A stretch of 64,000 nucleotides of DNA from Sandaracinus amylolyticus (GTDB lineage: Bacteria; Myxococcota_A; Polyangia; Polyangiales; Sandaracinaceae), in the NCBI RefSeq assembly GCF_021631985.1, contig NZ_CP070225.1, positions 9,238,001-9,302,000 of the forward strand. Direction: 5' to 3'. This document shows positions 1 to 64,000 of this stretch, piece by piece. Numbering within the stretch: position 1 is the stretch's first letter; every line of letters begins with the position of its first letter. Below the pieces are notes generated by a model. The model was not told the DNA's origin. It saw nothing but the letters and a program-made list of their open reading frames with translations, and made no database searches. A program made the position numbers and the translations under genes.

Positions 1-387
1 GTCGTCATGAAGGACGGCAAGAAGAGCACGGCCGAGCACATCGTGTACGGCGCGCTCGACGTGATCGGCAATCGCTACAAGGAGGACCCGATCGAGGTCT
101 TCCGCAAGGCGATCGACACGGTGAAGCCGAAGGTAGAGGTCAAGAGCCGCCGTGTCGGTGGCGCGACCTACCAGGTTCCCGTCGAGGTCCGCCCGGAGCG
201 CCGCGTCGCGCTCGCGATGCGCTGGCTCGTCGACTACGCCCGCGATCGCGGCGAGAAGACGATGGTCGAGCGCCTCGCGGCGGAGCTGAAGGAAGCGTCC
301 GAGGGCCGTGGCAACGCGGTCAAGAAGCGCGAGGACGTGCACAAGATGGCCGACGCCAACAAGGCGTTCGCCCACTACCGCTGGTGA
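1..387 (+). CDS. rpsG: Ribosomal protein S7, 5' end outside window
   Basis: C-terminal 128 residues of S7, the 16S rRNA-binding protein that organises the 30S head and the E site. The window opens inside the gene: the first codons read [12 protein letters not shown], a stretch that normally lies roughly 28 residues into S7. The conserved MRWLVDYAR segment and the FAHYRW terminus are present, so the 3' end is intact. It is followed by fusA, as in the str operon, but after a 294-base gap containing a strong hairpin. Confidence 0.97.
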
Positions 388-396
388 GATCACGCA

Positions 397-420
397 GCGC
401 GGGAGTCTCGACTCCCGCGC
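397..420 (+). terminator. Strong hairpin in the rpsG-fusA gap
   Basis: Perfect inverted repeat: GCGCGGGAGTC (397-407) pairs with GACTCCCGCGC (410-420) around a 2-base centre, ten bases after the rpsG stop. It has no clean T-run (TGATTCCGTTCAT follows), so it may be a weak terminator, an attenuator or an mRNA end-stabilising hairpin. I see no gene in the remaining 421-681; fusA has a good ribosome site (GGAGA at 671-675) at the end of it. Confidence 0.5.
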
Positions 421-681
421 TGATTCCGTTCATACGGACGGCCCTTCCTTCGATCCTGATTGCAGGAGTCGATTCGAGACGATGACGACCGCCACATAGG
501 CCAGTGAGCCGCTGACAAAGACTGTCTCTGAGCAGACAGCAAGCGCGCTGACTGGAACCCTCTCTGGAAAAGGGTGCTCCGAGGGAGAGCACGAAAGGCC
601 AGAGGGGGTTTTCGTCTATCCAGGCCTCGATACCGATTCGAATCCCACTCCCGACGAAACACCCCGCCTCGGAGAACGACC

Positions 682-2802
682 GTGCCCCGCGAGTACCCGC
701 TCGAGAGAACGCGCAACATCGGCATCATGGCGCACATCGATGCCGGCAAGACCACGACGACCGAGCGCATCCTCTTCTACACGGGCGTCAACTACAAGAT
801 CGGCGAAGTCCACGACGGCGCTGCAACCATGGACTACATGGAGCAGGAGCAGGAGCGTGGAATCACGATCACCTCCGCGGCGACGACCTGCTTCTGGCGG
901 CCCGAGCTGGGCCTCTTCAACGGTCAGCAGTTCCGCGTCAACATCATCGACACCCCCGGGCACGTCGACTTCACGATCGAAGTCGAGCGCTCGCTGCGCG
1001 TGCTCGATGGCGCGGTGACGGTGTTCGACGGCGTCGCCGGCGTCGAGCCGCAGTCCGAGACGGTGTGGCGTCAGGCCGACCGTTGGCGTGTTCCGCGCAT
1101 CTGCTTCATCAACAAGATGGACCGCGCGGGCGCGAACTTCGACCGCTCGTTCCTGTCGATCAAGGAGCGCCTCGGCGCGAACGCGATCGCGGTGCAGCTG
1201 CCCCTCGGCACCGAGGAGAACCACCGCGGCATCCTCGACATCGTCCGCATGAAGGCGTTCGTCTTCCACGACGACGCGAAGGGCTCGAAGTACGACGTCG
1301 TCGAGATCCCGGCGGAGTACCAGGAGCAGGCGAACAAGACGCGCGAGCGTCTGCTCGAGGCGGTCGCCGAGCTCGATGACAAGCTCATGGAGCGCTACCT
1401 CGAGGGCGACACGAGCTTCACGGTCGACGAGATCCTCGGTGCGCTCCGCACTGGCACCCTCGCGTTCAAGTGCGTGCCCGTCATCTGCGGGTCGGCCTTC
1501 AAGAACAAGGGCGTCCAGCTCCTCCTCAACGCGGTCGTCGACTTCCTCCCGTCGCCCCTCGACATCCCGCCCGTGCAGGGCGAGGACGTCGACGATCCGG
1601 AGAAGAAGCTCAACCGCAAGGCCGACGACAACGAGCCCTTCGCCGGTCTCGCGTTCAAGATCATCAACGATCCCTTCGTCGGTCAGCTGACCTTCATCCG
1701 CGTCTACTCGGGCACGCTCGAGACCGGCACCTCGGTGCTCAACAGCACCAAGGGCAAGCGCGAGCGCGTCGGCCGTCTCCTCCGCATGCACGCGAACAAG
1801 CGCGAGGAGATCAAGGACATCCAGGCGGGCAACATCTGCGCGGCCGTCGGCCTCAAGGACGTCCGCACGGGTGACACGCTCTGCGACGAGAAGCACCCGA
1901 TCATCCTCGAGCGCATGGTCTTCCCGGAGCCCGTGATCTCGCAGGCGATCGAGCCGAAGACGAAGGCCGATCAGACCAAGCTCGGCGAGGCGCTCGGCAA
2001 GCTGATCGCGGAGGACCCGTCGTTCCGCGCGTTCACCGACCCGGAGACCGGCCAGACGATCATCGCCGGCCAGGGCGAGCTGCACCTCGAGATCATGGTC
2101 GACCGCCTGAAGCGCGAGCACAAGGTGGAGTGCAACGTCGGCGCTCCCGAGGTCGCGTACCGCGAGTCGATCACGAAGCCGGTCAAGAAGATCGAGGGCA
2201 AGTACGTCAAGCAGTCGGGTGGTCGTGGTCAGTACGGCCACGTCTACATCGATCTCGAGCCGGGCGCGCCGGGCAGCGGCTTCGTGTTCGAGAACGGGAT
2301 CGTCGGCGGCGTGGTGCCGAAGGAGTTCATCCCGCCGGTCGAGAAGGGCATCCGTGACGCGATGACGCGTGGCGTGCTCGCCGGCTACCCGGTGATCGAC
2401 GTCAAGGCGCGCCTCGTCGACGGCAGCTATCACGACGTCGACTCGAACGCGAACGCGTTCGAGATCGCCGGCTCGATGGCGTTCCAGGAAGCCGCGAAGC
2501 GCTCGGGCCTCAACCTCCTCGAGCCGATGATGGCAGTCGAGGTGGTCTGTCCCGAGGACTTCATGGGCGACGTCATCGGCGACCTCAACTCGCGCCGTGG
2601 CCAGGTCAAGAACATGGACCAGCGCGGCAACATGAAGGTCGTCACTGCCGACGTGCCGCTCGCGAACATGTTCGGTTACTCGACGGATCTGCGCAGCAAG
2701 ACGCAGGGTCGCGCGAGCTACACGATGACCTTCGCGCACTACGCCGCGGTCCCGAACAACGTCGCGGATCAGATCATCTCGAAGGTCAAGGGCAAGGGCT
2801 GA
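682..2802 (+). CDS. fusA: Elongation factor G
   Basis: Translocation GTPase that moves tRNAs and mRNA after peptidyl transfer and helps recycle ribosomes. 706 residues, normal for EF-G. The reading frame is open further upstream, but the family N-terminus ([20 protein letters not shown]) begins at the GTG at 682, which has GGAGA 6-7 bases before it. Visible motifs: P-loop [11 protein letters not shown] (about residues 17-27), switch [14 protein letters not shown], switch [10 protein letters not shown], and NKMD. Domain IV and the C-terminal region ([17 protein letters not shown]) are complete. tuf follows 50 bases downstream. Confidence 0.98.
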
Positions 2803-2852
2803 TCGCCGCCCTGAAGACTCCCGCCGATATCGAAGACTAGAGGACACGAGTC

Positions 2853-4043
<1,191 letters not shown>

Positions 4044-4097
4044 TCGAGTCGAGACTCTGAATCTGACTCGAACGCTGGACTCGGAAGGATAGAACTC

Positions 4098-4409
4098 ATG
4101 GCTGCTGCCACGAAGATCCGGATTCGCCTCAAGGCGTACGACCACCGCCTGCTCGACCAGAGCGCGTCGGAGATCGTCGACACCGCGAAGCGGACCGGCG
4201 CGCGCGTCGCGGGACCGATCCCGCTGCCCACCCGCATCTCGAAGTTCACGGTTCTCCGTGGCCCCCACGTCGACAAGAAGTCGCGTGAGCAGTTCGAGAT
4301 CCGCACTCACAAGCGCCTTCTCGACATCCTCGAGCCGAACCAGCAGACGCTCGAGGCCCTCATGAAGCTCGATCTCTCGGCGGGTGTCGAGGTCGAGATC
4401 AAGAGCTGA
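4098..4409 (+). CDS. rpsJ: Ribosomal protein S10
   Basis: 30S head protein, also the NusE partner of NusB in antitermination. 103 residues, full length, with the [17 protein letters not shown] start and the [12 protein letters not shown] block. GGAAGGA lies upstream of the ATG at 4098. It would normally be followed by rplC (L3), but here the next gene, 14 bases on, is rplD. Confidence 0.97.
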
Positions 4410-4423
4410 GCGCGGGGAAGTCC

Positions 4424-5053
4424 ATGGCAAAGATTCCGGTCTACAACCTGCGCCGCGAGAGCGTGGGCGAGCTCGAGCTGTCGGACGAAGTGTTCGGCCG
4501 CGACGTCAACGAAGCGCTTCTCTACGAAGTCGTGAAGGCGCAGCTCGCGAGCAAGCGCTCGGGCACGCACAAGACGAAGAACCGCGCCGAGGTCTCGGGC
4601 AGCACGAAGAAGATCTACCGCCAGAAGGGCACGGGCTCGGCGCGTCACGGCGACCGCAATGCCCCGAACTTCGTCGGTGGTGGCCAGGTCCACGGCCCCG
4701 TGCCGCGCGACTACTCGTACCGTCCGAACCGCAAGCAGCGCATCGGCGCGCTCGCGAGCGCGCTCTCGATGAAGCTCAAGGAAGGCCGCCTCACGGTGGT
4801 GGACACCTTCGAGCTCGCCGAGATCAAGACGAAGGCGCTCGCGGGCGTCCTCTCGACGCTCAAGGTCGGCAAGAGCTCGCTGATCGTCGACGCCAAGGGC
4901 AACGACAATCTCCAGCTCTCGGCGCGCAATCTCGAGACGCACCAGTATCTTCCGCCCGAGGGCGTCAACGTGTACGACCTGCTCCGTCACGAGCACGTCG
5001 TGCTGACCAAGAGCGCGGCGCAGGCCCTCGAGGCCCGCTGCAAGAGCGCGTGA
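4424..5053 (+). CDS. rplD: Ribosomal protein L4
   Basis: 50S protein lining the exit tunnel; in enterobacteria it is also the S10-operon autoregulator. 209 residues, full length. The tunnel loop is visible as KKIYRQKGTGSARHGDRNAP, followed by GGGQVHGPVPRDY. The ATG at 4424 is preceded by GCGGGGAAG. It sits directly after rpsJ, so the gene order skips rplC. rplW follows after 13 bases. Confidence 0.97.
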   Translation: MAKIPVYNLRRESVGELELSDEVFGRDVNEALLYEVVKAQLASKRSGTHKTKNRAEVSGSTKKIYRQKGTGSARHGDRNAPNFVGGGQVHGPVPRDYSYRPNRKQRIGALASALSMKLKEGRLTVVDTFELAEIKTKALAGVLSTLKVGKSSLIVDAKGNDNLQLSARNLETHQYLPPEGVNVYDLLRHEHVVLTKSAAQALEARCKSA

Positions 5054-5066
5054 GAGGCCGACTGCA

Positions 5067-5357
5067 ATGCTTCCCGAGCACGTCATCAAGCGCCCGCTGA
5101 TCCTGACCGAGAAGGGCAACGCTCTGCGTGAGACGCAGAACAAGTACCTCTTCGAGGTCTCGCGCGACGCGAACAAGATCGAGATCAAGAACGCGGTCGA
5201 GACGCTCTTCAACGTCGCAGTCGTCGACGTGCAGACGATGATCGTCCGCGGTCGCATGCGCCGCATGGGGCGCGGTCACGCGAAGACGCAGAACTGGAAG
5301 AAGGCGATCGTGCAGGTCCGTGAGGGCGAGACGATCGACCTCGGTGAAGGGACCTGA
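5067..5357 (+). CDS. rplW: Ribosomal protein L23
   Basis: 50S protein at the tunnel exit, the docking site for trigger factor and SRP. 96 residues; the conserved VIKRPLILTEKG start, the NKYLFEV block and the MRRMGRG loop are present. The gene is packed between rplD (13 bases) and rplB (3 bases), so it is surely co-transcribed with them. Confidence 0.96.
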   Translation: MLPEHVIKRPLILTEKGNALRETQNKYLFEVSRDANKIEIKNAVETLFNVAVVDVQTMIVRGRMRRMGRGHAKTQNWKKAIVQVREGETIDLGEGT

Positions 5358-5360
5358 CCC

Positions 5361-6188
5361 ATGGCGATCCGCAAGTTCAAGCCGACGTCGGCGGGACGGC
5401 GCCACTTCGAGGTGCCGGACTTCTCGGTCCTCACCAAGGGCGCGGCGGTCGAGCGCAAGCTGACCGAGGCGCAGTACTCGAAGGCGGGCCGCAACAACAG
5501 TGGCCGCATCACCTCGCGATTCCGCGGCGGTGGCCACAAGCGCCGCTATCGCGTCATCGACTTCAAGCGCAACAAGATCGGCGTGCCCGCGAAGGTGCAC
5601 TCGATCCAGTACGATCCGAATCGCTCGGCGCGCGTCGCGCTCCTGCACTACGTCGACGGCGAGAAGGCGTACATCCTCGCGCCGGACGGCCTGAAGCAGG
5701 GCGACACCGTCGTCTCGAGCAAGAACGCGGACATCACGCCGGGCAACGCGCTTCGTCTGCGCTTCATCCCGGTGGGCACGATGGTCCACAACATCGAGCT
5801 CAAGATCGGCAAGGGCGGTCAGCTCGTCCGCTCGGCCGGCGCTGCCGCGCAGCTGATGGCGAAGGACGGCGAGTACGCGCAGGTTCGTCTGCCCAGCGGC
5901 GAGGTCCGCATGGTGCACCTGAACTGCCGCGCGACCGTCGGTCAGGTCTCGAACCTGCAGCACGCACGCGTCTCGCACGGCAAGGCGGGCCGCACGCGCT
6001 GGCTCGGTCGCCGTCCGCACAACCGCGGTGTCGCGATGAACCCGGTCGATCACCCGATGGGTGGTGGTGAGGGCCGCACGTCCGGTGGTCGTCACCCCTG
6101 CTCGCCGTGGGGCCAGCTCGCGAAGGGCCTGAAGACCCGCACGAACAAGACGAGCGACAAGTTCATCGTCAAGCGCCGCGACAAGTGA
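5361..6188 (+). CDS. rplB: Ribosomal protein L2
   Basis: Universal 23S rRNA-binding protein needed for subunit joining and peptidyl-transferase assembly. 275 residues, normal length. It carries the [16 protein letters not shown] block and the C-terminal region [17 protein letters not shown] with the conserved His of the peptidyl-transferase-proximal loop. It starts 3 bases after rplW; rpsS follows after 26 bases. Confidence 0.98.
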
Positions 6189-6214
6189 GCGGTCGGTAGG
6201 AATCGGAGACTCGA

Positions 6215-6505
6215 ATGGCACGCTCGCTCAAGAAGGGCCCCTTCGTCGACGCCCCGCTCGCCGCCAAGGTCGAGACGTCGGCTCGCAACAACGATCGCCG
6301 CGTCATCAAGACGTGGTCGCGTCGTTCGACGATCACCCCCGACTTCGTCGGTCTGAGCTTCAACGTCCACAACGGACGCAAGTTCATCACGGTGTTCGTC
6401 ACCGAGAACATGGTCGGTCACAAGCTCGGCGAGTTCGCGCCCACGCGCACGTTCGGCGGGCACGCGGCGGATCGCAAGGCGAAGGCGCCGGCCGGCAAGA
6501 AGTGA
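6215..6505 (+). CDS. rpsS: Ribosomal protein S19
   Basis: 30S head protein contacting S13 and the A-site finger. 96 residues; [30 protein letters not shown] and [13 protein letters not shown] are diagnostic. The C-terminus ([11 protein letters not shown]) is basic. The gene is followed by a 103-base gap with a terminator-like hairpin before rplV, an unusual break inside the S10 operon. Confidence 0.97.
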
Positions 6506-6528
6506 TCAAGAACGGCTCGACGGATGGG

Positions 6529-6558
6529 GGGCGCTGTGTTAGATCCGGCGCCCTTTTT
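6529..6558 (+). terminator. Intrinsic terminator between rpsS and rplV
   Basis: GGGCGC (6529-6534) pairs with GCGCCC (6548-6553) across a 13-base loop and is followed immediately by TTTTT (6554-6558). This is the arrangement of a rho-independent terminator or attenuator in the middle of the S10 gene string. rplV starts 50 bases downstream with AGAGAGAC before its ATG. Confidence 0.6.
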
Positions 6559-6608
6559 CCCGAGCCCAGCATTTCCTAGCAGAAGCACTGCGTAGGCAGA
6601 GAGAGACA

Positions 6609-6953
6609 ATGGAAGCCATCGCGAAGGCTCGGAACCAGCGTATCGCCGTCCGTAAGGCGCGCGTGATCGCGAACCTGATCCGTGGACGCAACGCCGCCGA
6701 GGCGCTCGAGATGCTGCGCTTCACCAAGAAGGCGGCCGCGCCGATCGTGGCGAAGCTCCTCGACAGCGCGATCTCGAACGCGCGTCAGAAGGACCAGAAC
6801 GTCGATCTCGACAACCTCGTCGTGAAGACGGTCTTCGCGGACAAGGCGCCCGATCGCTTCATGCGCCGCTGGCGTCCGCGCGCCCAGGGCCGCGCGACCC
6901 GCATCACCAAGGGCATGAGCCACATCACGCTCGTCGTCTCGGACGAAGGCTGA
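6609..6953 (+). CDS. rplV: Ribosomal protein L22
   Basis: 50S protein whose beta-hairpin lines the exit tunnel (a macrolide-resistance site). 114 residues; [19 protein letters not shown], the hairpin [13 protein letters not shown] and the [11 protein letters not shown] end are clear. It is the first gene after the 6529-6558 terminator, so it may have its own promoter. rpsC follows after 8 bases. Confidence 0.97.
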
Positions 6954-6961
6954 GGTTTCAC

Positions 6962-7618
6962 GTGGGTCAGAAGACGCATCCGTACGGGTTCCGCCTCGGA
7001 GTGATCCGAACCTGGAACTCCAAGTGGTACGAGGACAAGAACTACTCGAAGTGGCTCCACGAGGACCTCGCCCTTCGTGAGCACGTTCGCGAGAACTACG
7101 CGCACGCGGGCATCGCCGCGATCGAGATCGAGCGCGCCGCGAACAAGGTGAAGGTCGTCATCTCGACCTCGCGCCCCGGCATCATCATCGGCAAGCGCGG
7201 TGCGGGCGTCGAGCAGCTGCGTGGCGAGCTCCAGAAGCTCACCGGCAACGAGCTCTTCGTCGACATCACCGAGGTCCGCAAGGCCGAGACGAACGCGCAG
7301 CTCGTCGCCGAGAACATCGCGACGCAGCTCGAGCGCCGTGTGGCGTTCCGCCGCGCGATGAAGAAGGCGCTCCAGACCGCGATGAAGTTCGGCGTGAAGG
7401 GCATCCGCATCTACGCCGGCGGCCGCCTCGGTGGCGCCGAGATCGCGCGCTCGGAGCGCTACCGCGAGGGCCGCGTGCCGCTCCACACGCTCCGCGCCGA
7501 CATCGAGTTCGGCGTGGCGACGGCGAAGACGACGTACGGCACGATCGGCGTCAAGGTCTGGATCTTCAAGGGCGAGGTGCTCCCGCAGCGCCGTCGCCGC
7601 CAGCCCGTCGCCGGCTGA
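6962..7618 (+). CDS. rpsC: Ribosomal protein S3
   Basis: 30S protein at the mRNA entry channel with helicase activity. 218 residues from a GTG start at 6962. The KH type-2 domain shows [17 protein letters not shown] (GKRG loop), and the C-terminal domain carries [12 protein letters not shown] and [13 protein letters not shown]. Starting at the GTG gives the standard [14 protein letters not shown]-terminus. Confidence 0.97.
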
Positions 7619-7651
7619 TCGCCGCGACCGAGCAGAAGAGCGAGCACTCCC

Positions 7652-8068
7652 ATGCTGCAGCCCAAGCGCACCAAGTTCCGCAAGTCGCACACCGGCAATC
7701 TCCGTGGCGTCGCCCAGCGCGGCAGCTCGGTCTCGTTCGGTGATTTCGGCCTCCAGGCCCTCGAGAGCGGGCACATCACCTCGCGTCAGATCGAGGCCGC
7801 TCGTATGGCCATCCAGCGCCACGCGAAGCGCGCTGGCAAGCTCTACATCCGCATCTTCCCCGACCAGCCCTTCACGAAGAAGCCGCTCGAGACCCGAATG
7901 GGTACCGGCAAGGGCGCAGTCGAGGGTTGGCGCGCGCAGATCCTCCCCGGCCGCATCCTCTACGAGATGGAGGGCGTCGAAGAGTCGGTCGCGCGCGAGG
8001 CGTTCCGTCTGGCCGGGCACAAGCTGCCGGTCGCCACCCGCTTCGTGATGAGGAGTCAGCAGCTGTGA
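7652..8068 (+). CDS. rplP: Ribosomal protein L16
   Basis: 50S protein organising the A-site tRNA region. 138 residues, full length: [14 protein letters not shown] start, [22 protein letters not shown], and the [10 protein letters not shown] and ETRMG blocks (the region of the hydroxylated Arg in E. coli). Its TGA overlaps the start of rpmC by 4 bases, indicating translational coupling. Confidence 0.97.
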
Positions 8069-8277
8069 CGAAGCCTTCCGAGCTCCGTGACAAGACCGAC
8101 GACGAGCTCAAGGAGCTCGAGAAGTCGATGACGCGCGAACTGTGGCAGTCGCGCTTCTCGAACTACTCGAACCAGCTCGACGACACCGACAAGATCCGCC
8201 GTCTCCGTCGCGACATCGCTCGCGTGAAGACGCTGATGACCGAGCGCGCGACGAAGGCCGCCGGCGAGAACGGGTGA
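8065..8277 (+). CDS. rpmC: Ribosomal protein L29
   Basis: Small helical 50S protein near the tunnel exit. It begins at a GTG (8065) overlapping the rplP stop in a GTGA, giving 70 residues with the family pattern [18 protein letters not shown] and [16 protein letters not shown]. The overlap is the reason for choosing this start rather than an upstream in-frame codon inside rplP. Confidence 0.93.
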
Positions 8278-8282
8278 GCGAG

Positions 8283-8603
8283 ATGAGCGACGCGACGCAG
8301 GCCAAGGGGCCGACGCCGAAGAACGACGAGGAGCGCGGGAACAAGCGCCACCTGGTCGGCCGTGTGATCAGCGACACCGCGAGCGCGGGCCGCGCGAAGA
8401 AGACCGTGACGGTCGAGGTGGTCCGCCGCCTTCGCGACCCGATCTACGGCAAGTACATCAAGCGCCGCAAGCGCTACCACGCGCACGACGAGACCGAGCA
8501 GTTCCGCACGAACGATCTCATCGAGATCCGTGAGAGCCGCCCGCTCTCGGCCACGAAGCGCTGGGTCGCCGTGCGCCTCGTCGATCGCCCCGAGGAGGTC
8601 TGA
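8283..8603 (+). CDS. rpsQ: Ribosomal protein S17, extended N-terminus
   Basis: Primary 16S-binding 30S protein with an OB fold. I take the ATG at 8283 (106 residues); an in-frame GTG at 8274 overlapping rpmC is possible. The core runs from KRHLVGRVISDTASAGRAKKT through YGKYIKRRKRYHAHDE to SATKRWVAVRLV. About 20 residues (MSDATQAKGPTPKNDEERGN) precede the usual start, a charged and probably disordered extension. rplN starts 3 bases later. Confidence 0.95.
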   Translation: MSDATQAKGPTPKNDEERGNKRHLVGRVISDTASAGRAKKTVTVEVVRRLRDPIYGKYIKRRKRYHAHDETEQFRTNDLIEIRESRPLSATKRWVAVRLVDRPEEV

Positions 8604-8606
8604 GCC

Positions 8607-8975
8607 ATGATCCAGCAGCAGACCGAGCTCGACGTCGCCGACAACAGCGGCGCGAAGCGCGTGGAGTGCATCAAGGTCCTCGGCGGCTCGCGTCGTCGCT
8701 GGGCCGGCCTCGGCGACCTGATCGTCGTCGCAGTGAAGGAAGCGCTCCCCACGGCGAAGGTGAAGAAGGGTGACGTGGCGAAGGCCGTCGTCGTCCGCAC
8801 CCGCCGCGAGTACCAGCGCGCCGACGGCAGCTACATCAAGTTCGACCAGAACAGCGCGGTGCTGCTCAATGCGCAGCTCGAGCCGATCGGCACGCGCATC
8901 TTCGGGCCGGTGGCGCGCGAGCTCCGTGGCAAGAAGTTCATGAAGATCATCAGCCTCGCGCCCGAGGTGGTGTGA
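8607..8975 (+). CDS. rplN: Ribosomal protein L14
   Basis: 50S interface protein that forms bridge B8. 122 residues, full length, with [18 protein letters not shown], the [11 protein letters not shown] block and the [22 protein letters not shown] end. The stop TGA shares bases with the ATG of rplX (TGATG), so the two are coupled. In enterobacteria the spc operon begins here; in this genome there is no gap before it. Confidence 0.97.
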
Positions 8976-9289
8976 TGGGTATCCGCGTCAAGAAGGACGA
9001 CCAGGTCGTCGTCATCGCCGGCAAGGACAAGGGCACGAAGGGCCGCGTCCTGCGCGTCATCCGCGAGGAGGATCGCGTGATCGTCGAGGGCGTGAACCGC
9101 GTGAAGCGGCACACCAAGCCCACGCCGAAGAACCCGTCGGGCGGCATCATCGAGAAGGAAGCCGCGATCCACATCTCGAACGTGATGCTCGTCGACGCGA
9201 AGACGGACAAGCCCACGCGCGTCCGCTTCGCCGAGAAGGATGGCAAGAAGGTCCGCGTTGCCGTGAAGAGCGGCGCGAACATCGACTGA
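8975..9289 (+). CDS. rplX: Ribosomal protein L24
   Basis: Assembly-initiator 50S protein. An ATG at 8975 overlapping the rplN stop gives 104 residues; a GTG one codon earlier is in frame but less likely. The KOW motif KKDDQVVVIAGKDKGTKGRV near the N-terminus and the NRVKRHTKPT block identify it. A 100-base gap with two hairpins separates it from rplE. Confidence 0.96.
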   Translation: MGIRVKKDDQVVVIAGKDKGTKGRVLRVIREEDRVIVEGVNRVKRHTKPTPKNPSGGIIEKEAAIHISNVMLVDAKTDKPTRVRFAEKDGKKVRVAVKSGANID

Positions 9290-9293
9290 GCTT

Positions 9294-9338
9294 CTCTGCT
9301 GCTGGAGCAGCAGAGTCAGATATCGAGTGGAGACTCGA
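9294..9338 (+). terminator. Paired hairpins between rplX and rplE
   Basis: CTCTGCTGCT (9294-9303) pairs perfectly with AGCAGCAGAG (9306-9315). A second 6-bp stem, TCGAGT (9323-9328) with ACTCGA (9333-9338), follows. Neither has a T-run, so rho-independent termination is uncertain; attenuation or mRNA processing is also possible. Confidence 0.4.
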
Positions 9339-9389
9339 CATCGAGCGCGCGAACAGGAGCGCTCGAAGGTCGGGTGAGGTGAATCGGAA

Positions 9390-9944
9390 ATGGCGGAACA
9401 GCAGCTCGCGCGTCTCGAGAAGGCCTACCGGGAGAACGTCGTCCCGGCGCTCATGAAGGAACTCCAGCTCGGGAACATCATGGAGGTTCCCCGGCTGCAG
9501 AAGATCGTGGTCAACATGGGTCTGGGCGAAGCAACCCAGAACCAGAAGATCATCGAGTCGGCTGTCGAGGAGCTCGGCACGATCACCGGTCAGAAGCCGG
9601 TCGTGACCCGCGCGAAGAAGTCGATCGCGAGCTTCAAGCTGCGCGAGAACGCCCCGATCGGTGCGATGGTCACCCTGCGCAAGCAGCGCATGTGGGAGTT
9701 CCTCGACCGGCTCGTGAACCTCGGTCTCCCGCGCGTGCGCGACTTCAAGGGCGTGAGCCCGAAGGCGTTCGACGGCCGCGGGAACTACACGCTGGGCGTG
9801 CGCGAGCAGATCATCTTCCCCGAGATCGACTACGACAAGATCGAGAAGATCAAGGGCATGAACGTCACCTTCGTGACGACCGCCCGCACCGACGAACAGG
9901 GACGCGCGCTCCTTCGCGAGCTCGGGATGCCCTTCCGCAAGTAA
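9390..9944 (+). CDS. rplE: Ribosomal protein L5
   Basis: 5S rRNA-binding 50S protein of the central protuberance. 184 residues; [39 protein letters not shown] and [18 protein letters not shown] are diagnostic. GGTGAGGTGAATCGGAA precedes the ATG. It opens a new string after the 9294-9338 hairpins; rpsN follows after 18 bases. Confidence 0.97.
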
Positions 9945-9962
9945 GTCCTGAGGAGATCGAGA

Positions 9963-10148
9963 ATGGCAAGCGCCCGCGCGTTCGCGAAGATGGAGAAGAC
10001 GCCCAAGTTCCAGGTGCGTTACCGCAACCGCTGCAAGGTGTGCGGTCGCCCCCGGGCGGTCTATCGCAAGTTCGAGCTCTGCCGCGTCTGCCTGCGGAAG
10101 TACGCCCTCGCGGGCGACATCCCGGGCGTGACGAAGAGCTCGTGGTGA
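9963..10148 (+). CDS. rpsN: Ribosomal protein S14, short zinc type
   Basis: 30S head protein of the 61-residue zinc-ribbon form (type Z). Two CXXC pairs are visible, CKVC and CRVC, spaced to bind one zinc. The long zinc-free form of enterobacteria (about 100 residues) is clearly not what is encoded. It has a GAGGAGATCGAG ribosome site and lies between rplE and rpsH as in most bacteria. Confidence 0.96.
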
Positions 10149-10167
10149 TCAGGGGAGTAGCGTCGTC

Positions 10168-10560
10168 ATGATGACCGATCCGATCGCCGACATGCTCGCT
10201 CGCATCCGCAACGCGTCGCTCGCGCGGCACGAGCGGACCGACGTGCCGCTGTCGCAGCTCAAGGTGCACGTCGCGGAGATCCTCCGTGACGAAGGGTTCG
10301 TGCTGGGCTTCTCGGTGGACGAGGGCGCGCGCACGATCTCGATCCAGCTCAAGTACCACGGCCGTGATCGTCACAGCGCGATCGCCGGCATCCGCCGGGC
10401 GTCGCGCCCGGGCCGCCGTGTGTACGTCGGACACGACGAGATCCCGAAGGTCCAGAACGGGACCGGGGTCGCGATCCTGTCGACGTCGCAGGGCGTGATG
10501 ACCGACCGCTCGGCGCGCGAGAAGCGCGTGGGCGGCGAGATCCTCTGCGAGGTGTGGTGA
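10168..10560 (+). CDS. rpsH: Ribosomal protein S8
   Basis: 16S-binding 30S protein; in E. coli it is the spc-operon translational repressor. 130 residues from ATGATG at 10168 (either Met may be used): MTDPIADMLARIRNAS start and the STSQGVMTDRSARE motif near the C-terminus with GGEILCEVW end. Its stop overlaps the rplF ATG (TGATG). Confidence 0.96.
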   Translation: MMTDPIADMLARIRNASLARHERTDVPLSQLKVHVAEILRDEGFVLGFSVDEGARTISIQLKYHGRDRHSAIAGIRRASRPGRRVYVGHDEIPKVQNGTGVAILSTSQGVMTDRSAREKRVGGEILCEVW

Positions 10561-11168
10561 TGGCGACGGCGGAGCAGGAGACCGTTCGCGTCTCGCGCGT
10601 CGGCAAGCGCCCGGTGGAGCTTCCCGCCGGCGTCCAGATCGACGTCAAGGGCGGCAAGCTGGTCGCGAAGGGCCCGAAGGGCTCGATGGAGCGCGAGCTC
10701 CCGGCGGTGGTCGACGTGAAGAAGGAGGGCAACACCCTCGTCCTCGCGCCGCGCTCGTCGGGTGACACGACCGCGTTCGCCCAGTACCAGGGCCTCACGC
10801 GCGCGCTGATCAAGAACATCGTCGAGGGCGTGAGCAAGGGCTACACGCGCTCGCTCGACCTGATCGGCACCGGCTACAAGGCCGAAGTGAAGGGCCAGGA
10901 TCTGACCCTGAACCTCGGGCTCTCGCACCCGGTGTTCTTCCGCCTTCCCGACGGGATCAAGGCGAAGGTCGAAGTGCTCGACGTCGGCGGCACCAAGAAG
11001 CCCCGCCTGCACCTCGAGTCGCACGACAAGGAGCTGCTCGGTCAGACCGCCGCGCGCATCCGCTCGTTCCGTCCGCCGGAGCCCTACAAGGGCAAGGGCG
11101 TGCGGTACGTCGACGAGAAGGTGCGTGAGAAGGCCGGTAAGGCTGGCGGTAAGGGCGGCAAGAAGTGA
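10560..11168 (+). CDS. rplF: Ribosomal protein L6
   Basis: 50S protein at the factor-binding site. The ATG at 10560 overlaps the rpsH stop; two in-frame GTGs just upstream lie inside rpsH. 202 residues: SRVGKRPVELPAGV start, GYTRSLDLIGTGYKAEV, and the PEPYKGKGVRY motif. The C-terminal tail (EKAGKAGGKGGKK) is Lys/Gly-rich and longer than in E. coli L6. Confidence 0.96.
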   Translation: MATAEQETVRVSRVGKRPVELPAGVQIDVKGGKLVAKGPKGSMERELPAVVDVKKEGNTLVLAPRSSGDTTAFAQYQGLTRALIKNIVEGVSKGYTRSLDLIGTGYKAEVKGQDLTLNLGLSHPVFFRLPDGIKAKVEVLDVGGTKKPRLHLESHDKELLGQTAARIRSFRPPEPYKGKGVRYVDEKVREKAGKAGGKGGKK

Positions 11169-11185
11169 TCTGAACGCGTGACGGA

Positions 11186-11207
11186 GGGGGCGTACTCAGC
11201 CGCCCCC
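11186..11207 (+). terminator. GC hairpin between rplF and rplR
   Basis: GGGGGCG (11186-11192) pairs with CGCCCCC (11201-11207) over an 8-base loop in the 64-base rplF-rplR gap. The downstream sequence is A-rich (CACAAAAGG) rather than T-rich. A pausing or mRNA-stability role is as likely as termination. Confidence 0.4.
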
Positions 11208-11232
11208 CGCGGAGTCACAAAAGGAATCGAAG

Positions 11233-11589
11233 ATGGCATTGGACGAGCAGCGCGCGAAGCGCAAGAAGCGCATTCGCAAGAACGTCAGCGGCGACACCGA
11301 GCGTCCGCGTCTGACCGTGTTCCGCAGCGCGAAGCACATCTACGTGCAGGTGATCGACGACTCGCAGGGCAAGACGCTCGCGGCGGTCTCGACGCTCAGC
11401 AAGGACGTGCGCGGCGAGCTCGGCGAGAAGAACAAGAGCGACGTCGCCAAGGTGGTCGGTCAGGCGATCGCGAAGGTCTGCAAGGCCAAGGGCATCGCCC
11501 AGGTCGTGTTCGACCGCAACGGCTACATCTACCACGGTCGCGTGAAGGCTCTCGCCGACGCGGCGCGCGAGGCGGGGCTCGACTTCTGA
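11233..11589 (+). CDS. rplR: Ribosomal protein L18
   Basis: 5S rRNA-binding 50S protein. 118 residues: the basic [12 protein letters not shown] start, [20 protein letters not shown] and the [24 protein letters not shown] end are typical. AAAAGGAAT lies upstream of the ATG. It heads the rplR-rpsE-rpmD-rplO string. Confidence 0.96.
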
Positions 11590-11624
11590 GCCGCGTCCGG
11601 ACTGACTGAGAGAACGGAAGTCAC

Positions 11625-12131
11625 ATGAGCGCCATCATCGATCCCGAGAGCCTCGAAGACCTCAAGGAGCGGGTGATCCACATCAACCGCGTCGCGAAGG
11701 TCGTGAAGGGCGGCCGTCGCTTCAGCTTCAGCGCGCTGGTCGTCGTGGGCGACGGCAAGGGCCACGTCGGCGTGGGCCTCGGCAAGGCGAACGAGGTCCC
11801 GGACGCGATCCGCAAGGGCACCGACCGCGCGAAGAAGAATCTGATCCGCATCCCGCTGGTCGGTGGCTCGATTCCGCACCGCGTGTTCGGTCACGCCGGC
11901 GCGGGCCGCGTGCTGCTGAATCCGGCGAGCCCCGGTACCGGCGTCATCGCCGGCGGCGCGATGCGCCCGGTGCTCGAGGCGGCGGGCGTGCACGACGTGC
12001 TCTGCAAGATCGTCGGCACCTCGAACCCGCACAACGTCGTCCACGCGACGATGGACGCGCTGCGCTCGCTCGAGTCGATCGACGACGTCGCGCGCCGTCG
12101 CGGCAAGGCCGTGGACGAGATCCGCGTCTGA
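11625..12131 (+). CDS. rpsE: Ribosomal protein S5
   Basis: 30S protein at the mRNA entry tunnel; it influences decoding fidelity. 168 residues: [20 protein letters not shown], the [21 protein letters not shown] block and [19 protein letters not shown]. Length and motifs are normal. rpmD follows after 13 bases. Confidence 0.97.
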
Positions 12132-12144
12132 GGGAGAGCGCATC

Positions 12145-12339
12145 ATGGCGATCAAGCCGAAGCTCAAGGTGAAGCAGCTCCGCAGCGGCATCGGCCGCAC
12201 GGAGGACATGCGACGCACGCTCAAGGGTCTCGGTCTCCGCGGCCCGCACACCGAGGTCGTCGTGGCGAACACGCCCGCGTTCCGCGGTGCGATCAAGAAG
12301 GTGATCCACCTCGTGTCGGTGGAGGAGATCGATGGCTGA
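12145..12339 (+). CDS. rpmD: Ribosomal protein L30
   Basis: Small 50S protein of 64 residues, with LKVKQLRSGIGRTEDMRRTLKGLGLR typical of bacterial L30. GAGGGAGAGCG precedes the ATG. Its 3' end overlaps rplO by 8 bases, so the two are translationally coupled. Confidence 0.94.
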   Translation: MAIKPKLKVKQLRSGIGRTEDMRRTLKGLGLRGPHTEVVVANTPAFRGAIKKVIHLVSVEEIDG

Positions 12340-12883
12340 CGAGAAGATCAGCGCAGAGGTGCCGATCCTCTCGCGCCTGCGCGCCCCGAAGGGCGCGGTC
12401 ACGAAGAAGCTGCGCGTCGGCCGTGGTCCCGGCTCGGGCCTGGGTAAGACCGCGGGCCGCGGTCAGAAGGGTCAGAAGGCCCGTCAGCCCGGCAACATCC
12501 ACAAGCTGCACTTCGAGGGCGGCCAGATGCCGCTCAACCGCCGCCTCCCGAAGGTCGGCTTCAACTCGCTGTTCCCGCGCGACCTCGCCCCGGTGAACGT
12601 CAAGTCGCTCGACGTGTTCGAGGCGGGCGCGACGGTCGACGAGGCGGCGCTCCGTGCGCGCGGCCTGGTGAAGGGCCGCTGGGACGGCGTGAAGATCCTC
12701 GGCACCGGGGAGCTCTCGAAGAAGCTCGTCGTCAAGGCGGACGCGTTCAGCGCCTCGGCGAAGGAGAAGATCGAGAAGGCCGGCGGCTCGGTCGAGACGA
12801 TCGAGAAGAAGGTCGCTCCGGTGGTGCGGCACAAGAACAAGCCCACGAAGGGCAAGAAGCCGAAGGCCGCCGCTAAGGCTTGA
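12332..12883 (+). CDS. rplO: Ribosomal protein L15
   Basis: Late-assembly 50S protein. 183 residues, somewhat longer than the usual 145-150 because of a Lys-rich tail (NKPTKGKKPKAAAKA). The N-terminal basic Gly-rich region RGPGSGLGKTAGRGQKGQKAR, the HFEGGQMPLNRRLPKVGF block and the VKILGTGELSKKLVVKA core are clear. It overlaps rpmD by 8 bases. Confidence 0.96.
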   Translation: MADEKISAEVPILSRLRAPKGAVTKKLRVGRGPGSGLGKTAGRGQKGQKARQPGNIHKLHFEGGQMPLNRRLPKVGFNSLFPRDLAPVNVKSLDVFEAGATVDEAALRARGLVKGRWDGVKILGTGELSKKLVVKADAFSASAKEKIEKAGGSVETIEKKVAPVVRHKNKPTKGKKPKAAAKA

Positions 12884-12925
12884 CCTACGGTCGAGGTTGA
12901 GGGAGACAGCAGCCCCACGGTGAAC

Positions 12926-12950
12926 CGGGCCCGCGACTTTCGCGGGCCCG
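12926..12950 (+). terminator. Hairpin between rplO and secY
   Basis: CGGGCCCGCG (12926-12935) pairs perfectly with CGCGGGCCCG (12941-12950), loop ACTTT. CGTCATCATCC follows, not a U-tract. It sits in a 98-base gap and may limit read-through into secY, whose expression usually has to be lower than that of the ribosomal genes. Confidence 0.45.
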
Positions 12951-12981
12951 CGTCATCATCCCGAGCACCGATTCCACTCGC

Positions 12982-14310
12982 ATGAGCGCCTTCGCGAACA
13001 TCGCCAAGATTCCCGAGCTCCGCCGACGCATCCTCTTCACGTTGGGGATGATCGCGGTCTACCGCATCGGGATCTTCGTCACGATTCCCGGCATCGACCG
13101 GAACGTGCTCCGCGAGTACATCGGGCAGCAGGGCGGCTTCCTCGGGATGTTCAACCTGTTCTCGGGCGGCGCGCTCGAGCAGGCCTCGATCTTCTCGCTG
13201 GGCATCATGCCCTACGTCACGGCGAGCATCGTGCTCCAGCTGATGACGATCGTCGTCCCGCAGCTCGGCGAGCTGCGCAAGGAAGGCGAGGCGGGCCAGC
13301 GGAAGATCAACCAGTACACGCGGTACGGCACCGTCGTGATCTCGGTCGTCCAGGGCATCTTCTGGGCGAACTATTTCCAGGGCCTCAACGCAGGTGGCGC
13401 GGGCACGGGCTTCTCGACGGTCGGCGACGTCGTTCGCGATCCGGGCTGGGGCTTCGTGTTCCTGACGGTCGTGGCGCTCACGACCGGCACCGCGTTCATC
13501 ATGTGGCTCGGCGAGCAGATCACCGAGCGTGGCATCGGCAACGGCATCTCGCTCATCATCTTCGCGGGCATCGTCGCGGACCTCCCGCGCGCCGGCGTGC
13601 AGACGATCGAGCAGGTGCAGATCGGTCAGATCCAGCCGGTCGCGCTGCTGATGGTCGCGGCCATCGTGCTGCTCGTGATCGCGGTGATCACGTTCTTCGA
13701 GCGTGGCCAGCGCCGCATCCCGATCCACTACGCGAAGCGCCTCGTCGGGCGGAAGCTCTACGGCGGTCAGACGTCGCACCTGCCGCTCCGCGTGAACTCG
13801 AGCGGCGTGATCGCGCCGATCTTCGCGTCGTCGCTCCTGATGTTCCCGCAGCAGCTCGTCGGGATCATCCCGGGCATGGAGACGGTGAACGACTACATCC
13901 AGCCGGGGTCGTTCCTGTTCAACCTGCTCTACGTCGTGATGATCGTGTTCTTCGCGTTCTTCTACACGGCGGTCACGTTCCAGCCGGTCGAGGTCGCGGA
14001 CAACCTCAAGAAGCAGAACGCCTTCATCCCGAAGGTGCGCCCGGGCAAGGCGACGGCCGAGTACATCGATCGCGTGCTGACCCGCATCACGGTCGGCGGT
14101 GCGATCTACGTCGCGCTCGTCTGCGTGGTCCCGCAGGTGCTCCAGGACTCGTTCCACGTGCCGTTCTTCTTCGGCGGCACGTCGGTGATGATCGTCGTGG
14201 GCGTGGCGCTCGACACCGTGCAGCAGATCGAGTCGCACCTCATCACGCGTCACTACGAGGGCCTTACCGGCCCGCGTGGACCGCGCATCCGCGGTCGTCG
14301 CACGGCTTGA
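12982..14310 (+). CDS. secY: Protein translocase subunit SecY
   Basis: Pore-forming subunit of the Sec translocon in the inner membrane. 442 residues with about ten hydrophobic segments. The conserved [13 protein letters not shown] (TM2), [19 protein letters not shown] (cytoplasmic loop C4), [19 protein letters not shown] and the [18 protein letters not shown] block are all present. It lies after rplO as in most bacteria and before adk; methionine aminopeptidase (map), often in this interval, is absent here. Confidence 0.98.
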
Positions 14311-14325
14311 GAAGGGGGGCTAGAC

Positions 14326-14973
14326 GTGGATCTCATCCTGTTCGGGCCCCCGGGGGCGGGGAAGGGCACGCAGAGCAAGTTCCTCGTCGATCGGCTCGGC
14401 ATTCCGCAGATCTCGACGGGCGACATGATGCGTGCGGAGCGCAAGAGCGGCTCCGCGCTCGGCAAGAAGTTCGACGAGTACATGACGCAGGGCCTGCTCG
14501 TGCCCGACTCGCTCGTCATCGAGCTCCTGCGTAACCGCCTGATGCAGGCGGACGCGAAGGGTGGCGCGATCTTCGACGGCTACCCGCGCACGGTGGATCA
14601 GGCGAAGGCCCTCGACGCGATGCTCGCGGAGATGGGGCGTCGCATCGAGAAGGTGATCGCGCTCGAGGTGCCGACCGAGGCGATCGTGGATCGAATTAGC
14701 GGCAGGCGATCGTGTGAGGCCTGTGGACAGGTCTACCACGTGCGCTATAATCCGCCCCCCTCGACGGGCCGCTGCGGCAATTGCGGCAGCGATCGCATCG
14801 TCCAGCGCGACGATGACCGCGAGGAAAAGGTGCGCACGCGCAACGCGGTGTACCTGGAGAACACGCTCCCGATCCTGGCGCACTACGGTGCCGGCGGGAT
14901 CGTCGCGAAGGTCGACGGGACCGGCGCGGTGGAAGACGTGACCCGCAGGATCGAGTCGATCCTCGGGAAGTGA
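14326..14973 (+). CDS. adk: Adenylate kinase, zinc-LID type
   Basis: Converts ATP + AMP to 2 ADP in the cytoplasm. 215 residues from a GTG at 14326 preceded by GAAGGGGGGC. P-loop GPPGAGKGTQ at about 7-16, AMP-binding DGYPRT, and a long LID domain with four cysteines (CEAC ... CGNC), the structural-zinc form found in Gram-positives and many non-enterobacteria. The secY-adk order is common in bacteria. Confidence 0.97.
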   Translation: MDLILFGPPGAGKGTQSKFLVDRLGIPQISTGDMMRAERKSGSALGKKFDEYMTQGLLVPDSLVIELLRNRLMQADAKGGAIFDGYPRTVDQAKALDAMLAEMGRRIEKVIALEVPTEAIVDRISGRRSCEACGQVYHVRYNPPPSTGRCGNCGSDRIVQRDDDREEKVRTRNAVYLENTLPILAHYGAGGIVAKVDGTGAVEDVTRRIESILGK

Positions 14974-14986
14974 GCTCGCCCTTCGT

Positions 14987-15199
14987 ATGAAGGGCACGGT
15001 CCTCGAAGCGGTGGTCGAAGACGAGCTGCCTCGAGGTCTGTACGCGGTGCGCAGCGAAGATGGTCGTCGCTTCGTCGCATCCCTGCCGATTCGGAGTCGG
15101 CATTCGATCGTGAAGCTGCTCCGAGGCGACCGCGTGATGATCGAAGTGTCCCCTGCGGACACCAGCCGAGCGCGAATCACTGCTCGCGCCGGCGACTGA
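14987..15199 (+). CDS. infA: Divergent translation initiation factor IF-1-like protein
   Basis: Single S1/OB domain of 70 residues in the position of infA (after adk, before rpmJ). The backbone of IF-1 is visible: GTVLEAVVEDELPRGLYAVRSE, an LRGDRVMIEVSPADTSRARITAR end matching the family pattern GDKVTVELSPYDLTRGRI. It lacks about eight N-terminal residues of classical IF-1 and has a few extra residues in the first strand region. IF-1 binds the A site and assists IF-2 and IF-3. A second, canonical copy elsewhere in the genome is possible. Confidence 0.75.
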   Translation: MKGTVLEAVVEDELPRGLYAVRSEDGRRFVASLPIRSRHSIVKLLRGDRVMIEVSPADTSRARITARAGD

Positions 15200-15265
15200 G
15201 ACGCTCACCGTGGCTCTCGGTCGAAAGTTCTCCCGTAGAGAGTTGGAAGTAAGAGCGAGGCTGCG

Positions 15266-15379
15266 ATGAAGGTCCGTCCGAGCGTCAAGAAGATCTGCGA
15301 GAAGTGCAAGGTCGTCCGCCGCAAGGGGACCGTGCGCGTGATCTGCGAGAACCCGCGCCACAAGCAGCGTCAGGGCTGA
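15266..15379 (+). CDS. rpmJ: Ribosomal protein L36
   Basis: A 37-residue zinc-ribbon protein, the last to join the 50S subunit. It begins [15 protein letters not shown]; Cys11, Cys14, Cys27 and His32 form the C3H zinc site, so it is the zinc-bound form. The end [10 protein letters not shown] matches the family. It lies 66 bases after the IF-1-like gene and 15 before rpsM, as in other spc operons. Confidence 0.95.
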
Positions 15380-15394
15380 AAGAGGAATCGAGTC

Positions 15395-15760
15395 ATGGCA
15401 CGCATCGCCGGCGTCGACCTTCCTGGTCGCAAGCACACCGTCATCGCTCTCCAGTACATCTACGGGATCGGTCCCGCGATCGCGAAGCAGATCTGCGAGA
15501 AGGCCGGAATCCCCGAGACGAAGAAGGCGGATGATCTCGACGAGAACGACGTCAAGAAGATCCGCGATCTCCTCGACACGCAGTTCAAGGTCGAGGGTGA
15601 TCTCCGCCGCGAGATCGCCATCAACATCAAGCGCCTGATGGACCTCGGGTGCTATCGCGGGCTGCGTCATCGTCGTGGCCTGCCCGTGCGCGGCCAGCGC
15701 ACCCACACGAATGCGCGCACCCGCAAGGGCCCGCGTCGCGGCAGCGCCGTCCGTCGCTGA
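15395..15760 (+). CDS. rpsM: Ribosomal protein S13
   Basis: 30S head protein forming bridge B1 with L5. 121 residues: [20 protein letters not shown] start, the YGIG motif, and the basic C-terminal tail [20 protein letters not shown] that reaches the P site. It opens the alpha-type string rpsM-rpsK-rpsD. Confidence 0.97.
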
Positions 15761-15812
15761 GCTCTGAACAGAGCGGCGAGCGACGGGGATCACCTCACCG
15801 GAGTACTGAGAG

Positions 15813-16205
15813 ATGGCGAAGCCGAAGGCAGCCAAGGGCAAGAAGAAGGTCAAGAAGAACATCGGCACGGGCATCGCGCACGTGCAGTCGACCTTCAACA
15901 ACACGATCGTCACCGTCACGGACCTCGCGGGGAACGTGGTGGCGTGGAGCAGCGCGGGCGCGCGCGGCTTCAAGGGCTCGCGCAAGAGCACGCCGTTCGC
16001 GGCGCAGCTCGCCGCCGAAGATGCGGCTCGCAAGGCGCAGGACCACGGCATGACGACCGTCGCGATCTTCGTGAAGGGCCCGGGCGCGGGCCGCGAGTCG
16101 GCCCTCCGTGCGTTCCAGATGGCCGGCATGCGCGTGACGCTCATCCGTGACGTGACCCCGATCCCGCACAACGGCTGCCGCCCGCCCAAGCGTCGCCGCG
16201 TCTGA
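15813..16205 (+). CDS. rpsK: Ribosomal protein S11
   Basis: 30S platform protein next to the E site. 130 residues; after a Lys-rich N-terminus come [18 protein letters not shown], the [19 protein letters not shown] block and the [20 protein letters not shown] end. Normal length. rpsD follows after 17 bases. Confidence 0.97.
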
Positions 16206-16222
16206 AGTAGAGGAACTGAGAG

Positions 16223-16849
16223 ATGGCTCGCTACACCGGCCCGTCCTGCAAGCTCTGCCGTCGCGAGGGGGAGAAGCTCTTCCTCAAGGGCGACCGCTGC
16301 TACACCGACAAGTGCGCGTTCGATCGCCGTCCGTACCCGCCCGGCCAGCACGGCCAGCGTCGTTCGAAGGCGACCGAGTACGGCATCCGCCTTCGTGAGA
16401 AGCAGAAGGTGCGTCGCATCTACGGCGTGCTGGAGCGCCAGTTCCGCAAGTACTTCGCGTCGGCGGATGCGGGCAAGGGCGTGACCGGTGAGGCGCTGCT
16501 CGCGCTGCTCGAGCGCCGTCTCGACAGCGTCTGCTACCGCCTCGGCTTCGCGGCGACGCGCAGCGACGGCCGCCAGCTCGTGCGTCACAAGCACGTGCTC
16601 GTGAACGGGAAGACGGTCAGCGTGCCGAGCTTCCTCGTTCGGCCGAACGACACGATCACCATCCGCGAGAAGAGCCGGCAAAAGGGCCGCATCGTGACGG
16701 CGCTCGAGGGCGTCGAGCGTCGCGGCGTGCCGGAGTGGCTCTCGCTCGACAAGGGCGCGTTCACCGGCAAGGTGGTGAGCCAGCCCGTGCGCGAGGCGAT
16801 CACGCTCCCGATCAAGGAGCAGCTGATCGTCGAGTTCTACTCGCGCTGA
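16223..16849 (+). CDS. rpsD: Ribosomal protein S4, zinc form
   Basis: Primary assembly protein of the 30S body. 208 residues. The N-terminus carries a zinc-binding set of four cysteines (CKLC, then Cys26 and Cys31 in DRCYTDKC). [17 protein letters not shown] and the S4 RNA-binding domain ([22 protein letters not shown]) follow. rpoA follows after 109 bases that contain a clear terminator. Confidence 0.97.
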
Positions 16850-16859
16850 TCAGGTCTTT

Positions 16860-16899
16860 CCACGGGCGGGCAATGGTGTCCGCCCGTGGTCTTTTCTCT
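16860..16899 (+). terminator. Intrinsic terminator between rpsD and rpoA
   Basis: CCACGGGCGG (16860-16869) pairs with CCGCCCGTGG (16880-16889), loop of 10 bases, followed by TCTTTTCTCT (16890-16899). This is a textbook rho-independent terminator. It separates rpoA-rplQ from the ribosomal string, so rpoA probably has its own promoter in 16900-16958 or depends on read-through. Confidence 0.75.
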
Positions 16900-16958
16900 A
16901 GGCCCGTCGGGGTTCCGAGCGCGGTCATATTCCTGCGCTGGAGAGAGGTTCGGATTCC

Positions 16959-17975
16959 ATGTCGACGACGTTCGTTGCGCGCAACTGGCGCGATCTCATC
17001 AAGCCGAAGAGCGTCCCGGTCGAGGACGCGACGCCGACCTACGGCAAGTTCGTGTGCGAGCCGCTCGAGCGCGGTTTCGGCATCACGCTCGGCAACGCGC
17101 TGCGCCGGATCCTGCTGAGCTCGCTCCAGGGCGCAGCGATCACCGCGGTGAAGATCGACGGCGCGCTCCACGAGTTCACGTCGGTGCCGGACGTCGTGGA
17201 AGACGTCACGGACATCGTGCTCAACCTGAAGGAAGTCGTGGTCAAGGCGCACTCGCCGAAGACCCACGTCCTCCGGATCGACCGTGAAGGTCCCTGCGAG
17301 GTCACCGCGGGTGACATCCAGGTCAACGACCAGGTCGAGATCCTCAACCCGAAGCACGTCATCTGCACGGTCGCCAAGGGCGGCCGCTTCTCGGCGGAGC
17401 TGACGATCAACGTCGGCCGTGGCTACGTGCCGGCGGATCGCAACAAGACGCCGGGCATGCCGATCGGGACGATTGCGATCGACGCGCTCTTCTCGCCGAT
17501 CCGCAAGGTGAACTACACGGTCACCAACGCGCGTGTCGGTCAGATCACGGACTACGACAAGCTCGCGCTCGAGGTCTGGACGAACGGCAGCGTGAAGCCG
17601 CACGACGCGGTCGCGTACGCCGCGAAGATCCTCAAGGACCAGCTCTCCATCTTCATCAACTTCGAGGAAGAGGAAGAGGCGACGAGCCTCGAGTCGAAGG
17701 AAGAGGAGCCGCTCAACGAGAACCTCTTCCGCTCGGTGGAGGAGCTCGAGCTCTCGGTCCGCAGCGCGAACTGCCTGCAGAACGCGAACATCCATCTCAT
17801 CGGCGAGCTGGTCCAGAAGACCGAGGCCGAGATGCTCAAGACGAAGAATTTCGGCCGCAAGTCGCTGAAGGAGATCAAGGAGATCCTCGCCGACATGGGC
17901 CTCTCGCTGGGCATGAAGATCGACAACTGGCCGGCGATGCTCGAGCGCTGGAAGCAGCAGCAGGCTCAGGCCTGA
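16959..17975 (+). CDS. rpoA: RNA polymerase alpha subunit
   Basis: Dimerising scaffold of RNA polymerase and target of upstream elements and activators. 338 residues. The N-terminal domain has [23 protein letters not shown] and the [10 protein letters not shown] region; an acidic linker ([16 protein letters not shown]) precedes the C-terminal domain ([21 protein letters not shown] ... [24 protein letters not shown]). Two-domain architecture is intact. Confidence 0.98.
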
Positions 17976-18039
17976 GGCGGCCGGACGAGATCGAGGCGAT
18001 CGTCGCGAGACGAGCGAAGTAGAGAGACGGTAGGAAGCC

Positions 18040-18528
18040 ATGCGTCACCGCAAGTCGGGCCGGAAGTTCGGCCGCAATACCCCGCACCGCCGCGCGATGC
18101 TCCGCAACCTCGCGGGCAACCTCGTGCTGCACGAGAAGATCGAGACGACCGACGCGAAGGCGAAGGAGCTCCGCCGCACGGTGGAGCGCCTCATCACGCG
18201 CGCGGCCCGGCTCGGTGACGAGCTCACCGTCGACATCGGCAAGCTGAGCGACGAGCAGCGTGGCGAGGTCGTGGCGCGTCGCGTCCACGCGCAGCGCCTG
18301 GTCGCGCGGGACCTGCCGAAGACGCTGACCAAGACCAACTCGGACGGCAGCACCGAGGAAGTCGATCTCGTCTACAAGCTCTTCCACGAGATCGCGCCGC
18401 GCTTCCTCGCGCGCATCAAGGACAAGAAGGGCGGCGGGTACACCCGCATCACGAAGCTCAACGCGCGCCGCGGCGACAATGCGCCGATGGCGATGATCGA
18501 GATCCTCGGCGAGAGCGCGGCGGAGTGA
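18040..18528 (+). CDS. rplQ: Ribosomal protein L17
   Basis: 50S protein near the tunnel exit. 162 residues; MRHRKSGRKFGRNTPHRRAMLRNLAGNLVLHEKIETT is diagnostic. The DEQRGEVVARRVHAQRLV region and a longer central segment (NSDGSTEEVDLVYKLFHEIAPRF) extend it beyond the E. coli length. It is the last gene of the supercluster. Confidence 0.96.
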   Translation: MRHRKSGRKFGRNTPHRRAMLRNLAGNLVLHEKIETTDAKAKELRRTVERLITRAARLGDELTVDIGKLSDEQRGEVVARRVHAQRLVARDLPKTLTKTNSDGSTEEVDLVYKLFHEIAPRFLARIKDKKGGGYTRITKLNARRGDNAPMAMIEILGESAAE

Positions 18529-18536
18529 TCTCGCGC

Positions 18537-18620
18537 GTGCCTCCGATGCGGAGGCACGTCGGATCGTGAGCCGGTCTCGCTGGAGAAGCCCCGCGGCGCG
18601 TGCGTCGCGGGGCTTTCGTT
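18537..18620 (+). terminator. Two hairpins ending the ribosomal supercluster
   Basis: First stem GTGCCTCC (18537-18544) with GGAGGCAC (18550-18557). Second stem AAGCCCCGCG (18586-18595) with CGCGGGGCTT (18606-18615), loop of 10 bases, followed by TCGTTCG. The second has A's before and T's after the stem, so it can act in both directions and would also serve the converging gene that ends at 18644. Confidence 0.75.
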
Positions 18621-18643
18621 CGTCCGTCAGGCGCGATTGCCCG

Positions 18644-19312
18644 TCAAGCGCGCGCGCGGGCGCGGCGGCCGGCGTTGCTCTTCGACGAGCCCCGGGCGAG
18701 GCCCGGCTTGCTGCTCGTGCCGCGCGACGTGGAGCCCGCGAGGCGCACCCCCTTCCGCGGGCCGAGCGTGGCGCCGCGCTGCTCACCGCTGCTCGCGGCA
18801 CCGCGGATCGACGGGCGCATCGCGTGCTCGGTGGCCTTCTTCACCGCCTTGCGCGAGCCAGAGCGTCCCGACGATGCGTGGGCCCCCACGTCGGACGGCC
18901 GCGAGCGGCCGCCTCCCGAGCCTCCGCGCGCGCCGGTGGAGCGCCCGCCGGAGGCCTTGGCCACCCGGGTCGGGGGGCTGTGGTCGCGGCGCGGCTTCGC
19001 ACGGCCTCCGACCGTTCCCTTGCGCCGTCGTCCGGGCGGCACGTCCTCGCCCTCGCGCTCGATGAAGTGCCCTTCGCCGACCCGGACGGGACGGGTGATC
19101 GTGCCGATGCCCGGCGCGCTGCCGGGACGCGAGTGCTCGCTGCGAGGCTCCCGTCCCGTCGCGCGCGCGCCGCGCGCGTCCGGACCACGAAGTCCCTCTC
19201 TCGCGCGCTCCTGGGCCTGACCGACCTGCCGCTTTCGCTTCGACTTCGCCGGGGCGCTCGCATCCTCGGTGTCGACTGCTCGTCTCGCGCTCTTCTTGCC
19301 GTCGCGCGCCAT
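18644..19312 (-). CDS. Low-complexity basic protein, function unknown
   Basis: 222 residues, very rich in Arg, Lys, Ser, Gly and Ala. The start is well marked: the ATG (19312) is preceded on the minus strand by GAGGAGGACGG, an excellent ribosome site, and the codons from there on end mostly in G or C as in real genes of this genome. The N-terminus reads MARDGKKSARRAVDTEDAS; a more ordered patch is IGTITRPVRVGEGHFIEREG (about residues 76-95). The rest looks disordered, with repeated GR, SG and RA steps. I recognise no family. High basic charge suggests nucleic-acid binding, but that is inference. It converges on rplQ. Confidence 0.65.
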   Translation of the reverse strand: MARDGKKSARRAVDTEDASAPAKSKRKRQVGQAQERAREGLRGPDARGARATGREPRSEHSRPGSAPGIGTITRPVRVGEGHFIEREGEDVPPGRRRKGTVGGRAKPRRDHSPPTRVAKASGGRSTGARGGSGGGRSRPSDVGAHASSGRSGSRKAVKKATEHAMRPSIRGAASSGEQRGATLGPRKGVRLAGSTSRGTSSKPGLARGSSKSNAGRRARARA

Positions 19313-19603
19313 CCGTCCTCCTCGCGCGCCCTGGACCCGAGCGGACTTGCTCCGCGGATCGGCGCGCTGCGGTCTCCGGCGGCTGCCGCATCGCGCGTGC
19401 CACGGATGTGCTCCACCGCACGCATCGCGACGCGACTGGAAACATGCGCGTCCTTCGTGTGCGCGCGTCGCGCTGCGCCTCGGTGGGGCGGGCCGCGTCG
19501 TGCACGTTGCCCCGGCGCCACGCGGGGGGCCGCGAGTCCGATGCCCCAACACGCGGGATCGTCGATTGCAGAGTTGCCGCGTGATGCTCGACGAAGGAAC
19601 GCG
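19313..19603. other. Divergent promoter region, no gene seen
   Basis: 291 bases between the start of the basic-protein gene (minus) and the glycosyltransferase gene (plus). Base use loses the strong third-position GC pattern, and no frame looks coding in either direction. It must hold both promoters, but I cannot place a confident -35/-10 pair. GAAGGAACGCG just before 19604 is the glycosyltransferase ribosome site. Confidence 0.4.
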
Positions 19604-20683
19604 ATGAGCGACGTCGTCGCGTTCACCCGTGCTCGTTGGGGCACCGAGACGTCGCGCGAGCACCCGTGTCTGCGCGCCCTCGCGCGCTCGCGACGCGTCT
19701 TCGCGATCGAAGAGCCGGTGCGTGATGCGGGTCTCGTCGCAGCGTTCGTCGAGGAGCTCCGCGTCACCGACGGGCTCGTCGTCTGTGTGCCCCACCTGCG
19801 CGACGATCTCGACGAAGTGCGGTCGCGCGCCGCGCTCGCGATGCTCGTGCAAGACCTCGTCGAGCAGCACGCGATCCGCGCAGAGATCCTGTGGGCCCGG
19901 AGCGCAGCCGACCTCGCGGTCGCGCGCTCGGTCGATGCGCACGTCGTGGTGTGGGACTGCGACGACGAGCCGTTCGCGCCCGGCGAGCGTGCGCTCCTCG
20001 CGCGCGCCGACCTCGTGCTCGCCGCGACGCATGCGAGCGCCGACGCGCGGCGCCGTCTGCATCCGCACGTGCAGGTGATGCCGCTCGTCGTCGATGCGCG
20101 TACGAGCGGTGACGAGACGGTCGATCCGCGCGATCAGTCGAACATCCCGGGCCCGCGCCTCGGGCTCGCGGTGCCGATCGACACGAGCCTCGACGTCGCG
20201 CTCCTCGCGCACGTCGCCGACGAGCTGCCCGACCTCTCGGTGATCGCGCTCGGCGCGCCGCGTGGAATCGACGTGCGCGCGCTGCCGTGTCGGCCGAACA
20301 TCCGATGGCTCGGCGCGAAGCGCGACGACGAGCTGCCGCGTTACATCGCGGGGTGGGACGTGGGGATCGCGCCGGTCCTCTCGAGCGGCGGCCATGCACG
20401 CGTCGCGCTCGAAGTGATGGCGTCGGGGCGCCCGATCGTCGGCACCAGCACGCGCGATCTCGCCGCGCTCTCACCGCTCGCGCGCAGCGTCGACCGCGCC
20501 TCGTTCGTGGCTGCGATCGAGGCCGCGCTGCGCGAGCCGATCGACGCGCATGCGCGCTGGGCCGACGCGCTCCGCGCCGAGCTCACGGCGGACGCCGCGT
20601 GTGCGCGCATCGAGGCGTGGGTCGCCGAGACGCGTGGGCGCTCGCGACGCGCGGGCGCGGCGCTCGCTCGGTCGAGCGCTTGA
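19604..20683 (+). CDS. Glycosyltransferase, GT4-like
   Basis: 359 residues with the layout of a GT-B glycosyltransferase: an N-terminal half with a hydrophobic core (DGLVVCVPHL, DAHVVVWDCDDEPF, ADLVLAATHASADARRRL) and a C-terminal half with the glycosyltransferase-1 signature (NIRWLGAKRDDELPRYIAGWDVGIAPV ... ARVALEVMASGRPIVGTSTRDLA), where the donor-binding E is in ALEVMASG. No signal peptide; probably cytoplasmic or membrane-peripheral. I chose the ATG at 19604 (GAAGGAAC before it); the open frame upstream lacks family similarity. Donor and acceptor are unknown, and no other glycan genes are nearby. Confidence 0.75.
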   Translation: MSDVVAFTRARWGTETSREHPCLRALARSRRVFAIEEPVRDAGLVAAFVEELRVTDGLVVCVPHLRDDLDEVRSRAALAMLVQDLVEQHAIRAEILWARSAADLAVARSVDAHVVVWDCDDEPFAPGERALLARADLVLAATHASADARRRLHPHVQVMPLVVDARTSGDETVDPRDQSNIPGPRLGLAVPIDTSLDVALLAHVADELPDLSVIALGAPRGIDVRALPCRPNIRWLGAKRDDELPRYIAGWDVGIAPVLSSGGHARVALEVMASGRPIVGTSTRDLAALSPLARSVDRASFVAAIEAALREPIDAHARWADALRAELTADAACARIEAWVAETRGRSRRAGAALARSSA

Positions 20684-20740
20684 ACGAGCGTTCAAGAACG
20701 AGTCGGGGCGGGAGAGCGAACGATCTCGCTCTCCCGCCCC
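20679..20740 (+). terminator. Palindrome over stop plus strong bidirectional terminator
   Basis: An 8-bp inverted repeat, CTTGAACG / CGTTCAAG (20679-20696), covers the glycosyltransferase stop. It is followed by a perfect 15-bp stem, GGGGCGGGAGAGCGA (20705-20719) with its complement (20726-20740), loop ACGATC, then TTCTCG. The latter is a convincing terminator for converging genes on both strands. Confidence 0.7.
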
Positions 20741-20789
20741 TTCTCGCACCCGATCGATCCCGCTGCACCTCGGAGGGCAGGCGCTCCGC

Positions 20790-21248
20790 TCACGCGTGCC
20801 GCACCTGCTCCCAGACACGTCGTGCGATCGCGTCCTCGACGTACTCGAGGTGACGTCGCTCGTCGTCGTAGTTGCGACGCACGAGCTCGTCGACTCGAGC
20901 AGGCAAGGCCATCTTCGCGGCCTTGTCGTACTCCTTGTTCGTCAGCTTCTCGTTGGTCTGCATCGCCCGCAGGCTCTGCTCGGTCCCCATCGCGGCGCGC
21001 AGCGCGGTCATGCCCTCGATGAAGAGCCCCTTGAGGTCGCGGCGGATCACCGGGGCGGTCCCGCCGAGATCGAGGATCGCAGTCGTGAGCTCCGTGACGT
21101 GGCGCTCGTGCTCGCCCTTGAAGCGCTCGAGCTGCACACGAACGGGCTCGACGTCGATGTTCTTGATGGCCTGGTCGTACGCATGGATCGCGTCGACGTC
21201 GAGATGCACGAGATCACGCAAGAGCGCGATCACTGCGTTCGTATCCAT
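20790..21248 (-). CDS. DUF2383 (PA2169-type) ferritin-like four-helix protein
   Basis: 152 residues, all helical in appearance. The family pattern is clear: IALLRDLVHLDVDAIHAYDQAI in helix 1, RFKGEHERHVTEL in helix 2, a central GLFIEGMTALRAAMGTEQSLRAMQTNEKLTNKEYDKA, and DERRHLEYVEDAI at the end. The repeated E/H pairs (EHERH, DERRH) resemble the diiron ligand pattern of ferritin-like proteins; metal binding is an inference. Such proteins are usually stress-induced. It is divergent from the next gene. Confidence 0.8.
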   Translation of the reverse strand: MDTNAVIALLRDLVHLDVDAIHAYDQAIKNIDVEPVRVQLERFKGEHERHVTELTTAILDLGGTAPVIRRDLKGLFIEGMTALRAAMGTEQSLRAMQTNEKLTNKEYDKAAKMALPARVDELVRRNYDDERRHLEYVEDAIARRVWEQVRHA

Positions 21249-21360
21249 CTCGCCTCCTCGTCCTCGTGCGGTCGGCTCGAGCCGTGGTCGTCCCTCGCAC
21301 CATCAGATGGCCGCGCTTGCGAGGCCCACAAGGGCGGGTACCCAGCTGCGTTGTCCGCCC

Positions 21361-22062
21361 GTGGCGCGCACCTACGTCTCCCGCGTGGCACCGCGCGATA
21401 CGCTCACGACGGAGACGGCGCTCGGCGAGGTCGAGCGCGTGGTCTCGACGGCGGTCGGTGTCGTGGTCGGCGCGCTGGGCCTCGCGCGCGGTCGCGTGAG
21501 CGGCACGGTGCTCGCCGCGCTCGGCGCATACGGCGTGTATCGCGGCGTCACCGGGCGATGTCCGGTGTCGCGCGAGATCTCGGCAGCTGCTCGTCGCGAG
21601 CGCGTCGAGGCGCGCGGCGCGATCACGATCGACGCGCGCCCCGAGGAGCTCTACGGGCTCTGGCGCGACCTCACGCTCCTGCCGCGCTTCCTCCGGCACG
21701 TCGCGTCGGTGCGCGTCGCGGGCACGCGCTCGCGATGGGAGCTCTCGCCGCTCCCCGGCCTTCCCGCGCGCACGCCGCGCATCACGTGGGACGCGGAGCT
21801 GGTGGAGGACGTGCCCGGCCGTGCGATCGCGTGGCGCACGGTGCCGGGCTCGGCGATCGAGCACGCGGGCTCGGTGCGCTTCGAGCGAACGCCCGACGAG
21901 CGCGGCACCGAGGTCCAGGTCGAGCTCGTCTACGCGATGCCGGGCGCTGCGCTCGCGTCGCACGTCGCGTCGTGGCTCGGCCTCGCGCCGGAGCAACAGC
22001 TGCGCAGCGACCTCGAGCGACTGAAGCAGCTCGTGGAGGTGGGTGAGCTCGGGGAGCGCTGA
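21361..22062 (+). CDS. YgaP/DUF2892 membrane segment fused to SRPBCC domain
   Basis: 233 residues from the GTG at 21361; an ATG at 21307 and a GTG at 21385 are alternatives, none with a good ribosome site. Residues about 10-60 look like the YgaP-type DUF2892 unit (TETALGEVERVVSTAVGVVVGALGLARG ... GAYGVYRGVTGRCPVS), two hydrophobic helices ending in the family's GxCP motif. The rest is an SRPBCC/polyketide-cyclase fold (GAITIDARPEELYGLWRDLTLLPRF ... ITWDAELVEDVPGRAIAWRT). Such fusions occur in high-GC bacteria; their ligands are unknown. Third-position GC is high throughout. Confidence 0.75.
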   Translation: MARTYVSRVAPRDTLTTETALGEVERVVSTAVGVVVGALGLARGRVSGTVLAALGAYGVYRGVTGRCPVSREISAAARRERVEARGAITIDARPEELYGLWRDLTLLPRFLRHVASVRVAGTRSRWELSPLPGLPARTPRITWDAELVEDVPGRAIAWRTVPGSAIEHAGSVRFERTPDERGTEVQVELVYAMPGAALASHVASWLGLAPEQQLRSDLERLKQLVEVGELGER

Positions 22063-22126
22063 ATCGCGCGCGGGGCGCGCCCGTCTTGGCGTTCGCGAGC
22101 ACACGCCCCATGCTCCAGAGCCCACC

Positions 22127-22819
22127 GTGGTGAAGCTGTCGAACGGTCGGATCGCACGCGCATCGCTCGTGCTCTGCATCCTCGTCGCGGTCGTCACGAC
22201 GATCGCGTCCACCGCCGAAGCACAGCTCGACCTCGGTTGGCTGTTCGGACGGAGAGGTCCTTCCTACGCGCTCGACGAGATCGCGCGGCGTGGTCAGGAC
22301 ACGTCGATCTGCCAGCCCGAGATCATGGTGCCGTATCGCGGCACCGCGCTGCGCTACTCGGGCACCGTGCGGGTCCACCCTGCGTTCCTCGAGCGGCTCC
22401 CCGAGCTCGAGCGCGTCGCGATCGAGGTCGCGACCGAGATCTACGGGCGCGCGCCCCATCGTCTGATCCACGCCGGCGCGTACAACTGTCGCTCGGTGCG
22501 CGGGAACCGCGGGCGCCTCAGCGAGCACGCGCTCGGCAACGCGCTCGACGTGCGTGGGTTCGAGTTCCGCGCGCTACCGCGGCGCGCTCAGGCGCCAGAC
22601 GGGCTTCCGCGCGCGCTGCGCCGCGGGTTCACGGTGTCGCTCGAGCGGCACTGGGAAGCGGAGAGCGCGACCGGCGCGGTGCACCAGCGCTTCTTGCGCA
22701 CGCTGATCGATCGGCTCGCGCGCGAGGACGTCTTCCGCGTGATCTACGGGCCCGCGCATCCCGGGCACCGCAACCACTTCCACTTCGACATGTCGCCGTT
22801 CCGCTGGATCCACGTGTGA
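22127..22819 (+). CDS. Extensin-like C-terminal family (M15-like) secreted protein
   Basis: 230 residues with a signal peptide (ARASLVLCILVAVVTTIASTAEA). The catalytic-type motifs of the extensin-like/D,D-peptidase group are present: LSEHALGNALDVRGFE (SEHxxGxAxD, zinc ligands His and Asp) and HRNHFHFDMSPF near the C-terminus (second His ligand). Family members are thought to act on peptidoglycan in the periplasm; activity here is inferred. Start at GTG 22127 or the next GTG. Its stop directly abuts the stop of the converging gene. Confidence 0.8.
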   Translation: MVKLSNGRIARASLVLCILVAVVTTIASTAEAQLDLGWLFGRRGPSYALDEIARRGQDTSICQPEIMVPYRGTALRYSGTVRVHPAFLERLPELERVAIEVATEIYGRAPHRLIHAGAYNCRSVRGNRGRLSEHALGNALDVRGFEFRALPRRAQAPDGLPRALRRGFTVSLERHWEAESATGAVHQRFLRTLIDRLAREDVFRVIYGPAHPGHRNHFHFDMSPFRWIHV

Positions 22820-24358
22820 TCAGCCGGGCAGCGTGATGTCGTGCGCGGGGGGCGCGTCGTCCTCGACCGGCTCGCGCTCTTCGCTCGCCACGACCGGCGC
22901 GCTGCGCGCGATCAGCAGCCACGCACCGAGCACCGCGAAGAGCGCTGCCGCGATCCCGAGCGCGCCGCGGCGGCGCTCGGTCTCGTCCGCGCTCGTCATC
23001 ACCGGCTGCGCTTGTGCTTCGAGGCCTGCGAGCACCTCCGCGCAGCGCGTGCACGTCGGGTCACCGCTCGCAGCGCGTCGATAGGCTTCGAGATCGAGCA
23101 CACCGCGCGCGAGCGCGTCCTCGGCCTCGACGAACGAGAGCCGCGCCTCCCAGCGCGCGCGGTGCTCGTCGCTCGGCGCGATGCGCACGGCGCGCTCGTA
23201 GGCGCTGCGCGCCCGCGCGCGCTCGTCGGTCGCCATCCACGCTTCACCGGCGCGCGCGAACAGGACCGCGACCTCGTGCGAGCCCGCGTCGGGCGCGCGC
23301 GCGAGCAGTGCCTCGAGCGCTTCGGTCGCCGCGCGTGCTTCGCCGCGATCGAGCGCGCCATCGGCCGCGACCGCGAGATCGGCCACCCGCGCGAGCCGCG
23401 CCGCATCGAGCCGCTCGTAGAGCACGTCGAGCGTGCGCGACCAGCTCCACGCCGCGTTCGCGTCCTCCCCGAGCCGCAGCCGGAACTGCTCGCGCGCCTG
23501 CCACACGCCGTTCTGTCCGTACTCGCGCAGCGCATCGCGCGCCGCGTCGCGCACCAGACGTCGCGGATCGTCGACGAACGACGCGACCACGCTCATCGCG
23601 TCGATCGAGCGCGTCGCGCCCCACGCCCGTAGCACGTCGGCGAGATCCGTCGGCGCGAGCCGCTGCACGAGCCGACCCGGATCGTCGAGCGAGAGCTCGC
23701 GCCCCGACCATCGTGCCCACTCGCGCCCCGCGACGTCCTCGTGGGCTCGCGCGCGGATGATCGCCGCCGCCGCCCGATCGCCGAGCCGCAGCACCGAGCG
23801 CCGTCCGTCCATCGTCCACGCGTCGCGATCGAGGCGCAGCACCTCGGGGATCAGCGTGAGCGCATCGGTCGTCGCGACGCGCTCGAGCGAGCGCATGAGC
23901 AGGAGCGGCTCGGCCATGCGCAGCACGTCGCGATCGCGACGCTCACCGAGCACCGCGGGGATCCCATCGGCGACGTCGACGAGATCGTCGGCGCGCCGCG
24001 ATCCCGTCGCGCGACGGAACGCGGTCAGCAGCGCGACCGCATCCTCGGGGAGCGGGCGCGCGCGCCGCAGCGTCGTCAGCCGCGCGCGGATCGCGGGCAG
24101 CGCCTCGGGGGGCAGCGCACCGAGCGTCTCGTACGCGCGGCGTCGCTCGCCGGCGTCGTCGCTCCCGAGCGCGCGCACCAGCGTCGCGATCTCGTCCTCG
24201 CTCGTCTGCGCGCGCACCACGCACGGCGCGCACGCGACGAGGATGATCAGCGCGATCGCTACTGCTCGATCACGAACGCAGCGAACTCGCCGGTGTAGCT
24301 CTTCCAGCGCGTGTCCACCTTGTCCACGCGCGCCGTCGAGGGGCCTCGTTGCGCCCAT
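22820..24358 (-). CDS. HEAT/TPR-repeat envelope protein
   Basis: 512 residues. A hydrophobic segment near residue 35 ([20 protein letters not shown]) could be a signal peptide (VRAQ end) or a lipobox (LVAC). The body looks like HEAT-type helices (EIATLVRALGSDDAGERRRAYETLGAL, DDPRRLVRDAARDALREYG), then TPR-like helices (VLFARAGEAWMATDERARARSAYERAVRIAP). A transmembrane helix near the C-terminus (GALGIAAALFAVLGAWLLI) is followed by an acidic tail. The only ATG/GTG/TTG that keeps the signal is at 24358, which overlaps acyP by 100 bases; see findings. Role unknown. Confidence 0.7.
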   Translation of the reverse strand: MGATRPLDGARGQGGHALEELHRRVRCVRDRAVAIALIILVACAPCVVRAQTSEDEIATLVRALGSDDAGERRRAYETLGALPPEALPAIRARLTTLRRARPLPEDAVALLTAFRRATGSRRADDLVDVADGIPAVLGERRDRDVLRMAEPLLLMRSLERVATTDALTLIPEVLRLDRDAWTMDGRRSVLRLGDRAAAAIIRARAHEDVAGREWARWSGRELSLDDPGRLVQRLAPTDLADVLRAWGATRSIDAMSVVASFVDDPRRLVRDAARDALREYGQNGVWQAREQFRLRLGEDANAAWSWSRTLDVLYERLDAARLARVADLAVAADGALDRGEARAATEALEALLARAPDAGSHEVAVLFARAGEAWMATDERARARSAYERAVRIAPSDEHRARWEARLSFVEAEDALARGVLDLEAYRRAASGDPTCTRCAEVLAGLEAQAQPVMTSADETERRRGALGIAAALFAVLGAWLLIARSAPVVASEEREPVEDDAPPAHDITLPG

Positions 24359-24537
24359 GCGAGGAAGTCCTTGACCTGATCTTCTTCGCCCTCGGCGACG
24401 ATCTCGACCGCGCCGTCGGGCCGGTTCTTGACCCAGCCGGTGAGCCCGAGGCGCTTGGCCTCGCGGACCGACGACGCGCGGAAGTACACGCCCTGCACGC
24501 GTCCTCGGATCACCAGGTGGATCCGCTTCTGAGCCAT
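24259..24537 (-). CDS. acyP: Acylphosphatase
   Basis: Hydrolyses the carboxyl-phosphate bond of acylphosphates. 92 residues from the ATG at 24537, with AGGAG about ten bases upstream; a more distal start would add 14 unconserved residues. The signature [23 protein letters not shown] holds the catalytic Arg, and [20 protein letters not shown] holds the catalytic Asn. The end ([13 protein letters not shown]) lies within the 5' part of the next minus-strand gene. Confidence 0.93.
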
Positions 24538-24682
24538 CGAGCCAGACTCCTCACTATCCGGGGTGGGCCGGATCTCCAAAAAATCCGCCGAAGCGCGCGC
24601 CGGCCCCGTCCTTGCGGTCCCGAGCGCGATCCACTACATCTCCCGGCCCCTTTTATCTCCGAAGGGGCGGAAGAGGTACTCC

Positions 24683-24964
24683 ATGAAGCCCGGCATCCAC
24701 CCCAAGTACGACGTCGCCACGATCACCTGCGCGTGCGGCGCCACCTACGACACCCGCTCGTCGCGCGGCTCGTTCGGCGTCGACGTCTGCAGCAACTGCC
24801 ACCCGTTCTTCACGGGCAAGCAGCGCATCATGGACACGGCGGGACGCGTCGAGCGCTTCCGCAAGAAGTACGAGAACCAGCCGGCCGCCGCGACCGGCAA
24901 GAAGGTCAAGCAGGCGAAGAAGGCCGCGAAGGCCGCCGCCGCCGAGAGCGCCGGCGAGGAGTGA
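24683..24964 (+). CDS. rpmE: Ribosomal protein L31, zinc form
   Basis: 93 residues from the ATG at 24683 ([16 protein letters not shown]). Zinc ligands CAC and CSNC are present, so this is the zinc-containing C+ type. The core [23 protein letters not shown] is diagnostic. A Lys/Ala-rich tail of about 25 residues follows. GAAGAGGT precedes the ATG. The order rpmE-DUF1385-prfA is seen in many bacteria. Confidence 0.96.
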
Positions 24965-25057
24965 TCCTCGCGCGATCGCAGACGAGCCGCGCGCTGTGCC
25001 ACCCGGCACCGGCCTACCGATGCGCGCGGCTCGCGATCGCTGCTCGAGGGCACTAGA

Positions 25058-26161
25058 GTGCACGCCGTGAGCACGCAGGAAGCACGGCCTTACATCGGCG
25101 GTCAGGCCGTCATCGAAGGCGTCATGATGCGCGCGCCCGGCGGCGTCGCCGTCGCAGTGCGCCGGCCCGACGGGCAGATCGTCGTGAAGGACGGTCCGCT
25201 GCCCGCGGCGTTGCGCAGCCCGATCTGGAAGATCCCGGGGCTGCGTGGGATCGGGACGCTCTACGAGTCGCTCTCGCTCGGATACTCGGCGCTCCAGTTC
25301 AGCGCCGATCAGCAGGGCGAGGAGGTCGCGGAGGCGAAGCGCACCGGCATCGCGTCGATGCTCCCGGTGCTGCTCTTCCCGGCGATGCTCGCGACGCAGG
25401 ACCCCGAGCCCGCACCCTCGGGCAGCGGGAGCGCGTCGAGCGGATCGCGCGCCGCGATGTTCGTGTCCACGCTGCTCGCGCTCGGGCTCTTCATCGCGCT
25501 GCCGCAGCTCCTCGCGACCGGCGCGGGCTGGCTGATCGGCGCGGATCTCGATCTCGGCGACTGGCGCTTCCACGCGCTGACCGGCGCGTTCAAGCTCGTC
25601 GTGCTGACGACGTATCTGGTCGCGATCTCGCGGATCCCCGAGATTCGTCGGGTGTTCCAGTATCACGGCGCCGAGCACAAGACGATCTTCGCGTACGAAG
25701 CGGGGCTCGCCCCGACGGTCGAGAACGTGCGCGCGCAGTCGACGTTGCATCCGCGCTGCGGGACCACGTTCCTCATCACGGTGGTGATCGTCTCGGTGAT
25801 CCTCGGCTCGATCGTGACGCCGCTGGTGCTGCCCGGCGCGAGCGGGATCGGCGGACAGATCGCGACGCTCGCGCTGCGCATCTCGCTGCTCCCGGCGATC
25901 GCGGCGATCTCGTATGAGCTCCAACGATTCTCGGCGCGCTACTGCACCACGGGCCCGCTGCGCGTGCTGCTCTGGCCGGGGTTCCTCTTCCAGAAGATCA
26001 CGACGCGCGAGCCCGACGACGCGCAGATCGAGGTCGCGATCGCGTCGATGCAGAGCGCGTTCTGGCGGCAGCGCGAGGGTGATCGTGCGCCCGCGAGCGA
26101 TCAGGTGCGCGTGTTCCCCTCGCTCGACGGCGCGCTCGCGCACTACGCAGGATCGCGTTGA
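25058..26161 (+). CDS. DUF1385 membrane protein
   Basis: 367 residues, from GTG 25058 (a second GTG at 25067 is possible). The family signature is clear: YIGGQAVIEGVMMRAPGGVAVAVRRPDG at the N-terminus and RRVFQYHGAEHKTIFAYEAG in the middle, followed by HPRCGTTFL. Several hydrophobic helices flank it (AMFVSTLLALGLFIALPQLL, TTFLITVVIVSVILGSIV). It lies between rpmE and prfA, the usual context for this family, whose biochemical role is not established. Confidence 0.9.
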   Translation: MHAVSTQEARPYIGGQAVIEGVMMRAPGGVAVAVRRPDGQIVVKDGPLPAALRSPIWKIPGLRGIGTLYESLSLGYSALQFSADQQGEEVAEAKRTGIASMLPVLLFPAMLATQDPEPAPSGSGSASSGSRAAMFVSTLLALGLFIALPQLLATGAGWLIGADLDLGDWRFHALTGAFKLVVLTTYLVAISRIPEIRRVFQYHGAEHKTIFAYEAGLAPTVENVRAQSTLHPRCGTTFLITVVIVSVILGSIVTPLVLPGASGIGGQIATLALRISLLPAIAAISYELQRFSARYCTTGPLRVLLWPGFLFQKITTREPDDAQIEVAIASMQSAFWRQREGDRAPASDQVRVFPSLDGALAHYAGSR

Positions 26162-26190
26162 CCGCGCTCCTGCGTAGCCCCTTCCTCCCT

Positions 26191-26213
26191 GGAGGGTCTG
26201 CTGCAGACCCTCC
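26191..26213 (+). terminator. Hairpin between DUF1385 gene and prfA
   Basis: GGAGGGTCTG (26191-26200) pairs with CAGACCCTCC (26204-26213) around a 3-base loop. Further GC-rich palindromic sequence follows to about 26300 (for example GCGGAGCCGGCTC). No T-run. The 157-base gap holds no gene that I can see. Confidence 0.45.
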
Positions 26214-26318
26214 CCCCGCCCGGCGGAGCCGGCTCGGGGCCCCCCTCCCGCCTCCGCTTCGCGCGGCCTTCGGCCGTATCGAGCCGCGCGAGCGCGCCTC
26301 GAAGCTCGCCACTTGAGC

Positions 26319-27389
26319 ATGCTCCCGGTCGACAAGCTCGAATCCCTCGCGATGCGGCACGAGGAGCTCGAAGAGCTCCTCTGTCGCGCCGACGTGATCA
26401 GCGACGGCAAACGTTACGCGCAGCTGCGCCGCGAGCACGGCGAGCTCGGCCCACTGGTCGAGACGTTCGCGCGCTGGAAGAGGACCTCGAAGCAGCTCGA
26501 CGACGATCGCGCCGCGCTCGCCGATCCCGACCTGCGCGAGATGGCGGAAGAAGAGATCCCGACGCTCGAGGCCGAGCTCGACACGCTCGCCAACGAGCTC
26601 GAGGTCCTGCTCCTGCCGAGCGATCCCAACGACGCGCGCAACACGATCGTCGAGATCCGCAGCGGCACCGGGGGCGAAGAGGCCGCGCTCTTCGCGTCCG
26701 ATCTCTTCCGCATGTACACGCGCTACGCGGATCGTGTGGGCTGGAAGGTCGAGATCCTCGACACGAGCCACGCGAGCGCCGGGGGCTACAAGGAGATCGT
26801 CGCGTCGTTCAGCGGCGATCGCGTGTACTCGCGCATGCGCTTCGAGGGCGGCGTGCACCGCGTGCAGCGCGTGCCGGCGACCGAGTCGCAAGGGCGCATC
26901 CACACGTCGACCGCGACGGTCGCGGTGCTGCCCGAGGCCGACGAGGTCGACGTCGACATCGACGACAAGGATCTCGAGATCTCGATCGCGGCGAGCGGTG
27001 GGCCCGGCGGTCAGGGCGTCAACACCACGAACAGCGCGGTGCAGATCCTCCACCGTCCGAGCGGCATCATCGTGAAGTGCCAGGACGAGCGCTCGCAGAT
27101 CAAGAACAAGGCGCGCGCGATGAAGGTGCTGCGCGCGCGACTGCTCGAGCGCGAGCAGGCGGCGCACGACGCGCAGATCGCCGCGGAGCGCAAGGGCATG
27201 GTCGGCAGCGGCGAGCGCAGCGAGAAGATCCGCACCTACAACTATCCGCAGAACCGCGTGACCGATCACCGCATCGGGCTGACGCTGCACAAGCTCGACG
27301 CGGTGATGAACGGCGACGTCGACGAGCTGCTGAGCGCGCTGCGCGCGAGCCATCAGGCCGCGCTGCTCGAGGCCCAGTCGCGCGGCTGA
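26319..27389 (+). CDS. prfA: Peptide chain release factor 1
   Basis: Terminates translation at UAA and UAG. 356 residues from the ATG at 26319. The stop-codon recognition tripeptide PAT is in RVQRVPATESQGRIHTS, and the catalytic GGQ is in GGPGGQGVNTTNSAVQILH, with Gly rather than the common His after GGQ. NQRSQ-type helix ERSQIKNKARAMKVL and the C-terminal RTYNYPQNRVTDHRIG are standard. prmC, the GGQ methyltransferase gene that often follows, is not in this window. Confidence 0.97.
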   Translation: MLPVDKLESLAMRHEELEELLCRADVISDGKRYAQLRREHGELGPLVETFARWKRTSKQLDDDRAALADPDLREMAEEEIPTLEAELDTLANELEVLLLPSDPNDARNTIVEIRSGTGGEEAALFASDLFRMYTRYADRVGWKVEILDTSHASAGGYKEIVASFSGDRVYSRMRFEGGVHRVQRVPATESQGRIHTSTATVAVLPEADEVDVDIDDKDLEISIAASGGPGGQGVNTTNSAVQILHRPSGIIVKCQDERSQIKNKARAMKVLRARLLEREQAAHDAQIAAERKGMVGSGERSEKIRTYNYPQNRVTDHRIGLTLHKLDAVMNGDVDELLSALRASHQAALLEAQSRG

Positions 27390-27416
27390 GGAACACGGTG
27401 TGCACGAGGGCCGCGC

Positions 27417-28115
27417 ATGAAGTCCCTCGGCACACGCTGGCTCGCGCCCACCGCGATCCTCTTGCTCTCGACCGCGTGCGAGAACGACCCTCCGCCGGTC
27501 GCGATCGACGAGTACCCGCCCCGGATCGCGACCGCCCTCTGCCGGCTCGCGTTCGACTGCTGCAGCGAGGCGGATCGCATGCGGCTGCTCGCGCCCTTCG
27601 GTGCGACCACACCGCCCGCCGACGTCGAAGCGTGTGAAGCGCAGGTCCGCTCCGTGACCGAGGCGAGCTACGCGACGATCGCGGCGAGCGTCGATGCTGG
27701 ACGCTCCCTCTACGACGCGAGCGACGCGGCGCGGTGTCTCGAGGCATGGGACGCGGTGTCGTGCGACGACTTCCGCGGCGTGATGAGCGAGCGCGTCTCG
27801 CTCGATCCTTCGTGCGAGACGATGCTCGGGGGCACGCTCGCGCCCGGCGCCGAGTGCGCCGGCTTCTTCGAGTGCTCGACGGGGGTCTGCGGCCCGGAAG
27901 TCGACGGAACGCCGGGGACGTGCTGGACCATCGCCGCCGAGGGCGAGCCGTGCACCTTGGTCTGCGAAGCCGGCTTCTTCTGCGACACCAGCGCGGAGGC
28001 GCCGGTGTGCGTCGCGGCGCGCGACAACGGCGAGGCGTGCGCATCGCCGATCCAGTGCCGAAGCCTTCGCTGCGTCGACGGCGTCTGCGAGCCCGCCGAG
28101 CTGCTCTGCGATTGA
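27417..28115 (+). CDS. Cysteine-rich lipoprotein, unknown function
   Basis: 232 residues. Signal peptide with lipobox LLSTAC, so probably an outer-membrane or surface lipoprotein. The mature part has many cysteines, concentrated after residue 125 in short loops (CAGFFECSTGVCG, CTLVCEAGFFCDTS, CASPIQCRSLRCVDGVCE) like disulfide-rich repeats common in myxobacterial surface lipoproteins. No catalytic motif seen. It starts 27 bases after prfA. Confidence 0.75.
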   Translation: MKSLGTRWLAPTAILLLSTACENDPPPVAIDEYPPRIATALCRLAFDCCSEADRMRLLAPFGATTPPADVEACEAQVRSVTEASYATIAASVDAGRSLYDASDAARCLEAWDAVSCDDFRGVMSERVSLDPSCETMLGGTLAPGAECAGFFECSTGVCGPEVDGTPGTCWTIAAEGEPCTLVCEAGFFCDTSAEAPVCVAARDNGEACASPIQCRSLRCVDGVCEPAELLCD

Positions 28116-28234
28116 TCGTGCGGGCCTGAACGTCGCGCAACTCCTGCGCGGGCGTGCCGGGCGGGCACGCTCGGTTGCCGCGGAATTCCTCACGATTCGT
28201 GCGGTCCACGCGTTGCTCGACGGGTCGTCCCACG

Positions 28235-28759
28235 ATGAACCCCTTCGAGCAGCTCCAGCATCGCGCGCAGCGGCGCGCCGAACAGAAGGCCTCGCAGGCG
28301 ATGACCGGGTGCTTCATCACCGCGTTCGGCATCGGCCTCGCGGGATGCATCCTCACCGGCGTCGGCGGGTACGTCGCGTGGCAGTTCTACCGCGCGGGCT
28401 CCGATCCCTGGGCCGGTGGGATCGGCAACATCGAAGCGACGGCGATCTGGGACGGCACCGGGCCGCTGGTGTGCGCGGGCAATCAGGTGCTCGACGTGAC
28501 GCCGGTGACCGCGACGCTCGGCGCGAGCCCCGCGATCTCCGCGATGGGCAACTGCCGCATGACGCTGCACGGGGTGAACGTGAGCGCGCCGATCGCGCTC
28601 CAGGTCGGGGGCAACGCCGAGGTGGTCCTCGATGGCGGCTCGTACACGGGAGCGAGCGCCGCGATCGTCGCCGGCGCGAGCTCCCACGTGGTGGTCCAAG
28701 GCGCGGTGATTCAAGGCGCGGTGCAGCGAACGGGCGGCGCGCGCGTGGACGGGATGTGA
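28235..28759 (+). CDS. Single-pass membrane protein with repetitive beta C-terminus
   Basis: 174 residues from ATG 28235 (MNPFEQLQHRAQRRAEQK). One transmembrane helix (CFITAFGIGLAGCILTGVGGYVAW, about 25-48). The external part has short regular turns (TLHGVNVSAPIALQVGGNAEVVLDGGSYTGASAAIVAGASSHVVVQ in pieces) that resemble a right-handed beta-helix. Its TGA overlaps the ATG of the next gene (TGATG), so the two are translationally coupled and probably act together. No family recognised. Confidence 0.7.
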   Translation: MNPFEQLQHRAQRRAEQKASQAMTGCFITAFGIGLAGCILTGVGGYVAWQFYRAGSDPWAGGIGNIEATAIWDGTGPLVCAGNQVLDVTPVTATLGASPAISAMGNCRMTLHGVNVSAPIALQVGGNAEVVLDGGSYTGASAAIVAGASSHVVVQGAVIQGAVQRTGGARVDGM

Positions 28760-31700
28760 TGGAATCGATGGCCATGACGACGACACCCGAGTCGATCCTC
28801 GATGCAGTCGACGCCGATCTCGGCGCCGAGCGATATGCGCAGGCGAGCGAGAAGATCACGTCGCTCGGTCCGCTCACCGCGCTTCCACCCGCGCTGTGGG
28901 GGCGCGCGGTGCTGCGCTCGCTGCGATGCCGGCTGCTCGCGGGGGAGCCGGTGGATCGCATCGCGATCGACGCGCGCGCCGAGCTCGCGCGCGCCGAGGA
29001 CCCGAAGGTGCGCGCGAGGCTGCACACCGAGATCGCGTACTCGTTCGTCGCCAAGCGCTGCGAGGCGCTGGCGCGCGAAGAGGTGGAGCTCGCGCGTGTC
29101 GCGTGGCCCGAGGGCAGCGTGTGGGCGACCGCGCTCTCGTGGGTCGCGCTGCGCTTCGATCATCGCGACGAAGCGCTGGCGCGCGCCGAAGAAGGAACGA
29201 CCCTCGAGGAGCCCGAGAGCGCGCAGATGTTGCTCGCGCGGGTGCACTACGTGTGCGGGCGCTTCGATGCCGCGCTGAGCACGCTTGGATCGCTCGTCGA
29301 TGCGCCGCGCCATCGGGTCGCCGCGCTGCGCCTGCGCGCCGACGTCGATCGGGTGCGCGGCGACTGGCAGGGCTTCCTCGATCACGTCGCGCGCATCCTC
29401 GAGCTCACGCCCGGTGGTGCGCACCGCCGTCGTGATCAGCTCGATCGTGCAAGCGCGCTCTTCGCGCTCGGTCGTCGCGAGGAGGGCGCCGAGGTCTATC
29501 GCGCGCTGTGGCGCGAGCACGCGGACGACGGAGAAGGACGCTTCGCGCGCGAGGTGCTCAACCACCTCGAGCGCGGCGCGGCCGGTGAGCGCAAGCGCGT
29601 GATGTTGCCCGCGTTCCCGACGGTGCAGCAGAAGCGCAACTACTGCGGGCCCGCGTCGCTGGAGCTCGTTCTTCGCTCGCTGGGGATCGACGTCGATCAG
29701 GATCGCATCGCGCCCGAGGTGAAGGGCGATCGCGGATCGACGCTCCACGCGATGACGACGTACCTCGAGTCGCACGGGCTCGTGACGCGCCGGTTCGAGG
29801 GCGATGCGTCGCGCTTCCGCGCGTGCCTCGAGCTCGGCCTGCCGGTGATCGTCGAAGAGGAGTACTCCACGACGAGCCACGTCGCGGTGATGATCGGCGT
29901 CGACGAGGAGCTCGGTCTGCTCTTCGTGCAGGACCCGATGACGCACGTCACGTCGGAGCGCCTGGTGCATACCCAGGGCTCGCTGGGGAAGCTCTATCGC
30001 AACGCGGCGATCGTCGCGTTCCGCGCGAACGACGAGAAGGTGATCGCCGCGCTCGATGCCGCGGGCGTGAAGGACGCCGAGCACATCCGCATCATCGACT
30101 CGTGCGCGACCCCCGAGGTCGAGAAGGACCCCGAGGAGATCCTTCGCCGCTGCGATCGCGCGATCGCGCTCGAGCGCGACTACCCGCTCGCGTGGAACCG
30201 GCGCACCCACGCGCTCTTCCGGCACTTCGCGCAGTACCGCGCGCAGACCAACCTCGCGCGCTTCCTCGCCGCGCTGCGCGAGGCGCGCGTTCGTTATCAC
30301 GACCAGGAGTGGCCGCATCAGATCCACGGCTGGTACCTGATGGACGAGGGGCGCTGGGAAGAGGCGCTCATCGAGCTCGAAGAGGCGCTGCGCCTCGATC
30401 CCGGCGACTCGAACAACGCGCAGGACATCGCCGAGTGCCACATGAGCATGAAGCGACGCGCCGACGCGGACGCGGCGTTCTGGAAGACGCTGACCATCGA
30501 TCCGACGCGCGGGCGCGCGACCGAGAACTTCGCGTCGCACGCGCTCGAGGGCGGCGACTTCGAGCTCGCCGAGCACCTGTCGCGCTGCGCCCGGGTGATG
30601 GCGCCGAACAACCCGTTCAACTGGATGACCGCGTCGAAGATCGCGGAGAAGCTCGGCAAGCGCGACGAGGCGATCACGCTCGGCCGCAAGTGCATGGAGA
30701 TCTCGCCACGCTACACGTACGGCGCGATCCACCTCGCGCAGATGCTCTCGAGCGATCGCGACGACGCGGTGCGCGACGAGGCGCTCGAGATCGTGTCGCG
30801 GCTGTCGCGCGAGGCGCCGCTCTGGTTCGAGCCGCGGTGGCGCGCGGCGCAGATGCTCGAGGAGCGCGGGCGCATCGAGGAGGCGGTCGATCTCTTGGTC
30901 GCGGGCCTCGAGATCGCGCAGGACGAGCCGGTCGATCTGCTGCGCACGCTGACCGCGATCCTGCACGACGCGGGCGACACCGAGCGCGAGGTCGAGTACG
31001 CGGAGCGCTTCGCGATGGCGCGCCCGACGGTGGGCATGCTCGGCGTGCTCTTCGACGTGCTGGAGCGCGCGGATCGCCACCCGCGATTGCTCGAGGTGCT
31101 GCACGACTTCCACGCGCAGAGCCCCGACTCGCCCTATGCCTGCGCGCAGCTCGCGGCGCGGATCGTCGGGCAGGACGACGAGGACGCGCAGGCGATCGCG
31201 CTCTTCGAGAAGGCCGTGCAGGGCTCGCCGACGTACGCGTGGGCGCGGCGCTGCCTCGCGACGCTGAAGGGACGCGACGACGTCGAGAGCGCGATCGCGT
31301 TGCTCGCGAAGGCACCCGGCGCGAAGGACGCGTACGTCGAGCTCGATCGCGCGGCGCAGCTCGTCGAGGCGCGCCGCTGGGACGAGGCGAGCGACGTGCT
31401 CGCGCCGTTCGAGGCCCAGCTCGGATGGAGCGGTCGGGAGCTGCGCAATCGGATCGTGCTGCGCGATCGCGACGCGAAGGACGCGCTCGAGCCGAGCTCG
31501 AGCGAGCTGCGCGCGCAGCTGGCGATCGCGGGCTCGCTCGGGCGCTTCGACGTGGTGCGCGAGATCGACGCGCGGTTGTCCGAGGACGACGCGTCGGCGC
31601 GCACGATCCTGATCGCGTCGACGGATGGATGGGACGAGCTGCGCCCGTTGCTCGACGCGCGTCTCGCGCGGCTGATGGGCGACCCGCGCGCGTCGTACTA

Positions 31701-32373
31701 CGACCGCACCTGGGCGCACGCGGTGCTCGCGGGGAGCCGCGCGGTGAGCGGCGATCGCGGGGCGTTCGATGCGGTGCTCGCGCACGAGCGCAACCCGAAG
31801 CTGCTCGTCGCGTCGATCAGCACCGCGCACCACGTGCGTCATGCCGAGCTCGTGCGGGCGGCGCGCGAGGCGATCGCGATGCTCGGCGAGGACCGCGCCG
31901 AGACGTGGATCACCCGCGCGCGGCTGCGCGCGTCGGAGGGTGCGCACGAGGCGGCGATCGAGGCGGCGCGGATCGCGACCGAGCGCTTCCCGCACTCGCT
32001 CGCGGGGTGGTCGATGCTCGCGGTCGAGCTGCTGATGGTCGATCGCCTCGACGAGGCGCAGCACGCGGCCCGACGCGGGGTGCGCGGATGGCAGCCCTGG
32101 GTCGGCGAGCACGAGGCCGCGGGTCTGGTCGCACTGGTGCGGGGAGATCGCGAGCGCGCCGCGAAGCACGCGCACGCGGCGTACTCGCGGCTCGTCGCAC
32201 GCGGCTTCGCGGAGGACACGTTCCCGCTGGTCGTCGCGCTGCGTGCGGCGCTGACCGGAGACGAGGCGCGACTCGAGTGGGCGCGCGTGCAGCCCGATCT
32301 CCATCGCGATCCGAGCGCGCCGCTGTGGGGTCGGCTCGCCGAGATCGCGCGCGCCTCGCGCGCGGTGGGCTGA
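28759..32373 (+). CDS. C39-like papain-fold domain embedded in TPR superhelix
   Basis: 1204 residues. Residues about 1-270 are TPR-like helices. About 280-420 is a C39-type cysteine-peptidase domain: FPTVQQKRNYCGPASLELVL with Cys296, TTSHVAVMIGVDEE with His374 and FVQDPMTH with Asp392, the full Cys-His-Asp set. From about 430 to the end are further TPR-like units (RWEEALIELEEALRLDPGD, RADADAAFWKTLTIDPTRG). There is no signal peptide and no ABC transporter, unlike bacteriocin-exporting C39 proteins, so a cytoplasmic protein-processing or scaffold role is inferred. Start chosen at the ATG overlapping the upstream stop. Confidence 0.8.
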   Translation: MESMAMTTTPESILDAVDADLGAERYAQASEKITSLGPLTALPPALWGRAVLRSLRCRLLAGEPVDRIAIDARAELARAEDPKVRARLHTEIAYSFVAKRCEALAREEVELARVAWPEGSVWATALSWVALRFDHRDEALARAEEGTTLEEPESAQMLLARVHYVCGRFDAALSTLGSLVDAPRHRVAALRLRADVDRVRGDWQGFLDHVARILELTPGGAHRRRDQLDRASALFALGRREEGAEVYRALWREHADDGEGRFAREVLNHLERGAAGERKRVMLPAFPTVQQKRNYCGPASLELVLRSLGIDVDQDRIAPEVKGDRGSTLHAMTTYLESHGLVTRRFEGDASRFRACLELGLPVIVEEEYSTTSHVAVMIGVDEELGLLFVQDPMTHVTSERLVHTQGSLGKLYRNAAIVAFRANDEKVIAALDAAGVKDAEHIRIIDSCATPEVEKDPEEILRRCDRAIALERDYPLAWNRRTHALFRHFAQYRAQTNLARFLAALREARVRYHDQEWPHQIHGWYLMDEGRWEEALIELEEALRLDPGDSNNAQDIAECHMSMKRRADADAAFWKTLTIDPTRGRATENFASHALEGGDFELAEHLSRCARVMAPNNPFNWMTASKIAEKLGKRDEAITLGRKCMEISPRYTYGAIHLAQMLSSDRDDAVRDEALEIVSRLSREAPLWFEPRWRAAQMLEERGRIEEAVDLLVAGLEIAQDEPVDLLRTLTAILHDAGDTEREVEYAERFAMARPTVGMLGVLFDVLERADRHPRLLEVLHDFHAQSPDSPYACAQLAARIVGQDDEDAQAIALFEKAVQGSPTYAWARRCLATLKGRDDVESAIALLAKAPGAKDAYVELDRAAQLVEARRWDEASDVLAPFEAQLGWSGRELRNRIVLRDRDAKDALEPSSSELRAQLAIAGSLGRFDVVREIDARLSEDDASARTILIASTDGWDELRPLLDARLARLMGDPRASYYDRTWAHAVLAGSRAVSGDRGAFDAVLAHERNPKLLVASISTAHHVRHAELVRAAREAIAMLGEDRAETWITRARLRASEGAHEAAIEAARIATERFPHSLAGWSMLAVELLMVDRLDEAQHAARRGVRGWQPWVGEHEAAGLVALVRGDRERAAKHAHAAYSRLVARGFAEDTFPLVVALRAALTGDEARLEWARVQPDLHRDPSAPLWGRLAEIARASRAVG

Positions 32374-32376
32374 GCG

Positions 32377-32691
32377 TCAGCGGCGCTGGTGCGCGCGCGC
32401 CTCTTCGTTGCGCATCTGCGTCATCACCGCGACCGCCGCGGCGCTGCTCGATCCAGCGCCGCCCGCGGTCGTGGTGGCGTCCGGCGCCCCGCACACACAC
32501 GCGCTCGAGTAGTCGCCGACGTAGACGAACTGCGCCATCGTCCCGCCGATCGAGCGGCAGCGCGCTCGGCACCCCGCGGGACCGCCCGGGAAATGCGCGT
32601 TTCCGCGGAACGACGTCGCGCATCCGACGTTCGTGAGCACCGCCAAGACGAGGAGCGAGGCTGGGACGATCGAGACCAGGATCTTCGACAT
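32377..32691 (-). CDS. Small lipoprotein
   Basis: 104 residues from the ATG at 32691 (MSKILVSIVPASLLVLAVLTNVGC), whose signal peptide ends in lipobox NVGC. The mature part has four more cysteines (GCRARCRSIGG, SACVCGAPD) and an Ala/Ser/Gly tail. No family recognised. Its 3' end lies 3 bases from the converging TPR gene. Confidence 0.65.
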   Translation of the reverse strand: MSKILVSIVPASLLVLAVLTNVGCATSFRGNAHFPGGPAGCRARCRSIGGTMAQFVYVGDYSSACVCGAPDATTTAGGAGSSSAAAVAVMTQMRNEEARAHQRR

Positions 32692-32849
32692 GCCGCGCCG
32701 TGTATCGAACTGCGCGACGCGGTGCAACGCGTATCGAAGGGCTCCCGTCTCGCGCTCTCGGCCCCACGCTCTCGGCGCAACGTTTCTTTACCGTTCCTAC
32801 CGATACGGTGGGGTTCACAGCGCGGTGATGAAACTTACGGTCAGCCCTC

Positions 32850-35237
32850 ATGAGCCACCCGGAAACCCCGCTTCCCCTGCTGCCGCTCCGGCACGGCGTC
32901 GTGCTGCCGGGTCGTGTGACCACCATCCCGGTCGGCCGACCCCGCTCGCGCGCCCTCGCGGATGCGCTTCGTCCCGGTGATCGCGTCCTGCTCGCGGTGC
33001 AGCGCGATCCTTCCCAGGAAGATCCCTCGCTCGCCGATCTGCACCCGATCGCGACGCTCGCGCGTGTGAGCGACAAGACGGACCGCGGCTCGCGCGGCGT
33101 CATCCTCGTCGTCGATCCCACCTCGCGCTACCGCCTGGTCTCGCTGCTCCAGACGGTGCCGTACTGGACCGCGCGCGCCGAGCTCGCCGAAGAGACGAGC
33201 GGCGGTGACGAGGCCCAGATCCTCGCGACCGCGCTGCGCGAGCACCTCCGCGAGCTCGCCCCCGGCGACTCGCAGCTGCACGAGCTGCTGCGCGAGACGC
33301 GTGATCCCGCCGTGCTCGCCGACCGTGTCGCCGCGTGGATGGACACCGACGACGCGAAGAAGACCGAGGTGCTCCTCCAGCTCGACGTCACCGCGCGCCT
33401 GCGCCGCGTCGCCGAGCTGATCAACGAGGCGCGCGCCAAGGCCGAGCTGCGAAGCAAGATCGACGGCGAGGTCCGCAAGGAGCTCGGCAAGCACCAGAAG
33501 GAGGCGATGCTGCGCCAGCAGCTGCGCGCCATCCAGAAGGAGCTCGGCGAGGGCGAGGACAAGGACGAGCTGCGCGAGAAGCTCGACGCGATGGAGCTCC
33601 CCGAGGAGGTCCGCGAGGTCGTCGATCGCGAGCTGCGTCGCCTCGACCAGGTCGGGCCGAACCAGGCCGAGGGCAACGTGATCCGCACCTATCTGCAGTG
33701 GATCGCGGACCTGCCGTGGGCCGATCGGGCGCCCGCCTCGAGCGACATCGACGCGGTCGCGCAGAAGCTCGAAGAGGACCACTACGGCCTCGACGACGTG
33801 AAGCGCCGCATCCTCGAGCACATGGCGGTGCTCAAGCTGAGCGGTGCGAGCAGCAACGCGGCGCGCGGCACGATCCTCTGCCTCGTCGGGCCTCCCGGCG
33901 TGGGCAAGACCTCGCTCGCGCAGTCGGTCGCTGCGGCGACCGGTCGACCGCTGCAGCGCGTGTCGCTCGGCGGCGTGCGCGACGAGGCGGAGATCCGCGG
34001 TCATCGCCGCACGTACATCGGCGCGCTGCCCGGTCGTCTGATCGCGGCGATGCGCAAGGCGAAGGTGAAGAACCCCGTCATCGTCCTCGACGAGATCGAC
34101 AAGATGGGGCGCGGCTGGCAGGGCGATCCCGAGGCCGCGCTGCTCGAGGTGCTGGACCCCGAGCAGAACAAGAACTTCACCGACCACTACATGGAGCTGC
34201 CCTTCGATCTCTCGGAGGTGCTCTTCATCGCGACCGCGAACGATCTCTCCACGCTCTCCGCGCCGCTCCGTGATCGCCTCGAGATCATCGAGGTGACCGG
34301 GTACACGGCGGAGGAGAAGGTGCAGATCGCGCATCGCCACCTCGTCCCGCAGCAGCTCGTGAAGGCGGGCATGCCCGAGAAGAGCGTGCTCTTCGCCGAC
34401 GAGATCCTCGCGGCGATCGTCCGCGACTACACGCGCGAGGCCGGTGTTCGTCAGCTCGCGCGCGAGATCCAGAAGGTCGCTCGCTCGGTGGCGCTCGACG
34501 TCGCTCGCGCGAAGACCGACGAGCACGGTGAGCGCGAGGCGGTGACGGTCTCGCCGGAGCATCTGAAGAAGAGCCTCGGCAAGCCGCGCTTCCTCTCGGA
34601 GATGGCGGAGCGCGGCAACGCGCCCGGCATCGCGGCCGGCCTCGCGTGGACCCCGGTGGGAGGCGACATCCTCTACATCGAGACCACGAAGATGCCGGGG
34701 AAGGGCCGCCTCGAGATCACGGGGCAGCTCGGCGACGTGATGAAGGAGTCGGCGCGCGCTGCGCTCGCCTACCTCCGGAGCCGCGCCGACGAGTACGGCG
34801 TCGACCCCGAGTTCCTCGACAAGCACGACCTGCACATCCACGTGCCGGCCGGTGCGATCCCGAAGGACGGCCCGAGCGCGGGCGTCACGATGTTCACCGC
34901 GCTCGCATCGCTGCTCACGGGACGTCGCGTTCGCAGCGACGTCGCGATGACCGGTGAGGCCACGCTCCGCGGACGCGTGCTGCCGATCGGCGGCGTGAAG
35001 TCCAAGGTGCTCGCGGCGCACCGCGCCGGGTTCAAGCGCGTGATCCTTCCGAAGCTGAACGAGCGCGACATCGACGACGTGCCGGAGTCGGTGCGCGGCG
35101 AGCTCGAGTTCGTGATCGCCGAGGAGATGCGCGAGGTGCTCGCGGCCGCGCTCGAGCCCGATCCGGTCGCGATCGACGCGGGCCCGACGACTCCGTCGAC
35201 GCCGAAGGGCGGCGGCGAAGGCGCCGTGATCGCCTGA
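32850..35237 (+). CDS. lon: Lon ATP-dependent protease
   Basis: Cytoplasmic AAA+ serine protease that degrades damaged and regulatory proteins. 795 residues: N-terminal substrate domain ([14 protein letters not shown]), coiled coil ([24 protein letters not shown] in part), AAA+ module with GPPGVGKT and VIVLDEIDK, and the protease domain with Ser676 (PKDGPSAG) and Lys717 (GGVKSK). Myxobacteria usually carry more than one Lon, so this may be one of two paralogues. Terminator at 35355-35384. Confidence 0.98.
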
Positions 35238-35245
35238 GTCTTCCC

Positions 35246-35320
35246 GGAGTGCTCGTCCCGCCGGTCCTGGACGGGAGCGCGCGAGGCGCGCGGACGGTAG
35301 GGACCGGCGGGCGAGCCGAT
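35246..35320 (+). repeat. Palindromic intergenic repeat, copy A
   Basis: 75-base element beginning GGAGTGCTCGTCCCGCCGG and ending GGCGGGCGAGCCGAT, 8 bases after the lon stop. The arms pair (CCCGCCGGTCC with GGACCGGCGGG) and an inner stem GCGCGC/GCGCGC sits inside. Nearly identical copies lie at 47826 and 47926, and a diverged subfamily at 43661 and 57056. All are just 3' of genes. Confidence 0.8.
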
Positions 35321-35354
35321 GTTTCGATCGAACGAGAACCGTGACGCACGACGA

Positions 35355-35384
35355 CGCCCGGTCCGGGATTTCCCGGACCGGGCG
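35355..35384 (+). terminator. Terminator downstream of lon
   Basis: Perfect 13-bp stem CGCCCGGTCCGGG (35355-35367) with its complement (35372-35384), loop ATTT, then TTGCATTCT. It ends 17 bases before the next start codon, so it may also act as an attenuator for the gene at 35402. Confidence 0.65.
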
Positions 35385-35401
35385 TTGCATTCTGGGGCGC
35401 C

Positions 35402-38404
<3,003 letters not shown>

Positions 38405-38406
38405 AC

Positions 38407-39807
38407 GTGAACCGACGCACTCTTCTCACCGGCTCGATGTCGCTGCTCGGCACCGCCGCGCTCGCGTCGCTGCTCCCGACCGGTCGCGAGCGCGCCCTCG
38501 CGATGCCGCACTTCACGCCGAAGGTCCGGCGCGTCGTGTACCTCTTCATGTCGGGCGGGCCCTCGCAGCTCGAGACCTTCGATCACAAGCCCGGCCTCGC
38601 CGCGCTCGATCGCACCGAGCTCCCCGAGTCGATCCGCCGCGGCCAGCGCCTCACCACGATGACCTCGGGCCAGACCTCGTTTCCGGTGGTCGCGCCCCGC
38701 GTCGGCTTCACCCAGCACGGCGAGAACGGCACGTGGGTGAGCGACCTGCTGCCGAACCTCGGCTCGATCGTCGATCGCCTCTGCATCGTGCGCTCGATGC
38801 ACACCGACGCGATCAACCACGATCCCGCGGTCACGCTGATCCAGAGCGGCAGCATGAACCCCGGCCGGCCCTGCATGGGCTCGTGGGTGAGCTACGGGCT
38901 CGGCGCGCCGACCCGCGATCTGCCGACGTTCGCGGTGCTGCTCTCGAACAGCGGGCTCTTCGGGGGACAGCCGCTGAGCACGCGCTTCTGGAGCAGCGCG
39001 TTCCTGCCCGCGCACCACCAGGGCGTGCAGCTGCGCGGCGGCAGCGATCCCGTGCTCTACCTCGACGACGGCTCCGGCGCGCCTCGCGCGAGCCTCGAGC
39101 GCCTGCGCGACGCGCGCACCGCGCTCGATCAGATGCACGCGGACGAGACCGGCGATCCCGACATCACCGCGCGCATCGAGTCGTACGAGCTCGCGTTCCG
39201 CATGCAGACCTCGGTGCCCACCCTCGCCCGCGCCGGCGACGAGCCCGAGAGCACGTACACGCTCTACGGCGAGGACGCGCGCATCCCCGGGACGTTCGCG
39301 GCGAATTGCGTGCTCGCGCGGCGCCTGCTCGAGAACGACGTGCGCTTCGTGCAGCTCTACCACCGCGACTGGGATCACCACGGCACGATGCAGACCGATC
39401 ATCCGATCGCGGCGCGGGCCGTCGATCGTGCGTCGATGGCGCTGGTGCTCGACCTCGAGCAACGCGGCCTGCTCGAGGACACGCTGGTGATCTGGGGCGG
39501 CGAGTTCGGCCGCACCGTCTACGGGCAGGGGGAGGTGCGCACCGATCAGTACGGGCGCGATCACCACCCGCGCTGCTTCTCGATGTGGCTCGCGGGGGGC
39601 GGCGTGCGCCGCGGGCTCGTCCACGGCACGACCGACGACTACTCGTACAACGTCGTCGACGGCGCGCTGCACGTGCACGACTTCCAGGCGACGGTGCTGC
39701 ACCTGCTCGGGTTCGATCACACGCGCCTCACGTATCGCAGCGAAGGCCGCGACTTCCGACTGACCGACGTCTCGGGGCGCGTCGCGACCGAGCTCCTCGA
39801 CGAGTAG
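38407..39807 (+). CDS. DUF1501 exported protein
   Basis: 466 residues. The N-terminus NRRTLLTGSMSLLGTAALASLLP is a twin-arginine-type signal, implying folded export. The DUF1501 pattern is clear: YLFMSGGPSQLETFDHKP near the start, RSMHTDAINHDPA, DWDHHGTMQTDHP and VIWGGEFGRT, a fold related to alkaline phosphatase/sulfatase. GTG at 38407 is preceded by AGGGAG at a good distance; a GTG at 38401 overlapping the previous stop is the alternative. It is coupled to the PSD1/DUF1553 gene. Confidence 0.88.
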   Translation: MNRRTLLTGSMSLLGTAALASLLPTGRERALAMPHFTPKVRRVVYLFMSGGPSQLETFDHKPGLAALDRTELPESIRRGQRLTTMTSGQTSFPVVAPRVGFTQHGENGTWVSDLLPNLGSIVDRLCIVRSMHTDAINHDPAVTLIQSGSMNPGRPCMGSWVSYGLGAPTRDLPTFAVLLSNSGLFGGQPLSTRFWSSAFLPAHHQGVQLRGGSDPVLYLDDGSGAPRASLERLRDARTALDQMHADETGDPDITARIESYELAFRMQTSVPTLARAGDEPESTYTLYGEDARIPGTFAANCVLARRLLENDVRFVQLYHRDWDHHGTMQTDHPIAARAVDRASMALVLDLEQRGLLEDTLVIWGGEFGRTVYGQGEVRTDQYGRDHHPRCFSMWLAGGGVRRGLVHGTTDDYSYNVVDGALHVHDFQATVLHLLGFDHTRLTYRSEGRDFRLTDVSGRVATELLDE

Positions 39808-39904
39808 GACCTCTCCCCACGACGGCGTCACTGAAGGCGCGTCCGCACGTCGGCCATCCCTCCATCGCGGGCTGCGCTCCAAGGCGCGGCCACGGAGGGG
39901 ATCC

Positions 39905-41215
39905 ATGAGGAAACTGACTTGTTGTGCGGTGCTCTTCGCGCTGATCGCGTGGGGCTGTGGCGACGACGACGGTGGCACCGACGTGCCCGACGCCGGCGAG
40001 GAGATGGACGGCGCGACCAGCGACGTCGACGGCGGTGGCGGAGGGGACGTCGACGGCGGAGGTGGCCCGAGCTGCACCGCCGAACAGCTCGCGTGCGGCG
40101 AAGCATGCGTCGACCCCCTGATCGATCCCGCGAGCTGCGGCGCGTGCGACAACGCCTGCGCGGATGGCGAGGTCTGCTCGCTCGGCACCTGCGCCGCGGA
40201 CTGCAGCGCCGGCCTGACCGAGTGCAGCGGCGGCTGCGTCGACACCGAGAGTGACGCCGCGAACTGCGGCGCGTGCGGCACCGCGTGCGGCGCGTCCGAG
40301 ATCTGCTCGGGCGGCGAGTGCGTGTGCCCGCCGGGCACCGAGGCCTGCGGTGACGTGTGTGTCTCGACCGCGAGCGATCCCGCGCACTGCGGCGCGTGCG
40401 ACGCGGCGTGCGCCGACGGCGAGGTCTGCTCGCTCGGCGCCTGCGCGGCCGAGTGCGCGGCCGGCCTCACGAGCTGCGACGGCGCGTGCATCGACACCAC
40501 GAGCTCGCCCTCCGACTGCGGCGCCTGCGACAACGCGTGCGCGACCGGCGCGAGCTGCAACGCGAGCACCTGCGAGTGCCCCGCGGGCACCGAGGAGTGC
40601 GCGGGCGCGTGCGTCGACACCGAGAGCCACCCGCTCCACTGTGGCGCCTGCGGCACGGCCTGCGCGGCGGGCGAGGTCTGCAACGCGGGCACCTGCCAGG
40701 CCGAGTGCGGCGCGGGCCTCGCGACCTGCGGCGCGGCGTGCGTCGACACCGCGACCGACGTGCTGAACTGCGGCGCCTGCGGCGTCGCGTGCACCGGCGG
40801 CCAGACCTGCGCCGCAGGCGAGTGCACGTGCCCGGGCGGCGGCGAGCTCTGCGACGGCGCGTGCGTCGACACCGCGACCGACACCGCGAACTGCGGCGGC
40901 TGCGGCGATGCCTGCGATCCCGGCGAGGCCTGCGTCGCGGGCATGTGCCGCGCGGCGTGCCCCGGCGACCTCGAGCGCTGCGGGCGTCGCTGCGTCGACT
41001 TCCAGGTCGACCCCACGAACTGCGGCGGCTGCGCGATCTCGTGCGGCTTCGGCGGCACCTGCAACGCCGGCGCCTGCACCTGCGCGGCGGGCGCGACCGA
41101 GTGTGACGGCTCGTGCGTCAACACCCAGACCGATCGCAACCACTGCGGCGCGTGCGGCACCGTCTGCGCGGATCGTCAGTTCTGCATCGGGGGCACGTGC
41201 ATGGGACGCATCTGA
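39905..41215 (+). CDS. Lipoprotein with nine alternating Cys-rich repeats
   Basis: 436 residues; signal peptide with lipobox AWGC, GGAGGGGATCC before the ATG. An Asp/Gly-rich linker (about 20-55) is followed by nine repeats of roughly 41-43 residues, each with the core CxGxCVDTxSDxxNCGACGxAC and eight or so cysteines. The linkers between repeats alternate strictly between a CAAxCxAGLT type and a CxCPPGTE type. Probably a disulfide-stabilised surface stalk. Automatic pipelines often mislabel this type; I see no enzyme signature. It is followed by a terminator. Confidence 0.85.
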   Translation: MRKLTCCAVLFALIAWGCGDDDGGTDVPDAGEEMDGATSDVDGGGGGDVDGGGGPSCTAEQLACGEACVDPLIDPASCGACDNACADGEVCSLGTCAADCSAGLTECSGGCVDTESDAANCGACGTACGASEICSGGECVCPPGTEACGDVCVSTASDPAHCGACDAACADGEVCSLGACAAECAAGLTSCDGACIDTTSSPSDCGACDNACATGASCNASTCECPAGTEECAGACVDTESHPLHCGACGTACAAGEVCNAGTCQAECGAGLATCGAACVDTATDVLNCGACGVACTGGQTCAAGECTCPGGGELCDGACVDTATDTANCGGCGDACDPGEACVAGMCRAACPGDLERCGRRCVDFQVDPTNCGGCAISCGFGGTCNAGACTCAAGATECDGSCVNTQTDRNHCGACGTVCADRQFCIGGTCMGRI

Positions 41216-41235
41216 TCCCGTCGTGACCCGACCGG

Positions 41236-41269
41236 ACGCCCACGCTCCACATCAACGGAGCGTGGGCGT
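41236..41269 (+). terminator. Terminator after the Cys-repeat lipoprotein
   Basis: 13-bp stem: ACGCCCACGCTCC (41236-41248) with GGAGCGTGGGCGT (41257-41269), loop ACATCAAC, then TCGCATCTCCTCCC. Perfect pairing, weak T-tract. Confidence 0.6.
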
Positions 41270-41369
41270 TCGCATCTCCTCCCTGCTTCGCATCTCCCAC
41301 CACCCGCACGCGAGCCCTACGGATCGAGCAGTGGCGGACCAGAAGGGCACGAGGGCACAAGCGCGTTCC

Positions 41370-41398
41370 TTGTTCGCGGAGAACGGCGGTGTTAGGCT
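41370..41398 (+). promoter_or_regulatory. Candidate sigma-70-type promoter for relA/spoT
   Basis: TTGTTC (41370-41375), a 17-base spacer, then TAGGCT (41393-41398), about 85 bases before the ATG at 41481. Match to TTGACA/TATAAT is partial but the spacing is ideal. It is the best candidate in the 212-base gap after the terminator at 41236-41269. Confidence 0.35.
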
Positions 41399-41480
41399 GC
41401 CTGACACTCGCGAATCCGAGGGATCGGTGAGGTCACCGCCCCCGGCTCGCGCCACCGTACCGAGCAGCAGCGCCGCCCGT

Positions 41481-43643
41481 ATGGTCCGCCTGACCGACAG
41501 AATCTCCCTCACCGAGATCGTCGAGAAGGTTCGCGGCTACCAACCCCAGGCGGACTTCGACCTCGTCAATCGCGCGTACGTCTTCTCCGCGCAGAAGCAC
41601 GAGGGCCAGAAGCGGAAGTCGGGCGAGCCCTACTTCACCCACCCGGTCGCGGTCGCGAACATCATCGCGGAGATGAAGCTCGACAGCGCGAGCGTCTGCG
41701 CCGCGCTGCTCCACGACGTCCTCGAGGACACCGACGTCACGACCAAGCAGATGGAGGAGATCTTCGGCGAGGAGGTCTCCTTCCTCGTCGACGGCGTCAC
41801 GAAGCTCGGCAAGATCAACTTCACCTGCAAGGAAGACCAGCAAGCGGAGAGCTTCCGCAAGATGCTGGTCGCGATGGCGCGCGACATCCGCGTGCTGCTC
41901 GTGAAGCTCGCCGACCGTCTCGACAACATGCGGACCCTCGAGCACATGAAGCCCGAGGCGCAGGCCCGCATCGCCCAGGAGACGCTGGAGATCTACGCGC
42001 CGCTCGCCGGACGCCTCGGCATCAACTGGCTCAAGAGCGAGCTCGAGGATCTCTCGTTCCGCTACCTGTATCCCGAGGCCTACGTCGACATCACCGCGAA
42101 GTCGAAGAAGGTCTCGCGCGACCAGGAGCGCTACATCAGCGACGTCTGCAAGCGACTGCAGAAGATGCTGATCGAGCGCGGGTTCGCCGCCGAGTGCAGC
42201 GGGCGCATGAAGCACCTGTACTCGATCTACCGCAAGATGCGGCAGAACAACTGCGAGTTCGAGCAAGTGCACGACGTGCTCGCGTTCCGCGTGCTCGTCG
42301 AGAACGTCGCGGACTGTTACGCAGCGCTGGGCGTGATCCACTCGCAGTGGACCCCGATCCCCGGCCGCTTCAAGGACTACATCGCGCTGCCGAAGCCCAA
42401 CATGTACCAGTCGTTGCACACGACGGTCATCGGGCCCGGGCAGCGCCGCATCGAGGTGCAGATCCGCACCCACGAGATGCACAAGACCGCCGAGAACGGC
42501 ATCGCGGCGCACTGGAAGTACAAGGACAAGAGCGGCGGCCCCGACGCGAAGGACGCGGCGCGCTTCGCGTGGCTGCGCCAGCTCATGGAGTTCCAGCAGG
42601 AGGTCGCGGACCCCGCCGAGTTCCTCGACTCGGTGAAGGTCGATCTCTTCGCGGACGAGGTCTACGTCTTCACGCCGAAGGGGCAGCTCAAGGTCTTCCC
42701 GCGCGGCGCGACGCCGATCGACTTCGCGTACTCGGTGCACTCGGAGGTCGGCGATCACTGCGCGGGCTCGCGCGTGAACGGCGCGATCGTCCCGCTGCGG
42801 TACACGCTGCACAACGGCGACACCGTCGAGATCATCACGTCGCCGCAGCAGCATCCCAGCAAGGACTGGCTCGACTTCGTGCAGACGGGCCGCGCGCGCT
42901 CGCGGATCCGCACGTACATCCGGAGCGAGGAGCGCCGTCGCTCGATCAAGCTCGGCAAGGATCTCGTCGAGCGCGCCTTCCACAAGAAGGACATGTCGTT
43001 CGCGCGCTTCCTGAAGAGCGGCGACGCCGAGCGGGTCGCGACGCACTTCAAGGTGCAGAGCCCGGACGAGCTCTTCGCGGCGGTCGGGTACGGGCGCGTG
43101 TCCGCGTCGGACGTGTACGACGCGGCGATCCAGGACGAGAAGTCGGCGGACGCGCTGCGGCCCTCGTTCATCGAGCGCACGGTGCGTCGCGTCACCGGCA
43201 GCTCGAGCGCGGGCGGGATCCGCATCGACGACGTCGACGACGTGCTGGTGCGCTTCGCCCAGTGTTGTCAGCCGCTGCCGGGCGATCCGATCACCGGATG
43301 GATCACGCGGGGGCGCGGCGTGACGGTGCATCGTCGCGGCTGCCCCAAGGCGATGGAGCTCGATCCCGAGCGCCGCATCGACGTCGCGTGGAGCGAGGCG
43401 ATCAAGATCGCGCGGCCGGTCGCGCTGCGGATCATCACCTCGGATCGGCCGGGGATCCTCGCGAACGTGAGCGCTGCGTTCACCGAAGCGGGCGTGAACA
43501 TCCAGGAGGCGAACTGCCGCGTCGGTCCCGACGGTCAGGCGGTGAACCTCTTCCAGTTCCTGGTCGACGACGCCGGGCGCTTGCAGAACCTGATGCGCAA
43601 GATCCAGGGCGTCGAAGGCGTGTACTCGGTCGAGCGCGCCTGA
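41481..43643 (+). CDS. Bifunctional (p)ppGpp synthetase/hydrolase RelA/SpoT
   Basis: Makes and degrades the stringent-response alarmone in the cytoplasm. 720 residues from ATG 41481. Hydrolase HD domain: His54 (YFTHP), His78-Asp79 (LLHDVLEDT), so hydrolysis is probably active. Synthetase domain: GRMKHLYSIYRKM and KDYIALPKPNMYQSLHT. TGS domain (VYVFTPKGQLKVFPRGATPIDFAY), a zinc-finger-like region with CCQPLPGDPI and RGCP, and a C-terminal ACT domain (RPGILANVSAAFTEAGVNIQE). This is the Rel architecture with both activities. Confidence 0.96.
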   Translation: MVRLTDRISLTEIVEKVRGYQPQADFDLVNRAYVFSAQKHEGQKRKSGEPYFTHPVAVANIIAEMKLDSASVCAALLHDVLEDTDVTTKQMEEIFGEEVSFLVDGVTKLGKINFTCKEDQQAESFRKMLVAMARDIRVLLVKLADRLDNMRTLEHMKPEAQARIAQETLEIYAPLAGRLGINWLKSELEDLSFRYLYPEAYVDITAKSKKVSRDQERYISDVCKRLQKMLIERGFAAECSGRMKHLYSIYRKMRQNNCEFEQVHDVLAFRVLVENVADCYAALGVIHSQWTPIPGRFKDYIALPKPNMYQSLHTTVIGPGQRRIEVQIRTHEMHKTAENGIAAHWKYKDKSGGPDAKDAARFAWLRQLMEFQQEVADPAEFLDSVKVDLFADEVYVFTPKGQLKVFPRGATPIDFAYSVHSEVGDHCAGSRVNGAIVPLRYTLHNGDTVEIITSPQQHPSKDWLDFVQTGRARSRIRTYIRSEERRRSIKLGKDLVERAFHKKDMSFARFLKSGDAERVATHFKVQSPDELFAAVGYGRVSASDVYDAAIQDEKSADALRPSFIERTVRRVTGSSSAGGIRIDDVDDVLVRFAQCCQPLPGDPITGWITRGRGVTVHRRGCPKAMELDPERRIDVAWSEAIKIARPVALRIITSDRPGILANVSAAFTEAGVNIQEANCRVGPDGQAVNLFQFLVDDAGRLQNLMRKIQGVEGVYSVERA

Positions 43644-43660
43644 GCGAGTCTCCAGAAAAA

Positions 43661-43745
43661 CGGCTCGCCCGCTCAGGGCCCTCCCGCCCACGTGCTCCGC
43701 ACGTTCCCGTGCGGGCCCTGCGCGAGCGGGCACTCCAGCTGGACT
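43661..43745 (-). repeat. Palindromic intergenic repeat, copy E (second subfamily, inverted)
   Basis: About 85 bases in inverted orientation between the converging relA/spoT gene and the gene ending at 43752. Read on the minus strand it starts AGTCCAGCTGGAGTGCTCG and closely matches copy F at 57056. The inner stem is GCGTGC/GCACG instead of the GCGCGC/GCGCGC of copies A-C, so pairing is kept. It probably doubles as a terminator. Confidence 0.8.
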
Positions 43746-43751
43746 GAGCGA

Positions 43752-44432
43752 TCAGGCGCCCGCGGGCGCCTGGTCGTAGACGCGCGTGCCGCGCGGCGCT
43801 TCTTCTTCGTCGCGCGTCGCGCGACGCCACGTGTGGGTGCGACCGGCGCGATCGAACGTCGCGATCAGCGCGCCGATGCCGACCGTGCTCGCGACGAGGC
43901 CCACGAGGCCGTCCATCAGCGGCACGAGCGCGATGAGGCGCAGCGCGCCCACGCCGACCATCGACCAGATGATGCGATCGCGCAGCTCGTGCGTGGAGTG
44001 CCGTCGCGCCGAGAGCGCGCGGCCGAGCAGCCAGCCGCTCGTGACGTAGCCCGCGGCCGAGAGCGGCACCGAGAGGATCGCGGTCGCGATCGCGAGCGGG
44101 ATCCCGAGGATCGTCAGGGTGAGCGCGAAGATCGTGAGCGGGATGCCGACCGCGACCATCACGCCCATCAGCAGCGTGCGCCGCGTCTCGTTGGCCGCGG
44201 TCTGGTAGATGCGCTCCGCGGTCTCGTGGGGCACGAGCCACGCCGCGATCGCGGCGAGCCCGAGCAGCGCGAGGGTGCCCGCGGCCCAGCTGAGGAAATA
44301 CGAGAGCGCTCCGAACGCCGGATCGGGGCGGCCGTACTGCTGCGCCGCGGCGAGCGCGGGCGAGAGCGTGATCGCCACGAGCGCGGCGGAGAGCCACGCG
44401 AGGCGCGCCTTCGATCGTGAGCGCGTGTTCAT
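43752..44432 (-). CDS. Polytopic membrane protein, unknown function
   Basis: 226 residues. Signal-like N-terminus (LAWLSAALVAITLSPALAAAQ), then hydrophobic segments at FLSWAAGTLALLGLAAIAAWL, LLMGVMVAVGIPLTIFALTL / ILGIPLAIATAILSVPLSAAGYV and LIALVPLMDGLVGLVASTVG. A charged cytoplasmic tail (RRATRDEEEAPRGTRVYDQ) ends it. The GIPLTIF ... GIPLA pattern resembles membrane domains found with polymer-forming (bactofilin-like) proteins, but I am not sure. Divergent from the kinase gene. Confidence 0.65.
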   Translation of the reverse strand: MNTRSRSKARLAWLSAALVAITLSPALAAAQQYGRPDPAFGALSYFLSWAAGTLALLGLAAIAAWLVPHETAERIYQTAANETRRTLLMGVMVAVGIPLTIFALTLTILGIPLAIATAILSVPLSAAGYVTSGWLLGRALSARRHSTHELRDRIIWSMVGVGALRLIALVPLMDGLVGLVASTVGIGALIATFDRAGRTHTWRRATRDEEEAPRGTRVYDQAPAGA

Positions 44433-44523
44433 GCGCCGCTACGTCCAGCAGCGCGTATGCCAGGACCCTCACCGCAGATCTGGATCAATCCGTCGGAGAC
44501 GAATACGCTCGGATCCCGACGCG

Positions 44524-47500
44524 ATGCTACCCGCGGCGGTCCAAGAGGCGCTCTCCACGCTGACTGCGGCGCTCGCGGTCGATCCCGCGATCCAAGGCGC
44601 GCTCTACGCGCGCTGGCGCGCGAACGCGATGCCGGAGCCCGATCTGCCGCGCGAGGTCGGCGCGGCGGCGGACGTGCTCGATCGCGCGATGCCCGCGCTG
44701 ACGCGCTCGCAGAACGGGCTCGCCGATCTCGGCGCGCTCTTCGGCGACCCCGCGGGCGCGATCGTGTTCACGTGGTGCGCGGCGGGCGCGGCCCGTCGTG
44801 ACGCGCGCATGGCGCGTCTGCTCGCGAGCGCGGCGACGCGTCCCGAGCTCGCCTCGCGCGTCGCGGCCGCGGCGCGTGCGCGCGTCGTCGAGGGCCCGCT
44901 GCTCGACGCGCTCGCGTGCGCGCCGCTGCTCGGCACCGGCGATCGCTTCGCGCTGCCCGAGAACGCCGAGGCCGCGGCGCGCATGGAGATCCTGCTCTGG
45001 GAAGCGGGCGCGACCGCGCTCTCGCTGCCCGATCTCGGCGCGTGGATCTGGGCGACGCGCGAGACGTTCGAGGCGATCGTCGCGCGTCCCGCGCACGGCT
45101 CGCTGCGCGGTCGTGTGCTCGCGGCGCGCTGTCTCGAGGTGAGCGCGCGTGGCATCCCGGCGAACGTCGATCCCGAGCTCGTCGGTCGCACGCTGCAGGT
45201 GCTGCAGCCGCTCTTGCTGCATCCCGAGCCGCTGGTGTGGATCCACGCGTCGCGCGCGCTGGGTCGGCTCACGGGATCGATCGATCAGCTCGAGGGCACG
45301 CTGCTCGACTGGATGCGCGGCGAGTCGGTGCTGTTGCGGCAGCGCGCGCTCACCGCGTTCGCGTCGCTGCCGGCCGAGCGGCTCAAGGTGCTCGCGAGCG
45401 AGCTGGTGCACATCCTCGACTCGCCCGAGGAAGGCTGGGCGCTCGCTGCGGTCGCGGCCGCGACGCCGTACTTGTTCTTCGAGCGACGCGATCTCTGGGA
45501 TCGCCTCGCGGCGCGCATCCTCGAGGGCGATGGGGGTGCGGTCGCGGCGCGCGCGCTCGCGCGCGGGCTCGGCACGTTGTGGCGGCGGGGGACGAACCAG
45601 AGCGCGATCGAGGCGCCGATGCGGCAGCTTCGCGAGATGGCGCGCCGCGCGCGCGCGAGCTCGCTCGACGAGCAGCGACGCTGGCTCGAGGTGATCGCGG
45701 TCACCGATCCCGTCGACGGTGCGGAGCGCGATCCGCTCGACCTCGAGCTCGGCCTCGAGAACCTCGTGCGCATCGCCGCGCAGTACGACGACGACGAGGC
45801 CGACGCGCGCGCCGCGCGCTTCGCGGGGTCGCTCGCCGCGACGTTCGCGGAGGCGAGCCGCATCGCGCTCGGGACGGACACCGTCCGTCATCGCGCCGCG
45901 GCGATCAACGCGCTCGAGGGATGCGCGCGCTCGCTCGCGCTGCGGCTCTGGGGCCCGCTGCTCGCGACGCGACCCGAGGGCGAGCACGTCGACGCGCCCG
46001 ATCTCGAGGCGACGTGGACCACGATCGCGCGTGCGCCCGCGGAGATCCTCGATCTCTTGAAGGAGCGCGAGCGCACCGAGGACGATCTGCCGCTCGAGGT
46101 GCTCGCGGTCCGGCTCGGCGGCTACGCGCTCGATGCGTGCGGTGAGGACAGCGAGCTCGGTCCGGGCAGTGGTCCCACCGCGCACGGCACCTGTCGCTGG
46201 CTGCGCAAGGTGGAGGGGCTCGCCGATGGCGCGCGCGATCTGCCCGCGCCGCTCGAGGGCGCGCTGAGCGCGCTCTTCTGGCGCTTGGTCGACACGACGC
46301 GCGGCACCGCGCTCGGCGAGGTCGACGACGTGCGCTGGCTCGGTCCGTTCGCCGCGTGGTGGGCGCTGGTGATCGATCGTCCCGCGATGCTGCAGCAGCT
46401 CGCGCACGCGCTGCCGATGATGGCCGAGGGCGCGCTCGCACGATGCTGCGAGGAGGCCGAGGCGCTGCGCACCGCGGTCGCGTCGGGCGAGGCCGACGGC
46501 AAGTGGGGCGCGGCCGCGGCGGAAGCGCTCGCGTCGCTGCAGACCGACGACACCGAGCTCGCGCACGCGCTCGCAGGGCTCGCGCGTGGGCTCGAGAAGT
46601 TCGGCGTCGCCGCGGGCCCGAAGCCCGATCTCGAAGCGCTCTGCCTCGATCTCGTGATGAGCGCGGAGCGCCTCCAGGGCGCGCTCGCCGATCCCGTGAA
46701 GGCGCTGCACCCCGCGAGCGAGATGACCGCGGAGAGCTCGCTCTCGCGTGCCGCGACCGAGAATGCGCCGCGTGTGGCCGCGCTGGTGGCGCGGGCGATC
46801 CGCGCGCGCGAGCTCTCGATGCTCGAGGTGTGGTTCGCGTCGCTCGGCCCGGTCGCGTCGGCGCTGGTCGAGGGCGCGGTGAGCGGCGCGGTGCGTCGCT
46901 CGCCTCCGCCGCCGCCCGCGCCGAAGAAGAAAGAGCCGAAGATCATCGAGGGCTACGAGCTCGTGAAGCCGCTCGGCGAGGGCGGGATCGGCACCGTGTG
47001 GCTGGTGCGCAAGCCCGGCGCCGATCGCTTCTTCGTGCTCAAGATCCCGAAGGCCGACGCGCTCGCGGGCGCGAGCGACACCGAGCGCGAGGGCATCCTC
47101 GCGTCGTTCGTCGAGGAGGCGAAGGCGCTCGCCGGGCTCTATCACCCGAACGTCGCGAACATCATCGATCGCGGCGTCTCGGGCGCGGTGCCGTTCCTGG
47201 TGCTCGAGTACCTGATCGGCGCCGATCTGAAGCAGTACGCGACCGCGCGTCCGATGTCGCTCTTCGAGCTGCGCCAGGTCGTGGTCGAGTCGTGCGCGGG
47301 GCTCGCGGCGCTGCACGCGGCGGGGCTCGTCCATCGCGACATCAAGCCGGCGAACCTGTGGCTGCGACTGCCGCTCTCGGGCGGCGAGCGCTTCGAGGGG
47401 GACCGCCATCGCGATCCGGCGCGCGCACAGCCGCTCGCGACGGTGGTGATCGACTTCGGCATGGTGCGCGCGATGCGCGTGCCGCCCGACGTGGGTGGGA

Positions 47501-47817
47501 AATTCGTCGCGGGTACGCCGGGGTACATCGCCCCGGAGCAGGTGCTCGATCCGGTCGAGCTCGACGGGCGCGCCGACGTCTACGCGCTCGCGGGCACGAT
47601 CTACAACGTCACGACCGGTCGCACGTTCTTCGACGATCTCGAGTCACCTCGCGACCGCATCATCGCGCACATGAACCGCGATCCCTTCGAGGACGGCGAG
47701 CGCCTGCGCGCGTATCCGGCCGCGATGGCGAAGCTGCTGCGCGCAGCGACCGCGATCTCGCCGAAGGATCGTCCCCACCCGATGGAGCTCGCGCGCGAGT
47801 TCGTCGCCGCGTTGTGA
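44524..47817 (+). CDS. Large protein with HEAT-like N-terminus and C-terminal Ser/Thr kinase
   Basis: 1097 residues from ATG 44524. About residues 1-790 are Ala/Leu/Arg-rich helices with HEAT-like pairs (ALVWIHASRALGRLTGS-type), no motif of known enzymes. A PKKKEPK linker leads to a Hanks-type kinase (about 810-1097): GEGGIGTVWLV, Lys in FVLKIPKA, VHRDIKPANLWL, VIDFGMVRA, GTPGYIAPEQ. All catalytic residues are present. Kinases of this group usually place the kinase domain first, with sensors or TPRs after; the order is reversed here. No transmembrane segment, so probably cytoplasmic. Confidence 0.85.
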   Translation: MLPAAVQEALSTLTAALAVDPAIQGALYARWRANAMPEPDLPREVGAAADVLDRAMPALTRSQNGLADLGALFGDPAGAIVFTWCAAGAARRDARMARLLASAATRPELASRVAAAARARVVEGPLLDALACAPLLGTGDRFALPENAEAAARMEILLWEAGATALSLPDLGAWIWATRETFEAIVARPAHGSLRGRVLAARCLEVSARGIPANVDPELVGRTLQVLQPLLLHPEPLVWIHASRALGRLTGSIDQLEGTLLDWMRGESVLLRQRALTAFASLPAERLKVLASELVHILDSPEEGWALAAVAAATPYLFFERRDLWDRLAARILEGDGGAVAARALARGLGTLWRRGTNQSAIEAPMRQLREMARRARASSLDEQRRWLEVIAVTDPVDGAERDPLDLELGLENLVRIAAQYDDDEADARAARFAGSLAATFAEASRIALGTDTVRHRAAAINALEGCARSLALRLWGPLLATRPEGEHVDAPDLEATWTTIARAPAEILDLLKERERTEDDLPLEVLAVRLGGYALDACGEDSELGPGSGPTAHGTCRWLRKVEGLADGARDLPAPLEGALSALFWRLVDTTRGTALGEVDDVRWLGPFAAWWALVIDRPAMLQQLAHALPMMAEGALARCCEEAEALRTAVASGEADGKWGAAAAEALASLQTDDTELAHALAGLARGLEKFGVAAGPKPDLEALCLDLVMSAERLQGALADPVKALHPASEMTAESSLSRAATENAPRVAALVARAIRARELSMLEVWFASLGPVASALVEGAVSGAVRRSPPPPPAPKKKEPKIIEGYELVKPLGEGGIGTVWLVRKPGADRFFVLKIPKADALAGASDTEREGILASFVEEAKALAGLYHPNVANIIDRGVSGAVPFLVLEYLIGADLKQYATARPMSLFELRQVVVESCAGLAALHAAGLVHRDIKPANLWLRLPLSGGERFEGDRHRDPARAQPLATVVIDFGMVRAMRVPPDVGGKFVAGTPGYIAPEQVLDPVELDGRADVYALAGTIYNVTTGRTFFDDLESPRDRIIAHMNRDPFEDGERLRAYPAAMAKLLRAATAISPKDRPHPMELAREFVAAL

Positions 47818-47825
47818 GCCCTACC

Positions 47826-47900
47826 GGAGTGCTCGTCCCGCAGGTCCCGGACGGGAGCGCGCGAAGCGCGCGGACGGTAGGGACCGGCGGGCGAGCCGAT
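47826..47900 (+). repeat. Palindromic intergenic repeat, copy B
   Basis: 75-base element 8 bases after the kinase stop, differing from copy A at only a few positions (CAGGTCCCGG for CCGGTCCTGG, GAAG for GAGG). Same inner stem and outer arms. Confidence 0.85.
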
Positions 47901-47925
47901 TTTCAGCAGTCGTCGAGTCCTTGCC

Positions 47926-48000
47926 GGAGTGCTCGTCCCGCAGGTCCCGGACGGGAGCGCGCGAAGCGCGCGGACGGTAGGGACCGGCGGGCGAGCCGGA
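47926..48000 (+). repeat. Palindromic intergenic repeat, copy C
   Basis: Identical to copy B through GGGCGAGCCG and in direct orientation, 25 bases downstream of it. Its last bases run straight into remnant copy D. Confidence 0.85.
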
Positions 48001-48026
48001 GTGCTCGTCTCGGCGGGCGAGCCGAT
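47998..48026 (+). repeat. Internally deleted repeat remnant, copy D
   Basis: GGAGTGCTCGTC is joined directly to TCGGCGGGCGAGCCGAT: both ends of the element with the whole central hairpin missing. It overlaps the last bases of copy C, so this region is a tandem array of two full elements and one collapsed one. Confidence 0.75.
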
Positions 48027-48035
48027 GTTCGACAG

Positions 48036-48557
48036 TCACTCGAAGCGCACGGTGAACGTCGCGTCGGGCGAGATCTGATCGCTGCCACCGAATGGGCCGC
48101 GATCGGTCTTGCGCCGTGCGGCCGCCAAGAGCGTCAGCGTGGTGAGCGAGGGCGCGCTGCCGAGCTCGATCGTGAAGCCGATCTCGCATGGGATCGTGCG
48201 CCCGGCGCAGAGCTCGCGGAGATCACCGCCGATCATCGCGAGCGCGAGATCGGTGGTGCCGTCCTCGCGGACGACCGTGTCGTCCGAGACGAGCTCGTCG
48301 AGCGCGGGATCGTCGGGCACCAGGGTCGCGCTCGCGATCCCTTCGGTGCGTCCACCCACGCCGACGAACAAGCCGGCGTCGGCATCGCGGATCGTGATCG
48401 CGTTCATCACGAGCAGGACGTGCCGAGCCCCGCCCGGCTCGAGCTGGAACATCCGGACGTCGCGCACCTCTTCGATGCGGAGCGGCTGACAAGACGCGAT
48501 CAGCCAGCTCGACGCGGCGATCGCGAAGGACGTTGTGCCGAGCTGAGACCTTCGCAT
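48036..48557 (-). CDS. Putative lipoprotein, unknown function
   Basis: 173 residues from the ATG at 48557 (RRSQLGTTSFAIAASSWLIASC, lipobox IASC); upstream ATGs at 48566 and 48590 are possible. The mature part alternates short beta-like stretches (ARHVLLVMNAITIRDADAG, LAMIGGDLRELCAGRTIPCEIGFTIELG) and has two cysteines near residue 130. No family recognised. Divergent, with a very short gap, from the gene at 48608. Confidence 0.65.
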   Translation of the reverse strand: MRRSQLGTTSFAIAASSWLIASCQPLRIEEVRDVRMFQLEPGGARHVLLVMNAITIRDADAGLFVGVGGRTEGIASATLVPDDPALDELVSDDTVVREDGTTDLALAMIGGDLRELCAGRTIPCEIGFTIELGSAPSLTTLTLLAAARRKTDRGPFGGSDQISPDATFTVRFE

Positions 48558-48607
48558 GTCGCGCATCGAGCGCAGCAGCACGCGTGCCATCGCGGCATAC
48601 TGCGGAC

Positions 48608-49087
48608 ATGCCCGACGAGCGGCCTTATCGCGCGGCTCCGCCCGACGCGCGCCGGCTGGGATGGAACGAGACGCGCGCGGGGCGCGCGACCGAGCTCACG
48701 CGAGAGCGCCGTGCCGAGGCGACGTCGCGCGAGGTCGTGCCGATCGTGGTCGCGTCCACCGCGCTCGTGGTCGCGTTCGGTGCGCTCTCGATGGTCGCGC
48801 AGGGGCTCTCGATCGCGCTCGCCGCGGGCGTCGCGGCGACGTGGCCGCTCTCGGTCGAGCGCATCCACATCGACGAGCACGGGCTGGTGTGGCGCGATCG
48901 TCTGTTCGGATCGCGGCTGCGTCTCCCGCTCGAGCGCGTGCTGCCCCGGATCGTCGATCAAGAGGGCGAGCGCGCGCTCCTGATCGGCTCGGGCGGCAGC
49001 TGGCACCTGCTCGCGAGCGGCGATCCCGGCGACGTCGACGAGCTCGCGCGGCTCGTCGCGGCCGCGGTCGCGCGGGCTCGGAGCTGA
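48608..49087 (+). CDS. Small membrane protein with PH-like tail
   Basis: 159 residues from ATG 48608. Two adjacent hydrophobic helices (VVPIVVASTALVVAFGALSMV, GLSIALAAGVAATWPL, about 45-83) are followed by a beta-rich cytoplasmic part (ERIHIDEHGLVWRDRLFGSRLRLPLERVLPRIVDQEGERALLIGSG in pieces) that resembles bacterial PH-like domains following membrane hairpins. Function unknown. Confidence 0.65.
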   Translation: MPDERPYRAAPPDARRLGWNETRAGRATELTRERRAEATSREVVPIVVASTALVVAFGALSMVAQGLSIALAAGVAATWPLSVERIHIDEHGLVWRDRLFGSRLRLPLERVLPRIVDQEGERALLIGSGGSWHLLASGDPGDVDELARLVAAAVARARS

Positions 49088-49099
49088 CCGCCGTCGCTC

Positions 49100-49160
49100 C
49101 GACGAATCGTCGTGTTCGTGGTGTCTCATCGGCTCTCACCACGACAATTCGTCGTGTCCG
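49100..49160. promoter_or_regulatory. Two operator-like direct repeats
   Basis: CGACGAATCGTCGTGTTCG (49100-49118) and CGACAATTCGTCGTGTCCG (49142-49160) match at 16 of 19 positions, are 42 bases apart (four helical turns) and each is itself near-palindromic (CGACGA/TCGTCG). A smaller hairpin GAGAAC/GTTCTC lies at 49196-49213. They sit 86-146 bases upstream of the methyltransferase pair and look like tandem regulator sites. Confidence 0.4.
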
Positions 49161-49245
49161 GCGATCCCACCCGCATCCGGGGCGCTCCGATGCCCGAGAA
49201 CACGGGCGTTCTCACGTGGCACGCTTCGCGCTCTGCGGGCCGCCG

Positions 49246-49935
49246 ATGAACGACATTCGCTCCGTGCTCAGCGAGGCCGAAGGCAGGATCGATCGTGCGG
49301 TCTCGGCGATCCTCGCCGCGCTCGAAGCCGGAGAGATCCCCGACGACGACGTCTTCGACGCGATCTACGCGCCGCGGTGGCGCGAGCTCTCGTACCAGCA
49401 CTGGACGCCGATCGAGACCGCCGACGTCGCGGTCGCCTGGCTCACCAGCGGCGGCGCGCGTCGTGTGCTCGACGTGGGCGCGGGGGTCGGCAAGCTCTGC
49501 GTGTACGGCGCGCTCACGACGAACGACGTGGCCTTCGTCGGCGTCGAGCAGCGCGCCGATCTCGTCGAGGAGGCACGGCGCACCGCGGCGCGCCTCGGCG
49601 TCGAGGATCGCGTCGAGATCCGTCACGGCACGCTCGACGACGTCGATCCCGCCGAGTTCGACGCCCTCTATCTCTACAATCCGTTCGCCGAGAACCTGGG
49701 CGCCGACGACACCGAGATCATCGACTCGAGCGTGCCGCTGACGTTCGATCGATTCCGTCGCGACGTCTCGCTCGTCGAGCGCTGGCTCGGCGCTGCCTCG
49801 ATCGGGACGCGCCTGGTCACGCTGCACGGGTTCGGCGGGCACGTGCCCGACAGCTTCCGGCTCGTGGCCTCGCAGCGCGACGGCTGGGACGCGCTGCGGG
49901 CGTGGGAGAAACACGCGCCCGCGAGGCGACGGTGA
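49246..49935 (+). CDS. Class I SAM-dependent methyltransferase-like protein 1
   Basis: 229 residues from ATG 49246. SAM motif I is clear: ARRVLDVGAGVGKLCVYGAL; motif II-like VAFVGVEQRADLVEEARRTA; DDVDPAEFDALYLYNPFAEN is the acidic/NPF-type motif IV. The C-terminus has GTRLVTLHGFGGHVPDSFRLV. It is a paralogue of the next gene, which overlaps it by 4 bases. Substrate unknown; the shared NPF/NSF-AEN and HGFGG motifs suggest a common but unassigned subfamily. Confidence 0.75.
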   Translation: MNDIRSVLSEAEGRIDRAVSAILAALEAGEIPDDDVFDAIYAPRWRELSYQHWTPIETADVAVAWLTSGGARRVLDVGAGVGKLCVYGALTTNDVAFVGVEQRADLVEEARRTAARLGVEDRVEIRHGTLDDVDPAEFDALYLYNPFAENLGADDTEIIDSSVPLTFDRFRRDVSLVERWLGAASIGTRLVTLHGFGGHVPDSFRLVASQRDGWDALRAWEKHAPARRR

Positions 49936-50684
49936 CGCCGGACGAGCTCGCGCGCGCGCTCCGGCGCGGGTGCCCGGTCGACGACGACGAGTTCGACCGG
50001 CTCTTGATCGAGCGCTACCGGTGCGTCGCAGCGCGCTACTTCACGCCCATCGCGGTCGCGGCGAGGGCGGCTCACGTGCTCGAGTCGTACGGCGTGCGCA
50101 CCGTGCTCGACGTCGGCTCGGGGGTCGGGAAGCTCTGCATCGTCGCGGCGCTCGGGAGCGACCTCGAGCTGACCGGGATCGAGCAGCGAGCGCCGATGGT
50201 GCTCGAGTCGCGTCGCCTCGCCGCGCGCTTCGGTGTGTCGCACCGAGCGCGCTTCGAGCGCGGCACGATCGAAGCGATCGATCTCGCGGCGTTCGATGCG
50301 CTCTACGTGTTCAACTCGTTCGCGGAGAACGTCTTTCCCGTGAGCGAGCGGCTCGATGCGACGGTCGAGCTCTCCGCGACGCGCATGGCGCGCGACCTCG
50401 CGATCGTCGAGCGCGCCCTCGAGCGCATGCCGCTCGCGGGATCGTTGCTCACCTACCACGGGTTCGGCGGCGAGATCCCCGACACGTTCGACTGCGTCCA
50501 CGAGGAGACGGCGGGGACCGACGTGCTGCGGCTGTGGTCCAAGCGACGCACGAGGCCCGGCGGTGCGCGGTGGATCGAGGTCGGCGACGAATGGATGCTC
50601 TGCGACGAGAGCGCGGCGGTGCGAGCACGCGCGCTGGCCCGGACGAGGTTCGAGATCGTCGTCCGGGAGCAGGACGAAGGATGA
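49932..50684 (+). CDS. Class I SAM-dependent methyltransferase-like protein 2
   Basis: 250 residues from a GTG (49932) that overlaps the previous stop in GTGA. Same architecture as its neighbour: RTVLDVGSGVGKLCIVAAL, LELTGIEQRAPMVLESRRLA, FDALYVFNSFAENVF, GSLLTYHGFGGEIPDTF. It is longer at the C-terminus. Overall similarity indicates tandem duplication followed by divergence. Both keep the SAM-binding glycines, so both are probably active; they may form a heterodimer. Confidence 0.75.
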   Translation: MTPDELARALRRGCPVDDDEFDRLLIERYRCVAARYFTPIAVAARAAHVLESYGVRTVLDVGSGVGKLCIVAALGSDLELTGIEQRAPMVLESRRLAARFGVSHRARFERGTIEAIDLAAFDALYVFNSFAENVFPVSERLDATVELSATRMARDLAIVERALERMPLAGSLLTYHGFGGEIPDTFDCVHEETAGTDVLRLWSKRRTRPGGARWIEVGDEWMLCDESAAVRARALARTRFEIVVREQDEG

Positions 50685-50726
50685 CCGCGGCGTGCGAGTC
50701 GCGACGGAAAGTGGCACGTCACCGGC

Positions 50727-51722
50727 GTGCCGCGTGCGAGCTCACGACATTCTGACGTAGCTCCCGAGCTGGTCGCGCGCTCCGCGGCGATGCGGCGGCT
50801 CGATGGGATCCTGAGGACCGTCGCGGGCAAGGACGTGGTGATCTCGCTCGTCGGCGAGAGCGGCACCGGCAAGGAGGTGCTGGCGCGCCGCGCGCACGAG
50901 CTCTCGCCGCGCCGGGCCGGACCCTTCGTTCCGATCAACTGTGCGGCGATCCCCGAGGGGCTCTTCGAGAGCGAGCTCTTCGGGCACGAGCGCGGCGCGT
51001 TCACCGGCGCGCGAGAGCGCGCGAAGGGCAAGATCGAGGCGGCGATCGGCGGGACGCTCTTCCTCGACGAGCTCGGGGAGATGCCGCTCGCGATGCAGTC
51101 GAAGCTGCTCCGCTTCCTCGAGCACCGGCGCTTCATGCGCGTGGGAGGCCACACCAAGCTCGAGGCCGACGTGCGGCTGGTCTGTGCGACGCTGCGTCCG
51201 CTCGAGGACGACGTGAGGGAGGGGCGCTTTCGCGCCGACCTCTTCTATCGCATCCAGGGCATCAGCCTCGAGGTGCCGCCGCTGCGCGAGCGGCCGGCCG
51301 ACATCCCGCCGCTGATCGAGCACTTCGTCGCGCGCGCGGCCGCGCGCCACCGCATCGCGCCGCCGCGCCTGCCGCGCTCGGTGCGCGTCGCGCTCATGGC
51401 GCACTCGTGGCCGGGCAACGCGCGCGAGCTGCGCAACGTGATCGAGATGCTCTGCCTGCTCCGCTCCGGGAAGGACGCGCGGGTGCACGATCTGCCGCCC
51501 TCGGTGCGAGCCTCGCTCGACTCACGCGGAGACGCGCCGACCCGGATCACGCTCTCGCTCGATCAGCCGCTCGACACGATGATCGAAGGGCTGATCGACG
51601 CGGTGCTCGCGCTCGAAGGCGGCAACCGAACGCGGGCCGCGCAGCGGCTCGGGATCAGCGTGCGCACCATCCAACGCCACCTCGGCTCGGGCCGCGCGCC
51701 GGCAGCCCGCTCGCGGTCGTGA
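50727..51722 (+). CDS. Sigma-54 activator (enhancer-binding protein) without sensor domain
   Basis: 331 residues from GTG 50727. AAA+ module: Walker A GESGTGKE (43-50), GAFTGA loop (90-95) that contacts sigma-54, Walker B GGTLFLDELGEM, sensor FRADLFYRI and WPGNARELRNVIEM. A C-terminal Fis-type helix-turn-helix follows (NRTRAAQRLGISVRTIQRHL). No receiver, GAF or FHA domain lies in front, only about 20 residues, so it may be constitutively active or controlled by a partner. A second possible start is Met22. Confidence 0.9.
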   Translation: MPRASSRHSDVAPELVARSAAMRRLDGILRTVAGKDVVISLVGESGTGKEVLARRAHELSPRRAGPFVPINCAAIPEGLFESELFGHERGAFTGARERAKGKIEAAIGGTLFLDELGEMPLAMQSKLLRFLEHRRFMRVGGHTKLEADVRLVCATLRPLEDDVREGRFRADLFYRIQGISLEVPPLRERPADIPPLIEHFVARAAARHRIAPPRLPRSVRVALMAHSWPGNARELRNVIEMLCLLRSGKDARVHDLPPSVRASLDSRGDAPTRITLSLDQPLDTMIEGLIDAVLALEGGNRTRAAQRLGISVRTIQRHLGSGRAPAARSRS

Positions 51723-51737
51723 TCGATCGTCGTCGCG

Positions 51738-51756
51738 TGTTGCATTGACAATATCG
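51738..51756 (+). promoter_or_regulatory. Operator-like motif upstream of marR
   Basis: TGTTGCATTGACAATATCG, 23 bases before the marR start. The same 19 bases, with one T-to-C change, recur before the AhpD-like gene at 52262. The core ATTGACAAT is an inverted repeat, as expected for a MarR site, and it also contains TTGACA, a perfect -35 hexamer. Confidence 0.65.
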
Positions 51757-51779
51757 CGCGCCGCGATCATATCGAGGGC

Positions 51780-52247
51780 GTGCACGATCAGTTCACGTCG
51801 GACGGGATCGTCCTGGACAACGCGCTCGCGTACTGGATCCACCGCGTCTATCAGGCGACGCGCAACGCGACGTTCGCGGTGCTGCGCATCGACGACGAGG
51901 AGATCACGCCCGAGCAGTGGATCGTGCTGGTGCGCCTCTGGGAGTCCGACGGGCGCACCCAGACCGAGCTCGGCACGTCGACGTACCGCGATCGACCGAC
52001 GATGAGCCGCATCCTCGCGGGGATGGAGCGGCGCGAGCTGATCCGCCGCAAGACCGATCCCGAGAACGCGCGGGTGTGGCGGGTGTACCTCACGCCGCGC
52101 GCGAAGAAGCTGAAGGGCGAGCTGGTGCCGCGGGTGCGCGATCTCGTCGCGCGCTCGGTCCGCGGCATCCCGAAGCACGACCTCGAGGTCACGCGCGCGA
52201 CGCTGCAGAAGATGTTCGCGAACCTCGACGCGGACGCGGGGCCGTGA
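51780..52247 (+). CDS. MarR-family transcriptional regulator
   Basis: 155 residues from GTG 51780. Winged helix-turn-helix: EITPEQWIVLVRLWESDGRTQTEL, RDRPTMSRILAGMERRELIRRKTD with the wing PENARVWRVYLTPRAKK. Dimerising helices at both ends. The motif shared with the downstream gene suggests that it represses itself and the AhpD-like gene, and that an oxidant or phenolic ligand releases it. No redox-sensitive cysteine is visible in the protein. Confidence 0.85.
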   Translation: MHDQFTSDGIVLDNALAYWIHRVYQATRNATFAVLRIDDEEITPEQWIVLVRLWESDGRTQTELGTSTYRDRPTMSRILAGMERRELIRRKTDPENARVWRVYLTPRAKKLKGELVPRVRDLVARSVRGIPKHDLEVTRATLQKMFANLDADAGP

Positions 52248-52261
52248 TGCCGCGTTCAATA

Positions 52262-52280
52262 TGTTGCATCGACAATATCG
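52262..52280 (+). promoter_or_regulatory. Second copy of the MarR-linked motif
   Basis: TGTTGCATCGACAATATCG, ending 12 bases before the ATG of the AhpD-like gene and immediately before its ribosome site AAGGAG. Matches the copy at 51738 in 18 of 19 positions. An additional CAATAT at 52257-52262 lengthens the dyad. Confidence 0.65.
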
Positions 52281-52292
52281 AAGGAGAACGAC

Positions 52293-52829
52293 ATGGAATT
52301 CCGTGATCACACGATCGAGTCCGCGCCCGAGGCCGCGCGCGCGATCCTGAAGGCGACCGCGGGCCACGCGGGCTTCGTCCCGGTCGCGATGGCGCGCCAG
52401 GCCGAGGCGCCGCTGATGCTCGAGTCGTTCATGCGGCTCCAGCAGACGTGGCGCGCGACCAGCCTCGACGAGCTCTCGCGCGAGGTCGTCGCGTTCGTGG
52501 TCGCGCACGAGGTCGGGTGCGAGCTCTGCGACGCGTTCCACGCCGCGCTGCTGACCCAGCTCGGCAAGACCGACCTTCTTCGTGAGATCCGCAGCGGCGC
52601 GCCGCTGAGCGACGCGCGGCTCGAGGCAGTGCGGCGCTTCACCAAGGCCGTGCTCGCGACGCGCGGCGAGGTCGGCGACGACGAGCTCGCGCGCTTCGCG
52701 GCGGCGGGCTTCGACGCGCGGGCCGCGCTCGAGGTGGTGCTCGGCGTCTCGATCTACCTGCTCTCGACCTACGCGAACCGCCTCGTCCGCGCGCCGGTCG
52801 ACGCGCCGCTCGCGCAGTTCGCGCGGTGA
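52293..52829 (+). CDS. AhpD-like / carboxymuconolactone decarboxylase family protein
   Basis: 178 residues, AAGGAG before the ATG. The active-site motif EVGCELCDAFH has the CxxC plus downstream His of AhpD-type alkylhydroperoxidases and related members of the CMD family. Typical helices follow (ALEVVLGVSIYLLSTYANRL). Likely a cytoplasmic redox enzyme defending against peroxides, under control of the MarR gene next to it. Substrate not known from sequence. Confidence 0.8.
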   Translation: MEFRDHTIESAPEAARAILKATAGHAGFVPVAMARQAEAPLMLESFMRLQQTWRATSLDELSREVVAFVVAHEVGCELCDAFHAALLTQLGKTDLLREIRSGAPLSDARLEAVRRFTKAVLATRGEVGDDELARFAAAGFDARAALEVVLGVSIYLLSTYANRLVRAPVDAPLAQFAR

Positions 52830-52888
52830 TGCGCGCCCTCGGGGTGGGGACCTGATGTTGGAGTCTTCCACCTCGAGGTCGGATGCCA

Positions 52889-52935
52889 GGGAATCGAGCC
52901 CCTCGGCTCGGACGTCGATGCGGCGCTCGATTCCC
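52889..52935 (+). promoter_or_regulatory. Inverted repeat upstream of the TonB receptor
   Basis: GGGAATCGAGC (52889-52899) and GCTCGATTCCC (52925-52935) pair perfectly over a 25-base loop, ending 34 bases before the receptor start. It could be a leader hairpin, a regulator site or the terminator of the preceding gene; no T-run. Confidence 0.4.
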
Positions 52936-52969
52936 GTGCGCGCGTGCGCACAGTCGTTGTCCGTCCCGA

Positions 52970-55246
52970 ATGCGCTCTCCTGCTCCCGCTCGCGTCCTGG
53001 TGTGTCTCGCGATCTTCGTCGCGGGGCGCGCGCACGCGCAGGAGCTCACGCCACCTTCGATCGCGCAGCTCGAGCCATTGCCGGCGCACCACCAGAGCGA
53101 GCTCTCGATCGAAGCGATCGTCGATGTCGACGGTCTCGCGGCGCTCGCGTCGTGCGACGCGACGCTCGCGCTCTGCGAGGCCGCGCACGTCGCGCTCGAT
53201 CGCTCGCGCTTCGTGCCCGCGCTGCGCGACGGAGCGCCGATCGCATCGCGGGTGCGCATCCGTTGGGATCCCGTCGTCGACCCGCCCGCGCTCCCGGTCG
53301 AAGACGACGTCGCGCGCCTGGTGCGCCGCGCGGGCGAGCCTCCGCCGTTCCGCGCTCGTGCGCAGATCTCGCCGGTCGCGCCGGCGGTGCGGCGGCTCGA
53401 GCTGATCGAGGCGCGCGATGCCCCGGGCTCGATGGGCGATCCCCTGCGCGCGATCGAGTCGCTCCCCGGCGTCGTGCCGATCGCGAACGGTGTGCCCTAC
53501 GCGTTCATCCGCGGCTCACCGCCCGCGGGGACGCTCTACGTCTACGACGGCATCCCGATGCCGCAGCTCTTCCACCTCGCGCTCGGGCCCGCGGTGGTGC
53601 ATCCGCGCATGCTCGGCGCGATCGAGCTCCACGCGGGCGCGGCGCCGGCGCGCTGGGGGCGTCACATCGGCGGCGTCATCCTCGCGGAGGGCCCCGACGA
53701 TCGGGCGCCGCTCGATCGCACCCACGGCGAGATCGAGGTGCGCCTGCTCGACGTGAGCGGCTACGTCGAGACGCCGCTGCCCGGCGGTGGTCGCTTCGCC
53801 GGTGCGCTGCGCGTCGGATGGAGCTCGCTGATCGCCGCCGCGTTCGTGCCCGGGCTCGAGCTCGGGTTCGGCGACTACCAGCTGCGCGCGACGGTGCCGC
53901 TCGACGCGCACGACGACGTGCAGGTCGTCGCGCTCGGCTCCTACGATCGATTCGCGTACAGCAGCGAGGCGGGTCGCGCGACGAACGCCGAGATCCAGTT
54001 CCATCGCGCCGAGGTGCGCATCCGCCGTCGCGCCGGCGCGTTCTCGGGCCTCGCCGCGCTGCGCGCGGGGTGGGACCGCACCGACTACTTCGGCGGGCTC
54101 GAGCACGCGACCCGCGCCGAGACCGGTCACGTCGCGGCGCGCGTCGAGGGCGGGCTGCACGACCGCTTCTTCACGTGGCGCGCCGGCGGTGACGTGCTCG
54201 CGAGCTTCGGTCGCAACCCCGAGGTCGGTCTGCGCAACGACTGGAACCCGCAGATCCAGGACGCGCTCACGCGCAGCACCGCCGCGCTGTGGACCGAGCT
54301 CACGCTGCGTCTCCTGCCCGAGCTCACGATCGACGTGGGCGGGCGCTTCGACACCTGGATCTTCGCGCAGCGGCTCGAGGGCGCGATCGATCCCCGGGTG
54401 CGCGTCGCGTGGCGCGTGATCCCCGAGCTCACGCTGCACGTCGGCGCGGGCGTCGCGCGCCAGCCACCGACGTACTACCTGCCGGTCCCCGGCACCAACG
54501 ATCTCGTCCTCGCGCCGGGCCTCCAGACCGCGATGCAGCTCGACGGCGGCGCGACCTTCGAGCTCGGATCGTTCCGCGCGGAGCTGCAGCTCTTCGTGCA
54601 TCGCTACGAGGACCTCGTGTTCTCCGACTTCCTCACGCTCCTCGACGATCGCGGCGCGTGCGACCCGCTGCTCGAGGGCCCCGAGGGCGCGTTCTGTCCG
54701 CCGCCCTCGCTCGTGCCGCGCACCAACGGGCTCTCGTGGGGCGGCGAGGCGCTCGTCGCGATCGCGCCGCGCGAGCGGGTGTCGGGATGGATCTCGTACA
54801 CGCTCTCGTGGAGCGAGCTCGATCCGATCTCGTTCGGTGGCCCGTGGGAGCTCGCGATGCGACCGAGCTACGACGTGCGGCACGTGCTCAACGCGATCGC
54901 GCGCTGGGAGATCGTGCCCGGTCTCAGCGTCGGCGCGCGCGTGCACTTCCGCAGCGGAGGGCCGCGTGGGTTCGCCTACCGCGACTTCTCGACGGTCCCT
55001 TCGTTCTTCCAGCGCGTCGAGCGCGAGGTCACGCCCTTCGCGCGGCTCGACGCGTCGATCGCGTACGTGTGGAACGCGGGATGGGCCCGCCTGCGCGTCT
55101 CGATCGAGTGGCTCAACGTGACGTTCTCGCAGGAGGCGATCGCGCTCACCTGCGCCGTCGACCCCAACGGGATCCCGACATCGTGCAACACCGATCGCGC
55201 GCCGCCGATCGTCGCGCCCAACCTCGGACTGAGGATCGATCTGTGA
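52970..55246 (+). CDS. TonB-dependent receptor with N-terminal TonB-C-like domain
   Basis: 758 residues from ATG 52970. Signal peptide PARVLVCLAIFVAGRAHAQ. Residues about 40-100 (ELSIEAIVDVDGLAALASCDA ... FVPALRDGAPIASRVRIRW) have the shape of the TonB C-terminal fold rather than the usual carboxypeptidase-like or STN domain. A plug domain follows (RAIESLPGVVPIANGVPYAFIRG ... VYDGIPMPQLFH), then about 500 residues of amphipathic beta-strands ending PNLGLRIDL. No TonB box is recognised. The substrate is unknown. Its stop overlaps the next start (GTGA). Confidence 0.8.
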   Translation: MRSPAPARVLVCLAIFVAGRAHAQELTPPSIAQLEPLPAHHQSELSIEAIVDVDGLAALASCDATLALCEAAHVALDRSRFVPALRDGAPIASRVRIRWDPVVDPPALPVEDDVARLVRRAGEPPPFRARAQISPVAPAVRRLELIEARDAPGSMGDPLRAIESLPGVVPIANGVPYAFIRGSPPAGTLYVYDGIPMPQLFHLALGPAVVHPRMLGAIELHAGAAPARWGRHIGGVILAEGPDDRAPLDRTHGEIEVRLLDVSGYVETPLPGGGRFAGALRVGWSSLIAAAFVPGLELGFGDYQLRATVPLDAHDDVQVVALGSYDRFAYSSEAGRATNAEIQFHRAEVRIRRRAGAFSGLAALRAGWDRTDYFGGLEHATRAETGHVAARVEGGLHDRFFTWRAGGDVLASFGRNPEVGLRNDWNPQIQDALTRSTAALWTELTLRLLPELTIDVGGRFDTWIFAQRLEGAIDPRVRVAWRVIPELTLHVGAGVARQPPTYYLPVPGTNDLVLAPGLQTAMQLDGGATFELGSFRAELQLFVHRYEDLVFSDFLTLLDDRGACDPLLEGPEGAFCPPPSLVPRTNGLSWGGEALVAIAPRERVSGWISYTLSWSELDPISFGGPWELAMRPSYDVRHVLNAIARWEIVPGLSVGARVHFRSGGPRGFAYRDFSTVPSFFQRVEREVTPFARLDASIAYVWNAGWARLRVSIEWLNVTFSQEAIALTCAVDPNGIPTSCNTDRAPPIVAPNLGLRIDL

Positions 55247-56517
55247 GCCGCACGCGCGTGACCTGCTTCGTGGTGATCGCGATCGCGCTCGCATCGTGCG
55301 AGGGCACGTCGTTCCGCTGCGATCCGACGCCGAGCTGGTCGTACGAGCCATCCGACGGAGGCGACGGGTGGCCGCGTCCTCGCGCGCCCTCGGAGTGCGA
55401 TGCGGACTTCTGTCTGTTCAGGGCGCCCGTCGCCGGCGCACGGCACACGTGCACGGCCGCCGAGTCCGGCGAGGTGTTCTGTTGGGGCTCCAACGATCGC
55501 GGCCAGGTCGCGCCGGATGCTCCGGAGCGGGAGCTCGCGCCGCGTCGTGTCCTCGGGATCTCGGATCGACCTCGCACGCCTGCGCTCGGCGCCGCTCACA
55601 CCTGCGTCGGAGACGCGCTCGAGATCGCCTGTTGGGGCGAGCCTCGCGTCGTCGGCGGCTCGCCGGGCGAGGTCGTCGTGCGCACCGAGCTCGGGCTCGG
55701 GCTCACGGCGGGCGCGCTCCACACGTGCTCGCCGCGCTTCGTCGATTCCATGATCGAGGCGACGTACTGCTTCGGCGCATGGGACGGTCGAGATCCCGCG
55801 GCGGGCCCCGCGCTCGATCCACCACGGCGCTTCGAGGGGATCGCGATGATCGCCGGAGGGATGCGCAGCTGCGGCGTGGCGCGCGGCACGCGGACGATCG
55901 AGTGCTGGGGGAGCGCACCGCCGGGCGGTCGTCTCGAGCCCGGCCCGTGGACCGAAGGCTCGATCGCGATCGAGATCCCGACGACGTTCTCGTTCGAAGT
56001 GGTGATCGGTCAGGAGCACTCGTGCCTGCGCGACGGCTCGACGCTGCGCTGTTGGGGCCGCGGTGATCGCGGCCAGCTCGGTGACGGGCTCGCGCGCGAT
56101 CACGATGCACCGACCGCGGTGATCGGGCTGCCGGATCGTCCGGTGCGATCGGTGTGCGTCGGCGGCGGCGGTGCGCTCGAGATCGACGACGACGGAGCGC
56201 TCGCGGTGCCGCCTGCGCCGGGCTTCACCTGCGCGTCGGTGCTCGACGCGGTGTGGTGCTGGGGCGCGAACGATCGCGGTCAGCTCGGCGACGGAACGCT
56301 CGAGGATCGCACCACCCCGGTGCGCGTCCTCGACGTCGACGACGCGGGCTCGATCGCCTGCGGCGAAGCGCACGCGTGCGTCTCGCTCTTCGATCGTGTG
56401 CTGTGCTGGGGCGACAACCGCTTCGGTCAGCTCGGCGTGCCCTCGGGCGAGCTGGATCACGCGCTGCGACCGATCGAGGTCCCGTTCTTCCCCGAGCCGC
56501 TCGAGCGCGACGAGTGA
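55243..56517 (+). CDS. RCC1-repeat lipoprotein
   Basis: 424 residues from GTG 55243, overlapping the receptor stop by 4 bases. Lipobox ALASC. The mature part has RCC1-type blades with the pattern CWGxNDRGQLGDG (VFCWGSNDRGQVAPD, LRCWGRGDRGQLGDGL, VWCWGANDRGQLGDGT, VLCWGDNRFGQLGV), several paired with AHTC or EHSC, which suggests a disulfide-stapled seven-bladed propeller. Translation coupling with the receptor suggests a surface partner that captures its ligand. Confidence 0.82.
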   Translation: MSRTRVTCFVVIAIALASCEGTSFRCDPTPSWSYEPSDGGDGWPRPRAPSECDADFCLFRAPVAGARHTCTAAESGEVFCWGSNDRGQVAPDAPERELAPRRVLGISDRPRTPALGAAHTCVGDALEIACWGEPRVVGGSPGEVVVRTELGLGLTAGALHTCSPRFVDSMIEATYCFGAWDGRDPAAGPALDPPRRFEGIAMIAGGMRSCGVARGTRTIECWGSAPPGGRLEPGPWTEGSIAIEIPTTFSFEVVIGQEHSCLRDGSTLRCWGRGDRGQLGDGLARDHDAPTAVIGLPDRPVRSVCVGGGGALEIDDDGALAVPPAPGFTCASVLDAVWCWGANDRGQLGDGTLEDRTTPVRVLDVDDAGSIACGEAHACVSLFDRVLCWGDNRFGQLGVPSGELDHALRPIEVPFFPEPLERDE

Positions 56518-57015
56518 TCAGCGGCGACGGGGCACGCACACCGACGTCGCTTCCGCGACGCGCGGCTCGAGCGCACCGAGCACGACCTCGCGCAGCACGC
56601 GCCCGCGCCGCGTCGTGAAGTCGAAGTACGCGGTGCGATGCCCGCGGTTCACCACGACCTGACACACCACGTCGACGAGCGGATCGTCGCTGCTCGCACG
56701 CAGGTGCGCGAGCACCGGCGAGCCCGCGGCGCGCAGCTTCCACGCGTTCACGAGCCCGAACACGCCGATCCCGCCGCCGCACACGACCATGATCACCACG
56801 ACCCAGATCGGGATGTCGGCGGCGCGCTGCAGGAACGGGCTCCACGTCACGCTCAGCGCCGCGCTCGCCGCGATCTTCATCGCCGGGAACGCGAGCCCGA
56901 TCGCGAGGAACACGAGCCCGGTGATCGCGCTCGTGCGGCTCGTGGCGCGGTGGGCTTCGTCGAGGATCGCCAGGTCGCGCAGCTGTCGCGCGACGAGCTC
57001 GTGGTCGTGGCTCAC
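56518..57015 (-). CDS. Two-helix membrane protein, unknown
   Basis: 165 residues. Two hydrophobic segments (SAITGLVFLAIGLAFPAMKIA, IPIWVVVIMVVCGGGIGVFGLV) and a cytoplasmic C-terminal part (DPLVDVVCQVVVNRGHRTAYFDFTTRRGRVLREVVLG) of mixed character. No family recognised. It abuts the converging RCC1 gene without a base between stops. Confidence 0.65.
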   Translation of the reverse strand: MSHDHELVARQLRDLAILDEAHRATSRTSAITGLVFLAIGLAFPAMKIAASAALSVTWSPFLQRAADIPIWVVVIMVVCGGGIGVFGLVNAWKLRAAGSPVLAHLRASSDDPLVDVVCQVVVNRGHRTAYFDFTTRRGRVLREVVLGALEPRVAEATSVCVPRRR

Positions 57016-57055
57016 CGCGGACCTTACGCGCGTCGCCGCGCTTCCTTCCGCGCTC

Positions 57056-57142
57056 AGTCCAGCTGGAGTGCTCGCTCGCGCAGGGCCCGCACGGGAGCGT
57101 GCGGAGCACGTGGGCGGGAGGGCCCTGAGCGGGCGAGCCGAT
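57056..57142 (+). repeat. Palindromic intergenic repeat, copy F (second subfamily)
   Basis: AGTCCAGCT, then a 78-base element running GGAGTGCTCGCTCGCGCAGG ... GGGCGAGCCGAT. Arms CAGGGCCC/GGGCCCTG pair, and the inner stem is GCGTGC/GCACGT. It lies 3' of the MglA-like gene (minus strand). Compared with copies A-C, base changes on one arm are matched on the other. Confidence 0.85.
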
Positions 57143-57151
57143 CTTGGATTC

Positions 57152-58279
57152 TCAGATCGCCTGGGCCTTCAGCTTCGCCGAGATGAGCATGTAGAGCGCG
57201 AAGAGCGCGTCCTTGTCGCTCACCGCGCTCTCCGGCATCAGCACGAGGCGACAGAAGCGCAGGTACTCGCGCCCGTCGAGCCCGAGCAGGCCCGCCTTCG
57301 CCATCGGGCTCTCGTTCGCGAGCGTGCCAGGCAGCGACTCGAGCAGTCGCGCCAATGCGCGCGCCGAGAGCTCGAGCGCGTGCTTGTGCGAGCCCTGCCG
57401 GATCGCGTCCTCGATCTCCACCACCGTCGCGGTGTCCGCGCCCTCCCAGAGCGGCGCGAACGAGATGCCGACGTCGGGCGACGCGATCGGCGGAGGCACC
57501 GCGGTCTTCGCCGCGCGCACCACGTCGGTCGACTCGTTGAGCGTGAACGCCTCGTGCTCGCCCGAGTCCACGATGCGCTGCAGCTCCGCGACGATCCCGC
57601 CCGCCATGCCACGGGGGCGCACCGACTGCATCGCCGCCGCTTCGGGCGAGGGCGGCAGGTGCTCGGCCGGCGTCTCGCGCGGCGCGCTCTTCGGCAGCTC
57701 GTTCCACAGCGAGCGCACCACGAGCCCCGAGATGTCGCGCAGCGCCTCGAGCACGCCCACGCCCGCGTTCGCCGCGGTCTCGTGCTCGGGCGCGCCGAGC
57801 GCGTTGAGGTCCGCGCGCATCTGCTCGACCGACATCAGGTCCGGCAGGTCGCGTTTGTTGTACTGCACGACGAACGGGAACCGCGCGAGGTCGATCCCCA
57901 TCTCCTCGAGGTTCTGCTGCAGGTTCTCGAACGACTGCAGGTTCGAGTCGCGCGCCGCGCGCTGCGAGTCCGCGACGAACACCACGCCGTCGGCGCCGTT
58001 CAGCACGAGCCGTCGCGTCGCCTCGTAGAACACCTGACCGGGCACCGTGTAGAGCTGGAAGCGCACTCCCATGCCCTGCACCTGGTTCACCGTGATCGGC
58101 AGGAAATCGAAGAAGATCGTGCGGTCGCCCTCGGTCGCCAGCGTGAGCAGCTGACCGCGCCGCTCGGGTCGCACCGCGTCGTAGATCGCCTTCAGCGTCG
58201 TCGTCTTTCCCGACAGACCGGGCCCGTAATAGACGATCTTCGCGGAGATCTCGCGAGCGAGCGGATTGATCAAGGACAC
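57152..58279 (-). CDS. MglA-like Ras-superfamily GTPase with C-terminal extension
   Basis: 375 residues. The first 195 follow M. xanthus MglA closely: EISAKIVYYGPGLSGKTTTL (P-loop), ATEGDRTIFFDFLPI, LYTVPGQVFYEATRRLVLNGADGVVFVADSQ, and QYNKRDLP for guanine recognition. MglA switches cell polarity and gliding with its GAP MglB. The added 180 residues are helical with an acidic Pro-rich linker (SAPRETPAEHLPPSPEAAAM) and are not in MglA. The neighbouring DUF4388/PATAN gene is divergent over 58 bases and likely a functional partner. No mglB is adjacent. Confidence 0.9.
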   Translation of the reverse strand: MSLINPLAREISAKIVYYGPGLSGKTTTLKAIYDAVRPERRGQLLTLATEGDRTIFFDFLPITVNQVQGMGVRFQLYTVPGQVFYEATRRLVLNGADGVVFVADSQRAARDSNLQSFENLQQNLEEMGIDLARFPFVVQYNKRDLPDLMSVEQMRADLNALGAPEHETAANAGVGVLEALRDISGLVVRSLWNELPKSAPRETPAEHLPPSPEAAAMQSVRPRGMAGGIVAELQRIVDSGEHEAFTLNESTDVVRAAKTAVPPPIASPDVGISFAPLWEGADTATVVEIEDAIRQGSHKHALELSARALARLLESLPGTLANESPMAKAGLLGLDGREYLRFCRLVLMPESAVSDKDALFALYMLISAKLKAQAI

Positions 58280-58337
58280 GACGCGACGAACGTTATCAGA
58301 TCAGCCGTCCCCTTCGTGATAGGTTGTCGACCTTCGA

Positions 58338-59342
58338 ATGCTGCGCGGTGATCTCGCGACGATGCCGCTGACCGACGTGCTCCAGTGGGCCGAGGCGGCG
58401 CGGCGGAACGTACGGATCGAGATCGAGCGCGAGAGCGGGCTCGGCGCGTGGATGATCACCCACGAGCGCGAGGTCGTCGCGAGCTCGATGCCCACGGTGC
58501 GCGGCGTGCTCGCGTCCGACGGAACGCCCGACGCACCGGGCCCGGGGTTGCGCGCCGCGGCGATCGAGTCGCTGCTCGATCTCTTCCTCGAGACCCAGGG
58601 CCGCTTCACGCTCCGCGACGTCTCGGATCTCACGACGACCGCGTCCGACGCGGTGAAGCTCGCGGTGCCGCTCGGCTTCCTCGTGATGGAAGGCCTGCGC
58701 CAGCTCGACGAGTGGCCGCGCCTCGCGTCGACGTACCCCGACGACGCTGCACGCCTGCGCGCGATCGGCACCGCGCCCGACGACGAGCTCGGCGCGGTGC
58801 AGTCGGCGATCCTCGAGCAAGCACGTCGTCCGTTCGGCTCGGGCACGCCCACGCTCGCCGAGATGCAGCTCGTGCTCGGGCTCTCGCGCACCGCGCTGCT
58901 GCGGCGCGTCGACGAGCTGCGCGCGATCGGCTGCGTCGAGGTCGAGGGCGCGCTGCCCGGCGCACGTGATCTCGCGGCGACCCTGATCGATCAGGCCGCG
59001 GTGCTGGTGCGCGAGGAGCAGTTCGCCGAGGCCGCGCACGTGCTGCGCTCGCTGCTCGCGAGCAGCCCCGCCGACACGCGGGTGCGACGCCTGCTCGAGC
59101 AGACCGAGCGCGCCCACCTCGCGGCCTGTTATGCGCAGCTCGCGAAGACCGACGTGGTGCGCATCGCCCGCCCGCCCTCCGCCGCGATCCCGAGCGCGGA
59201 TCAGGCGCTGCTCGACGCGCTCGCACAGAAGCCGCGCAGCGTGGCGGCGCTCACGCTGCTCTCGCCGCTGCGCGAGCTCGAGACGCTGCTCGCGCTGATT
59301 CGCTTGCGCAAGAAGGGCATCGTCGAGGTCTCGCCCGCCTAG
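58338..59342 (+). CDS. DUF4388 (PATAN) domain protein
   Basis: 334 residues. The N-terminal domain shows the DUF4388 pattern LRGDLATMPLTDVLQWAEAARRNVRIEIERESG ... WMITHEREVVASSM, a predicted protein-interaction module found in response regulators and GTPase systems. The middle has a helix-turn-helix-like part (TLAEMQLVLGLSRTALLRRVDELRAIG), then helices resembling TPRs (ADTRVRRLLEQTERAHLAACYAQLA). It shares a short promoter region with the MglA-like gene, suggesting that they work together. Confidence 0.82.
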   Translation: MLRGDLATMPLTDVLQWAEAARRNVRIEIERESGLGAWMITHEREVVASSMPTVRGVLASDGTPDAPGPGLRAAAIESLLDLFLETQGRFTLRDVSDLTTTASDAVKLAVPLGFLVMEGLRQLDEWPRLASTYPDDAARLRAIGTAPDDELGAVQSAILEQARRPFGSGTPTLAEMQLVLGLSRTALLRRVDELRAIGCVEVEGALPGARDLAATLIDQAAVLVREEQFAEAAHVLRSLLASSPADTRVRRLLEQTERAHLAACYAQLAKTDVVRIARPPSAAIPSADQALLDALAQKPRSVAALTLLSPLRELETLLALIRLRKKGIVEVSPA

Positions 59343-59528
59343 CTCGCGAGCACGCAGTGCCTAGATGATCGCGCAGGGTGGCGATCGACACGACGACGAC
59401 GCACTGCGTCGCGATCCGTAACGGCACTCGTTCCGTCCTGTTTCGTGACGCGCACGACGCGGTGCGGCGTGAGGCGCGTCAATGTTTCTCGACGGACGAG
59501 GCCGGAAATGCGTGGTAGAGGTCGACGT

Positions 59529-60671
59529 ATGGCGGACTTCAGCCACACGTCTCCGAGCGGCTTTCCTGCGCCATTCGCTACGCTACGTGCACGCGCAGAG
59601 CCGCTCCCCGCGGAGCTCCTGTTGCGCATGCACGAGCGCATGGTCGAGGCGCGCTGTCTCGAGGAGCGCCTCATCCGCATGCAGCGTGGAGGGGACGGCT
59701 ACTTCTGGATCGGCGGGCCCGGCGAAGAGGCGTTCAACGTCGCGCTCGGCCTGCTCGCGAAGAAGGGCCAGGGTCTCGATCACGACTACCTGCATCTGCA
59801 CTATCGCTCGAGCGCGACGCTGCTCGCGATGGGCGCCGATCCGGTGGACGCGCTCCGGCAGATGAAGAGCGTCGCGACCGATCCCTACTCGGGCGGTCGC
59901 AACTTCTGCGGTCACTACAGCAAGCGCGAGTGGAACGTCGCGCCGATCACCTCGCCGATCGAAGTGCAGTACGCGACCGCGATCGGCACCGCGATTGCGC
60001 AGAAGCGCGCGGGCGGCGAGGGCATCACGATCGTGCAGGGCGGCGACGCGGGCACGGCCGAGGGCGACTTCGCGAGCTGCCTCGTCTGGGCGTCGCGCCC
60101 GGGCTTCGAGCTCCCGATGCTGATCATCGTGACCAACAACGGCTGGGGCATCTCCACGCCGGGCCACGAGCAGCACGGCGAGCAGCGCATCGCGGATCGC
60201 GGCAAGGCGTTCGGGATGCGCACCGCGACGATCGACGGCAACGACGCGGAGAGCGCGTACCGCGGCCTCGAGGAAGCGATGCGCTACGTGCGTCGCGAGC
60301 GGAAGCCGTTCCTCCTCGAGGCGTACGTCTCGCGTCTCTACGGTCACTCGAGCTCGAGCGGCTCGAACTACGTCGAGACCGAGTTCGACTGCGTCACCGA
60401 GATCGAGAAGAAGCTCGTCGCGCGCCACCTGCGCACCAGCGACGAGTGCGACTCGCTGCGCGCCGAGTACGAGCAGTTCCTCCTCGAGGCGGCGAAGACG
60501 GTCTCGCTCGAGCCGAAGCCCGAGCCGGCGTCGGTCTGGGAGCACGTCTTCACGGATCGCGACATCGTCGGCGAGGGCGCCCGCAAGGTGCCCCACGACA
60601 ATCGCCTCTGGAAGGCTCCGGCATGCTCGTTCCCGACGACCAAGGCGTCGAAGAGCGGCAGCGCTTCCTGA
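59529..60671 (+). CDS. 2-oxoacid dehydrogenase E1, alpha subunit
   Basis: 380 residues from ATG 59529; the open frame upstream is not conserved. Thiamine-diphosphate site: VQGGDAGTAEGDFASCLVW followed by IIVTNNGWGIST, the GDG-x26-NN motif with Ala at the third position. DHDYLHLHYRSSATLLAMG and GGRNFCGHYSKREWNV are family blocks. It decarboxylates a 2-oxoacid together with the beta subunit downstream; sequence type is closest in feel to branched-chain or related dehydrogenases, but the substrate cannot be read. No E2 or E3 in the window. Confidence 0.88.
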   Translation: MADFSHTSPSGFPAPFATLRARAEPLPAELLLRMHERMVEARCLEERLIRMQRGGDGYFWIGGPGEEAFNVALGLLAKKGQGLDHDYLHLHYRSSATLLAMGADPVDALRQMKSVATDPYSGGRNFCGHYSKREWNVAPITSPIEVQYATAIGTAIAQKRAGGEGITIVQGGDAGTAEGDFASCLVWASRPGFELPMLIIVTNNGWGISTPGHEQHGEQRIADRGKAFGMRTATIDGNDAESAYRGLEEAMRYVRRERKPFLLEAYVSRLYGHSSSSGSNYVETEFDCVTEIEKKLVARHLRTSDECDSLRAEYEQFLLEAAKTVSLEPKPEPASVWEHVFTDRDIVGEGARKVPHDNRLWKAPACSFPTTKASKSGSAS

Positions 60672-60701
60672 CGTGATCGCGAACGACCACCAGTGAACCG
60701 A

Positions 60702-60723
60702 ACGGGGCCCGAGAGGGCCCCGT
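60702..60723 (+). terminator. Hairpin between E1-alpha and E1-beta genes
   Basis: ACGGGGCCC (60702-60710) with GGGCCCCGT (60715-60723), loop GAGA, in a 73-base gap. CGTGCATCGAG follows; no T-run. It may tune the ratio of the two subunits. Confidence 0.45.
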
Positions 60724-60744
60724 CGTGCATCGAGAGAATCAGCG

Positions 60745-61914
60745 ATGGCAACGATGGTCCAGGCAGTCCGTCTCGCGCTGCACGTCGGCGAGACGAAGCT
60801 CGGCGTGACCGACATCTTCGGCGAGGACGTGGGCCCGCCGCTCGGCGGCGTGTTCACCGCGACGCAGGGCCTGCGCACCGCGTGGAACTCGCCGCTCGAC
60901 GAGCGCGGCATCGTGGGCGCCGCGATGGGCCTCGCGATGGCGGGCCAGAAGCCGGTCGCCGAGATCCAGTTCTGCGACTACGCGTTCAACACGATCGACC
61001 TGCTGAAGCTCGCGGGCAACACGCTGTGGTCGAGCAACGGCGACTGGAACGTGCCCCTCGTGCTGATGACGCCGGTGGGCGCGGGCATCCACGGCAGCCT
61101 CTACCACTCGCATTCGCTCGACGCGCAGGCGACGCGCATCCCGGGCTGGAAGATCGTGATGCCGAGCAACCCGCGCGACGCGTACGGGCTGATGCTCTCG
61201 GCGATCCAGGATCCGAACCCGGTCATGGTGCTGATCCCGAAGGCGCTCATGCGCGTGAAGGCCGCGGGGCCCGACGAGATGATCCCCGGTGAGCCCGAGG
61301 ACCCGCGCGCGCTCGGGAAGATGATCGACGCACCGATCGGCCAGCGCGAGGGCTGGGAGCCCGAGTGGCCCGAGACCGCGCTCGAATTCGTGCCGATCGG
61401 CGCGGCGAAGACGGTGCGCCGCGGCGAGCACGTCACGGTGGTGACCTACGGGCGCATGGTCGGTGTCGCGAAGCGCGCGGCGGACGTGCTGTCGCGCGAG
61501 GACATCGACGTCGAGCTGATCGACCTGCGCTCGCTGCATCCCTACGACTGGCCGGCGATCGCGGAGTCGGTCGCGCGCACCGGGCGCGCGGTCTTCGTCA
61601 ACGAGGACACGGAGATCACGAACTTCGGCGAGCACCTCATCCGCCGCTGCGTCGAGGAGCTCTGGGACTCGCTGCGCGCGCCGCCGATCCTCGAGGCGGG
61701 CAAGCACCTGCCGGGCGTCGGTCTCGCGGAGCCGCTCGAGGCGGCGACGATCCCCGGGCTCGGCTCGGTGACCGACGCGATCCGTCGCTGCGTGCGCCAG
61801 CCCGATCGTCGCGTGGGCAACTCGCGCCCGCGCCGCGACTTCGCGTTCACGTGGACCGGTGAAGCGCCGGTCGGTCCCTTCGACGCGTACGAGCGCGCGT
61901 TCCGGCATCGATGA
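60745..61914 (+). CDS. 2-oxoacid dehydrogenase E1, beta subunit
   Basis: 389 residues. VFGED-type motif GVTDIFGEDVGPPLGGVF, RGIVGAAMGLAMAGQKPVAEIQFCDYAF, GIHGSLYHSHS and the transketolase C-terminal domain (VTVVTYGRMVGVAKRAADVL, VELIDLRSLHPYDWPAI) are present. Partner of the alpha subunit in an alpha2beta2 enzyme. A C-terminal stretch (RRDFAFTWTGEAPVGPFD) is longer than usual. The stop overlaps the next ATG (ATGA). Confidence 0.9.
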   Translation: MATMVQAVRLALHVGETKLGVTDIFGEDVGPPLGGVFTATQGLRTAWNSPLDERGIVGAAMGLAMAGQKPVAEIQFCDYAFNTIDLLKLAGNTLWSSNGDWNVPLVLMTPVGAGIHGSLYHSHSLDAQATRIPGWKIVMPSNPRDAYGLMLSAIQDPNPVMVLIPKALMRVKAAGPDEMIPGEPEDPRALGKMIDAPIGQREGWEPEWPETALEFVPIGAAKTVRRGEHVTVVTYGRMVGVAKRAADVLSREDIDVELIDLRSLHPYDWPAIAESVARTGRAVFVNEDTEITNFGEHLIRRCVEELWDSLRAPPILEAGKHLPGVGLAEPLEAATIPGLGSVTDAIRRCVRQPDRRVGNSRPRRDFAFTWTGEAPVGPFDAYERAFRHR

Positions 61915-62720
61915 GCCAGTACGGGCTCGCGGCGCGTTGCCCGGCGTGTGGCGCGGCGCGGCTCGAAGAAGCGAGCGCAGAGCTCGTGCGCTGCCAGGTG
62001 TGCGGCGCGATGCTCGATCGCCATCTGCGCCCGCTGCCGCCGATCCACGGCGCGGGCGCGCCGATGCCGCGCGCGCCCGAGGTCGTCGACGAGGCGGAGC
62101 AGACCTGGGTCAGGCTCGACGCGAGCGAAGAGATCCCGACCGACCCGCGCGCGCAGCAGCACTTCGAGCAGCCCATGCATCCACGCATGGCGGAGCCCGC
62201 GAGCCATGCATCCATGCATGACCCTCCGCAGCGCGGCTCGTTCGCCCCGCCGCCTCCGCCGGTCGCCGGTGCGTTCGCCGCGCCGCCTCCGAAGGACGCG
62301 TTCGATCGCGACGCGCAGAAGCGACCGTGGTCGCGCGCGGTGGGCGATGGGGGCCCGCCGCACGGGCTCGATCTGCTCGTCCTGATCCTGGCGGGCCTCG
62401 ACATCCTCTCGATCGGGCTCTGGGCTCGATCGAACGCGCCGATCGCCGGCTGCTACATGATCCCGCTCGGGGTCTCGCTGCTCATCGTCTACTTCTTCTG
62501 GGCCGGGAAGAACTGGGCGCGCTTCCTCCTCATGACGGGGGCGCTGATGGAGCTCGTGATGGGCGGCATCGCGTTCGCGGTGGTGCGCCGCCACATGACC
62601 GGGCCCGAGATGCTCTCGCTCGGGGCGCGCGTGGCGTTCGACGTGTACTTCCTCTGGTTCTGCGTGCGCCCCGACACCGTGTCGTACTTCGAGCGACGCT
62701 CGGGGCGCCCCAAGCGATAG
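61911..62720 (+). CDS. Zinc-ribbon membrane protein
   Basis: 269 residues; its ATG overlaps the E1-beta stop. N-terminal zinc ribbon with two CxxC pairs (CPAC, CQVC), a long disordered Pro/Ala-rich linker (about 40-135, including MHP/MHD stretches encoded by ATGCAT-rich DNA), then three or four transmembrane helices (LDLLVLILAGLDILSIGLWA, YMIPLGVSLLIVYFFWAG, LLMTGALMELVMGGIAFAV). Function unknown; translational coupling to E1-beta may be incidental. Confidence 0.72.
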   Translation: MSQYGLAARCPACGAARLEEASAELVRCQVCGAMLDRHLRPLPPIHGAGAPMPRAPEVVDEAEQTWVRLDASEEIPTDPRAQQHFEQPMHPRMAEPASHASMHDPPQRGSFAPPPPPVAGAFAAPPPKDAFDRDAQKRPWSRAVGDGGPPHGLDLLVLILAGLDILSIGLWARSNAPIAGCYMIPLGVSLLIVYFFWAGKNWARFLLMTGALMELVMGGIAFAVVRRHMTGPEMLSLGARVAFDVYFLWFCVRPDTVSYFERRSGRPKR

Positions 62721-62742
62721 CCGCGTGCACCACCTCGTGCAT

Positions 62743-62982
62743 ATGCATGCACGCAGATGGATGGCCGCGATCGCGGCGCTCGGCCTCACGCTCGGCATCG
62801 GCACCGGCCTCGCGCTGCGCGCGAACGCGCAGACGCGCGCCTACCGCGAGTGCTACGCGCAGGCCCTCGTCTTCAACGACATCACCGCGACGTCGACGCC
62901 GCAGACCACCACGCCGATCCCGATCGGCTGGACGATCGTCGGCGTGCACGGGCGTCCCGCCGCGGTCGTGCTCTGCCGCTGA
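62743..62982 (+). CDS. Small secreted protein
   Basis: 79 residues from ATG 62743 (GTG 62725 or ATG 62761 are alternatives). Signal peptide RRWMAAIAALGLTLGIGTGLALRANAQ; the mature part of about 50 residues (TRAYRECYAQALVFNDITATS ... GWTIVGVHGRPAAVVLCR) has two cysteines. No family recognised. High third-position GC supports it as coding. Confidence 0.55.
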   Translation: MHARRWMAAIAALGLTLGIGTGLALRANAQTRAYRECYAQALVFNDITATSTPQTTTPIPIGWTIVGVHGRPAAVVLCR

Positions 62983-63004
62983 TCGGTGCCTATCTGCCGT
63001 GGCG

Positions 63005-63268
63005 ATGAGCACCCGCGACGTCACCACGCCGACCGAGCGCATCGATCTCCTGCTCGAGCAGGCGCGTCACTTCCTCGAGCTCGATCTCGTCGGTGAGGCG
63101 ATCGCGCGCACCCGTCACGCGCTCGCGCAGTGCGAGAAGGAGCTCGCCCACGCGAGCGATGCGGCGACGCGCCACGAGATCATCACGCGGCGAGAGATCG
63201 CGATCGACCTGCTGAACCGGCTCGGAGGCAAGCCGCTGCCGTCGGACGAGGAGCACGGTACGATCTGA
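63005..63268 (+). CDS. Small helical protein, unknown
   Basis: 87 residues from ATG 63005. Helix-forming throughout (ERIDLLLEQARHFLELDLVGEAIARTRHALAQCEKELAHASDAATRHEII in pieces), probably a helical hairpin or coiled coil. No motif recognised. Confidence 0.6.
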   Translation: MSTRDVTTPTERIDLLLEQARHFLELDLVGEAIARTRHALAQCEKELAHASDAATRHEIITRREIAIDLLNRLGGKPLPSDEEHGTI

Positions 63269-63274
63269 TCGTCG

Positions 63275-64000
63275 ATGCTCCGCTCTCTCGTCCGTGCGCT
63301 TCCATTCCTCGTCGCGCTGCTCCTGATGCAGGCGAGCGCGCGCGCCCAGCTCGAGGGCGCGGTGCACCTGCGCACCGGGTTCATCCCCGACCCCGCGGTG
63401 CTCGAAGGACGCGCGACCGCGACGCGCCCCGCGAGCGAGCTCGCGTCCGCGTGCACCGGCTTCGTCGGCACCTCGCCGAGCCACGTGCTCGCGCTCGACA
63501 CGCGCTTCGGGTACCTGCGCCTCTTCGCGACCGCCGACGTCGATCTCGTCCTCGCGGTGCGCACCGCGCGCGGCGAGTGGCTGTGCAGCGACGATCGCTT
63601 CGGGCCGCATCCTGCGGTCGAGGGCATCTTCACGTCGGGGCGCGTCGAGGTGTGGATCGGCGGCAAGACCCTCGGCACGAGCGGCGACTACCAGCTCCGG
63701 ATCACCGAGACCCGAAGCGTGAGGCCCGGCATCGGCGAGGCTTCGACGTGGGACGAGGGCGAGGCGCTCGCGCGCGATCTCGGACTCGACGTCGAAGCGA
63801 CCGAGGGCACCCACGAAGGCATCCGGCTGCAGCGCGGGTTCCTCCCCGATCCGCGCACGATCGCGGGCGCCGCCGGTGGGCCCATCGACGCGACCTCGCT
63901 CGGTGGGACGTGCCGCGGGCACATCTCCGCGCGGCCCACGCACGCGATCACGCTGCGCAGCGACTTCGACTTCCTGCAGCTCTGGGTCGACGCCGAGGGC
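63275..64000 (+). CDS. Secreted protein with tandem repeats, 3' end outside window
   Basis: 242 residues are visible, with no stop before the window ends. Signal peptide MLRSLVRALPFLVALLLMQASARAQ. Two copies of a roughly 150-residue unit: the first starts LRTGFIPDPAVLEGRATATR and contains CTGFVGTSPSHVLALDTRFGYLRLF; the second starts LQRGFLPDPRTIAGAAGG and contains CRGHISARPTHAITLRSDFDFLQLW. The unit resembles prepeptidase/pilus-type beta domains of secreted proteins, but I cannot assign a family. It starts 6 bases after the previous stop. Confidence 0.75.
   Translation, partial: MLRSLVRALPFLVALLLMQASARAQLEGAVHLRTGFIPDPAVLEGRATATRPASELASACTGFVGTSPSHVLALDTRFGYLRLFATADVDLVLAVRTARGEWLCSDDRFGPHPAVEGIFTSGRVEVWIGGKTLGTSGDYQLRITETRSVRPGIGEASTWDEGEALARDLGLDVEATEGTHEGIRLQRGFLPDPRTIAGAAGGPIDATSLGGTCRGHISARPTHAITLRSDFDFLQLWVDAEG

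Follow-up and report, generated by a model that had tools for sequence, protein, structure and literature searches.

A tailed MglA-family GTPase gene and a PATAN-domain protein gene form a conserved divergent pair in Sandaracinus amylolyticus and its relatives

Introduction

The 2014 classification of MglA proteins (Wuichet and Sogaard-Andersen, PMC4316618) took in sequences of 150-240 aa and removed longer ones. This study reported that some MglA genes of Groups 1 and 5 have PATAN genes nearby and cites Makarova 2006 for PATAN genes near MglB. In the portions of the literature that we draw on, an interaction between PATAN proteins and GTPases has gene neighborhood as its only basis. Our literature search, which was carried out mostly without subscription papers and preprints, recovered no study that we recognized as dealing with a tailed MglA or with a tested PATAN-MglA complex, and a single paper in the literature searched uses the name DUF4388, in another context.

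Both protein types have relatives with roles in surface movement. MglA belongs to the Ras-like switches and determines which end of a gliding bacterium is the front and which the back. In Synechocystis, PATAN response regulators bind the pilus motor PilB (PMC7690835, PMC10519157, PMC9090330), and the PATAN response regulators PixE, PixG, PilG, and TaxP2 belong to pathways that steer movement on surfaces (PMC7690835, PMC10519157). In M. xanthus, MglA stimulates type IV pili through the TPR protein SgmX, and the same report states that SgmX binds MglA (PMC11580455). M. xanthus also has SofG, an orphan MglA paralogue that is described in PMC4316618 as not helped by MglB and as lacking a known GAP. 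Another report contradicts this description, giving MglB as a GAP for SofG as well (PMC11016934).

Here, we describe a GTPase of Sandaracinus amylolyticus that, like SofG, is MglA-family, uncoupled from mglB, and longer than MglA (PMC4316618). As far as the published description allows comparison, SofG, with 239 aa, is far shorter. Similarly, the PATAN-linked MglA and MglB loci of PMC4316618 come from a set of at most 240 aa, whereas the GTPases described here have 353-392 aa. The S. amylolyticus GTPase, at 375 aa, falls outside the 150-240 aa size range. Because of the 240-aa ceiling, the tailed subfamily to which it belongs could not appear in the groups defined in that study.

Results

We analyzed a 64,000-nt stretch of DNA (hereafter, the window) at 9.24-9.30 Mb of the S. 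amylolyticus genome (G000), which consists of 10.96 Mb on two contigs. The first-pass annotation of the window had described a GTPase close to MglA with a 180-residue added tail, encoded divergently from a DUF4388/PATAN gene across 58 bases, with no mglB nearby. All three claims held: the 375-aa protein divides into a 195-aa G domain and a 180-aa extension, the coordinates give the divergent arrangement and its spacer (Table 1), and the window contains no Robl_LC7 (MglB-type) match. Elsewhere in the genome, Robl_LC7 matches occur twice, 7.5 Mb from the pair (at 1.81 Mb) and 0.7 Mb from it (at 8.59 Mb). With no mglB within four genes, the distance used to define coupled members, the GTPase is an orphan, a kind of member that the MglA family includes (PMC4316618). 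Adjoining the pair are a gene for a 165-aa protein of no family and dehydrogenase E1/transketolase genes; a family scan of the 165-aa protein matched no signalling family, and the window's own flanking genes suggest nothing about function.

Table 1. Features of the divergent gene pair, in window positions
Feature	Position	Strand	Details
Tailed MglA-family GTPase gene	57152..58279	-	375 aa, GTG start, stop 57152-57154
G domain, residues 1-195	57695..58279	-	R53, T54, T78, Q82, NKRD present; phmmer, VIA, alignment
Disordered proline-rich linker, residues 196-271	57467..57694	-	low pLDDT, 14% proline
Conserved C-terminal helical domain, residues 272-375	57155..57466	-	tail profiles, model, conservation
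Divergent intergenic region	58280..58337	.	58 bp
PATAN/DUF4388 protein gene	58338..59342	+	334 aa, ATG start
PATAN (DUF4388) domain, residues about 1-132	58338..58733	+	PF14332 48.4 bits, residues 3-126; model
First winged-helix-like unit, residues about 133-206	58734..58955	+	model; 9v0j_B Z 7.8 over 126-204
TPR-like helical hairpin, residues about 207-268	58956..59141	+	VIA over 208-267
Second winged-helix-like unit, residues about 269-334	59142..59339	+	VIA Z 9.4 to 2yu3 (270-334)

The G domain is that of an MglA. In a phmmer comparison with 6hjh/5ymx/3t12, M. xanthus MglA matches residues 1-191 with E 4.4e-66, the four best solved-structure sequence matches are all MglA, and the predicted structure aligns with MglA-GTPgammaS of M. 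xanthus (6h17) with a VIA Z of 30.1 over 193 residues at 53% identity. This MglA-fold domain carries the P-loop, TVPGQ at G3 (containing T78 and Q82), and NKxD. The arginine finger beside the G2 threonine (R53-T54) is found in all 26 tailed MglAs aligned, as are T78 and Q82. The alignment and the predicted structure show all catalytic residues in place in the tailed GTPase. M. xanthus and T. thermophilus MglA (Group 1) share the R53 finger, T78, Q82, and NKRD; our Group 1-type label describes these sequence features, as the tree that we built covered only the G domains of this order. The tailed GTPase differs from MglA in its 180-aa linker and helical domain, its divergent PATAN partner, and the lack of an adjacent mglB. 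In addition, residue 23 of the P-loop is S rather than the C of M. xanthus MglA.

We next describe the extension, which consists of two unlike parts. The linker has pLDDT below 50 at residues 197-230, 232-234, and 239-269 of the GTPase model, while five helices are predicted across residues 281-374, with ten-residue pLDDT means of 74-95. Identity to five proteins of other genera is 65-72% for the G domain and 44-60% for the tail domain, but only 9-21% for the linker. As the linker has diverged far more than the tail and the G domain, the tail is a real domain carried on a fast-evolving linker. We could not assign this tail to a known domain: no Pfam family recurred among 24 tails (each family matched at most one member, best E 0.029), and the best PDB sequence match had E 0.16. 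A TPR character, considered from the helix pattern, was dropped, as TPR_19 matched one of 24 members with E 0.17. When the full-length GTPase model was used in a structure search, the best 50 matches listed were to G domains.

The PATAN protein is predicted to consist of a PATAN domain, a winged helix, a TPR-like hairpin, and a second winged helix, in that order (mean pLDDT 87.8, pTM 0.60, for a model based on an alignment of 8 sequences). DUF4388 scores well above the curated Pfam cut-off of 25 bits. In the first winged-helix-like unit, the model places helices at 153-163, 173-180, and 184-196 and a strand at 200-203; HTH_24 matches residues 175-200 below significance (E 0.47). The hairpin resembles 3ieg_A (VIA Z 11.0) and 9ave (Fis1; Z 10.8), at a level where helical repeats can match by chance (Z below ~13), and TPR_19 falls below its family cut-off (E 0.0077). 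The second winged-helix-like unit also resembles GATOR1 subunits over residues 267-334 (VIA Z 8.4-8.5). We considered whether such matches reflect Roadblock/longin kinship of the PATAN domain, since GATOR1/SEA chains rank 2-4 in Foldseek (E 0.17-0.23, TM 0.15-0.18; no match at E up to 0.001). We rejected these chains as kinship evidence, as VIA places them on the winged-helix parts and not on the PATAN domain. The closest named matches of the whole protein are from metagenome-assembled genomes, two Sandaracinaceae and one Polyangia bacterium.

This architecture distinguishes the protein from PATAN proteins of the PixE type. It has winged-helix-like and TPR-like parts, and no receiver domain was detected (Response_reg gave no match up to E 1). 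TPR-like helices are a feature that the protein, as a candidate partner, has in common with SgmX as described in PMC11580455, but it has one TPR-like hairpin where SgmX has a TPR array.

Both genes of the pair evolve under purifying selection. Compared with the congener G001, dN/dS is 0.05 for the GTPase gene and 0.11 for the PATAN gene, while the neighboring genes for the 165-aa protein and dehydrogenase E1 have values of 0.43 and 0.28. Between the same genomes, the 195 G-domain codons show 17 synonymous and no non-synonymous changes, the tail codons show 14 synonymous and two non-synonymous changes, and the TPR part of the PATAN protein has no non-synonymous change.

We determined how the two genes are distributed. 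An initial search found a PATAN-protein match in 14 of 56 relatives, full-length in nine. In profile searches that covered 183 genomes of the order, some PATAN match occurred in 158 genomes, as many PATAN proteins exist, but full-length orthologues were confined to nine (E < 1e-138; next best 2.8e-12). The close type of tail was found in the same nine genomes (E < 1e-36; next 4e-14). Thus, the check proposed with the first-pass annotation, for which absence of co-occurrence would have counted against a module, came out in favor of one: the close-type tailed GTPase is present in 9/9 genomes with a full-length PATAN orthologue and in 0/174 others of the order, supporting a signalling module in the form of a conserved gene pair. 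Because linkage by itself makes two genes come and go together, their co-occurrence is no independent evidence, and these counts overstate independence.

The arrangement is also retained. The genes are divergent and adjacent in eight of the nine genomes, namely that of the window and seven others, one of them a congener; the six outside the genus keep the arrangement at 47-58% identity for the GTPase and 37-52% for the PATAN protein. G029, the ninth, carries them on different contigs, and neither gene has its partner within 9.6 kb upstream. As the G029 genes sit 1.3 and 0.2 kb from contig ends on their downstream sides, they could still be linked nearby in another arrangement. A second collection of 29 loci contained seven close relatives. 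The GTPase gene was divergent and adjacent in six of these, and the seventh was the G029 contig. Identical alignment figures show that five of the six are genomes counted above, and L189 is a new, tenth pair. The GTPase match was absent from the fetched flanks of the other 22 loci, which are weaker and mostly from Acidobacteriota. In L084, L187, and L189, where the gene caller missed or overextended genes of the pair, presence was established by tblastn.

Some of the weaker PATAN-profile matches are other proteins. Inspection of 18 by eye, from sequence, revealed no full-length orthologue: in 15, an FHA-like part precedes the PATAN domain, L129 has a receiver-like start, L126 starts with PATAN and has another C-terminal half, and L114 matches the C-terminal half only.

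Within the two families in which it occurs, the pair is patchy, being present in six of ten f1 genomes and three of seven f9 genomes. The eight f1/f9 genomes that lack one gene also lack the other yet have canonical MglA, some of these assemblies being incomplete (75-96% complete). For the congener G002, homologues of window genes 41481-43643 and 59628-60671 adjoin directly on one contig with the pair missing, so the absence there is not an assembly gap. The surroundings are less conserved. The block in G001 matches the window gene by gene, but between the window and the loci of other genera that we compared, the pair is all that is common, with no other called gene; some of these loci have one or two flanking genes in common with each other. 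Together, these data reveal that the pair is real and conserved, as is the domain added to this known GTPase family, and that the PATAN protein is co-inherited with the GTPase, as seen in joint presence, joint absence, and divergent pairing.

Conservation of a divergent pair could reflect a common promoter. In that case, the two proteins would never touch: a PATAN/winged-helix regulator would act elsewhere, and the GTPase would use MglB or RomR in trans. By eye, two spacer blocks, ACG[GT]TA[TGC]CAGATC (58290-58302 in the window) and GTG[AG]TAG (58316-58322), recur in six family-f1 spacers, which represent about four distinct lineages. The blocks were not evident by eye in f9 spacers, and a sigma-70 promoter scan of the spacer found none. 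The common f1 blocks fit this possibility, as do the two winged-helix-like units of the PATAN protein, the several MglB-facing residues that the GTPase retains (see below), and the fact that most tailed MglAs have no PATAN partner. However, pairing persists where the spacer widens to about 193 bp (G017) and 166 bp (G039), the two genes are missing together in both f1 and f9, and G029 has both genes though they are not divergent neighbors (with the caveat of nearby linkage). We consider it unlikely that the proteins act without contact, while granting this possibility some weight.

The signalling neighbors of the pair vary between genomes. In three of the six other divergent loci of the second collection, a signalling gene adjoins the GTPase gene. 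Downstream of the GTPase gene, on its strand, L189 has a PilZ gene and then an RR-HD-GYP gene, and L187 a Ser/Thr kinase gene. The adjoining gene in L192 encodes a hybrid histidine kinase and is on the opposite strand. No signalling family was found among the neighbors scanned in L186, L188, and L190.

We characterized the tailed GTPases beyond the pair. The tail profile matched 73 of the 183 genomes of the order. With a widened profile, a sample of 377 genomes of the phylum yielded 36 with a match, of which 31 belong to the order and five to the class's other orders; no match fell outside the class in this sample, whose out-of-class share is unstated. Of 26 loci inspected (L130-L155), 25 encode an MglA G domain ahead of the tail, and the 26th is incomplete; this check included one of the five class genomes outside the order. 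A tree of 59 G-domain rows separated the 36 tailed rows from the rest at a single branch (support 80/53), making a single origin of all tailed MglAs likely on these sequences; nine of the tailed rows are the same gene entered twice. Most genomes with a tail match (64 of 73) lack a full-length PATAN orthologue, so the GTPase can work without the PATAN protein. The tailed GTPase is therefore wider than the pair and, we infer, older, whereas its PATAN partner seems specific to one clade.

Neighbors vary in 18 regions around PATAN-free tailed MglAs, with families assigned from single members. They include rhomboid/PA14 genes and the polysaccharide-type genes for CpsB and UDP-sugar dehydrogenase. 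In two f4 genomes, the tailed MglA is near canonical mglBA, with an S49 peptidase gene between. These neighborhoods, together with the patchy occurrence of the pair and the joined flanks in G002, are consistent with an accessory unit that has a non-polarity role, for example in the envelope, polysaccharide, or development, and is kept in some species only. We regard such a role as improbable given the purifying selection on both genes and a G domain whose nearest solved structures are those of the motility MglA.

To the first-pass annotation, the pair might have been a polarity module without MglB. This part of its reading gained no support: canonical MglA is present in all 17 f1/f9 genomes probed, and in the genome of the window an MglB-type gene adjoins mglA at 1.81 Mb. 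We compared residues in eight PATAN-linked and 18 PATAN-free tailed MglA rows, with L189 outside the counts. The linked rows have S23, E50, F56, Y77, and F84 (8/8 for each), whereas PATAN-free rows have G23 (17/18), P50, Y56, F77 (each 18/18), and Y84 (17/18); in the alignment, M. xanthus MglA also has E50, F56, Y77, and F84. In M. xanthus MglA, F56/F57/F59 face MglB, and L64, I67, K181, and K185 face the acidic C-terminal helix of MglB (PMC6785124). All eight linked rows have F56/F57/F59 and R/K at residue 181, which is E/D in 17/18 PATAN-free rows. Residues 64 and 67 are V in all eight linked rows, while L64 is found in 14/18 PATAN-free rows. Residue 185 does not separate the groups, as it is basic in six of eight linked and 10 of 18 PATAN-free rows, and it is G in the window's GTPase. 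By eye, L189 has K181 and A185. As the linked clade has kept several, not all, of its MglB/RomR-facing residues, this mixed evidence suggests that the PATAN-linked GTPase may remain subject to MglB or RomR acting in trans.

These residues bear on whether the PATAN protein could be a regulator of the orphan GTPase, a GAP or GEF that replaces MglB/RomR-RomX, rather than an effector. Such a role would fit the distance of both Robl_LC7 genes from the pair, the restriction of the PATAN orthologue to genomes that have the close type of GTPase, and the precedent of SofG as an orphan that MglB does not help (PMC4316618). Retention of F56/F57/F59 and a basic residue 181 weakens the case that the PATAN protein simply replaces MglB, although V64 and V67 in every linked row, and a residue 185 that does not discriminate, weaken the MglB-facing argument in turn. 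Moreover, MglB is said to act as a GAP for SofG (PMC11016934), and an acidic C-terminal helix is not evident by eye in the PATAN protein. On this evidence, we think it unlikely that the PATAN protein is a GAP or GEF.

We also asked if the pair tracks with type IV pili. PilB exceeded its family cut-off in 15 of the 17 f1/f9 genomes and was sub-cut-off or partial in the other two. Since PilB below the cut-off also matched in 13 of 14 control genomes, only over-cut-off counts are informative. PilB occurs in genomes that have the pair and in genomes that lack it, so it gives no specific link of the pair to pili.

Discussion

We tentatively favor a model, which we rate at somewhat less than an even chance, in which the tailed GTPase is an active MglA-type switch and the PATAN protein its dedicated partner, with type IV pili or surface motility as the probable target. 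In this model, the GTP-bound GTPase would bind the PATAN protein, or the PATAN protein would scaffold it by contacts between the GTPase tail and the TPR/winged-helix part. The nucleotide state could be set in trans by canonical MglB and RomR-RomX or by other factors. As effector or adaptor, the PATAN protein would relay the state of the GTPase, most likely to type IV pili; pili are suggested as the target by the binding of PATAN proteins to PilB in the Synechocystis reports and by the MglA-SgmX-pili connection reported for M. xanthus. The pair would add to canonical MglA an accessory branch for polarity or surface motility and would not replace it. The polarity-module reading of the first-pass annotation is, in this form, plausible but unproven.

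A broader proposal, which we consider possible if rather doubtful, is that the tailed GTPases are a Ras-like subfamily of the class Polyangia in which the tail serves as an effector or autoregulatory arm in cis. One branch would have recruited the PATAN-winged helix-TPR partner, giving a switch that operates beside MglA-MglB and is partly independent of it.

In this pair, the known link between GTPases and PATAN proteins becomes directly testable. The pair provides a clean two-gene case outside the M. xanthus model, with natural contrasts of presence and absence and a defined extra domain. Beyond the pair, our analysis indicates a sizeable MglA subfamily that the 240-aa length filter had removed.

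Genomic context of the GTPase/PATAN pair and further PATAN loci

Comparison of the window at 43.6-59.6 kb with the congener that lacks the pair (G002) revealed that homologues of the window genes at 41481-43643 and 59628-60671 directly adjoin in that genome (L224, on G002:C402). Thus, ~16 kb, including the pair, is missing from that site.

The window's genome contains 14 matches to DUF4388 (PATAN), 12 of which are over the cut-off, indicating that PATAN proteins form a sizeable paralogous group there. The same genome carries a second MglA/PATAN locus (L030, G000:C1:8572000-8591950). This locus encodes a 367-aa protein whose DUF4388 match is under the cut-off, a 121-aa protein that appeared roadblock-like by eye and had no Pfam match, and a divergently oriented 241-aa MglA-like GTPase. 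A response regulator-DUF4388 protein and a Robl_LC7 (MglB-type) protein are encoded ~9-10 kb further along.

Neighbours of the tailed GTPases

Canonical mglBA lies within a few genes of the tailed MglA in two genomes of family f4 (L071 and L081). Between them are a small gene and one of the S49-peptidase type, both of which also border mglBA in the genome of the window (L031).

A ~300-aa protein encoded beside the GTPase or close to it is common to three of the family's genera (L186, L188, and L084), and its start was judged hydrophobic by eye. It had no Pfam matches (L186 and L188 scanned) and no NCBIfam matches (L186 scanned). At L189, the PATAN-linked tailed GTPase is directly followed by genes for a PilZ protein and a response regulator-HD-GYP protein, hinting at a connection to c-di-GMP.

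Positions of features within the fetched loci
Feature	Locus	Coordinates
Second MglA/PATAN locus, first part	L030	6816-9035
Second MglA/PATAN locus, second part	L030	17837-19870
PilZ (TIGR02266 type) and RR-HD-GYP proteins	L189	924-2843
~300-aa protein	L186	1978-2883
~300-aa protein	L188	1986-2882
~300-aa protein	L084	2139-3020
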